The notes beneath the pieces were generated by a model. That model was not told where the DNA came from. It was given only the letters and a program-made list of their open reading frames with translations, and did not search any database. From the NCBI GenBank assembly GCA_017625835.1, contig JAGAKF010000083.1, forward strand, positions 1 through 38,386: 38,386 nt of DNA, written 5' to 3'. Position numbers and translations under genes: made by a program. Source of the DNA: Clostridia bacterium. GTDB taxonomy: Bacteria > Bacillota > Clostridia > Oscillospirales > Acutalibacteraceae. Shown in pieces: positions 1 to 38,386 of the stretch. Within the stretch, counting starts at the first letter, position 1. Each line of letters opens with the position of its first letter.

Positions 1-36
1 CAAAAAACTATGAAAAATCAAGCTTTTCACGAAGTA

Positions 37-90
37 TCCCTCCGTCTTTTGCTTCGCAAAATCCACCTCCCTTTAGGCAAGGGAGGCTTT
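37..90. repeat. Dispersed CCTCCGTC/CCTCCC double-hairpin repeat
   Basis: Two adjacent hairpins are visible. TTTTGC-TTC-GCAAAA lies at 47-61 and CCTCCCTT-N5-AAGGGAGG at 66-86, preceded by CCTCCGTC. From memory, the same arrangement (CCTCCGTC, a variable hairpin, then CCTCCC...GGGAGG) recurs in intergenic regions of Faecalibacterium/Ruminococcus-type genomes. Only one copy is in this window, so dispersal is inferred from that memory and not seen here. The rest of 1-213 shows no gene. Confidence 0.55.
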
Positions 91-175
91 GCTCAACTTG
101 AACTCATATGTAAATCATCCCTACAAACCCGAATTTGTCAATGTGTTTGTTGAGTAAATTTCTTTAAATAATATC

Positions 176-197
176 AGCGGAGTGAATTCACTCCGCT
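176..197 (-). terminator. Perfect palindrome downstream of the GH78 gene, probable terminator
   Basis: A perfect 22-bp palindrome (AGCGGAGTGAA and its complement) lies 16 bp past the stop of the rhamnosidase gene. On the minus strand it is followed by GATATTATTT, a weak U-rich tract, so termination is probable but may be incomplete. Confidence 0.6.
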
Positions 198-213
198 GTT
201 TCTTCTATATCGG

Positions 214-2433
214 TTAAAAGCTGTATTCATAAACTCCGCCTGTTTTGGTTTCGCGGGTTCCGTTTTTCAGCACAATCTCCGCCGTTGCACCTTCGGGAAT
301 TTCGATTTCAACAAAAGTTTTACCGTTCTCTTTTTTCCATTCGCTTCTGATGGTGCCGAGAGGGGATTCAAGCTTTGCTTTTGCCCATTGCATACCGCAT
401 TCGGTCTCGGGTGCGACCGTGAATGTTTTGTAGCCGTCTTTTACGTCACGGATACCTGCAATGTGAGAATAAAGAGCCTCACCGTATGTTCCGAGGAAGT
501 AATGGTCGAATGAACGTGTTGACGGTTCCCATGCCTCCCAGGCGCTCGTAGAACCGCATTTAATCCAATATCCCCAAGAGGGATAAGTTTCCTGGGTCAA
601 CACCTTGTATGCCACGTCAGCATGACCTGCGTTGAAAAGAACGGGGAGCAGATGCTTTGTACCCGTGCATCCTGTATCAAGATGATAGCCGTGGCTTACA
701 ATATCGTCGACAAGGTTTCTGATAACCGCATCCTTGTTTTCTTCGTCAACCATTCCGAATGAAAGCGGAAGAAGGTTTGAAGTCTGTCTGTACTGCCTGC
801 GGTTGCCCTTGGGATTCCAGACGGATGTTTCGTAAATCTGCTTTTCTTTATTGTAGAATTTGTCGTTGAAAGACTTGCGGATTTTCTCTGCCTGTGTAAG
901 ATATTCTCCCTCGTCACCTTTTTTAAGGAGAGCAGAAATTCGCGCCATTGATTTGAGCATAGCATAAACATATGCAGTACAGCAGATTTCAGCACCCTCG
1001 GACGGGTCACATATCATTTCACTGAACTCATCGTTTGCAGGAGCGAGCCAGTCCGAAAGCTCACGTTCTCTCCATGTACCGCCAAAGCTTTCGATGTCGC
1101 GGATATCGTCAAGCGCAAATTTACGAAGATCGGGATACATCTTTTCTGCAAAATCTTTGTTGTTGCAGAAGTTTATGAGCGCTTCTGTTGCAAAAACAAA
1201 GATAGTGTTCCATACGGGGGAATTGCCTACGCCCCAACCCTGAGAGGGGACTATAACGGGAACTTTGCCGAAATCGTGGAAACAGTCGTCCATAAGCTCC
1301 ACAAACTGCTTCATATAGCTGCTCATATCAAAGTTATAAAACATCGTTTCGAGTGCGCAGTTCGCATCGCCGAGCCAACCGTTCTTTTCGAAAACGGGTG
1401 TATCTGTCGGCTTCCACTGGAAATTGTTGAGAAGTGTTCTTCTCATAAGAGCGTGAAGTTCATTGACAAGTTCGTCTGAACATTCAAAAGTTCCTGCTAT
1501 CTTTACGTCATTTGCAATTCTGTAAAGCGTAATATCTTCTGCAGTGATGTTTTCAGCGTGGTTATTGATTTCGATGTAAATGAAGCCTTTGTAACTGAAC
1601 TTCGGCTCAAAAAGGGCAGGAGAGCCGTCAGAGATATAACAGTCCTTCTGAATAAAATCGAGCGGCCACCAATGTCCGTCGCGTCCCTGATTGCCACCGA
1701 CTGTTAAAACGTGACCGTCATCAGCAAGCTTTTCTCCGTAGATGATCGAAATTTTTTCGTCTTTCGGTGCGTTTATTCTGATTTTTGCCCAGCCTGTAAT
1801 CATTTCAGGAGCTTTGATAAGCAGGTTACCGTTATCAAGACGGGTTACGGACTCAGGCTTCAGCTCGTTGATTCTGCGTATAAACGGTTCGGTATGTTCC
1901 GTGAGCTTACCTGCAGGCGCATCGCTAAGGATTGCATTGGTCCAGTCGAAGTCTTTACGGCGTGCATCGTAAGTTTCACCGTAGTAGATGCTGTTGGCAA
2001 CTGTCGGACCGTCTTTGGTAACAAGCCAGCTTTCATCAGTTACGATTGACTTGCCGTCAATTTCAATGTCAGCAATCATCTTCGGCACGGAACGCCAGGC
2101 GGCTTCCTGCCAGTTCCATACGTGAGTTGTTTCGTTGAAGAAGCTGTGACCGAGTTCAACTGTGACTGTATTTGCACCTTTTTTTAAGATTTTGCCGATA
2201 TCGAAAATTCTGTAAAAAACTGTCTGAGTGTACTGTGAATGCGGAGGATTGAGTATGGTATCGTCGGGGAGTTCACCGTTGATTTTAAGCTCAAAAAGGC
2301 CCAGACCGCAGATGAAAATTTTTGCTTCTTTTACGTTTTCAGTAAGGTTGAATTCTTTTTTGAAAACAGGAGCGAATCTGTCTTCAACGGTCATATCTGC
2401 GCTGATCCACATTCCTTTGAATTTATGTTCCAT
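214..2433 (-). CDS. GH78 family alpha-L-rhamnosidase
   Basis: This glycoside hydrolase is predicted to release terminal alpha-L-rhamnose from plant or bacterial glycans or flavonoid glycosides. The N-terminal part carries the rhamnosidase-type beta domain ending in YGETYDARR (about residues 150-160). The catalytic (alpha/alpha)6 region has WLGDANCALETMF, RERELSDWLAP and the GSTSAWEAWEPS segment that holds a family catalytic Glu. A beta-sandwich tail follows. No signal peptide is seen, so it probably acts in the cytoplasm on imported oligosaccharides. I chose the ATG at 2433: GAGGTGA sits 8-14 bases upstream and overlaps the in-frame GTG at 2445, which could not then be a start. At 739 residues it is within the usual GH78 range. 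No transporter or regulator is adjacent. It follows proS across an intrinsic terminator, so how it is expressed is unclear. Confidence 0.85.
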   Translation of the reverse strand: MEHKFKGMWISADMTVEDRFAPVFKKEFNLTENVKEAKIFICGLGLFELKINGELPDDTILNPPHSQYTQTVFYRIFDIGKILKKGANTVTVELGHSFFNETTHVWNWQEAAWRSVPKMIADIEIDGKSIVTDESWLVTKDGPTVANSIYYGETYDARRKDFDWTNAILSDAPAGKLTEHTEPFIRRINELKPESVTRLDNGNLLIKAPEMITGWAKIRINAPKDEKISIIYGEKLADDGHVLTVGGNQGRDGHWWPLDFIQKDCYISDGSPALFEPKFSYKGFIYIEINNHAENITAEDITLYRIANDVKIAGTFECSDELVNELHALMRRTLLNNFQWKPTDTPVFEKNGWLGDANCALETMFYNFDMSSYMKQFVELMDDCFHDFGKVPVIVPSQGWGVGNSPVWNTIFVFATEALINFCNNKDFAEKMYPDLRKFALDDIRDIESFGGTWRERELSDWLAPANDEFSEMICDPSEGAEICCTAYVYAMLKSMARISALLKKGDEGEYLTQAEKIRKSFNDKFYNKEKQIYETSVWNPKGNRRQYRQTSNLLPLSFGMVDEENKDAVIRNLVDDIVSHGYHLDTGCTGTKHLLPVLFNAGHADVAYKVLTQETYPSWGYWIKCGSTSAWEAWEPSTRSFDHYFLGTYGEALYSHIAGIRDVKDGYKTFTVAPETECGMQWAKAKLESPLGTIRSEWKKENGKTFVEIEIPEGATAEIVLKNGTRETKTGGVYEYSF

Positions 2434-2448
2434 AGTAGCTGTCACCTC

Positions 2449-2483
2449 AAAAAATAAAAGGTTGTATCAACGGGGATACAACC
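2449..2483 (-). terminator. Intrinsic terminator of proS
   Basis: On the minus strand GGTTGTATC and GATACAACC form a 9-bp stem with a 6-base loop (2460-2483), followed by TTTTATTTTTT. It lies just after the proS stop codon, and its T-tract runs directly into the Shine-Dalgarno of the rhamnosidase gene. Confidence 0.85.
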
Positions 2484-2495
2484 TTTGTTTGTTGA

Positions 2496-3932
2496 TTAAT
2501 AAGCCTTACCCCAGTAAAGCATTTTTGTTGCAGGCTTACCGCAGCAGACACAAGTGTCTGAAAGGTTTTCCTGCTCGAAGGGGATACAACGTGATGTAAC
2601 GCCTGCTTCTTCCTTAAGCTTGTCTTCGCAAGCTCTGTCGCCGCACCACATAGCCTTGATGAATCCGGGCTTATTGTCTGCGATGTCCTTAAGCTCTGCA
2701 AAGTCTTTTGCTGTGAATGTCATGCTTGCGCGGCGGTCATAAGCCTTCTGATAAAGACCGTCGTGAACAGCTTTAAGAAGCTCGGGAACCTTTGTTTCAA
2801 GCTCGTCGAGAGAAACAAAAATCTTTTCACCGTTGTCACGTCTTACGATAACACATTGATTGTTTTCGATATCCTTAGGACCGATTTCAAGACGGAGGGG
2901 AACACCCTTCATCTCGTACTCGGCGAACTTCCATCCCGGGCTGTTGTCGCTGTCGTCAAGCTTAACGCGGCAAACATCAGCAAGTCTTGAATAAAGCTCG
3001 TTAGCCTTGTCAAGAACGCCTTCCTTGTGCATAGCGATGGGGATAATAACCATCTGCACGGGAGCAACTGCAGGGGGAAGAACAAGACCGTTGTCGTCAC
3101 CGTGAGTCATAATGATCGCACCGATGAGACGTGTTGTACAGCCCCATGAAGTCTGGAACGGATGATGCTGCTTGTTGTCCTTGCCGCTGTAAAGAATATT
3201 GAAAGCCTTTGCAAAACCGTCGCCGAAGAAATGAGAAGTTGCGCTCTGAAGAGCTTTACCGTCGTGCATAAGAGCTTCGATTGTGTATGTATCCTCAGCG
3301 CCTGCAAAACGTTCTTTCTCTGTCTTTACGCCCTTGACAACGGGCATAGCGAGGTAATTCTCGCAGAAGTCAGCATAAGCGTTAAGCATACGGATTGTTT
3401 CTTCCTGTGCCTCTTCGCTTGTTGCGTGGATTGTATGGCCTTCCTGCCAGAGGAATTCTCTTGAGCGAAGGAAAGGACGTGTTGTCTTTTCCCAACGAAC
3501 AACGCTTACCCACTGGTTGTAAAGCTTCGGAAGGTCACGGTAAGAATGAATGATATTTGCATAGTGCTCACAGAAAAGAGTTTCTGAAGTCGGTCTTACG
3601 CAAAGTCTTTCTTCAAGCTTTTCGTTACCGCCGTAGGTTACCCATGCAACCTCGGGAGCAAAGCCTTCAACGTGATCCTTCTCCTTGTTGAGAAGGCTTT
3701 CGGGGATGAACATCGGCATACATACATTCTCGTGACCTGTCTTCTTGAACATAGTGTCGAGAGTGTGCTGGATGTTTTCCCAGATAGCATAACCGTAAGG
3801 TCTTATAACCATACAGCCTTTGACGCTTGTGTATTCGATAAGCTCAGCTTTCTTAACAACGTCTGTATACCATTTAGCGAAATCCTCGTCCATTGACGTG
3901 ATTTCTTCAACCATTTTTTTCTGCTGTGCCAT
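2496..3932 (-). CDS. proS: Prolyl-tRNA synthetase, archaeal/eukaryotic-like type
   Basis: Class II aminoacyl-tRNA synthetase charging tRNA-Pro. It is the short form (478 residues) without the large editing insertion of the E. coli-type enzyme. Class II motif 2 is seen around [23 protein letters not shown]. An anticodon-binding domain follows from about residue 280. The C-terminal domain has Cys pairs (MWCGDRAC and CVCCGK) and ends in a tyrosine, as this ProRS type does. AGGCAGG lies upstream of the ATG. The gene is 47 bp downstream of acpP with no hairpin between, so the two are probably co-transcribed from the acpP promoter. A terminator follows. The identification is secure; the form is common among Clostridia. 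Confidence 0.96.
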
Positions 3933-3979
3933 TTTGTGATTTCCTGCCTTTCAGAATATCGGTTTTATGCCTGTGATAA

Positions 3980-4210
3980 TTATTCGTTTTCCTCGATATA
4001 TTTTACCATATCTTCAACGGTACGAATGTTTTCGAGTGCTTCATCAGGCACTTCAACACCGAATTCATCCTCAATGCTCATAATAAGGTCAACAACGTCG
4101 AGGCTGTCTGCACCAAGGTCATCAAGAATATGGCTGTCGTATGCGATCTCTTCAACATCAAGTTCAAGCTGATCAGCGATGATTTCCTGTAATTTTTCAA
4201 AGATTGACAT
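3980..4210 (-). CDS. acpP: Acyl carrier protein
   Basis: Small acidic carrier protein of fatty-acid and phospholipid synthesis, 76 residues. Ser36 in GADSLDVVDL is the 4'-phosphopantetheine attachment site. Length, helix pattern and the C-terminal EENE fit housekeeping ACP and not a polyketide carrier domain. AAAGGAG precedes the ATG. A strong promoter lies about 70 bp upstream, and proS follows at 47 bp, so acpP leads an acpP-proS unit. No fab or pls genes are adjacent, so acpP is separated here from the fatty-acid cluster it often sits in. Confidence 0.95.
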   Translation of the reverse strand: MSIFEKLQEIIADQLELDVEEIAYDSHILDDLGADSLDVVDLIMSIEDEFGVEVPDEALENIRTVEDMVKYIEENE

Positions 4211-4277
4211 AACAAAAACTCCTTTAGTTAAATGCTTTTTAGATATTTATTAATTACAATAATCTGTCCAATACAAA

Positions 4278-4306
4278 ATATTAGTAATAATTTGTGATTT
4301 TGTCAA
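4278..4306 (-). promoter_or_regulatory. acpP promoter
   Basis: On the minus strand TTGACA (4301-4306), a 17-bp spacer and TAATAT (4278-4283) make a near-consensus vegetative promoter. The predicted start is about 4270, leaving a leader of roughly 60 bases before acpP. Confidence 0.85.
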
Positions 4307-4403
4307 TAGTTTTATGAATAAATTATGCGGTCGGGGATGATATTTGCTGTTCGATTTTTTAACAAACCGTATTTATTAGCTCGTTTTTGAATAAATCTGC
4401 GGT

Positions 4404-4539
4404 GTAAAGTAAAATACTTTACGTAAAGGTTATAAACTTGACTGTGTGGAAAATTCGGTGGAAAATGTGGAAAACTTAACGTAAAATCAAGCTTTTTTGC
4501 TTGAAATGGTGGAAAATCGGTAAAGTGTCGGGACTTTAC
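4404..4539. repeat. Repeat-rich intergenic segment between dusB and acpP
   Basis: The 404-bp gap 4211-4614 holds no gene. Besides the acpP promoter it has two inverted repeats of the same word, GTAAAGT...ACTTTAC (4404-4422 and 4520-4539), and a 12-bp palindrome CTTTACGTAAAG (4417-4428). It also has four direct copies of KGTGGAAAA (4445-4453, 4457-4465, 4466-4474, 4508-4516). Two of these are TGTGGAAAA, one base away from the DnaA box TGTGGATAA. The role is unknown: an upstream operator array or a DnaA-binding cluster are both possible. Confidence 0.6.
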
Positions 4540-4614
4540 AGTTGATTTTCAACACTTTTTGATAAAATTTTAACATTCGTTTTATTCACAAAAAACTGAA
4601 TATCCCGTTACGGA

Positions 4615-5580
4615 TTAGTCGGAACAGGCGATTACCCGCTGTGCAAGCTCGTGCAACTGCTCCATATCCGAAAGCATACCGACCTCCTGACGGAAAGCGG
4701 CGGCGCCTCTGATTCCTTTGATGTACCAGGCGGCGTGCTTTCTTGCTTCTCGCATACCGACTCTTTCGCCTTTATAGCGGCAGATAAGCTCAATATGCTC
4801 AATCATAACCCTCATTCGTTCTGCAATATCGGGGTCTTCGGTTAAAGTGCCGTTTTCAAAATAGGAATTGATGTTTTCGAATATCCAGGGCTTGCCCAGA
4901 GCACCGCGGCCGACCATAAGGAAGTCGCATCCTGTCTCGTCGAGCATCCTTCTGGCGCTGATACCGTCAACGATATCTCCGTTTCCGATAACGGGGATAT
5001 TTACTGCCTTTTTGACTTTCGCAATTTCGTCAAGGTAAACAGGCGGAGCGTACATCTGAGTTCGTGTGCGTCCGTGTACGGTAACGGCATCTGCCCCCGC
5101 AGCCTCAATTCTTTTTGCAACCTCAACCGCGTTTACTGTTTCGGCGTCCCAACCGATACGTATTTTGACGGTTACGGGGATAGGGGAAACCTTGACTACG
5201 CTTTCAACGATTTCGCTTATCAGCGGAGGATTCTTAAGGAGTGCAGAGCCGCCTCCGTTACCTGCGATTTTAGGTGCGGGACAACCCATATTTATATCGA
5301 TAAAATCGGGATTGAAACTGAGTGTTTTCAAAGCGGCCTCCGCCATAATTTCGGGATTGTCGCCGAAGATCTGCGCGCCTGCGGGACGTTCTTCGTCAGA
5401 AAGGAAAAGAAGCTCCTTTGACTTTTTGTCCTGCATTGTCAGCCCTTTCGAGCTTACCATCTCGCTGATTACATATGCGGCACCGTAACTTGTGCAAAGT
5501 TCACGGAAAGCTCTGTCGGCAACGCCTGCCATCGGGGCAAGTGCTGCGTGTCCTTTAATTTCTAAATTTCTAATTTTCAC
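4615..5580 (-). CDS. dusB: tRNA-dihydrouridine synthase (DusB family)
   Basis: FMN enzyme reducing specific uridines in the tRNA D-loop. The TIM-barrel signature is clear: LAPMAGVADRAFR near the N terminus, DINMGCPAPKI with the catalytic Cys100, GNGDI and VGRGALGKPWIF for FMN phosphate binding. A helical tRNA-binding C-terminal domain follows. Length is 321 residues, normal for the family. The start is GTG at 5580 with GGTGA upstream; no ATG alternative fits the N terminus. It is transcribed divergently from polA across 89 bp. Downstream lies the repeat-rich gap before acpP, which has its own promoter. The assignment to DusB and not another Dus class is by overall resemblance. Confidence 0.92.
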   Translation of the reverse strand: MKIRNLEIKGHAALAPMAGVADRAFRELCTSYGAAYVISEMVSSKGLTMQDKKSKELLFLSDEERPAGAQIFGDNPEIMAEAALKTLSFNPDFIDINMGCPAPKIAGNGGGSALLKNPPLISEIVESVVKVSPIPVTVKIRIGWDAETVNAVEVAKRIEAAGADAVTVHGRTRTQMYAPPVYLDEIAKVKKAVNIPVIGNGDIVDGISARRMLDETGCDFLMVGRGALGKPWIFENINSYFENGTLTEDPDIAERMRVMIEHIELICRYKGERVGMREARKHAAWYIKGIRGAAAFRQEVGMLSDMEQLHELAQRVIACSD

Positions 5581-5596
5581 AAAATCACCAAAAATT

Positions 5597-5626
5597 ATTT
5601 TAACACGAATGTACCATAATTGTCAA
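5597..5626 (-). promoter_or_regulatory. dusB promoter
   Basis: On the minus strand TTGACA (5621-5626), an 18-bp spacer and TAAAAT (5597-5602). It lies back to back with the polA promoter, and the two overlap the same inverted repeat. Confidence 0.7.
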
Positions 5627-5640
5627 AAGTATGGTATACT
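5612..5640 (+). promoter_or_regulatory. polA extended -10 promoter with inverted repeat
   Basis: TGGTATACT (5632-5640) is an extended -10 element, 29 bp before the polA ATG. TACCATA (5612-5618) and TATGGTA (5630-5636) form a 7-bp inverted repeat with an 11-bp spacer, overlapping both this promoter and the dusB -35. A second candidate -10, TATAAT, lies at about 5646-5651. No regulator is recognised. Confidence 0.5.
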
Positions 5641-5669
5641 GTTCTTATAATTATTTCGGAGGCTTTTTT

Positions 5670-8243
5670 ATGAGACTTCTTGTTATCGACGGAAACAGCA
5701 TATTGAACCGCGCATTTTACGGAATCAAACTTCTTACAACCAAGGACGGAAGGTACACAAACGGTATCTACGGCTTTATGAATATTTTTCACCGTCTGCT
5801 TGACGATTGTACGCCTGACAGGGTAGCGATCGCTTTTGACGTAAAGGCGCCTACGTTCAGGCACGAGATGTATACGGAGTACAAAGCGGGTAGAAAAGGT
5901 ATGCCCGATGAGCTTTGTGAGCAGATGCCTGTCCTGAAGGAGCTGCTGATGCTTCTTGGCTACAAGGTAGTAGAAAAAGCAGGTTGGGAAGCTGATGATA
6001 TCCTCGGAACCCTCAGCGTTCAGATGAAGGACGGCGACAAGTGCTTTATCGCAACGGGGGACCGTGACAGTCTCCAGCTTGTCAGCGAAAATACGACAGT
6101 TCTGCTTGCCTCTACGAAAATGGGCAGAACGCAGACCGTTGCATACGATACAAAGAAAATAATGGAAGAATACGGTGTTACGCCGAAGCAGATGATTGAG
6201 CTCAAGGCTCTTCAGGGTGACAGCTCGGATAATATCCCCGGTGTTGCAGGTGTCGGTCCCAAAACGGCAGGCGAGCTTATTCAGAAATACGGCAACATTG
6301 ATTACATCTACGAAAATCTTGATTCGCTTGAAATAAAGCCGAAGCTTCGTGAAAAGCTTGAGGGCGGCAAAGACTCTGCTTTCCTCAGCCGTAAACTCGG
6401 CACGATTTCCCTTGAAGCTCCGATTGAAACAGATATGGATATTTATGCTCCGGCTCAAGGGGATCACGGTGCAGCAACGAGACTTCTCGCTTCACTTGAA
6501 ATGTTCAAGATGATTGAAACTTTCAATCTGAGTGCTCATCACGTTGAGATAGAGGAAAGCATTGCGACCGAAAAAGTTGAAGTGAAGTACGTAGACGAAC
6601 TCTCGGAAATCAGGACAGGTGACACACTTTACTTCATTCCCGAATATTATGACGGGGAAGTTGTGAAAATCGCGTTTCTGACTGACGACGGAGTTTACGT
6701 TGCCGAAAACAACAGCTTTGTCTTCGCATCACAGCTTGCGGAGCTTCTTTCCGATGAAAAGCGTGAAAAAATCACCTACGATGTAAAACCGCTTCATTCG
6801 TGGACCTTTGCGCGCGGACTTGAAATAAAGGGCAAGGTAAGCGATATTATGATCGCAGGTTATATCCTTAACCCGTCTGCAAGCGACTATCACCCGTCAA
6901 GAATGGTGCAGGAGTACGGCGGAAGCCTTCCTGAACTGAGCGAAGAAAATCAGCTTGCGCTCGATACGGCATCACTTAAAGGTGCGTGGGAAAAAGCTTC
7001 GGCAGAGCTTGAAAATAATGATCAGCTCGGCCTGATGTACGATATTGAAATGCCGCTTGCAAAGGTACTTTCTTCAATGGAAATCACGGGCTTCCTTGTT
7101 GATTCGCAGAGTATTGAAGAATATGGCGCTGTGCTTGAAACGAGAATAAACGAGCTTGTCGGGAATATATACGACCTTGCAGGCGAAGAGTTTAATATCA
7201 ATTCGCCCAAACAGCTCGGAACGGTGCTTTTTGAAAAGCTTGGTCTGCCATCAAAGAAGAAAACAAAATCGGGTTATTCAACCAATGCGGACGTGCTTGA
7301 GTCGCTTGCACCCGATTATCCGATAGTTGCGCTTGTGCTTGAATACAGAACTCTTGCAAAGCTTAAGTCGACCTACTGCGACGGACTTAAAAAGTGCGTT
7401 GCTCCTGACGGAAGAATACATTCGACACTCAACCAGACGGAAACAAGAACGGGACGGATTTCCTCAACTGAGCCTAATCTTCAGAATATTCCCGTCAGAA
7501 GCGAAATCGGCAGGGAGCTTCGCAAGTTCTTCGTCGCAAAGGACGGCTGTGTGCTTGTCGATGCTGACTATTCGCAGATTGAACTTCGTGTTCTTGCACA
7601 TGTTGCCGACGACGAGCGTATGCTCTCAGCCTTCAATGACGGCGATGATATTCATACAATCACCGCTTCGCAGGTTTTCAATATGCCGATCGAAGCCGTA
7701 ACGCCGCTTATGAGAACAAGAGCAAAGGCTGTTAACTTCGGTATTGTTTACGGTATCGGTGCATTTTCGCTTGCAAAGGATATCGGAGTAACAAGAGCTG
7801 AAGCTGACAAGTATATCAAGGGCTATCTTCATAAGTTTTCGGGTGTTGACAGCTATATGCAGAAGGTTATTGCAGGCGCGAAAGCTGACGGTTACGTAAG
7901 CACTCTTTTCGGAAGAAGACGTTATCTTCCCGAGCTTACTTCATCAAACGCAATGCTTCGACAGTTCGGTGAACGTGTTGCACGTAATATGCCGATTCAG
8001 GGAACGGCTGCCGATATAATCAAGATCGCAATGATAAAGGTTTACGAAAGAATGAAAGCTGAGAACCTTAAAGCCCGTCTCATTATGCAGGTGCACGACG
8101 AACTAATCGTTGAAGCTCCCGAAGACGAGGCGGAGAAAGTCTGCGCAATCGTAAAGGAAGAAATGGAAACCGCGACGGCTATGAACGTTAAACTCACCGC
8201 CGATGTCCATTCGGGTAAGAGTTGGTATGAAGCAAAAGATTAA
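5670..8243 (+). CDS. polA: DNA polymerase I
   Basis: Repair and Okazaki-fragment-maturation polymerase, 857 residues. The N-terminal 5'-3' exonuclease/flap domain (about 1-290) shows LLVIDGNSILNRAFYG, the acidic metal site and the helix-hairpin-helix GDSSDNIPGVAGVGPKTA. The central 3'-5' exonuclease region (about 300-470) lacks the DxE proofreading motif: PEYYDGEVV stands where it is expected. The polymerase domain has motif A DADYSQIELR (about 630), motif B RTRAKAVNFGIVYG and motif C QVHDE (about 807). I chose the ATG at 5670 because GGAGG lies 7 bases before it; the in-frame ATG at 5631 lies inside the promoter. The stop overlaps the next gene by 17 bases. Confidence 0.97.
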   Translation: MRLLVIDGNSILNRAFYGIKLLTTKDGRYTNGIYGFMNIFHRLLDDCTPDRVAIAFDVKAPTFRHEMYTEYKAGRKGMPDELCEQMPVLKELLMLLGYKVVEKAGWEADDILGTLSVQMKDGDKCFIATGDRDSLQLVSENTTVLLASTKMGRTQTVAYDTKKIMEEYGVTPKQMIELKALQGDSSDNIPGVAGVGPKTAGELIQKYGNIDYIYENLDSLEIKPKLREKLEGGKDSAFLSRKLGTISLEAPIETDMDIYAPAQGDHGAATRLLASLEMFKMIETFNLSAHHVEIEESIATEKVEVKYVDELSEIRTGDTLYFIPEYYDGEVVKIAFLTDDGVYVAENNSFVFASQLAELLSDEKREKITYDVKPLHSWTFARGLEIKGKVSDIMIAGYILNPSASDYHPSRMVQEYGGSLPELSEENQLALDTASLKGAWEKASAELENNDQLGLMYDIEMPLAKVLSSMEITGFLVDSQSIEEYGAVLETRINELVGNIYDLAGEEFNINSPKQLGTVLFEKLGLPSKKKTKSGYSTNADVLESLAPDYPIVALVLEYRTLAKLKSTYCDGLKKCVAPDGRIHSTLNQTETRTGRISSTEPNLQNIPVRSEIGRELRKFFVAKDGCVLVDADYSQIELRVLAHVADDERMLSAFNDGDDIHTITASQVFNMPIEAVTPLMRTRAKAVNFGIVYGIGAFSLAKDIGVTRAEADKYIKGYLHKFSGVDSYMQKVIAGAKADGYVSTLFGRRRYLPELTSSNAMLRQFGERVARNMPIQGTAADIIKIAMIKVYERMKAENLKARLIMQVHDELIVEAPEDEAEKVCAIVKEEMETATAMNVKLTADVHSGKSWYEAKD

Positions 8244-8982
8244 GAAGCAACGGTATAACGTGCTTGACATTCTGCGCGGAGTTGCCGTTATTATGATGGT
8301 TATTTACCATACGATGTGGGATATTGTTTATCTTTTCGGTGTTCAGATCCCTTACTTTAAAGACGGAGCAGGTTTTGTTTTTCAGCAAAGCATATGTTGG
8401 ACATTTATACTCGTTTCGGGTTTTTGTTGGTCTCTTGGTGGAAAAAAGCTGAAAAGAGCTCTGACGGTTATCGTATGCGCCTTGGTTCTGACTGCGGTGA
8501 CGGCAGTTTTTATGCCTGACAGTATAATCATTCACGGTGTGCTGAGTTTCCTCGGTGTCGCGATGCTTGTGATGATTCCTGCAGACAGGGTGCTCGGAAA
8601 AGTGCCTCCGACTGTCGGAATGGCGGTCAGTGCGATTCTGTTTATGCTTACCTACGATATTGATTCGGGAATAATAGGCTTCGGAAAGAGTTTTACTTTT
8701 GAACTGCCCGAAAGTCTTTATGCCAACACGCTGACTGCATTTTTCGGCTTTCCGCATAAAGAATTCTTTTCTGCCGACTATTTCCCGTTGTTTCCGTGGA
8801 TATTTTTGTTTCTGACAGGATATTTCTTGTATGGACTGTGTCGGAAAAAAGATTTACTCAGGTATTTTTCTGCATTTACGTGCCGACCGTTGGAGTTTAT
8901 CGGCAGGCACTCGCTCGAAATTTATATGGCACATCAGCCGATTATTTATGCTTTGTTATTTTTAATCTTTAAGTTAAAATAA
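8227..8982 (+). CDS. Multi-pass membrane protein, DUF1624 (HGSNAT-like acyltransferase)
   Basis: Integral membrane protein of 251 residues. It resembles the DUF1624 / heparan-alpha-glucosaminide N-acetyltransferase catalytic family. The N-terminal YNVLDILRGVAVIMMVIYHTMWD is the family hallmark (LDxLRG and a His in helix 1). A C-terminal FIGRHSLEIYMAHQPIIY segment is typical of acyltransferase-3-like proteins. About seven to eight hydrophobic segments are seen. The likely role is transfer of acyl groups to an extracytoplasmic sugar or envelope substrate; the substrate is unknown. The ATG at 8227 has GGGTAAGAG upstream and overlaps the end of polA, so the two are translated from one message. 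A bidirectional terminator follows. Confidence 0.8.
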   Translation: MKQKIKKQRYNVLDILRGVAVIMMVIYHTMWDIVYLFGVQIPYFKDGAGFVFQQSICWTFILVSGFCWSLGGKKLKRALTVIVCALVLTAVTAVFMPDSIIIHGVLSFLGVAMLVMIPADRVLGKVPPTVGMAVSAILFMLTYDIDSGIIGFGKSFTFELPESLYANTLTAFFGFPHKEFFSADYFPLFPWIFLFLTGYFLYGLCRKKDLLRYFSAFTCRPLEFIGRHSLEIYMAHQPIIYALLFLIFKLK

Positions 8983-8986
8983 AAGA

Positions 8987-9010
8987 AAACGCAGCCTTCG
9001 GACTGCGTTT
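8987..9010. terminator. Bidirectional terminator
   Basis: AAACGCAG and CTGCGTTT form an 8-bp stem around CCTTCGGA, with A-rich sequence on the left and T-rich sequence on the right. It serves the convergent DUF1624 and M50 genes. The M50 stop codon (9009-9011) overlaps its edge. Confidence 0.8.
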
Positions 9011-9566
9011 ATTCTTTATGTAGCACAATACCTGTCAGCAGGTAAAGTGAAACAATCAGTATTGTAAAGTTGGTTTTTGAATAAATCAGTACCGCTGTAC
9101 CGATAAAAAGAAGAAGAACAGTGACAGCGATACTTAAACCTTTCAGACATTTGTTTTCGGGGAAAAGGGCGGACAGAATATGTCCTCCGTCAAGTATGGA
9201 TACGGGCAGAAGGTTGAAAAATGCAAGCGCAAGGTTGATTACGGCAAGGTCGTTCTGCCCTGCAACAAATAGAATGGAGGCAACAAAAAAATTGGCAACA
9301 GGACCTCCTGCTGCAACGGCGGCTTCTTTAAGGGCTGGAAGGAAATTTTTATCCGTGAATATCTTTATGCCGAAATATCCGAATTCAATCTTAGTAACTT
9401 TCTTGCCCGTGAAAAACATAGTGAGCAGGTGACCCGTTTCGTGAAGTATACAGAAAATAAAGCAATAGATTGCCTGACTTTCAGGGAAGAGGGTAAGAAA
9501 AAGAGAAATAACCGCAACAAACCAGAAGCTGATTTCAACTGAAATACCTGCGAATTTTAATCTCAT
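9009..9566 (-). CDS. M50 site-2-type membrane metalloprotease, SpoIVFB-like
   Basis: Intramembrane zinc protease of 185 residues. HETGH (42-46) supplies two zinc ligands and the catalytic Glu. LLPVSILDGGHIL (118-130) supplies the third ligand, Asp125, with the family LDGG turn. About five to six hydrophobic segments are present. B. subtilis SpoIVFB (pro-sigma-K processing) is longer and has a C-terminal CBS domain, which is absent here. The start ATG overlaps the stop of the upstream M23 gene by 4 bases (ATGA), so the two are translationally coupled. That gene order, M23 protein then M50 protease, is the spoIVFA-spoIVFB arrangement, which is the basis for the sporulation link. Without a search, a general S2P-like protease cannot be excluded. 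Confidence 0.82.
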   Translation of the reverse strand: MRLKFAGISVEISFWFVAVISLFLTLFPESQAIYCFIFCILHETGHLLTMFFTGKKVTKIEFGYFGIKIFTDKNFLPALKEAAVAAGGPVANFFVASILFVAGQNDLAVINLALAFFNLLPVSILDGGHILSALFPENKCLKGLSIAVTVLLLFIGTAVLIYSKTNFTILIVSLYLLTGIVLHKE

Positions 9567-10342
9567 GTTCTGCCGTCAGTTTCCTTGATGAATTTAAGCG
9601 GATCAACGGAAGATCCGTTCAGACGGATTTCAAAATGGAGATGCGGTCCCGTACTCCAGCCTGTACTGCCGACCAGGGCAATAGCTTCACCTGCACGGAT
9701 GACAGAACCTTCTTCAACAAGAATTTCTGAGCAATGGCAATAAAGGGTCTGCTTGCCGTCGGTGTGTTGCATAAGGACGAAATTGCCTTTCTTTTCTCCG
9801 TAACCTGTATCCGTTACCACTCCGTTGTAAGCGGCGACGATGGTTGAACCCTGATCTGCGGCAATGTCAACTCCTGTATGAAGTCCATATTTACCTGAAA
9901 TCGGATTGGTGCGGTAGCCGTAGCGCGATGTGATCCGACCGTGCAGAGGAGTAATGATGTTTTTGTTTTCGCCCAGAGAAGCCATAACGGCAACGGCAGA
10001 GCTTTCTTTTTCGATGTCTTCTCCGCCTTCACCATTGGCGGTTTCTTCGGCTTCAGTAACATCTTCTGTGGGAACGGTTACGTTGTTCATAACGCTTTGC
10101 GCAGCTCCTTTTGCAGAGTCGAAAAGTTCTTTTGCTCCCATATCAACGGACATAATCCGCTCGTATTCATTCTTTATAAATTCAAAAGCAGACGGACTGA
10201 ATTTACCTGTTGCGTAAACGAGTAGTATGAAAAACACACAGACAATTACCTGAACAAGGACAACCTTGTTGATTTTCTCGTCCGTGCGTTGCTTTTTTGC
10301 AGGTTTTTCAGCCGTTTTGCTGACCGTAATCTCTTTTTCCAT
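9563..10342 (-). CDS. Membrane-anchored M23 (LytM) peptidase-domain protein, SpoIVFA-like
   Basis: 259 residues: a charged cytoplasmic N terminus, one membrane segment (about 27-46), an acidic linker and a C-terminal LytM/M23 domain (about 127-253). The zinc and catalytic residues look intact: H155 and D159 (GLHTGVDIA), H203 (YCHCS), H234 and H236 (GPHLHFEI). It could therefore cut peptidoglycan, unlike B. subtilis SpoIVFA, whose domain is degenerate. I chose the ATG at 10342 because GAGGTGA lies 5-11 bases upstream, overlapping the in-frame GTG at 10351. Overlap with the M50 gene suggests a partner role. SpoIIQ-like or general M23 hydrolase functions are alternatives. Confidence 0.82.
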   Translation of the reverse strand: MEKEITVSKTAEKPAKKQRTDEKINKVVLVQVIVCVFFILLVYATGKFSPSAFEFIKNEYERIMSVDMGAKELFDSAKGAAQSVMNNVTVPTEDVTEAEETANGEGGEDIEKESSAVAVMASLGENKNIITPLHGRITSRYGYRTNPISGKYGLHTGVDIAADQGSTIVAAYNGVVTDTGYGEKKGNFVLMQHTDGKQTLYCHCSEILVEEGSVIRAGEAIALVGSTGWSTGPHLHFEIRLNGSSVDPLKFIKETDGRT

Positions 10343-10692
10343 AAATATCACCTCAGGTAAAGATTATGGAAAAATGAAGCGGATTAGAACATAAAACCAA
10401 CGTCCGTATTTCTGAAAAGAACAATGAAAATAAGCAGTTATGCGGAAAATTACAGCAAAATGCAAAAATATGCAGAAATATCACATTTATTCATGAATAT
10501 TGAATATTTTTTAAGGTTGGGAATATGACGGAAATTATATGAAAAAATATTGCATTAAATTTGCTTTAAAGTGTTGAAATAAGGCGAAAAAAGTGTTATA
10601 TTTATATGAACTTGTAATTTTGCATAGATTATTTGCCCGTTTTGGCGGTTGCTTGTGCAGGTTTACAAAAAGTGAAATATTGCAAATTTTCT

Positions 10693-10722
10693 ATTGCATA
10701 TTTATGCATAACGTGTTAATAT
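10693..10722 (+). promoter_or_regulatory. argG promoter overlapped by an ARG-box-like operator
   Basis: TTGCAT (10694-10699), a 17-bp spacer and TAATAT (10717-10722) form the promoter of the arginine block. TGCATATTTATGCA (10695-10708) overlaps the -35 and spacer. It is a symmetric box of the same layout as the ArgR site (TGAAT-N4-ATTCA type). Weaker related words occur nearby (TGCAAAAATATGCA around 10460; GTGCATAAAAGCA around 10726). The rest of the 423-bp gap 10343-10765 is AT-rich with no gene seen. Repression by an ArgR/AhrC protein is inferred; no such gene is in the window. Confidence 0.6.
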
Positions 10723-10765
10723 ATGTGCATAAAAGCAAGCAGAAATGCATATTGGAGGTTTTATT

Positions 10766-11995
10766 ATGAATAAAGAAAACATAAAGAAGGTTGTCCTTGC
10801 TTACTCAGGCGGTCTTGACACATCAATCATCATCCCTTGGCTCAAGGAAAACTACAACAACTGTGAAGTTATCGCAGTTTCAGGTAACGTTGGTCAGGCA
10901 AGCGAGCTTGAAGGCCTTGAAGAAAAGGCTATCAAGACAGGTGCTTCAAAGATTTATATTGAAGACCTTACAAAGGAATTCCTTGAGGAGTATGTTTTCC
11001 CCGGAATCCAGGCAGGAGCAAAGTATGAGGACTATCTCCTTGGTACAGCTTATGCACGTCCTCCCATTGCAAAGAGAATCGCTGAAATCGCAATCGCTGA
11101 AGGCGCAGATGCTATCTGCCACGGTTGCACAGGTAAGGGTAACGACCAGGTAAGATTCGAGCTTGCTATCAAGGCTTTTGCTCCTGATATGCCGATCATC
11201 GCTCCTTGGAGAGAGTGGGATATCAAGTCACGTGAAGAAGAAATCGAATACGCTGAGGCACACAATGTTCCTCTTAAGATAAGCCGTGAGACAAACTACT
11301 CAAAGGATAAGAACATCTGGCACCTTTCACACGAAGGTCTCGATCTTGAAGATCCTGCAAACGAGCCTCTTTACAATAAGGAAGGCTTCCTTGAGATGGG
11401 CGTTTCTCCCGAAATGGCTCCCGACGTACCGACATACGTTACAATCCACTTCGAAAAGGGTGTTCCGACAGCTGTTGACGGCGTTGAGATGGACGCAGTT
11501 GCACTCGTTGAGAAGCTTAATGAGCTCGGCGGCGCAAACGGTATCGGTCTTCTTGATATCGTTGAGAACAGACTCGTTGGTATGAAATGCCGTGGTGTAT
11601 ATGAGACACCGGGCGGAGCAATCCTCTACAAGGCTCACGAGGTTCTTGAAACAATCACACTCGATAAGGAAACAGCACACTACAAGGCAATCGTTGCTCA
11701 GAAGCTTGCTGAGCTCACATACAACGCACAGTGGTACACACCGCTTACAGAAGCTATCCTTGCTTTTGTTAAGGAAACACAGAAGACAGTTACAGGTGAC
11801 GTTAAGCTTAAGCTCTACAAGGGAAATATGATCAACGCAAGCGTTACATCACCGTTCTCACTCTACGATCCTGAGATCGCAACATTCGACGAGGACAACG
11901 TTTACAATCAGGCTGATTCAGCAGGATTTATTAACCTCTACGGTCTTCCCATCAAGGTTTACGCTAAGATGAAGGCTAAGAACAACCTCAAATAA
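10766..11995 (+). CDS. argG: Argininosuccinate synthase
   Basis: Joins citrulline and aspartate with ATP to give argininosuccinate in arginine synthesis. The N-type ATP pyrophosphatase P-loop AYSGGLDTS is at residues 12-20. [13 protein letters not shown] and SREEEIEYA segments are typical of the family, as is the 409-residue length. I chose the ATG at 10766 because GGAGG lies 7 bases upstream; the in-frame ATG at 10745 lacks a ribosome site. It is the first gene of an arginine/carbamoyl-phosphate block read from an ARG-box-like promoter, with argH 25 bp downstream. Confidence 0.97.
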
Positions 11996-12020
11996 TCACT
12001 AATCGTTCGGAGAAATTACT

Positions 12021-13394
12021 ATGGAAAAAATGTGGGCAGGAAGATTCCAGAAGGCTCTTGATAAAGAGGCTGACGACTTTAACTCTTCCATTCATTTTGA
12101 CTGCAAAATGTATAAGCAGGATATCACAGGTTCAATGAAGCATGCGGCAATGCTCGCAATGCAGAACATCATCAGCGATGATGACTGTGACAAGATCACT
12201 GCGGGTCTTCAGTCTATTCTTGACGACCTTAACAACGGCGATCTTGCTTTTGATATGGACGCTGAAGATATTCATATGTTTGTTGAGTCCGAGCTTACAA
12301 AGCGTATCGGCGACGTAGGCAAGAGACTTCATACGGCAAGAAGCCGCAACGACCAGGTTGCGGTGGATATCCGTCTTTTCCTTCGCGACGAAACAAACGA
12401 GATTATCGTCCTTGTTAAAAAGCTTCTTGCGGCTATACTTGTGCAGGCAAAGGCTCACAAAACTTCCATTTTGCCGGGATATACTCATCTCCAGAGAGCG
12501 CAGCCGATTACATTTGCGCACCATCTTCTTGCTTATGCAATGATGTTCACACGTGATATCGGCAGACTTGAAGACGCTCTTAAGAGAATGAACTATTCTC
12601 CACTCGGCTCATGTGCTCTTTCGGGCACAACATATAATACAAACCGTGAATTCGTTGCTGAGGCCCTCGGCTTTGACGGCATTACTCTTAACAGTATTGA
12701 CGGCGTTTCTGACCGTGATTTCTGCGTTGAACTTATGAGTGCATATTCAACAATTATGATGCACCTTTCACGTTTTTCGGAAGAAATCATTCTCTGGTCA
12801 AGCTGGGAATTCAAGTTCATCGAGCTTGACGACAGCTACACAACGGGCTCAAGCATTATGCCGCAGAAAAAGAATCCCGATATGGCAGAGCTTGTCCGCG
12901 GTAAAACAGGACGCGTTTACGGCAACCTTTTCACAATGCTTACGGTGCTCAAGGGTATTCCTCTTGCATACAACAAGGATATGCAGGAAGACAAGGAATG
13001 CATCTTTGACAGCATTGACACTTTGAAGCAGTGCCTTAAGGTGTTTGCGCCAATGATTGAAACAATGACAGTGCTTACAGACAATATGTATTCTGCGGCA
13101 CAGAAAGGTTTCATCAACGCAACTGACCTTGCAGATTATCTCACAAAGAAGGGTATGCCTTTCAGAAGTGCGTACAAAATCGTTGGTCAGATTGTTGCAT
13201 TTTGCATAAATAATAATTTAGTGCTTGAAACAATGTCGCTCGAGGATTATAATAAATACAGTGACCTTTTTGAAGAGGATCTTTACAAAGAGATCTCTCT
13301 TGAAACCTGCGTTTCCAAAAGAATTTCTGCAGGTGGTACAGGTATTGAATCCGTTGAGAAGCAGATCGAATACGTAAGCACTTTTATCGACTGA
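12021..13394 (+). CDS. argH: Argininosuccinate lyase
   Basis: Splits argininosuccinate into arginine and fumarate. Fumarase/aspartase superfamily signature GSSIMPQKKNPD is at residues 276-287, including the catalytic Ser278. HTARSRNDQ (104-112) and GYTHLQ (153-158) are the other two conserved regions. Its 457 residues are normal. CGGAGA precedes the ATG. It follows argG closely and is separated from argF by a hairpin that could lower readthrough. Confidence 0.97.
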   Translation: MEKMWAGRFQKALDKEADDFNSSIHFDCKMYKQDITGSMKHAAMLAMQNIISDDDCDKITAGLQSILDDLNNGDLAFDMDAEDIHMFVESELTKRIGDVGKRLHTARSRNDQVAVDIRLFLRDETNEIIVLVKKLLAAILVQAKAHKTSILPGYTHLQRAQPITFAHHLLAYAMMFTRDIGRLEDALKRMNYSPLGSCALSGTTYNTNREFVAEALGFDGITLNSIDGVSDRDFCVELMSAYSTIMMHLSRFSEEIILWSSWEFKFIELDDSYTTGSSIMPQKKNPDMAELVRGKTGRVYGNLFTMLTVLKGIPLAYNKDMQEDKECIFDSIDTLKQCLKVFAPMIETMTVLTDNMYSAAQKGFINATDLADYLTKKGMPFRSAYKIVGQIVAFCINNNLVLETMSLEDYNKYSDLFEEDLYKEISLETCVSKRISAGGTGIESVEKQIEYVSTFID

Positions 13395-13402
13395 TAATAA
13401 GG

Positions 13403-13430
13403 GGCGGATTTTCTATCCGCCTCTTTCTTG
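13403..13430 (+). terminator. Intercistronic hairpin between argH and argF
   Basis: GGCGGAT and ATCCGCC form a 7-bp GC-rich stem with a 5-base loop (13403-13421), followed by TCTTTCTT. The poor T-tract suggests partial termination or an mRNA-processing/stability element inside the operon. No clear promoter is seen before argF. Confidence 0.55.
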
Positions 13431-13460
13431 GAATATTGGCATACTTAGGAGGACCCCGAA

Positions 13461-14444
13461 ATGGTAGATTTAAAAGGCAGGGATTTCTTGAAATTGCTCG
13501 ATTTTACGAGTGAAGAAATCGGTTATCTTATTGACCTTGCCGCAGATTTGAAAGCAAAGAAGAAGGCAGGCATACCGCACAGAATCCATGAGGGCAAGAA
13601 CATCGCTCTCATTTTTGAAAAGACAAGTACAAGAACACGCTGCAGCTTTGAAGTTGCTGCAAGCGACCTCGGTATGGGCTCAACATACCTCGCTGAAGGC
13701 TCACAGATCGGCAAAAAGGAAAGCATTGCAGACACAGCGAGAGTTCTTGCAGGAATGTTTGACGGAATTGAGTACAGAGGCTACGGCCAGGAGCTTGTTG
13801 AAGAGCTTGCAAAGTATTCGAAGGTTCCCGTATGGAACGGCCTTACAAACGAATTCCACCCGACTCAGATTTTAGCCGACTTCCTTACAATCAAGGAGCA
13901 TTTCGGTTACCTTAAAGGTATAAATTTTGTTTATATGGGCGACGCCCGTTATAATATGGGTAATTCACTCATGGTAGGTTGCGCAAAGATGGGACTTAAC
14001 TTTACCGCTGCCGCACCTGCAAAGTATTTCCCGGACAAGGCTCTTGTTGACGAGTGCCTTGAAATCGCAAAAGAAACAGGCTCGGTAATCCGCTTCTGTG
14101 AAGACCCGATTGAAGCTGTCAAGGATGCAAACGTAATCTACACTGACGTATGGGTTTCAATGGGTGAACCGATCGAAGTATGGCAGGAGAGAATCGACGA
14201 CCTTGCACCTTATCAGGTTAACAAGACTCTTATGGACGCGGCGGCAGAAAATGTAGTTTTCATGCACTGTCTTCCCGCTTACCACGACCATAAGACAGCA
14301 GTCGGTAAGGAAATGGGCGAAAAATTCGGTCGCGATGCAATGGAAGTTACCGACGAAGTTTTTGAAAGTGAAAAATCCATTGTTTTTGAAGAAGCTGAAA
14401 ACAGGATGCACACAATAAAAGCTGTTATGGCAGCAACTCTTTGA
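13461..14444 (+). CDS. argF: Ornithine carbamoyltransferase
   Basis: Transfers carbamoyl phosphate to ornithine to give citrulline. The carbamoyl-phosphate site STRTR is at residues 56-60. HPTQ in the middle and HCLPA in the C-terminal half are the OTCase substrate motifs. Its 327 residues are typical. TTAGGAGGA precedes the ATG. carA starts 13 bp downstream. The enzyme therefore sits directly beside the enzyme that makes its carbamoyl phosphate, which supports an anabolic role over the arginine-deiminase (arcB) role. Confidence 0.95.
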
Positions 14445-14457
14445 GGGAGGTTTTTGG

Positions 14458-15522
14458 ATGAAAAAAGTTTACATTGTTCTTGAAGACGGCCACGTTTTTG
14501 AGGGTGAAAGATTCGGTGCTGAAGGCGAGGCAATCGGCGAATTCGTATTCACCACAGGAATGTGCGGTTACGTTGAAACTCTTACAGACCCCACTTACTA
14601 CGGCCAGATAGTAATGCATACTTTCCCGCTTATCGGAAACTACGGCATTATGGAAGAAGACTTTGAAAGTGATAAGTCATACATCAAGGCTTACGTTGTA
14701 CGTGAGTGGTGTGATGCTCCCTCTAATTTCAGATGTCAGTACACTCTTGACGAATATCTTAAAAAGCAGGGTATTGTCGGAGTCTGCGGCGTTGATACAC
14801 GCGAAATCACGCGAGTTATCCGTGATAACGGTGTTATGAACGCTATCATTACAGAGGATCCGTCAAAGGTTGATTTTAACGCGCTCAAAGCTTATAAACT
14901 TACAGATGCAGTTGCAACTGTAAGCTGTAAGGAAAAGTACACGGTTGAATCCGATGCGCACAGCAAGAAGGTTACACTCGTTGACTTCGGTAAGACAAAG
15001 AGCATTATCGCTGAGCTTACAAAGCGCGGATGTGACGTAACTGTTGTACCGTACAACACATCGGCTGAGGAAATCCTTGCTCTCGGTGCTGACGGAATCG
15101 TGCTTTCAAACGGTCCTGCAGACCCGAAGGATAATATGGCAGCCGTTGAGGAAATCAAAAAGCTTATCGGCAAGGCACCGATGCTCGGCATATGCCTCGG
15201 TCATCAACTTGCAGCTCTCGCTCTCGGCGGTGAAACAGTGAAGCTTCAGTATGGTCACCGCGGTGCAAACCAGCCGGTTAAGAGCACAGAATCAGGCAAG
15301 ACTTACATCACAAGCCAGAACCACGGCTACGAAGTTGATGCAAAGAGTCTTGACTGCGGATTCGAAAGCTTTATAAACGCAAACGACGGTACCTGCGAAG
15401 GTATGAAATATGCGGACAAGCTCCTTGTAACAACCCAGTTCCATCCGGAAGCTTGTATCAGCCCCTTGAATACACACTACGTTTATGACGAATTTATCAC
15501 TATGATGGGAGGTAATGACTGA
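14458..15522 (+). CDS. carA: Carbamoyl-phosphate synthase small (glutaminase) subunit
   Basis: Class I glutamine amidotransferase that supplies ammonia to CarB. The N-terminal CarA-specific domain is about residues 1-150 and the amidotransferase domain about 170-354. The nucleophile is Cys246 in GICLGHQ; His329 and Glu331 (QFHPE) complete the triad. GGGAGG lies 8 bases before the ATG. The stop TGA overlaps the carB ATG by one base (TGATG), so the subunits are translationally coupled. It lies within the arginine block, so it may be the arginine-responsive synthase. Whether a second carAB for pyrimidines exists elsewhere cannot be seen. Confidence 0.96.
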   Translation: MKKVYIVLEDGHVFEGERFGAEGEAIGEFVFTTGMCGYVETLTDPTYYGQIVMHTFPLIGNYGIMEEDFESDKSYIKAYVVREWCDAPSNFRCQYTLDEYLKKQGIVGVCGVDTREITRVIRDNGVMNAIITEDPSKVDFNALKAYKLTDAVATVSCKEKYTVESDAHSKKVTLVDFGKTKSIIAELTKRGCDVTVVPYNTSAEEILALGADGIVLSNGPADPKDNMAAVEEIKKLIGKAPMLGICLGHQLAALALGGETVKLQYGHRGANQPVKSTESGKTYITSQNHGYEVDAKSLDCGFESFINANDGTCEGMKYADKLLVTTQFHPEACISPLNTHYVYDEFITMMGGND

Positions 15523-18500
15523 TGCCGCTTAATAAAGATATAAAGAAGGTACTTGTTATCGGTTCAGGTCCGATTGTTATCGGTCAGGCTGCTGAGTTTG
15601 ACTACGCAGGCGCACAGGCTTGCCGCGTTCTTAAGGACGCAGGCCTTGATGTTGTTCTTGTTAACTCAAACCCCGCAACAATTATGACTGACAGCGCACT
15701 TGCAAACGAGATTTACCTCGAACCTCTCACAGTTGAAACAGTAAAGAGAATTATCGAAAAAGAGCGTCCCGACTCAATTCTTGCAGGCCTCGGCGGACAG
15801 ACAGGTCTTACGATCGCTATGCAGCTTGCTAAGGACGGCTACCTTGAGAAGATGGGTGTTAAGCTCCTCGGTACAAACGCTGAGGCTATCGACAAGGCTG
15901 AGGACAGACAGATGTTCCGTGACACGATGCTTAAAATTGGTCAGCCCTGTATCCCGTCGGATATCGCAACAACAGTTGACCGTGCTGCTGAAATCGCAGA
16001 AGAGATCGGTTATCCTGTAATCCTTCGTCCCGCGTTCACACTCGGCGGTGCAGGTGGCGGTGTTGCTTACAATGAAAAGGAACTCCGTGTTATCACATAC
16101 AACGGACTTATGCTTTCTCCGATTACTCAGGTGCTTGTTGAAAAGTATATCGCAGGTTGGAAAGAGATTGAGTTCGAAGTAATGCGCGACAGCGCAGGTA
16201 ACGCAATCGCAATCTGCTCAATGGAAAACATCGACCCCGTTGGTGTTCATACAGGTGACAGTATTGTTGTTGCTCCTGCAATGACACTCTCCGACAAGGA
16301 ATATCAGATGCTTCGTGCAGCATCTCTTGATATCATCACAGAGCTTGGCATCGAAGGCGGATGTAACTGTCAGTTTGCTCTTGATCCTGAAAGCTTTGAA
16401 TATGCTGTTATCGAGGTTAACCCCCGAGTTTCCCGTTCATCAGCTCTTGCTTCAAAGGCTACAGGTTTCCCGATTGCAAAGGTTACTTCAAAGATCGCCC
16501 TCGGCTATACACTTGACGAAATCAGAAACGATATAACAGGAAAAACTTGTGCTTGCTTCGAGCCGACAGTTGACTACTGCGTTGTTAAATTCCCGAAGTG
16601 GCCGTTTGACAAGTTCGTTTCAACAAGCCGTAAGCTCGGCACACAGATGAAGGCAACCGGTGAGGTTATGGCAATCGCTCCTTCATTCGAGATGGCAATT
16701 ATGAAGGCTGTCCGCGGTGCTGAAATCGGTCTTGACACTCTTAATTACAACAAATTCCCTGAGAATATGGATGTTATCGAAAAGCTCCATGACCAGGACG
16801 ATATAAGACTTTTCACAGTTTTCAAGGCTCTTAAAGAGGGCGTAAGCATTGATGAAATCCACTCAATCACAATGATTGATGAATGGTTCCTTTCAAAGCT
16901 CAAGAATCTTGCTGACTACGAAAAAATGCTTCAGAGCGGTAATCTTGACGAAGATTACTACATCAAGGGCAAGAAATACGGCTACAAGGATTCAACAATT
17001 CTTAAGTATGCAGGCAAGCTTCCAGAGAAGACTCTTGACGCTGTTTACAAGATGGTTGACACCTGCGGCGCAGAGTTCAAGGCTGAAACACCGTATTTCT
17101 ACTCAACATACGACACAGAATGTGAATCAAGAGAAATCAAACGCGGTGAGAAGGAGACAATCATCGTTCTCGGTTCAGGTCCGATCCGTATCGGTCAGGG
17201 TATCGAGTTTGACTACTCATCAGTTCACTGCGTATGGACTCTTAAAGAGCTCGGATATGAAGTTGTTATTATCAACAACAACCCCGAAACTGTTTCAACA
17301 GACTTTGATACTGCCGACAGACTTTATTTCGAACCCCTCAACGATGAGGATGTTATGAATGTTATTAAGGTTGAAAATCCCGTTGGTGTCGTTGTTGCTT
17401 TCGGCGGTCAGACAGCTATCAAGCTTACAAAGTTCCTTGACGAAAACGGAATCAAAATTCTTGGTACATCTGCTGAGGGTATCGACATCGCAGAAGACAG
17501 AGAACGTTTTGATGCACTCCTTGAATCATTCAATATCAAGAGACCGCAGGGTCTTACAGTTATGAATGTTGACGAGGCTCTCAAGGCTGCTGACGAGCTT
17601 GGTTATCCCGTTCTTCTCCGTCCGTCATACGTTATCGGCGGTCAGAATATGACAATCGCGTACAACGAAACGGACGTACGTATCTATATGGATATCATCC
17701 TCGCTCAGAAGATCGAAAACCCCGTTCTTGTTGACCAGTATCTTATGGGTGATGAGCTCGAAGTTGACGTTATATCTGACGGCAAGGATGTTCTTATCCC
17801 GGGTGTTATGGAGCACGTTGAACGTGCAGGTGTTCACTCAGGTGACTCTATCGCAGTTTATCCTCCGTACAATATTCCTGACAAGATGCTTGACAAGGTT
17901 ATCGAATGTTCAACAAACCTTGCTCTTGCGCTCGGTACAAAGGGTCTTGTTAATATTCAGTATCTTATCTTCCGTAACGAGCTTTATGTTATCGAGGTTA
18001 ACCCGCGTGCTTCACGTACAATTCCTTACATCAGTAAGGTGACGGGCGTTCCGATGGTTGAGCTTGCAACGAAGGTTATGACAGGCACTCCGCTTAAGGA
18101 GCTCGGCTACGGCACAGGTCTTTACAAGATTCCGCCGTACTTTGCAATCAAGGTTCCCGTATTCTCATTTGAGAAGCTCAGCGATATCAACTCAGAGCTT
18201 GGTCCCGAGATGAAATCAACAGGCGAAGTTCTCGGTATCGGCAGAACTCTCAATGAAGCACTCTTCAAGGGTCTTGTTTCTGCAGGATTCAAGGTTGGTC
18301 TTGAAAGTACATACCACGACAAGAAGTACAACGCAGGCGTTCTCATCAGCGTTCACGATAAGGACAAGCCCGAAATCGTTGGTATTGCGAAGAAATTTGC
18401 AGACCTCGGTCTTAAGATTTACTCAACTGCAAAGACAGGCGTAGGCCTCCGTGCAGCAGGTATTGAGGTTGAAACAATCGGTGACTTCGAGGATTGCAGT

Positions 18501-19574
18501 GCTGTTCTTGATGTTCTTGAAACAGGTAAGATTGACTACATCGTATATACCGGTTCAACAAAGCAGGCAACAATCCAGAACTTTATCAAGGTTCACAGAC
18601 GTGCTGTCCAGCTCTCAATCTGCACCCTTACTTCTCTTGACACAGCAAACGCACTCTGCGACATTCTCGCAAGCCGTTTCACACAGAGAAACACAGAACT
18701 TGTTGATATCAACAATCTCCGTGAGACAAAGATGCAGCTCAAGTTCACAAAAATGCAGGCAACAGGTAACGACGATATCTACTTCAACAATTTCTGCAAG
18801 ATTATTCCGTCCCCTGAATCACTCACAGTTAACTTCACAGATCGCCATTTCGGTATCGGTGCAGACGGTGTTGTTCTTCTTGAAAGCTCAGACATCGCAG
18901 ATGCAAAAATGGTAGTTTACAATAACGACGGTACACAGACGCGTATGGCTGCAAACAGTATCCGCTGTGCTGCAAAGTACCTCTACGATAACGGCATTGT
19001 TCCGAAGACAAATATGACAATCGAAACAAACTGCGGTGTTATGAAGGTTAAGCTTTATACATTCAACGGTGAGGTTCGTTCCGCTACTGTTGATATCGGT
19101 AAGCCGGACTTCAATCCCGCAAGCATCCCGATGAACATTGATGCAGAAAATGCACTCGGTTACGAAGCTGAAATTGACGGTGAGAAGCATATTCTCAACT
19201 GCGTATCTGTAGGTAACCCACATTGTATCGTATTCAGAGACGATATCGACTCAGTAAACCTCAACGAGTTCGGTGATATGATCAGAAACTCTGACCTTCT
19301 TCCCGAGTACATCAACACAGGCGTTGCACGAGTTATTGATAAAAACACAATCAAGCTCAGATGCTATGAGCGTGCAGTCAACGGCGAAAGCCTCAGCTGC
19401 GGTGCTTCTGCGGCGGCTTGCGTTGTTGTTGCAACAGAGCTCGGAATGTGTAAGAAGGGCGAGGATATCACGGTTAAGATGCCGGGCGGTGACCTCGTAA
19501 TCACTTACACGGACGAAACAATTCTTGTAAACGGTGACACACACAAGGTTTACGAAGGTGTTGTAGAGTATTAA
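15522..19574 (+). CDS. carB: Carbamoyl-phosphate synthase large subunit fused to a DapF-like domain
   Basis: A single 1350-residue frame. Residues 1-1070 form a complete CarB: two duplicated ATP-grasp synthetase halves (each starting with a GSGP...IGQ...EFDY segment, near residues 10 and 550) and the C-terminal MGS-like allosteric domain to about 1060. Residue 1071 is a Met, and 1071-1350 is a full-length diaminopimelate-epimerase-like domain (280 residues, the usual DapF length). It has GND (1082-1084), DRHFGIGADG, VGNPH, NTGVARV and YER motifs. The second catalytic Cys is present (Cys1293, SCGAS). The first is Ala1143 (MAANSIRC in place of the usual CGNG-type motif). There is no linker and no stop between the parts. 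The ATG at 18732 could be an internal start, but only weak GTGAG lies upstream. No frameshift signs are seen. Confidence 0.93.
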   Translation: MPLNKDIKKVLVIGSGPIVIGQAAEFDYAGAQACRVLKDAGLDVVLVNSNPATIMTDSALANEIYLEPLTVETVKRIIEKERPDSILAGLGGQTGLTIAMQLAKDGYLEKMGVKLLGTNAEAIDKAEDRQMFRDTMLKIGQPCIPSDIATTVDRAAEIAEEIGYPVILRPAFTLGGAGGGVAYNEKELRVITYNGLMLSPITQVLVEKYIAGWKEIEFEVMRDSAGNAIAICSMENIDPVGVHTGDSIVVAPAMTLSDKEYQMLRAASLDIITELGIEGGCNCQFALDPESFEYAVIEVNPRVSRSSALASKATGFPIAKVTSKIALGYTLDEIRNDITGKTCACFEPTVDYCVVKFPKWPFDKFVSTSRKLGTQMKATGEVMAIAPSFEMAIMKAVRGAEIGLDTLNYNKFPENMDVIEKLHDQDDIRLFTVFKALKEGVSIDEIHSITMIDEWFLSKLKNLADYEKMLQSGNLDEDYYIKGKKYGYKDSTILKYAGKLPEKTLDAVYKMVDTCGAEFKAETPYFYSTYDTECESREIKRGEKETIIVLGSGPIRIGQGIEFDYSSVHCVWTLKELGYEVVIINNNPETVSTDFDTADRLYFEPLNDEDVMNVIKVENPVGVVVAFGGQTAIKLTKFLDENGIKILGTSAEGIDIAEDRERFDALLESFNIKRPQGLTVMNVDEALKAADELGYPVLLRPSYVIGGQNMTIAYNETDVRIYMDIILAQKIENPVLVDQYLMGDELEVDVISDGKDVLIPGVMEHVERAGVHSGDSIAVYPPYNIPDKMLDKVIECSTNLALALGTKGLVNIQYLIFRNELYVIEVNPRASRTIPYISKVTGVPMVELATKVMTGTPLKELGYGTGLYKIPPYFAIKVPVFSFEKLSDINSELGPEMKSTGEVLGIGRTLNEALFKGLVSAGFKVGLESTYHDKKYNAGVLISVHDKDKPEIVGIAKKFADLGLKIYSTAKTGVGLRAAGIEVETIGDFEDCSAVLDVLETGKIDYIVYTGSTKQATIQNFIKVHRRAVQLSICTLTSLDTANALCDILASRFTQRNTELVDINNLRETKMQLKFTKMQATGNDDIYFNNFCKIIPSPESLTVNFTDRHFGIGADGVVLLESSDIADAKMVVYNNDGTQTRMAANSIRCAAKYLYDNGIVPKTNMTIETNCGVMKVKLYTFNGEVRSATVDIGKPDFNPASIPMNIDAENALGYEAEIDGEKHILNCVSVGNPHCIVFRDDIDSVNLNEFGDMIRNSDLLPEYINTGVARVIDKNTIKLRCYERAVNGESLSCGASAAACVVVATELGMCKKGEDITVKMPGGDLVITYTDETILVNGDTHKVYEGVVEY
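18732..19574 (+). other. DapF-like domain of the CarB fusion
   Basis: This sub-region is given separately because it would be a stand-alone gene in most genomes. Diaminopimelate epimerase converts LL- to meso-diaminopimelate with two cysteines. Here the first is alanine (domain position 73) and the second cysteine is kept (position 223), while the Asn, Asp, Glu-Arg and GNPH substrate residues are largely kept. Cys79, six residues after the lost one, is the only nearby thiol. It could be an inactive regulatory module, an epimerase with altered chemistry, or part of a subfamily I do not recognise. Confidence 0.85.
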
Positions 19575-19589
19575 TATCAAATAATAATC

Positions 19590-19621
19590 AAAGGCTGTCG
19601 CTTATGCGGCAGCCTTTTTCT
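19590..19621. terminator. Bidirectional terminator after carB-dapF
   Basis: AAAGGCTGTCGC, a TTAT loop and GCGGCAGCCTTT form a 12-bp stem with one G-T pair, followed by TTTTC on the plus strand. It is shared with the convergent DUF11 gene. The stem word is nearly the same as in the terminator at 30191. Confidence 0.9.
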
Positions 19622-20476
19622 TTAAATTGTTCCTGTAACGGTAAGTGTAACTGTACCGGGATTGATGATAAATGCTCCTGTTGCAGGGTCCTGAGTATAG
19701 GTCGCGGCAGGTACGGTGATCTGACCGGGTACTGTTGCGAATGCACCTGTTGTTTCGTCATAGGTGTAGTTTGTGCCTTCTGTCCATGCTGTGCCGTTGA
19801 AGCTGACAGCCGTAATGTCAATAATCGGATCAAATGTGTCCGTAACTGTAAGGTTGTCGTCAACTGTTGCAGGTTCACTGCCTGTGTTCTGAATAACGAA
19901 AGTATAGGTCAGCTGTCCGTTGTCGGCAACTGTTGTGGGATTAAGCGATTTTGTGATAGTCAGTGATACGCCTGTTGCTGACGGAATTGTTGCTTCGGCT
20001 GTAATGTCTTCGCTGATTCCGCCGCCCGTAACTGTTGCCGTGTTGGTGATAACACCGTCTGCTCCCAAAGGAGCAAATTCATTCACTCTTGCTGAGTAGA
20101 TTACGGTTGCATTACCGCCTGCCGGAACGGTGATGCCGCTGATTGTAAGCGGAGGTCCTGCGGTTACTGTAGGCGGTGCTGTCGGATCACCGTTTACAAA
20201 AAATCTGATTGAACCGTCGATATAACTCAGCGGTACAAGCGTTGTGTCGCCGAAGGTATAGGCACCAAGGTCGTCCGTTACCGTAAGACCCGTGAAGGCC
20301 GTTGTGCCGGTGTTTACAATGTTGACGGCATAGCTTACAACGTCGCCTGTGGTGTAATCGCCCGTGAGTGCAGTTTTTGTTGCGGAAAGAACCTCGACAA
20401 GCTCTCCCGTAACGATATTTGAATTAACGGATGTGCCGTTATAAGTCAGCGTTGCCTGATTGAAAAAGGTAGCCAT
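19622..20476 (-). CDS. DUF11 repeat-domain protein without signal peptide
   Basis: 284 residues, rich in Thr/Ser/Val and lacking Cys. Two DUF11-type beta-sandwich repeats are visible. The first starts near VLSATKTALTGDYTTGDVVSY with VNTGTTAFTGLTVTD. The second starts near SLTITKSLNPTTVADNGQ with QNTGSEPATVDDNLTVTD. DUF11 repeats are normally found in surface or extracellular proteins. No signal peptide, membrane segment or LPXTG anchor is seen from the start chosen, the ATG at 20476, which has AGGAGGAAG directly upstream. An earlier in-frame ATG at 20506 would only add a charged stretch. The protein may be released by another route, for example with spores, or used inside the cell. Function unknown. 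Confidence 0.8.
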   Translation of the reverse strand: MATFFNQATLTYNGTSVNSNIVTGELVEVLSATKTALTGDYTTGDVVSYAVNIVNTGTTAFTGLTVTDDLGAYTFGDTTLVPLSYIDGSIRFFVNGDPTAPPTVTAGPPLTISGITVPAGGNATVIYSARVNEFAPLGADGVITNTATVTGGGISEDITAEATIPSATGVSLTITKSLNPTTVADNGQLTYTFVIQNTGSEPATVDDNLTVTDTFDPIIDITAVSFNGTAWTEGTNYTYDETTGAFATVPGQITVPAATYTQDPATGAFIINPGTVTLTVTGTI

Positions 20477-20498
20477 ATTCTTCCTCCTTTTTGATTTT

Positions 20499-20526
20499 TG
20501 AGACATAAAGTCTCACTGACATTATA
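20499..20526 (-). promoter_or_regulatory. Promoter and 5' stem-loop of the DUF11 gene
   Basis: TATAAT on the minus strand (20521-20526) is a good -10 with a poor -35. The predicted start falls at the edge of TGAGAC-N5-GTCTCA (20499-20515), so the mRNA would begin with a small hairpin just upstream of the ribosome site. Such 5' hairpins often stabilise messages; that effect is inferred. Confidence 0.5.
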
Positions 20527-20571
20527 TGAGGCTCTTTAGTGGAGGTTACACCGTCCCGGAATAAATTTCTG

Positions 20572-20600
20572 TTGACATTTTGTTTTTAAAGTGTTATCAT
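20572..20600 (+). promoter_or_regulatory. metY-metA promoter
   Basis: TTGACA (20572-20577), a 17-bp spacer and TATCAT (20595-20600). The predicted start near 20607 leaves a leader of about 265 bases that contains the T-box. Confidence 0.85.
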
Positions 20601-20610
20601 TCACTTAATA

Positions 20611-20856
20611 GCAATGACGAAGAGGGCAGAAGTGTCAGTTTCAAGAGAGTCGGCGGGTGGTGTGAGCCGATAACGAGAGCTTCAGATGTCTATGGCTTCC
20701 GAGCTGAAAGTCTGAAACTAAGTAGGGCTTTTCGTCTTACCGCGTTAAGGTATAGGGCTTGTCAGAGTCTAAAGGTGGCAGTTTTTACTGCAATTTGAGT
20801 GGTACCGCGGGTATATTTCCCGTCTCAAAGTTCTTGCTTTGGGACGGTTTTTATTT
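20611..20856 (+). promoter_or_regulatory. T-box leader, methionine specifier
   Basis: Stem I begins near 20611 and shows GAGAGT...GGGTGGTGTGAGCC typical of its distal part. GAAG (20619-20622) can pair with CTTC (20696-20699), placing ATG (20692-20694) at the specifier position followed by a purine; a second ATG lies at 20686. Either way the codon is Met. The T-box word TGGTACCGCGG is at 20800-20810. Its TGGT pairs with an ACCA tRNA end, fitting the A73 of tRNA-Met. TTGAG and CTCAA frame the antiterminator. Uncharged tRNA-Met is expected to promote readthrough. With it, the 395-bp gap 20477-20871 is explained. Confidence 0.93.
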
Positions 20857-20857
20857 T
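20819..20857 (+). terminator. T-box-controlled terminator
   Basis: CCGTCTCAAAG and CTTTGGGACGG form an 11-bp stem (20819-20847) followed by TTTTTATTTTT. Its 5' arm overlaps the antiterminator, as expected for transcriptional control. Confidence 0.9.
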
Positions 20858-20871
20858 TAGGAGGTAATATT

Positions 20872-22161
20872 ATGAGCGATTTAAGAATTGAAACCAAATG
20901 CGTTCAGGGCGGCTATACACCGGGCAACGGTGAACCCCGTCAGATTCCGATTATTCAGAGCACAACTTTCAAATATGCTACAAGCGAAGATATGGGTAAG
21001 CTTTTTGACCTTGAGGCAGAAGGATATTTCTACACAAGACTTCAGAACCCGACAAACGATGCAGTTGCAAGAAAAATCTGCGAGCTTGAAGGCGGTACAG
21101 CAGCAATGCTTACTTCTTCAGGTCAGGCAGCTTCTTTCTACGCTGTTTTTAATATTGCATCTTGTGGTGATCACGTTGTAGCATCTTCAACAATCTACGG
21201 CGGAACGTATAACCTCTTCGCAGTCACAATGAAGAGAATGGGTATTGACTTTACTTTCGTTGAGCCCGACTGTTCTGACGAAGAGCTTGAAGCAGCATTC
21301 AGACCGAACACAAAGGCTGTTTTCGGTGAGACTATCGCAAACCCTGCACTCAACGTTTTTGATATCGAACGTTTTGCAAATGCAGCACATGCTCACGGTG
21401 TCCCTCTTATTATTGACAATACATTTGCAACTCCCGTAAACTGCCGTCCGTTCGAGTGGGGAGCAGACATCGTTACACATTCAACAACAAAGTATATGGA
21501 CGGTCACGGCGCAGGTGTCGGCGGTTGTATAGTTGATTCAGGTAAGTTTGACTGGACAAAATATCCCGACAAATTCCCGGGTCTCTGCACTCCTGATGAC
21601 AGCTATCACGGTGTAACATATACAGAGCGTTTCGGTCTCGCAGGAGCATTTATAACAAAGGCAACAGCACAGCTTATGCGTGACTTCGGTTCAATCCAGT
21701 CTCCGCAGAACGCATTTCTTCTCAATCTCGGCCTTGAAAGCCTTCATGTAAGAATGGCAAGACATTGCGAAAACGGCCTTGCAGTTGCAAAGTTCCTTCA
21801 GTCAAGCGATAAGGTTGATTGGGTAACTTATCCGTCACTTGAGGGTGACAAGTGCTATGACCTTGCACAGAAGTATCTTCCGAACGGTTCCTGTGGCGTT
21901 GTAAGCTTCGGCCTCAAGGGTGGCAGAGCTGCTGCAGAAACATTTATGAAGAATCTTAAGATTGCCGCAATCGAAACACACGTTGCGGATGCAAGAACTT
22001 GCTGTCTCCATCCGGCAAGCGCAACTCACCGTCAGATGAACGATGAGGAGCTTGCAGCAGCAGGAGTACCTGCAAACCTTGTCCGTTTCTCATGCGGACT
22101 TGAAAGTGCCGAAGATCTTATCGAAGATATCGCTCAGGCACTCAGTAAAGTTGAAGATTAA
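20872..22161 (+). CDS. metY: O-acetylhomoserine sulfhydrylase (PLP-dependent)
   Basis: Cys/Met-metabolism PLP enzyme of 429 residues, predicted to make homocysteine from O-acetylhomoserine and sulfide. The N terminus [10 protein letters not shown]...[10 protein letters not shown] and YTRLQNPT match the family. SGQAAS binds the cofactor phosphate and [11 protein letters not shown] holds the PLP lysine. The insertion-rich 429-residue form suits the sulfhydrylase over cystathionine gamma-synthase (about 380). I chose the ATG at 20872 because AGGAGGT lies 7 bases upstream; an earlier in-frame ATG (20839) lies inside the terminator. It is read under the Met T-box and followed after 13 bp by metA, which makes its substrate. 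Confidence 0.94.
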
Positions 22162-22174
22162 GAGTTGATTATTT

Positions 22175-23092
22175 ATGCCTATTAAAATTCCGAACGAGCT
22201 TCCTGCCGTTAAGGTGCTTAATGAAGAAAATATATTCGTTATGACGGAAACCCGAGCAATAACGCAGGATATCCGTCCGCTGAAGATTTTGCTTCTTAAC
22301 CTTATGCCTAAGAAGATTGAAACCGAAACACAGTTCGCGCGTCTTCTCGGTAACTCTCCGTTGCAGGTTGAGCTCGAGCTTATCCATACAAAGTCTCATA
22401 AATCAAAGCATACTTCGGCAGAGCATCTGCTGACATTCTACAAGACTTTTGAAGAAATCAAACATAAAAAGTATGACGGAATGATAATCACGGGTGCCCC
22501 CGTTGAACTTATGGAATTTGAAGAAGTTGAATATTGGGAAGAGCTTTGCGAGATTATGGAATGGAGCAAGAAGCACGTTACAAGTACATTCCATATCTGT
22601 TGGGGCGCTCAGGCGGGACTTTATTACCACTTCGGAATCAATAAATTCCGTCTTGACAAAAAGATTTCAGGTGTTTATCCTCATACGGTGGATTATAAAC
22701 GTTCGATTCTTTTCCGCGGATTTGACGACGTGTTTATGGTACCGCAGTCGAGGTATACAAGCGTCGTCCGTGAAGAGATTGAAAAAGATGACAGGCTTAA
22801 AATTCTTGCATCTTCTGAAGAAACAGGTATTTATGCTGTTTCAACCGAAAACGGTAAGCAGATTTTCATAACCGGTCATTCTGAGTACGATGCTACGACT
22901 CTTCGTGATGAGTATTTCCGTGACAGAGAAAAGGGTCTTGATATTCAGATCCCGAAGAACTATTTCCCCGATGATGACCCCACGAAAATGCCTCTTGCAA
23001 CATGGCGTTCACACGCAAACCTTCTTTTCTCTAACTGGCTGAATTATTTCGTTTATCAGACCACACCGTATGACATTGAAAGTATCGAATAA
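22175..23092 (+). CDS. metA: Homoserine O-acetyltransferase (MetA family)
   Basis: Acylates homoserine, the first committed step to methionine. The 305-residue protein follows the numbering of E. coli MetA: catalytic Cys142 in [10 protein letters not shown], and His235 and Glu237 in GHSEYD. Position 111 is Glu (GAPVE). In MetA enzymes Glu111 gives acetyl-CoA specificity and Gly111 gives succinyl-CoA, so the product here should be O-acetylhomoserine, matching metY. It follows metY by 13 bp with only a weak ribosome site and shares its T-box. A convergent terminator follows. Confidence 0.95.
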
Positions 23093-23099
23093 AAATTTA

Positions 23100-23126
23100 A
23101 GGAGCTGTTTTTACAGCTCCTTTTTC
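23100..23126. terminator. Bidirectional terminator of metA and the VanZ-like gene
   Basis: AGGAGCTG and CAGCTCCT form the stem around a T-rich loop, followed by TTTTC on the plus strand and A/T-rich sequence on the minus side. The stop codon of the VanZ-like gene lies in the loop and its last codons lie in the stem. Confidence 0.85.
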
Positions 23127-23563
23127 TTTACGATTTTTGAAATTATAAAAATGAATAGCAGGAAAATCCCGATTCCGGTCATAATTCCGCAACTGTCAAC
23201 GAACATATCGAAGAGCCTGCACGCTCTCTCGGGTACGAAATGCTGATGGATTTCATCGCTTATTGCGTACAGAACGCAGGGGATAAGCGGAAGATAAAAC
23301 TTTCTTTTTCCGAAAGTGTAGTGGATTGCACCTGTGACGCAAAAGCCCAGAGCAGCAAATTCGCTGAAATGTGCGAGCTTGCGCAATGTATTGTGCGAAA
23401 TAAAATTTCCGATAAATTCAATGATTTTTGTGAGTAAATCCTGGCTGAGTTCCTCAGATTCGTCACCGGTTGCGGCGGAAAAATTGAAAATCAGAACCAT
23501 AATAACTGCACTTAAAAGCCAGAAAATGACTGCAATAAATTTGTTTTTATTTAAAAATAACAA
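23111..23563 (-). CDS. VanZ-like family membrane protein
   Basis: 150 residues with four hydrophobic segments. The middle segment with HFSEFAALGFCVTGAI, the loop YAISDEIHQHFVPERACRLFDMFVDSCG and the C-terminal helix match the VanZ-like family, whose founder gives low-level teicoplanin resistance. Most members have no known function, so resistance should not be assumed. The start appears to be TTG at 23563, directly after the stop of the upstream lipoprotein gene, with GGAGG ten bases before it, which suggests coupled translation. It ends in a shared terminator. Confidence 0.8.
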   Translation of the reverse strand: MLFLNKNKFIAVIFWLLSAVIMVLIFNFSAATGDESEELSQDLLTKIIEFIGNFISHNTLRKLAHFSEFAALGFCVTGAIHYTFGKRKFYLPLIPCVLYAISDEIHQHFVPERACRLFDMFVDSCGIMTGIGIFLLFIFIISKIVKKKEL

Positions 23564-25198
23564 TCAGTCCAGACCTCCGCTTATGAAATTTACTCCTTCA
23601 AAAGCAGGTGAAGCAAAAACTCCTGTTGTATCGCTGCTGAGAGCGAGATAATCGCCGTAGTTGAAAAGGGGAAGGAAAACTGCATTTGCAAGAAGCATCT
23701 GTTCAGCATTTTTGGTATTACTGAGGATTTCAGTTCCCGAATGTTCACAGATGATTTTATTTACAAGCTCGTCGTATACAGGGTCAGAATATCCGAAAAT
23801 ATTTTTGCTGTTGTCTGTAGTAAAATTTTTCAGCATATCTGTCGGGGTTGAAGAGCTTGCTGTTATTTCAGTCACTGCAAGCTGATATTTACCGTTGCGG
23901 ATAGCGTCTTTAAGTGTTTCTGCACTGACTGCTTCGACTTTTGCAACGATTGTCGTGCTGAGCACTTTCTGCCAATTCTGTATGATTTTCTGCATACTGC
24001 CAAGGTATTCCTGCGGGCAGATAATTTTGATCGTTGCTGATTCGCTGCCGTTTTCTTCAAGTCCTTTTTTCCAAAGCTCCAGAGCGACAGCTTCATCGTA
24101 CTTCGGAACGGAAAGATTTCCTGCAGCTTCTCTGTATGATGAATCCGAATAACGGCAGGCGAGGGGGATGATTCCAACAGCCTTGCCCGTTGATTGCTGA
24201 GGCACTGTCATTGCGTCTGTTTTGGTAAGAATAAGAAGGGCCTGACGCAGATTTACGTTGCTCATAAAAGCATCTTTGCAGTTAAAGGAAATTCCGCTTA
24301 CAGAGTTTTCGGTTACTCCGAATGTCATTTTGGTTTCAGTTAAGGAAAAACGCGATGCATCCGAAAGGTAAGCGCAGCTGTAATCGTTCTGCTTGAGCTT
24401 AGTGATAATTGAATCTTCTTCTTTGTTTATGTTAAGGTAAATTGCCGTCGGCTTAACCTTTTCGTTTCCTTTGTAGCCTTCGTTTCTGTACATAACGACT
24501 GAATGGTCGACTGTCCATCTGCCGAGGTAGAACGGACCGTTACAGAACGTGTATTTCAGTTCAAGTCCGTACTTTGCGTTCGTCGCCTTGAAAAATTCTT
24601 CATTGCAGGGCATACAAAGCGGAAGGGTTAAAATACGAAGAAAATCGGGATTTGCCCTTTCAAGGTTGATAACAAGAGTGCGGTCGTCCTTTGCCTTTAC
24701 TCCGAGGGTGGATTTGTCTGCCTCACCGTTATGGATTTTCTGAGCATTCTTAATGCAATACAGCTTATCCGCATCAGGTGAATCTGTGATTTTGTCGACG
24801 GCTCTCTTGAGAGCAAATTCAAAATCGTGTGCAGTAACCTGCGTTTTGAAATTCTCCATATAATTTTCGTCGTCAAGCACATCTTTGTAGGTTTTAAGAA
24901 GCTGCCAGTTTGTGTCTTCACGAAGTTTGAATGTGTATTCAAGTCCGTTGTCGGAAACAGTCCAGCTTTCGGCAACACCGCTGACGATTTTATTTTCACT
25001 GTCGAGCCTTACGAGACCCTCATAACAGTTTTTAATTATTGTTTTTGCTGTTTGTGTTTCAGCAATCTGCGGATCAAGGCAGAGCGGATCTGCGGAAATC
25101 GGCATTACGAGACTGATGTCGTCATCGCCGCCGCAGGCACTGAATGCGCATAAAAATATGATTGCCGAAAGCAATATGCAAATTGATTTTTTTATCAT
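23564..25198 (-). CDS. Oligopeptide/dipeptide ABC transporter substrate-binding lipoprotein
   Basis: Family 5 extracellular solute-binding protein (OppA/DppA-like), 544 residues. The N terminus MIKKSICILLSAIIFLCAFSAC is a lipoprotein signal with the lipidated Cys after FSA. DPLCLDPQ, ENKIVSGVAESWTVSDNGLEYTFKLR and NGPFYLGRW are family landmarks. I chose the ATG at 25198, which has AGAGGT upstream; the longer frame would not begin with a signal. No permease or ATPase genes are beside it, so it is an orphan binding protein, perhaps using a transporter coded elsewhere or acting as a peptide sensor. It is transcribed divergently from rmuC. Confidence 0.9.
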   Translation of the reverse strand: MIKKSICILLSAIIFLCAFSACGGDDDISLVMPISADPLCLDPQIAETQTAKTIIKNCYEGLVRLDSENKIVSGVAESWTVSDNGLEYTFKLREDTNWQLLKTYKDVLDDENYMENFKTQVTAHDFEFALKRAVDKITDSPDADKLYCIKNAQKIHNGEADKSTLGVKAKDDRTLVINLERANPDFLRILTLPLCMPCNEEFFKATNAKYGLELKYTFCNGPFYLGRWTVDHSVVMYRNEGYKGNEKVKPTAIYLNINKEEDSIITKLKQNDYSCAYLSDASRFSLTETKMTFGVTENSVSGISFNCKDAFMSNVNLRQALLILTKTDAMTVPQQSTGKAVGIIPLACRYSDSSYREAAGNLSVPKYDEAVALELWKKGLEENGSESATIKIICPQEYLGSMQKIIQNWQKVLSTTIVAKVEAVSAETLKDAIRNGKYQLAVTEITASSSTPTDMLKNFTTDNSKNIFGYSDPVYDELVNKIICEHSGTEILSNTKNAEQMLLANAVFLPLFNYGDYLALSSDTTGVFASPAFEGVNFISGGLD

Positions 25199-25256
25199 AT
25201 AAAAACCTCTTTTACACTTTTGAAGTTTTGTAAAATTTTGTATTCCAAGCAAAAAC

Positions 25257-25265
25257 ATTATAGCA
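25257..25265 (-). promoter_or_regulatory. Extended -10 promoter of the binding-protein gene
   Basis: TGCTATAAT on the minus strand is an extended -10 element 59-67 bases upstream of the start codon. No good -35 is seen. It faces away from the rmuC promoter. Confidence 0.6.
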
Positions 25266-25305
25266 AAAACAATTTAAAAAAGCCATATATTTTTCGTATT
25301 TTATA

Positions 25306-25334
25306 TTGTCTAATATGAATAATTTTGGTATAAT
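25306..25334 (+). promoter_or_regulatory. rmuC promoter
   Basis: TTGTCT (25306-25311), a 17-bp spacer and TATAAT (25329-25334) preceded by TGG, an extended -10. The TTG start codon of rmuC is 31 bp downstream. Confidence 0.75.
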
Positions 25335-25365
25335 ATATTAAATTTTTTTAAATGGAAGTGGTTGT

Positions 25366-26682
25366 TTGACAGATATACTTGTTTTGCTTACTGCTGCCTT
25401 GACTGTTATCGCAATTATTTTACTCTTTGCTGTAATGAAAAAAGTAAAAGTTAAAGATAATTCGGATAAAATAGACGCACTTGAAAAGCAGATAGCGGCG
25501 CTTTCAATGTACCTTCAGCGGTCAACGGGAAGCAATGCTGAAGAATTTGAACGTAACCGTCGTGAGCTTAACGAAAGCCTTCATTTTATGACTGACAAGC
25601 TCGACGGTATGACCAAGCAGAATTACGAAACCCTTATCAAGCTTAATAAGGATATGACGGATTCTCTTAACCTTATCCGTACAAGCAGTGCAGAGCTTAA
25701 CGAAAAGCAGACCCGTACTCTTGATGCGGCAATCGGCAGAATGCAGGAAAGCAACGAAAAGAAGCTTGACCAGATGCGAGAAACTGTTGATGAGAAGCTT
25801 ACGGCAACGCTTTCCACAAGGCTTGATTCTTCGTTCAAGACTGTTTCCGAACAGCTTGAAAATGTTTACAAATCGCTTGGCGAGATGAAGGAGCTTTCAA
25901 CGGGCGTAACGACCAATGTTACAGCACTTAACAGAGTTCTCACAAACGTTAAGGTGAGAGGCACCTGGGCGGAAATTCAGCTTGAGGGAATTCTTGACCA
26001 GACGATTCCTAATATGTACGTCAAGAATTATGCGGCAGTTCCGGGTTCAAGAGATGTTGTTGAATTTGCGGTTAAGATTCCGGCAAGTGACGATTCGTCG
26101 AAGATTACATATCTCCCGATTGACTCGAAATTCCCGATGGAAGACTACAAACGCGTATGCGAAGCGGCAGATAATGCCGATGCGAATGCTCTTGCGGCTG
26201 CAAGAAAAGCTCTTTATGACAGAGTTTACCAGGAAGCCAAGACTATCAAGAAGTACATCAATGTTCCGTCTACAACACCGTTTGCGATAATGTACCTTGC
26301 GACGGAAGGCCTTTACGCTGAAATAACCTCTTCAGGTTCAGATGTTCTTGATAAAATCCAGCGTGAAAATATTATGGTCGCAGGACCGACAACTATAATT
26401 GCATTACTCAACACTCTTTCAATGGGCTTCAAAGCAGTTGCAATAAACGAAAAAGCGAACGAAGTGCGCCAGCTTCTTGCGGTCACAAAGGTGCAGTACG
26501 ATAAATTCGGTGCAGTGCTTGAAAAGGCGAGAAAGAAGATTGACGAAGCAGGTAAATCGCTTGACGAGGCGCAGGACAGAAACCGTATCATTCAGAAGAA
26601 GCTGAAGAACATTGAAGAAATCGATACGACAGCCGCAGACGAGTATCTCGGAATTGCGGGCGAAAGCTTTAATCAGGTTTAA
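25366..26682 (+). CDS. rmuC: RmuC family DNA recombination protein
   Basis: 438 residues. An N-terminal membrane segment (about 3-25) is followed by a long coiled-coil-prone region (about 30-185). The RmuC domain contains RGTWAEIQLEGILDQ, YLPIDSKFPMEDYKR and NTLSMGFKAVAI. RmuC limits inversions at short inverted repeats in E. coli and is predicted to have a nuclease-like fold. The start is TTG at 25366 with GGAAG upstream; no ATG precedes the membrane segment. A divergent promoter lies before it, and the phosphoesterase gene follows after 28 bp with no terminator between, so the two may be co-transcribed without an obvious functional link. Confidence 0.93.
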   Translation: MTDILVLLTAALTVIAIILLFAVMKKVKVKDNSDKIDALEKQIAALSMYLQRSTGSNAEEFERNRRELNESLHFMTDKLDGMTKQNYETLIKLNKDMTDSLNLIRTSSAELNEKQTRTLDAAIGRMQESNEKKLDQMRETVDEKLTATLSTRLDSSFKTVSEQLENVYKSLGEMKELSTGVTTNVTALNRVLTNVKVRGTWAEIQLEGILDQTIPNMYVKNYAAVPGSRDVVEFAVKIPASDDSSKITYLPIDSKFPMEDYKRVCEAADNADANALAAARKALYDRVYQEAKTIKKYINVPSTTPFAIMYLATEGLYAEITSSGSDVLDKIQRENIMVAGPTTIIALLNTLSMGFKAVAINEKANEVRQLLAVTKVQYDKFGAVLEKARKKIDEAGKSLDEAQDRNRIIQKKLKNIEEIDTTAADEYLGIAGESFNQV

Positions 26683-26710
26683 ATTTTATTGGCATAAAAG
26701 GAGAAAGACA

Positions 26711-29700
26711 ATGAAAAACGCAAAAAGAACCACAAAAAAGATCTTGTCTGCATTTTTTGCATTGGTGATGTTACTCTCAGTAGTACCCATGAATGCAGGT
26801 GCCGCAGACAGCATCAAGGCAGCAATTCTGCCGGAAAAGACATTGAACTTTGCGGCTATTTCGGACGTGCATTATTATCCGAAAGAGCTCACAGGTGACT
26901 ACTGCGAAGCTTTTATTGATTCGCTCAAGACTTCAATCGGCAGAGAGCCGTACGAGTCTGAGGGTATTCTCAACTCTGCTCTGGCAGCGCTTGAAGAGCA
27001 CGCAAAAACAAACAATATGGAATACGTTATCGTTTCAGGTGACCTTACTGCGAATGGTGAGTATGTTGCTCACGAAAAGTTTGCTGAAAGAATGGAACAG
27101 TTTGAGGCTGACACAGGACTCAAGGTTCTCGTTACCTGCGGTAACCACGATATGAACAGAACTGATACAGCAACAACCTTCGAAAACGGTTATGAGGAAG
27201 CAGCAAGAGCAATTACTCCCGAAGAGTTCCTTGAAGTTTATAAGAACCTCGGTTATGACCTTGCTTACCACAAGTACGTTCCGTCTTCAGGTAAGGGTAA
27301 TATGCTTTCTTACTCAGTAAGAGATGACGGCTTCAGAATCGTTATGATGGACGTTACAAAGTACAGCAGTGACCTTACAAGTGACGGTGAAGATGTCGGC
27401 GAAACAGCAGGTGCATTTTCTGATGAATTCCTTGCCTGGGTGCTTGATGAAATTGCTGATGCAAAGGCTAAGGGCGAAACTCCGATCGGTGTAATCCACC
27501 ACAACCTTGTTCCTCACTTTGCTAATGAATATAAAATTCTTGTAGGCTTCAACGTAGACGGTTGGGACGAGATCACAGAAAAGCTTGCAGATGCAGGTAT
27601 GCACTTCTCGCTCACAGGTCACGTTCACATCAACGATATTGCTGAAATGGTCAGCGATAACGGTGAAAAGCTTACAGAAGTAAGTATGTCTTCTCTTACT
27701 TCATTCCCGAACTACATCCGTGAGTTCGAAATGACAACTGACGGTGCAGGCAAGACAACTCTTGACGTTGAAAGCTACGACGTTGACTGCGTTCTTCCCG
27801 TAACTGTAAACGGCTATACATATGCTCAGCCGTTCCGCGAGGAATCAATCAAAATCTCTTATTTCGATGAAAGAGGCTTTGCAGGTCTTGCAAGCGATGT
27901 AATCGGCGGCTACATTGAAAAGTTTGCTCCGATCTTTGCAGAAAAAGGTGTTCTTCCTGCTCTTTCAGATATGGGACTTGACCTTGAAGAGCTTCTTGGC
28001 GGTCTTCTTGGTGAAGGCATAAAGCTCGGACCTATCGGCATTTTCACAACTGAAAACATCATGGCTTTCCTTGAGGATTTCCTCGGTCAGATCCAGAAGC
28101 TTTACCTTACAGATCCGCAGGGTACAATCGATTACCTCAACGAGACTCTCGGCAAGCTCTTTAATATTCAGCTGTCTGATCTTCCGAACTCAGCATTCTA
28201 CGAAGAGTACGGTATCGGCAGTACAACAGAACCAGGCACACTCGGCGACGTAGTAATGAACACAATCCTTTATACATATGAAGGTACGCTTGACCACACA
28301 AGAGATGCGTTCTTGCTTGATGCTGTCAACAACCTTGAGAATGATCCTGAATATGCGGGCAAGATTTTTAATACTCTCGTTGAAATCCTTGCAGACGATC
28401 TTCTCCAGGAACATCTCCTCAACGATGTTGAACTCCGCGTTGATACTCTCTTCCCGTTCGGCAAGTTCGGTCACGTTCTCGGTAAGGTTCTTGATATCGT
28501 TCTTGAGGTAGCGTTCCTCGGCGATACATCTCTTCTCAATATTGCTGACAACGTAATGGCGATCCTCGGTACTTTCGGTGTTCTTGAAGGCGATTCACTT
28601 ATCGGTCTTCTTGAGCATTACATGGAAGAATACATTACACCGTCAATGCTCGACGGTATCGGCGATTCACTCGCAAGCATTGTTCTTAACTTCGTTACTG
28701 ACTATAACTTCCCCGATGACTACAACGCAACAATCGTTTATGACGGTAAAGCTCCCGTTGAAGCAACAAGAGAGAATTACAGACTTCCCACAGCTCTTAC
28801 CGTAACTCTAGGTGAAGATGCTTCACAGAGAAACATCAGCTGGTACACAAAGTCAACTGTTATGGGTTCAGATATCCAGATCGTTGAGTATGCAGATGAA
28901 GTTACATTTACTGACGAAATGCCTGCAAGCGTTACATTTGAGTCTTCAACAGCACGTACAGACAGATCTTATCCGGGTATCGACTTCGGCGTAATCGGTC
29001 TTATGTACTACGAAATCCCGATGAACAGACATATAATCACAGTTTCAGGCCTTGAAGAAGGCAAGAAATATGCTTTCCGCGTCGGCGATGCTTCAAGAAA
29101 CTGGTGGAGCGAAACAGGTACATTTACAGTTGAAGACGGTTCTGACGAAACAACATTCATCCACGTAACTGACCCGCAGTCACAGTCTGCACATCAGTAC
29201 GAAACATTTGCAGCAGTTATTGACAAGGCTTACGAAATGTATCCCGAAGCAGCATTTGCTGTAAATACAGGTGACCTTGTTGACCACGGTGACAACTTCA
29301 ACCAGTGGCAGTGGCTTCTTGACGGCTCATCAGAAACTCTTATGCATTCGGCAATGATGCCTGTTACAGGTAACCACGAGGGCCACGGCACAAACGCAAC
29401 AGTTACAAACTTTGTTGTTCCTAACGCTCCTGAGCAGGACGTTGAATCAGGTGTTTACTACTCATTTGATTACAACAATGTTCATGTTGCAGTTCTTAAC
29501 GCAAACAACCTCAGCGAAGATGAAGGCTTCAGCGATGACCAGATTGAATGGCTTAAGGCTGATATGGAAGCAAGCGACGCAGACTGGAAGTTCGTTGCAA
29601 CTCATAAGGCTGTTTATTCAAACGGCTCTCACTACGACGATGACGACGTTATCGCAATGAGAGAACAGCTCTCAGTTCTTATGCCCGAGCTTGACGTTGA

Positions 29701-30175
29701 TATGGTATTCCAGGGTCACGACCACGTTTACCTTCGTACAGATTCAATGATCAACAACAAGGTTGAAGGCGTTGAAACTTCAACAACTACATTCAACGGA
29801 AAAGACTACACAGTCAAGGAGAATCCGCAGGGTTCTGTTTACGTAATCGGCGGTTGCTCAGGCGTTAAGGTTTACAAGCAGAAGGATCCTGCTCTTACAG
29901 ATAAGCTCTTCCCGAGAGCAGAAGCTATCTGTGACGTTGAGTATTCAGTATTCTCAGGTATCAGAATCGTAGGCGACACACTCTACTTCGATGCTTATGA
30001 GGTTAATCCTGAGACAGGTGATACAGAAAACATCGACTCCTTTGCGATTCAGAAGGATCTTTCAGATTCAGGTGTAACAGAAGAAGAGCAGGGAATCTTT
30101 GATGTTATCTTTGCTCCCGTTAAAAAAGTTTTTGCAGTTATTTCAGATTTCTTTACAAAGATTTTTGGCTGCTGA
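26711..30175 (+). CDS. Large secreted protein with two metallophosphoesterase domains
   Basis: 1154 residues with a signal peptide (about 1-33, cleavage near NAGA-ADS). Domain 1 (about 45-320) has calcineurin-like motifs AISDVHYYP, GDLTANGE, CGNHDMN, IHHN and GHVH. A middle region of about 350 residues has no motif I recognise. Domain 2 is purple-acid-phosphatase-like: an Fn3-like N-terminal part (about 695-805), then HVTDP, NTGDLVDHGDN, VTGNHEGHG, THKAVYS and GHDH (about 815-1005). The Tyr metal ligand usual in GDxxY of purple acid phosphatases is not evident. The C terminus is hydrophobic and ends in Cys, with no LPXTG. It probably hydrolyses extracellular phosphomonoesters or nucleotides. 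AAGGAGA precedes the ATG at 26711; longer frames overlap rmuC. Confidence 0.88.
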   Translation: MKNAKRTTKKILSAFFALVMLLSVVPMNAGAADSIKAAILPEKTLNFAAISDVHYYPKELTGDYCEAFIDSLKTSIGREPYESEGILNSALAALEEHAKTNNMEYVIVSGDLTANGEYVAHEKFAERMEQFEADTGLKVLVTCGNHDMNRTDTATTFENGYEEAARAITPEEFLEVYKNLGYDLAYHKYVPSSGKGNMLSYSVRDDGFRIVMMDVTKYSSDLTSDGEDVGETAGAFSDEFLAWVLDEIADAKAKGETPIGVIHHNLVPHFANEYKILVGFNVDGWDEITEKLADAGMHFSLTGHVHINDIAEMVSDNGEKLTEVSMSSLTSFPNYIREFEMTTDGAGKTTLDVESYDVDCVLPVTVNGYTYAQPFREESIKISYFDERGFAGLASDVIGGYIEKFAPIFAEKGVLPALSDMGLDLEELLGGLLGEGIKLGPIGIFTTENIMAFLEDFLGQIQKLYLTDPQGTIDYLNETLGKLFNIQLSDLPNSAFYEEYGIGSTTEPGTLGDVVMNTILYTYEGTLDHTRDAFLLDAVNNLENDPEYAGKIFNTLVEILADDLLQEHLLNDVELRVDTLFPFGKFGHVLGKVLDIVLEVAFLGDTSLLNIADNVMAILGTFGVLEGDSLIGLLEHYMEEYITPSMLDGIGDSLASIVLNFVTDYNFPDDYNATIVYDGKAPVEATRENYRLPTALTVTLGEDASQRNISWYTKSTVMGSDIQIVEYADEVTFTDEMPASVTFESSTARTDRSYPGIDFGVIGLMYYEIPMNRHIITVSGLEEGKKYAFRVGDASRNWWSETGTFTVEDGSDETTFIHVTDPQSQSAHQYETFAAVIDKAYEMYPEAAFAVNTGDLVDHGDNFNQWQWLLDGSSETLMHSAMMPVTGNHEGHGTNATVTNFVVPNAPEQDVESGVYYSFDYNNVHVAVLNANNLSEDEGFSDDQIEWLKADMEASDADWKFVATHKAVYSNGSHYDDDDVIAMREQLSVLMPELDVDMVFQGHDHVYLRTDSMINNKVEGVETSTTTFNGKDYTVKENPQGSVYVIGGCSGVKVYKQKDPALTDKLFPRAEAICDVEYSVFSGIRIVGDTLYFDAYEVNPETGDTENIDSFAIQKDLSDSGVTEEEQGIFDVIFAPVKKVFAVISDFFTKIFGC

Positions 30176-30190
30176 GTATAATAAAAAATT

Positions 30191-30222
30191 AAAGGCTATC
30201 GCTTCGTGCGATAGCCTTTTTG
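30191..30222. terminator. Bidirectional terminator between the phosphoesterase gene and mfd
   Basis: AAAGGCTATCG, TTCG-type loop sequence and CGATAGCCTTT form a strong stem followed by a T-run, serving the convergent genes. Its stem is close in sequence to that at 19590. Confidence 0.92.
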
Positions 30223-30224
30223 CT

Positions 30225-33200
30225 TTATTCACTGTCCGTTCGGGACATTATTTCAAGTGCTTTGCGGATAATGGTCAGCTGGTCTTCTCCGATATTCACC
30301 TTGATGGCGATATGCGGTTTGCCTGCGGCGGAAACGGTTATCCTGCCCGGCATATATTTTGCGAGAACGGATATTTTCTCCATCTGCAGGCTTTCGATAA
30401 ACAGCTTGACGTTGTTTCCTGTCCTGCCGATTTCGTAAACGCCCTGTTGAAGTGCAGAGTTGCGAAGAAGCGAAACCGTGATTAAGCCCATTACGCACTG
30501 CGGCGGTTCACCGAATCTGTCGATAAGCTCGTCGATGACGTCGTCAGCGTCGTCCTGGTTTTTGATATCCGCAATTCTTCTGTACATCTTGAGCTTGTGC
30601 GGAACGTTTTCAATGTAATCTCCGGGGATGTGAGCGTCGATCGGAAGATCGATAAGGCACTCTTTTTCCGAAACAGCAGGCGCTTCACCTTTTTCTTCGC
30701 TGACGGCCTGTTCGAGCATCTTAAGGTACATATCGTATCCGACGGCTTCCATATGACCGTGCTGCTGAGCACCTAGAATGTTACCAGCTCCTCGTATTTC
30801 AAGGTCGCGCATAGCAATATGGAAACCTGAGCCAAACTCGGTATATTCGCGGATTGCCGTAAGTCTTTTTGCCGCAATTTCGCTGAGTTCCTTGCCTCTT
30901 CGGAACGTAAGGTAAGCGCTTGCGCGTCTTGCAGAACGTCCGACACGGCCTCGTATCTGGTGAAGCTGAGCAAGTCCCAGTCTGTCTGCATCTTCAATGA
31001 TAATCGTGTTTACGTTCGGCACGTCAACACCCGTTTCAATAATTGTCGTGCAGACGAGAACGTCAATTTCGCCCTCAAGGAGCTTGCGCCAGATTTCACT
31101 CAACTGATTTTCCGACATCTGACCGTGAGCAACTGCAACATTGTGGTCAGGCAAAAACTCTTTGAGCTTTGCGGCTGTACGTTCAATAGTTTCCGTACGG
31201 TTATGCAGATAGTAAACCTGACCTCCGCGCCGTAACTCGGAGTGAATCGCCTGAAGAATTACTTCAAAGTTATATTCAACAACATAAGTCTGAACGGGAT
31301 GTCTGTCGTGCGGTGCTTCTTCAAGGATTGACATATCTCGAATTCCCGACATCGCCATATTAAGCGTACGCGGTATAGGTGTTGCACTCAGTGTAAGAAC
31401 GTCAATGTCAGGATAACTTTCCTTAAGCCGTTCTTTCTGCGCAACGCCGAAACGCTGTTCCTCGTCGACGATTATAAGTCCGAGGTTGCGGAATTCAATA
31501 TCCTTTGAAATAAGTCTATGTGTACCGACTATGATGTCGACAAAGCCTGATTTGAGCTGTTCTTTGATTTTCTTCTGCTGAGTCGCAGGCACAAAACGCG
31601 AAATCATCTGTGCTTCAATCGGGAAACCTTCAAAACGTTTGCAGATTGTCTGATAGTGCTGAAGCGCAAGAATCGTCGTAGGAACAAGTATTGCACACTG
31701 TTTGCCGTCTGCGACACACTTGAATGCGGCACGAAGCGCAACTTCAGTCTTACCGAAGCCGACGTCACCGCAAAGAAGTCTGTCCATAGGATACGGCTTT
31801 TCCATATCCTCTTTGATTTCATATATGCAACGAAGCTGATCTTCTGTTTCGTCAAATTCGAACCTTCGTTCGAAGTCATTCTGCATATCAATATCAGGCG
31901 AGAACGCGTGACCCTTGATCTGAGTGCGCTTTGCATAAAGATCGATAAGCTCTTTTGCGATGTCCTTGACGGCACTGCGGACTCTAGATCGGGTTTTCTG
32001 CCACTCTTTTCCGCCAAGCTTGTTGAGCTTTACGGTACCGTTTTCGCTTCTTGCACCGATGTATTTCGAAACCTGGTCAAGTTGAGTAACGGGCACGTAG
32101 AGCACGTCGCCTTTATCGTAGCGGATTTTGATGTAATCCTTGATTTTGCCGTCAGCTTCAAGGCTTGTGATGCCGTCGAAAAGTCCGATACCGTGGGCGG
32201 TGTGAACGATGTAATCTCCCTTGTGCAAGTCCTCAAGGGAATTGAACATATTTGCTTTTTTAACTTTTTTGCTTGATTTTTTAACAGGTAATGAAGCCTT
32301 GCTTCCGTAAGTTATGACAGTAAGCTTTGCATCGGGATATTCAAAACCTGCCGAAAATCCGCCCGGCAGAACAATAACCTTGCCGGGGATACATTCCTCG
32401 GGAGGTGAGGAAAGATACATTGCGGAAATTCCCTCGTTTTCAAGGTCGGAAGCGAGTGCGCTTGCCGATTTTTCGGTACCTGCGATAACGAAAACCGCAT
32501 TACCTTTCTTGCCGTAAACAGGACGGATATCATCAATAAGAACGGAAAGCGAACCGCTCCACGGACTGAACTGTTTTGCATTGAATGTAACAAGACTTTT
32601 GACGGGAGTGTCAAATGAGCCTCGTGTCATATTGTCGAGGTAGATTGCACCGAGGTCTTCGTATAAAGTCAGAAGCTCGGAAAACTCCATCATATATTGG
32701 TCAAGCCCGTTGCAGATTATACCGTCTTCAAGGTAAGCCTTTAGATCTTCGTGGAAAATTTTCAGGCAGGCATTCGCGGCTTCTTTGACAGAAAAACTTT
32801 CCGTTACAAAAACAAGAGGTTGTTCAACATAATCAAAAATTGTAGCAGGGTAGGGGTAAATAAGCGGAAGATACCTGTCAATGTTCGGGAGATTAATTCC
32901 GCCCTCAAGCTTTTCAAGATCGAGCCTGATGCTTTCCTTAACCTTGTTTGTGCCCTTGCCGCGGGCATTTTTTATAAAGTCCTCAAGCAGTTCAATGAGC
33001 TTCATTGGACTGCAACAGATTTCATTTGTGGGCGTAATGGTTATTGAACGTGTGGAGTCGATTCTTCGTTGGCTCTCAACCTCGAAGGTGGAAAGACAGT
33101 CTATGTTATCGCCCCAGAATTCGATTCTGTACGGATTTTCACAGTCGGGCGAAAAAATGTCAATTATTCCACCGCGGACGGAGAACTGTCCCGAACCGTC

Positions 33201-33701
33201 AACCTGGGAACTGCGTGTGTATCCTGCGTTGATAAGCGCTTCGATAAGCTCATCCTGCTTTATCTCATCGTCAACGTTCAATGTTATTCTCTTTGCAATC
33301 AATTCCTCGGGCGGAATTGTGTACTGCAAAGCGGCTTCGACCGAGCAGACAACGGCACGGACCTTGCCGTCAACAAGGTTGCCGAGGACACTCAGTCTTT
33401 TATGTTCATATTCACGCGATTTTACGTTATCGGGACGTAAGGTAAGGTCGCCTGCAGGGAAAAGCTGCGCCTCACAGCCGAACGCGTTAAGGTCCTTGCA
33501 AAGCTTTGAAGCCTGAGCCTCGTCGGGAGTGAGGATAATTGCTCTGTGCGGAGCAAGGTCCTCACACGCTGCACTGATAACGTGAGCCTTGTGTATAGCC
33601 GAAAGACCGACAACTCCTGCGGGGAGGCGTCGGTTGTTAAGGTCATAGATGATTGACCGATATTCATTTAAGCCTTTAAGAGCTTTGGTAAAACAGGACA
33701 T
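30225..33701 (-). CDS. mfd: Transcription-repair coupling factor
   Basis: DNA translocase that removes stalled RNA polymerase and recruits UvrA. Its 1158 residues are full length. The N-terminal UvrB-like region comes first, then the RNA-polymerase-interacting domain with GDYIVHTAHGIGLFDG (about 490). The helicase motor follows: Walker A GDVGFGKTE (about 645), DEEQ box (about 745), LSATPIPRTLNMA and motif VI HQIRGRVGRS. The C-terminal TRCF domain ends with TDSE. AAGGAGC precedes the ATG. A 150-bp MITE-like element begins 18 bp upstream, so its promoter is either within that element or upstream of the HAD gene. Confidence 0.97.
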   Translation of the reverse strand: MSCFTKALKGLNEYRSIIYDLNNRRLPAGVVGLSAIHKAHVISAACEDLAPHRAIILTPDEAQASKLCKDLNAFGCEAQLFPAGDLTLRPDNVKSREYEHKRLSVLGNLVDGKVRAVVCSVEAALQYTIPPEELIAKRITLNVDDEIKQDELIEALINAGYTRSSQVDGSGQFSVRGGIIDIFSPDCENPYRIEFWGDNIDCLSTFEVESQRRIDSTRSITITPTNEICCSPMKLIELLEDFIKNARGKGTNKVKESIRLDLEKLEGGINLPNIDRYLPLIYPYPATIFDYVEQPLVFVTESFSVKEAANACLKIFHEDLKAYLEDGIICNGLDQYMMEFSELLTLYEDLGAIYLDNMTRGSFDTPVKSLVTFNAKQFSPWSGSLSVLIDDIRPVYGKKGNAVFVIAGTEKSASALASDLENEGISAMYLSSPPEECIPGKVIVLPGGFSAGFEYPDAKLTVITYGSKASLPVKKSSKKVKKANMFNSLEDLHKGDYIVHTAHGIGLFDGITSLEADGKIKDYIKIRYDKGDVLYVPVTQLDQVSKYIGARSENGTVKLNKLGGKEWQKTRSRVRSAVKDIAKELIDLYAKRTQIKGHAFSPDIDMQNDFERRFEFDETEDQLRCIYEIKEDMEKPYPMDRLLCGDVGFGKTEVALRAAFKCVADGKQCAILVPTTILALQHYQTICKRFEGFPIEAQMISRFVPATQQKKIKEQLKSGFVDIIVGTHRLISKDIEFRNLGLIIVDEEQRFGVAQKERLKESYPDIDVLTLSATPIPRTLNMAMSGIRDMSILEEAPHDRHPVQTYVVEYNFEVILQAIHSELRRGGQVYYLHNRTETIERTAAKLKEFLPDHNVAVAHGQMSENQLSEIWRKLLEGEIDVLVCTTIIETGVDVPNVNTIIIEDADRLGLAQLHQIRGRVGRSARRASAYLTFRRGKELSEIAAKRLTAIREYTEFGSGFHIAMRDLEIRGAGNILGAQQHGHMEAVGYDMYLKMLEQAVSEEKGEAPAVSEKECLIDLPIDAHIPGDYIENVPHKLKMYRRIADIKNQDDADDVIDELIDRFGEPPQCVMGLITVSLLRNSALQQGVYEIGRTGNNVKLFIESLQMEKISVLAKYMPGRITVSAAGKPHIAIKVNIGEDQLTIIRKALEIMSRTDSE

Positions 33702-33719
33702 ATTAGCTCCTTAAATATT

Positions 33720-33869
33720 TATACTTTAATTACCAGCAACACATAAGTCTGAAGTGCAATATATCACGTACATTCGAGCAGTTTTCGCCGATATTTCAAA
33801 GATTTTTAACGATGCCGAGGCAGAAAGATACCTTTCAAAACCTTATGGTTTGTTGGTAATTAAAGTATA
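33720..33869. mobile_element. 150-bp MITE-like element with 28-bp terminal inverted repeats
   Basis: 33720-33747 and the complement of 33842-33869 agree at 25 of 28 positions. Both begin TATACTTTAATTACC and share CATAAG at the inner end. The outer TA on each side could be a target duplication, as with Tc1/mariner-IS630-type elements. The 94-bp interior has no transposase; one plus-strand frame is open through it, but without a convincing start. The right repeat supplies the last codons and the stop of the HAD gene. Mobility is inferred from structure alone. Confidence 0.6.
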
Positions 33870-34468
33870 CCTGCACCTCGCAGAGCGTCAATGAGTTCAT
33901 TTACTTTGTATTTGCTGAAGCAATGTGCGGTCATACCGAGATCGTTTGCTGTTGCAACGTTGGCAGGGGAATCGTCAATAAAAAAGCATTCCGAAGCGTC
34001 GAGCGAGAATTCATTGAACAGTACGCTGAAAATTTCCTTGCCGGGTTTAATTAAATTATACTTGGCGGAGATGATAAATCCGTCGAAAAAGTCAAATGCA
34101 GGAACACTTTTTTTGAACTCGTCAAACCAGGACGGACAGTTGGAAAGAAGATAAATCCTATAACCGTTTTCCTTAAGTGTTTTTACGATCGGATACATTT
34201 CTGCGATCGGCGGCATTTCACCTTCGTGGTCAAGAATCATTTTGCTGACTTCTTCGTGAAACTCTGCGGGAAGCTCACGGCACATTATCCGTATAGCTTC
34301 TTCAACTTCGAAGTCGCCCTTATCCATAAGCTTCCAGGTTTCTGAAGCAAATGTTTTTTCGTTAATGAGATCGTGATATTCGGGCGCAAAATGAGTTGAA
34401 AGACTTCTCTTGGCATCAAAGTCAACGAGCACACCGCCCATATCAAAAACGATAGTTGTGATTGCCAC
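33860..34468 (-). CDS. HAD superfamily hydrolase (subfamily IA, YihX-like)
   Basis: Predicted small-molecule phosphatase of 202 residues. Motif I FDMGGVLVDFD holds the nucleophile Asp9, with Gly replacing the usual second Asp, as in YihX-like members. LLSNC is motif II, KPGKEIF supplies the motif III Lys and FFIDDSPANVATANDLG is motif IV. A helical cap lies between motifs I and II. The start is GTG at 34468 with GGAGGTGG just upstream; earlier in-frame codons lie inside the promoter. Substrate unknown (YihX uses sugar phosphates). The stop codon and last two residues lie within the terminal repeat of the MITE-like element, so the C terminus may have been altered by its insertion. Confidence 0.88.
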   Translation of the reverse strand: MAITTIVFDMGGVLVDFDAKRSLSTHFAPEYHDLINEKTFASETWKLMDKGDFEVEEAIRIMCRELPAEFHEEVSKMILDHEGEMPPIAEMYPIVKTLKENGYRIYLLSNCPSWFDEFKKSVPAFDFFDGFIISAKYNLIKPGKEIFSVLFNEFSLDASECFFIDDSPANVATANDLGMTAHCFSKYKVNELIDALRGAGIL

Positions 34469-34492
34469 ATGACCACCTCCGTACAACATTTT

Positions 34493-34521
34493 ATTATACA
34501 TCAAAGTTATGATGATTTCAA
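34493..34521 (-). promoter_or_regulatory. Promoter of the HAD hydrolase gene
   Basis: On the minus strand TTGAAA (34516-34521), a 17-bp spacer and TATAAT (34493-34498), 24 bp before the GTG start. Confidence 0.8.
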
Positions 34522-34537
34522 TTAAAAAACAACAAAA

Positions 34538-34561
34538 AACGGACATCATACGATGCCCGTT
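34538..34561 (-). terminator. Terminator of metK
   Basis: On the minus strand AACGGGCATC and GATGTCCGTT pair with one G-T, closed by a 4-base loop and followed by TTTTTTGTTG. It lies 15 bp past the metK stop codon. Confidence 0.9.
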
Positions 34562-34576
34562 TTCTTTCCGATCTGA

Positions 34577-35755
34577 TCAAAGAGCAGCCTTAAGCTCATC
34601 AATCTTGTCTGTTTTCTCCCAGGGAAGGTCGATGTCTGTTCTTCCCATGTGTCCGTAAGCAGCAGTCTGCTGGTAAATCGGACGGCGAAGGCCGAGATTG
34701 TCAATGATTGCAGCAGGTCTGAGGTCGAATACCTTATTTACTGCGGCTGCAAGCTCTGTGTTTGAAACCTTTCCTGTGCCAAATGTATCAACCATAACTG
34801 AAACAGGCTTTGCAACACCGATAGCGTATGCAAGCTGAACTTCGCACTTGTCTGCAAGCTCAGCAGCAACGATGTTCTTTGCAATGTAACGGCACATATA
34901 TGCTGCTGAACGGTCAACCTTTGTCGGGTCCTTACCGCTGAAAGCACCGCCGCCGTGACGTGAATATCCGCCGTATGTGTCAACGATGATCTTACGTCCT
35001 GTAAGACCTGAGTCGCCCTGCGGACCGCCCGTTACGAATCTGCCTGTCGGGTTAACGTAAATCTTTGTGTTTTCGTCGATGAGTGAAGCATCGATTGTCG
35101 GCTTGATTACGAGGTTGATAACGTCCTCACGGATCTTATCAAGCTCAACATCTGCGCTGTGCTGTGAAGAAACAACGATTGCGTCGATTCTTACAACCTT
35201 ATCGTCGTCGTATTCAACAGTAACCTGAGTCTTGCCGTCAGCACGGAGATAACCGAGATTGCCGTTTTCTCTTTCTTCCGTAAGCTTGAGAGCAAGCTTG
35301 TGTGCGAGCGAAATCGGCATCGGCATAAGCTCGGGAGTTTCGTTACAAGCGTAACCGAACATCATACCCTGGTCGCCTGCACCGTGGAGATTGTACTTGT
35401 CTTCTTCACCGCCCTTGAGCTCGAAAGAAGCGTCAACGCCCATTGCGATGTCGCCTGACTGCTTGTCAAGGGAAGTAAGGATAGCACATGTGTTACCGTC
35501 AAAGCCCTTTTCCGCGCTGTCGTAACCGATGTCGCAGATTACCTTACGTGCGATTGCAGGAATGTCGATGTTTGCTGAAGTTGAGATTTCACCCATAACG
35601 AGTACCATACCTGTTGTACAGCAGGTTTCGCAAGCAACACGGCCGTTCGGATCCTGTGCAAGGATTGCGTCAAGCACTGCGTCTGAAATCTGGTCACAGA
35701 TTTTATCGGGATGTCCCTTTGTTACTGATTCTGATGAAAAAAGATGTTTTGCCAT
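34577..35755 (-). CDS. metK: S-adenosylmethionine synthetase
   Basis: Makes S-adenosylmethionine from methionine and ATP. The 392-residue protein has [20 protein letters not shown] at its N terminus, [12 protein letters not shown] in the middle, [13 protein letters not shown] and the P-loop-like [19 protein letters not shown]. These are the family signatures. I chose the ATG at 35755 because AAAGGAGGA lies upstream; earlier in-frame codons lie inside the riboswitch. The SAM-I leader means its own product represses it. It is downstream of ribU but has its own promoter. Confidence 0.97.
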
Positions 35756-35784
35756 TTTAAAAGTCCTCCTTTGTCGAAAAAAAC

Positions 35785-35806
35785 GCTCCCGGCGCAAACC
35801 GAGAGC
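35785..35806 (-). terminator. SAM-I riboswitch terminator
   Basis: On the minus strand GCTCTCGG and CCGGGAGC form the stem (one G-T pair), followed by GTTTTTTTC. It sits between the aptamer and the metK ribosome site. Confidence 0.92.
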
Positions 35807-35814
35807 TGTAAAAA

Positions 35815-35909
35815 CCTTATCTTTCGGTTGCACCGCAGGATTTAGCACCTTGCTTAACGCAGGTTGCTGAGCTTCATAGGGCCTGTTCCCTCAGCTACTC
35901 TTAATAAGT
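35815..35909 (-). promoter_or_regulatory. SAM-I (S-box) riboswitch
   Basis: The minus strand shows the S-box core in order: CTTATTAAGAG, GCTGAGGGAACAGGCCC, ATGAAGCTCAGCAACC, AAGGTGCTAAATCC and the closing GATAAG. P1 is CTTAT (35904-35908) with ATAAG (35816-35820). A terminator follows directly, so SAM binding is expected to switch metK off. Confidence 0.96.
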
Positions 35910-35939
35910 GTTGAGCGCTATTTAATTTATTGCGAAGAA

Positions 35940-35968
35940 ATTATACACCAATATACCGTTCAAGTCAA
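35940..35968 (-). promoter_or_regulatory. metK promoter overlapping the ribU stop codon
   Basis: On the minus strand TTGACT (35963-35968), a 17-bp spacer and TATAAT (35940-35945). The -35 hexamer contains the TGA stop of ribU (35965-35967). Confidence 0.85.
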
Positions 35969-36588
35969 GACTTATGTTCTAATTTCCCTTTAAGAATCGG
36001 AGAAAGTTTGCGGTAAACGAGGAATGTTATTCCAACGCTTACAAGACCTTTTACAAAAGTGAACGGAACGTTGAACACAAGAATGGATTTCCAGATTGAA
36101 TCCATTGAAGGAAGAATTGCCTGATACATTCCGAGGATTGCTTCTTCGGGAATGAGAATTTTCATATAAAGAGGGTAGGTGATGAAGAAGTTTACAAGGA
36201 AGCAGGCAACAGCCATTGCGAGGTTTCCGACCATTGCACCGATGAAAGCAAATGTACGGTTCTTTTTGATCGTGTAAAAGATACCTGCAACTCCGACGAA
36301 AGAAGCACCAAGCAGGAAGTTGGAAAGCTCACCTACAGCAGCGGTGGTTGTCATCGGCAGATGAAGTGCATTTTTCAGAAGGCAGACCAGAATTCCGTAA
36401 TGCGGACCGAATGCGAAAGACGTTATAAGCGCGGGCAGTTCGGAAACGTCAAATTTTATAAACGAAGGCATAATGGGAATCGGAAAGTCAATGAGCATAA
36501 GGCCGAACGACAATGCCGACATAATTGCTACAACTGTAAGCTTTCTGATTGAACTGATGTGGTTTCTGTTGCTGACTGTGTTTTTCAT
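35965..36588 (-). CDS. ribU: Riboflavin ECF transporter S component
   Basis: Substrate-binding membrane subunit of an energy-coupling-factor transporter for riboflavin, 207 residues with about five to six membrane helices. The segment FIKFDVSELPALITSFAFGPHYG followed by KNALHLP is characteristic of RibU. The A/T energising module is not in the window and would be shared from elsewhere, as in group II ECF systems. I chose the ATG at 36588 because CAGGAG lies upstream; the longer frame would start inside the riboswitch. An FMN riboswitch upstream supports riboflavin as substrate. Confidence 0.95.
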   Translation of the reverse strand: MKNTVSNRNHISSIRKLTVVAIMSALSFGLMLIDFPIPIMPSFIKFDVSELPALITSFAFGPHYGILVCLLKNALHLPMTTTAAVGELSNFLLGASFVGVAGIFYTIKKNRTFAFIGAMVGNLAMAVACFLVNFFITYPLYMKILIPEEAILGMYQAILPSMDSIWKSILVFNVPFTFVKGLVSVGITFLVYRKLSPILKGKLEHKS

Positions 36589-36627
36589 AAACTCAACTCC
36601 TGATAATTTTTCAGTGAGAGTTATCAA

Positions 36628-36657
36628 CGAAAAAGCCCCGTACAAAAAGTACGGGGC
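36628..36657 (-). terminator. FMN riboswitch terminator
   Basis: GCCCCGTAC and GTACGGGGC form a perfect 9-bp stem with a 5-base loop, followed on the minus strand by TTTTTC. It lies between the FMN aptamer and ribU. Confidence 0.93.
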
Positions 36658-36672
36658 GAATTGAATACATAA

Positions 36673-36793
36673 ATCTTCTCTCATCCGGACTGTACCGTCG
36701 GCTCCGGAATCTCACCGGATCAGCATTTGCTCACGGGCTTATGGATATTTATCCAAACACCGTCGGTGGGGAATTGCACCCCGCCCCGAAGAT
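36673..36793 (-). promoter_or_regulatory. FMN (RFN) riboswitch
   Basis: The minus strand shows the RFN core: ATCTTCGGGGCGGGGTG, CAATTCCCCACCGACGGT, AGCCCGTGAGC, TGATCCGGTGAGATTCCGG, AGCCGACGGTACAGTCCGG and ATGAGAGAAGAT. ATCTTC and GAAGAT close P1. FMN binding is expected to stop ribU transcription at the terminator. With promoters on both sides it accounts for the 334-bp gap 36589-36922. Confidence 0.97.
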
Positions 36794-36811
36794 AACTGTT
36801 CACTTGAAGAC

Positions 36812-36839
36812 ATTATATCACTATAAATATTTTTGTCAA
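36812..36839 (-). promoter_or_regulatory. ribU promoter
   Basis: On the minus strand TTGACA (36834-36839), a 16-bp spacer and TATAAT (36812-36817), just upstream of the FMN aptamer. Confidence 0.85.
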
Positions 36840-36865
36840 CAACATATGTTTTAAGGCGCTGTTTA

Positions 36866-36894
36866 TTGATTTTTGATGTCGGGAGTAGTATAAT
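36866..36894 (+). promoter_or_regulatory. Promoter of the rRNA methyltransferase gene
   Basis: TTGATT (36866-36871), a 17-bp spacer and TATAAT (36889-36894), 28 bp before the TTG start and divergent from the ribU promoter. Confidence 0.8.
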
Positions 36895-36922
36895 CTATTC
36901 TGAATAACAGGGCGGTGATGAC

Positions 36923-38386
36923 TTGCTTAAAAAGAATGATGAAATTCAGCTGACTGTGAAAAGCTGCACGGTTCAGGGCAGCGGAGTTTGCGATTACAAC
37001 GGAATGACTGTTTTTGTGCGTGGTGCCGTTACGGGTGACCACGTAATTGCGCATATAATCAAGGTCAAGAAAACATATGCTGTTGGTATAATCAAAAAAA
37101 TCACACAGCGTTCACCGATAAGAATAAAGCCTGATTGTGCAGTGTCTGAAAAGTGCGGAGGCTGTTGCTTTGCTCATATCAGATATGATGCCGAGCTTGA
37201 AATAAAGCAGACTCAGGTTGAGGATAACTTTAAGCGTATCGGCGGACTTGATGTTCCGATTAAACCGATTATCCCTTCGCCTGAATCTTCAAGATACAGA
37301 AATAAGGCACAGTATCCTGTCGGTTCTGACGGCACTTTTGCTTCAATCGGTTTTTACGCGCCGATGACGCATCGCATTATCGATTGTGCCGATTGCTACC
37401 TTCAGCCTGAAGATTTCAAGAATGTTGTTGATATTTTCCGCGATCTGATAAGAGAAAAGAAAATCAGCGTTTATGACGAAACCACAGGCAAAGGTCTTTT
37501 AAGACATATCTATATACGAAAAGGTTTTGCAACGGGAGAAATTATGGTCTGCCTTGTTGCAAACGGCAGGGTAATCCCGTTTGCCGAAGAGCTTGTTGAA
37601 ACGCTTAAATCTGAAATCAGCGGACTTAAAAGCGTGATTCTTAATATTAACACAAAAAACACAAACGTTGTACTCGGAAGCGAGTGTATAACGCTCTACG
37701 GCTCGGATTATATAACGGATGAGCTTTGCGGACTTAAATTCAATATTTCTCCGCTGTCATTCTATCAGGTAAACCACGACGGTGCACAAGTCCTTTATAA
37801 TAAAGCAAAGGAATATGCAGGTCTTACGGGTAAAGAAACACTTATCGACCTTTATTGCGGTACGGGAACGATAGGTCTTACGATGGCAAAAGATGCAAAA
37901 CAGCTTGTCGGGGTTGAAATCGTTGAACAGGCAATTGAAAACGCGAAGAAAAATGCCGAACTCAACGGAATTGAAAATGCACGTTTTATTTGCGGCGATG
38001 CTTCAAAGGCGGCAGAAATCCTTCTCGAAGAGGGAATAAAGCCCGATGTTGTGGTTCTCGATCCTCCGAGAAAAGGCTGCGACGGAGCTTTGGTTGAAAC
38101 GGTTGCAAAAATGTCACCCAACAGAATAGTCTATGTGTCCTGCGACAGCGCAACCCTTGCACGTGACTGCGCACGTTTCCTTGAGGTCGGCTATGAGGTG
38201 ACGGAGGCTACTCCGGTCGATATGTTCCCGCGTACGGGAAATGTCGAGACGGTTGTTCAGTTGGTTAGAAAAAATCCCGATACACATATCGACTTCGAAA
38301 TCAGCCTTGATGAGTTTGATTTGACTGCTTCAGAGGCAAAAGCGACTTATCAAGAGATAAAGGATTATGTGCTTGATAAGTTTGGG
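36923..38386 (+). CDS. rlmD: 23S rRNA (uracil-5-)-methyltransferase, RlmD/RumA family (3' end beyond window)
   Basis: SAM-dependent RNA m5U methyltransferase; 488 codons are open to the window edge. A TRAM domain (about 5-60) is followed by iron-sulfur cysteines C72, C78 and C81 (CAVSEKCGGC). The Rossmann methyltransferase has DLYCGTGTIGL, DPPRKG and the catalytic Cys in VYVSCDSATLARD. MFPRTGNVETV carries the base Glu, with Asn where a His is usual. After the catalytic domain, HIDFEISLDEFDLT...ATYQEIKDYVLDKFG begins a C-terminal extension that I recall from clostridial homologues. The only usable start is TTG at 36923: an in-frame stop is at 36905, no ATG or GTG lies between, and GGCGGTG precedes it. 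Whether it acts as RlmCD or RlmD is not decidable here. Confidence 0.92.
   Translation, partial: MLKKNDEIQLTVKSCTVQGSGVCDYNGMTVFVRGAVTGDHVIAHIIKVKKTYAVGIIKKITQRSPIRIKPDCAVSEKCGGCCFAHIRYDAELEIKQTQVEDNFKRIGGLDVPIKPIIPSPESSRYRNKAQYPVGSDGTFASIGFYAPMTHRIIDCADCYLQPEDFKNVVDIFRDLIREKKISVYDETTGKGLLRHIYIRKGFATGEIMVCLVANGRVIPFAEELVETLKSEISGLKSVILNINTKNTNVVLGSECITLYGSDYITDELCGLKFNISPLSFYQVNHDGAQVLYNKAKEYAGLTGKETLIDLYCGTGTIGLTMAKDAKQLVGVEIVEQAIENAKKNAELNGIENARFICGDASKAAEILLEEGIKPDVVVLDPPRKGCDGALVETVAKMSPNRIVYVSCDSATLARDCARFLEVGYEVTEATPVDMFPRTGNVETVVQLVRKNPDTHIDFEISLDEFDLTASEAKATYQEIKDYVLDKFG

Follow-up and report, generated by a model that had tools for sequence, protein, structure and literature searches.

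A carbamoyl-phosphate synthase large subunit fused to a DapF-like domain without its first catalytic cysteine, a possible non-catalytic module in gut Clostridia

The window, by which we mean the whole 38,386-nucleotide stretch of Clostridia bacterium DNA analysed here (contig JAGAKF010000083.1), carries a run of arginine genes in the order argG-argH-argF-carA-carB::dapF. The last gene of this operon encodes, in one open frame, the large subunit of carbamoyl-phosphate synthase (CPSase) followed by a domain resembling DapF, the diaminopimelate epimerase of the lysine pathway. The features of the locus are as follows.

10745..11995, + strand: argG, argininosuccinate synthase, which opens the run of arg genes (NCBIfam PRK00509.1, 570 bits)
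12021..13394, + strand: argH, argininosuccinate lyase (TIGR00838, 637 bits)
13461..14444, + strand: argF, ornithine carbamoyltransferase (TIGR00658, 419.5 bits)
14458..15522, + strand: carA, CPSase small subunit, overlapping the carB start by 1 base (PRK12838.1, 445 bits)
15522..19574, + strand: carB::dapF, the whole fused ORF, 1350 aa, 0 internal stops
15522..18731, + strand: CarB part, residues 1-1070 (TIGR01369, 1398 bits)
18372..18632, + strand: MGS-like domain of CarB, residues 951-1037, complete (Pfam PF02142)
18693..18731, + strand: junction segment TELVDINNLRETK, of near-constant length across relatives from TELV to the conserved DapF Phe5
18732..19571, + strand: DapF-like domain, residues 1071-1350 (TIGR00652, 225 bits scored alone; PDB sequence matches to DapF)
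18948..18950, + strand: codon of the first catalytic Cys (Cys73 position), lost, GCT encoding Ala (motif tables, sequence)
19398..19400, + strand: codon of the second catalytic Cys (Cys217 position), kept, TGC (motif tables, sequence)
19590..19617, + strand: terminator-like hairpin right after the stop codon, 12 pairs then a T-rich tail (consensus scan)

Both halves of the protein score above their profile cut-offs: CarB (TIGR01369) at 1398 bits against 1027 over residues 4-1047, and DapF (TIGR00652) at 219.9 bits against 114.65 over residues 1074-1348 of the whole protein. The CarB part has every domain of its family, namely both ATP-grasp halves and the oligomerisation and MGS domains, with its partner carA adjoining directly upstream, and differs from an ordinary CarB by the extra 280-residue DapF domain after MGS. 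The frame is thus a genuine in-frame fusion in which CarB is complete through its MGS domain, as an earlier note on this DNA had claimed; its further observation that no linker was added agrees with unfused sister CarBs, whose ends lie only a few residues from the junction (for example L124, with VDINTIR then stop).

The fused gene is encoded with arg genes, as is characteristic of an arginine-dedicated CPSase, and the hairpin behind it is likely the operon end; the region holds 12 terminator-like sites against 9.6 expected by chance, and this one is among the two longest stems. No second full CarB was found in the window genome, which is 77% complete. Gene neighbourhoods were compared for three unfused carB genes from the order: in G054 and G022 the gene lies among pyrimidine genes, and in the congener G002 it adjoins guaA, a purC-like gene, ddh and pyrG; G054 and G002 have a fused CarB besides the unfused one. 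Control of the operon by a lysine riboswitch found no support: an Rfam scan of 19 fused loci (25 sources scanned, several with little upstream sequence) returned only tRNAs and three leaders in the window, all of which sit away from the fused-gene operon.

The fusion is conserved, as the earlier note had thought worth checking: 32 of 60 relatives carry it, so that close relatives do not all keep the two genes apart, as do at least 85 of the 197 genomes of the order and others elsewhere in the class (in a census without G241, G392 and G396) and phylum. That the window comes from a 103-contig draft genome, 77% complete, could raise the suspicion that a sequencing or assembly error masks a stop near 18720-18732, a negligible prospect that is refuted by the same open frame across the junction in separate congener assemblies and across order, class and phylum, including the single-contig genomes G624 and G647. 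The literature searched contained no description of a CarB-DapF fusion.

All 140 fused CarBs in our tree fall in one clade, and the fusion is therefore single and old, which excludes a recent stop loss in this species as its origin; of the 150 fused loci, ten are absent from the tree, namely L247, whose branch is very long, and others whose CarB part does not exceed 850 residues. That carB was joined to a dapF following it, as the earlier note supposed, is plausible because unfused sister CarBs end near the junction and a different CarB lineage has the genes unfused in carB-dapF-dapL operons. Those operons (L131-L133) are not the direct ancestor, as their CarB and DapF sit in other clades; they are a parallel association and not the parent. 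The argument that the retained Met1071 is a trace of stop-codon loss fails: of the 97 fused loci scored for the junction pattern (13 of 110 were unscored), no more than 24 have Met at DapF position 1, and, the fusion being old, this residue says nothing about recent stop-codon loss. The same count makes an internal start giving two chains unlikely, an argument that is weaker in the window genus, part of whose members do carry this Met. The span from TELV to Phe5 is 17 residues in 94 of the 97 scored loci and 24 in the other 3.

A functional diaminopimelate epimerase has two catalytic cysteines, Cys73 and Cys217 in E. coli/H. influenzae numbering. The window domain has Ala at the first position and Cys at the second; the full-length DapF-type fold described in the earlier note is right, but the Ala codon at the Cys73 position had been overlooked. 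Across 150 fused loci both cysteines are present in 45, at least one is missing in 104, and one, L250, which ends before the second motif, is counted as undetermined (L251 ends there too but, having no first Cys, goes with the Cys-less loci); "intact" denotes only the presence of both Cys, as L243 and L245 differ at neighbouring motif positions. On the best tree, with L250 and L251 left out of the state count, the active-site state changed at least 11 times, or through 13 losses if loss is irreversible, and in the argF-linked clade (61 rows) the Cys pair is absent from all 60 fused rows. The whole DapF domain was lost in two lineages (L146_U and L303_U), a count not comparable in reach with the catalytic losses, because the unfused CarBs screened for it came solely from the 60 relatives. 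In C. glutamicum DapF (CgDapF), Cys-to-Ala at either position almost completely abolished activity, and the T223A mutant was likewise almost inactive (PMC5296763). Judged by its residues, the window lineage has most likely lost epimerase activity. Stand-alone DapFs in the motif table keep both Cys except in rows L049 (not aligned as DapF) and L048 (masked/truncated; the first motif alone can be read), which were both dropped from the DapF tree; records under two locus ids were dropped from the motif and DapF tree rows.

Ddh yields meso-DAP without an epimerase, and is present in the window genome, in which neither a DapL above cut-off nor a second DapF was found. With the catalytic Cys missing and Ddh in the genome, the coordination of two live fluxes entertained in the earlier note is not borne out for this organism; its other idea, that the added domain could be a ligand sensor adjoining MGS, is supported as a possibility. 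Ddh or a second DapF occurs in 79 of 83 Cys-less genomes (neither was found in G001, G041, G063 and G220) versus 13 of 20 intact ones, and a tie between Cys loss and an alternative DAP route is not significant when shared ancestry is allowed for (sign test on 4 independent pairs, taken on supported branches). argF lies upstream at 51 of 74 Cys-less loci versus 0 of 19 intact loci.

The Cys-less DapF domain is strongly preserved and is constrained like CarB itself: within the window genus its dN/dS is 0.020-0.058, compared with 0.014-0.073 for the CarB core (five and five further pairs within the genus; the window-L118 pair is saturated at synonymous sites). Compared with DapF (TIGR00652), the window domain has the same residue at 8 of 10 catalytic and substrate-contact positions, those of the recognition sub-site among them; the differences are Ala at Cys73 and at the contact Thr, the fusion to CarB and the setting in an arginine operon. 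The window shares seven of the eight CgDapF contacts N15, N74, N85, N159, N194, E212, R213 and T223, with Ala in place of the last; in the window clade, Ala has likewise replaced Gly74 and the contact Thr (225). Of 50 argF-linked Cys-less domains, 49-50 retain the residues that match the CgDapF recognition sub-site (N64, N162, N195, E213 and R214), and all 50 retain Cys223. Ligand-contact sites were retained at 0.95 versus 0.83 for other conserved sites in this argF-linked group (p=0.07, suggestive but not significant) and at 0.91 versus 0.86 in the other Cys-less group (p=0.36); because this excess is not significant, selection could act on the fold and not the pocket.

Cys loss together with strong preservation suggests that the domain now senses or regulates instead of catalysing. 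On our preferred reading, which we put at about even, the DapF part of a once bifunctional CPSase/epimerase has turned into a module that no longer catalyses and instead binds a ligand or regulates. The ancestral fused protein would have combined CPSase and epimerase and was probably bifunctional; in the window lineage, with the gene at the end of the arg operon, replacement of the first catalytic Cys by Ala would most likely have ended epimerisation, the domain being retained for a job inside CPSase. Most likely, the recognition pocket that survives would take up an amino acid whose head is that of an L-alpha-amino acid, with LL-DAP and meso-DAP among the candidates, and the bound state may be relayed across the short junction to the neighbouring allosteric MGS domain so as to adjust how much carbamoyl phosphate is made for arginine. 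An AlphaFold model of 420 residues covering MGS and DapF has a pLDDT of 81 and a pTM of 0.63, but its junction is poorly defined (pLDDT <50 at residues 122-153 of the 420 modelled), and rigid coupling is therefore unsupported by the model.

Strong purifying selection, contact residues not significantly above other conserved sites, and the occurrence of fused domains with neither Cys (AN, TS, SA and GS rows) would also suit a domain that is purely structural or protein-binding, serving CPSase dimerisation, stability or the docking of ArgF or another partner with no small ligand, which we regard as rather unlikely but deserving serious weight. The dimeric E. coli DapF is a precedent for either reading: a mutant without its two catalytic Cys continues to bind RppH and to activate it, through protein contact (PMC4227774). 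There, as we propose here, the DapF fold influences a second enzyme with no need for catalysis; the E. coli protein is a free dimeric, otherwise active enzyme, whereas the window domain is covalently fused, naturally Cys-less and on a CPSase (PMC4227774). A mere scaffold, however, would have no need of the recognition sub-site and Cys223 that persist in the argF-linked Cys-less set.

Continued catalysis by a one-Cys domain, as a slow epimerase/racemase or as a one-base dehydratase/lyase on another amino acid, is improbable. The proline racemase superfamily includes related enzymes in which one Cys is replaced and which act as dehydratases. Among the 104 genomes the second Cys is usually kept after the first is lost, in 75 of 78 readable cases (AC 54, GC 12, FC 5 and SC 4; the remaining 3 are AN 2 and TS 1). 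However, the residues replacing Cys73 are Ala, Gly, Ser, Phe or Thr, mostly unfit as a base, some lineages keep C73 and have lost C217, others have lost both, and single Cys-to-Ala mutants of CgDapF were almost completely inactive (PMC5296763). A decaying relic, left passive once Ddh or a second DapF took over, would fit the presence of one or other in 79 of 83 Cys-less genomes and the two lineages that did shed the domain, but is very improbable given a dN/dS near that of CarB, the near-constant junction length, the lack of internal stops listed in fused rows (from a genome search reading through stops) and the spread of the Cys-less state over the 61-row argF-linked clade.

CPSase allostery is a textbook case resting on one C-terminal domain, MGS, and the effector of human CPS1 binds in an MGS-type domain; the widespread fusion in gut Clostridia puts a second, amino-acid-binding-type domain directly behind it. 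Human CPS1 is switched by N-acetylglutamate, a small amino-acid-like ligand bound in its C-terminal region (PMC4655335), and differs in having no DapF domain; for the window protein, a switch by such a ligand is proposed. More broadly, and tentatively, a phylum-wide CPSase family may have turned its fused epimerase repeatedly, through the at least 11 state changes, into a non-catalytic amino-acid sensor, so that DAP/lysine-family status (peptidoglycan supply) would directly set carbamoyl-phosphate output for arginine or pyrimidines. If true, the sensor would constitute a covalent, post-translational link from cell-wall to arginine/pyrimidine metabolism. The repeated loss of catalytic Cys with the domain kept provides natural replicates of enzyme-to-pseudoenzyme conversion, in which intact and Cys-less fused versions are directly comparable, and annotation of lysine/DAP pathways by a DapF match alone would miscredit many such genomes with an epimerase. 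The argF-linked clade also departs from other CarBs within MGS: the loop TS.KGR of intact relatives is replaced by YTG.... in 49 of 51 rows, and reads YTGSTKQ in the window.

The frame at 15522-19574 (+) is a single gene of 1350 codons. Residues 1-1052 of its product are a full-length match to CarB (TIGR01369, 1398 bits, cut-off 1027; PRK05294, 1440 bits), and residues 1074-1348 match DapF (TIGR00652, 220 bits against a cut-off of 114.65, or 225 bits if scanned alone); Pfam recognises both ATP-grasp halves, the oligomerisation domain, an MGS domain (951-1037) and two segments of DAP_epimerase on the fused protein. Because argG, argH, argF and carA lie 5' of the gene on the same strand, carA overlaps carB by one base, and the stop codon is followed by a terminator-like hairpin from 19590, carB::dapF very probably closes an arginine operon. 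The genome holding the window is a 2.09-Mb draft; in its nearest named records (L003-L009), metagenome-assembled Clostridia from ruminant guts, the junction and DapF are 94-97% identical.

An assembly error as the source of the fusion is excluded, since the fusion recurs across relatives, order, class and phylum, including single-contig genomes. It was found in 32 of 60 relatives, the window's genome counted among them (contig ends interrupt three of the 32, and the carB frame is broken in G003); in at least 85 of 197 genomes of the order that are at least 85% complete, among the matches listed and with a few rows interrupted by contig ends; in 32 of 243 class genomes (G271 and G241 being cut and G341 having a break in the frame); and in 15 of 299 phylum genomes, single-contig G624 and G647 among them, a set in which 16 genomes match at E<=1e-140 and G048 does so solely via a stand-alone DapF. 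These samples overlap, G000 and G054 being common to all four. The frame breaks in G003 (locus L096) and G341 (locus L279) split carB of the fused gene, possibly through sequencing error or because the gene is broken.

The fusion has one origin. In a 60-row tree of the CarB parts, 34 fused rows formed one clade with support 100, together with the unfused L146; a tree with 140 fused rows again gave support 100 with L146 inside. Adding 17 more unfused CarBs, which with the earlier rows account for every unfused CarB of full length listed in the 60 relatives, gave support 99 and placed three unfused rows inside: L146 (G055) and L303 (G038), which have lost the DapF domain, and L305 (G007), which is interrupted by a contig end. 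With a site-mixture model and 50 rows the same clade was recovered, at support 99. All these trees come from fast searches and have many poorly supported inner branches. Unfused sister CarBs end at about the point where the fused proteins continue (L124, ...VDINTIR), and of the 97 loci scored, 94 have 17 residues between TELV and the conserved Phe of DapF and three have 24; the 13 of 110 loci unmatched by this pattern have printed sequences that look alike. DapF position 1 is Met in 24 of the 97.

Unfused associations also occur. Three genomes (loci L131, L132 and L133) have an additional, unfused CarB that belongs to another clade and sits in a carA-carB-dapF-dapL series of separate genes; the DapF of this series has both cysteines and is likewise of another clade. 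In L253-L258, carB ends in one stop and a separate dapF follows close behind in the same reading frame. Thus carB and dapF seem to have become associated on more than one occasion. At L137, in the congener G002, a second CarB adjoins guaA, a purC-like gene, ddh and a CTP synthase gene.

Catalysis by DapF needs two cysteines. In the window the first motif reads A-A-N-S-I-R-C, versus C-G-N-G/A-x-R-C in most active enzymes, and the second catalytic cysteine is retained. Stand-alone DapFs in the same motif table have both, except for rows L049, which did not align as DapF, and L048, masked or truncated with the first motif alone readable. In the C. glutamicum enzyme (CgDapF), a change of either cysteine to Ala left almost no activity, and so did a change at each of eight substrate-contact residues (PMC5296763). 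The relatives and order sets together contain 104 fused genomes: 20 with both cysteines (intact), 83 lacking at least one (Cys-less) and one that is cut. Ala, Gly, Ser, Phe or Thr stands in for the first cysteine, and four genomes have lost the second alone. Six further named loci (L011-L015, L017; five intact, one Cys-less) and 40 from the class and phylum (20 of each) bring the 150 fused loci to 45 intact, 104 Cys-less and one undetermined. With 138 rows of the 140-row tree scored, active-site state changed at least 11 times, or 13 if loss is irreversible. Both cysteines are gone (Ser, Ala) in L265, L266 and L267, loci of one genus, two of them from single-contig genomes.

Where the fused gene belongs to an arginine operon it is Cys-less, and dapL was seen directly downstream only of the intact form, in a minority of its loci. 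Across the 104 genomes, 51 of the 74 Cys-less loci with sufficient sequence have argF upstream and none of the 19 intact loci does; for dapL downstream the corresponding figures are 0 of 70 and 6 of 19. Of the 40 class and phylum loci, four of the 20 Cys-less ones showed argF and six of the 20 intact ones dapL downstream, with no argF seen among the intact and no downstream dapL among the Cys-less. All these counts ignore relatedness, the argF state being essentially one clade. That clade of 61 rows (60 fused, one unfused) contains 53 argF-linked rows and no intact member. In Cys-less loci L248 and L249, dapL lies upstream of carA.

Ddh, which makes meso-DAP without an epimerase, or a second DapF was found in 79 of 83 Cys-less genomes versus 13 of 20 intact ones (Fisher p=8e-4); a sign test of cysteine loss against an alternative DAP route was not significant, with only 4 independent contrasts on supported branches. 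For the four exceptions (G001, G041, G063, G220), Ddh or a second DapF occurs in congeners. Seven of the 20 intact genomes yielded no DapF besides the fused domain and no Ddh, so that the domain is probably the working epimerase there; G036 and G028 among the seven are only 59% and 79% complete, and DapL is present in G028, G036 and G037, the three searched for it. Ddh (442 bits) is present in the window's own genome, a 77% complete draft in which no DapL above cut-off and no other DapF was found.

Selection still acts on the DapF-like domain. Among members of the window's genus, dN/dS between pairs was 0.020-0.058 for the Cys-less domain, 0.014-0.073 for the CarB core and 0.006-0.045 for MGS (nine pairs; a tenth, window-L118, was saturated). 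Values were 0.014-0.038 for intact fused domains (five pairs), 0.011-0.030 for other Cys-less ones (three pairs; three more saturated) and 0.115 for stand-alone DapFs (one pair). In 50 argF-linked Cys-less domains, the recognition sub-site (N74, N159, N194, E212 and R213 in CgDapF numbering) is kept in 49-50, the second cysteine in 50, N85 in 48, T223 in 43 (Ala in the window) and N15 in 39. Mean retention over these nine sites was 0.95 versus 0.83 at 61 other conserved sites, which is not significant (p=0.07), and the other Cys-less group differed little (0.91 versus 0.86, p=0.36).

Such a pocket would still be able to hold the L-amino-acid head of a ligand and be unable to turn the ligand over; lying directly behind the MGS domain, it would thus fit an allosteric sensor. 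Ornithine, UMP and IMP act at the MGS domain of E. coli CPSase (PMC6245113). Nucleotide control may have changed too in the argF-linked clade, as 49 of 51 of its rows have YTG.... where intact relatives have the MGS loop TS.KGR, in an alignment where the column of E. coli Lys993 is not reliably alignable. Precedent for a non-catalytic regulatory DapF fold comes from E. coli DapF acting on RppH, which it still bound and stimulated with both cysteines mutated (PMC4227774). The main rival to the sensor reading is that the domain acts as a scaffold. An AlphaFold model of residues 931-1350 (mean pLDDT 81, pTM 0.63) has a junction pLDDT below 50, too low to fix how the domains are arranged.

In one genus of the order, argF is followed by a single protein of 1503-1512 aa that joins a CarA N-terminal domain, CarB, MGS and a Cys-less DapF:

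L196:1334-5869, (-), putative one-chain CPSase (Pfam)
L198:2724-7247, (+), putative one-chain CPSase (Pfam)
L221:3508-8016, (-), putative one-chain CPSase

Pfam finds CPSase_sm_chain and no glutaminase domain in L196 and L198, and from its domain content the protein looks like an ammonia-using arginine CPSase. At L205:3224-7243 and L215:3502-7554, carB::dapF directly follows argF, and carA was not found near it in the stretch fetched at each locus; these are possibly further glutaminase-less CPSases.

Among the matches listed from the open literature, no title or opening of an abstract names a CarB-DapF fusion; the architecture may well be listed in subscription papers or in domain-database architecture listings. 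Elsewhere the window carries three leader elements:

20605-20830, (+), T-box leader, directly 5' of a metY-metA pair (20839-23092)
35814-35910, (-), SAM riboswitch
36669-36797, (-), FMN riboswitch
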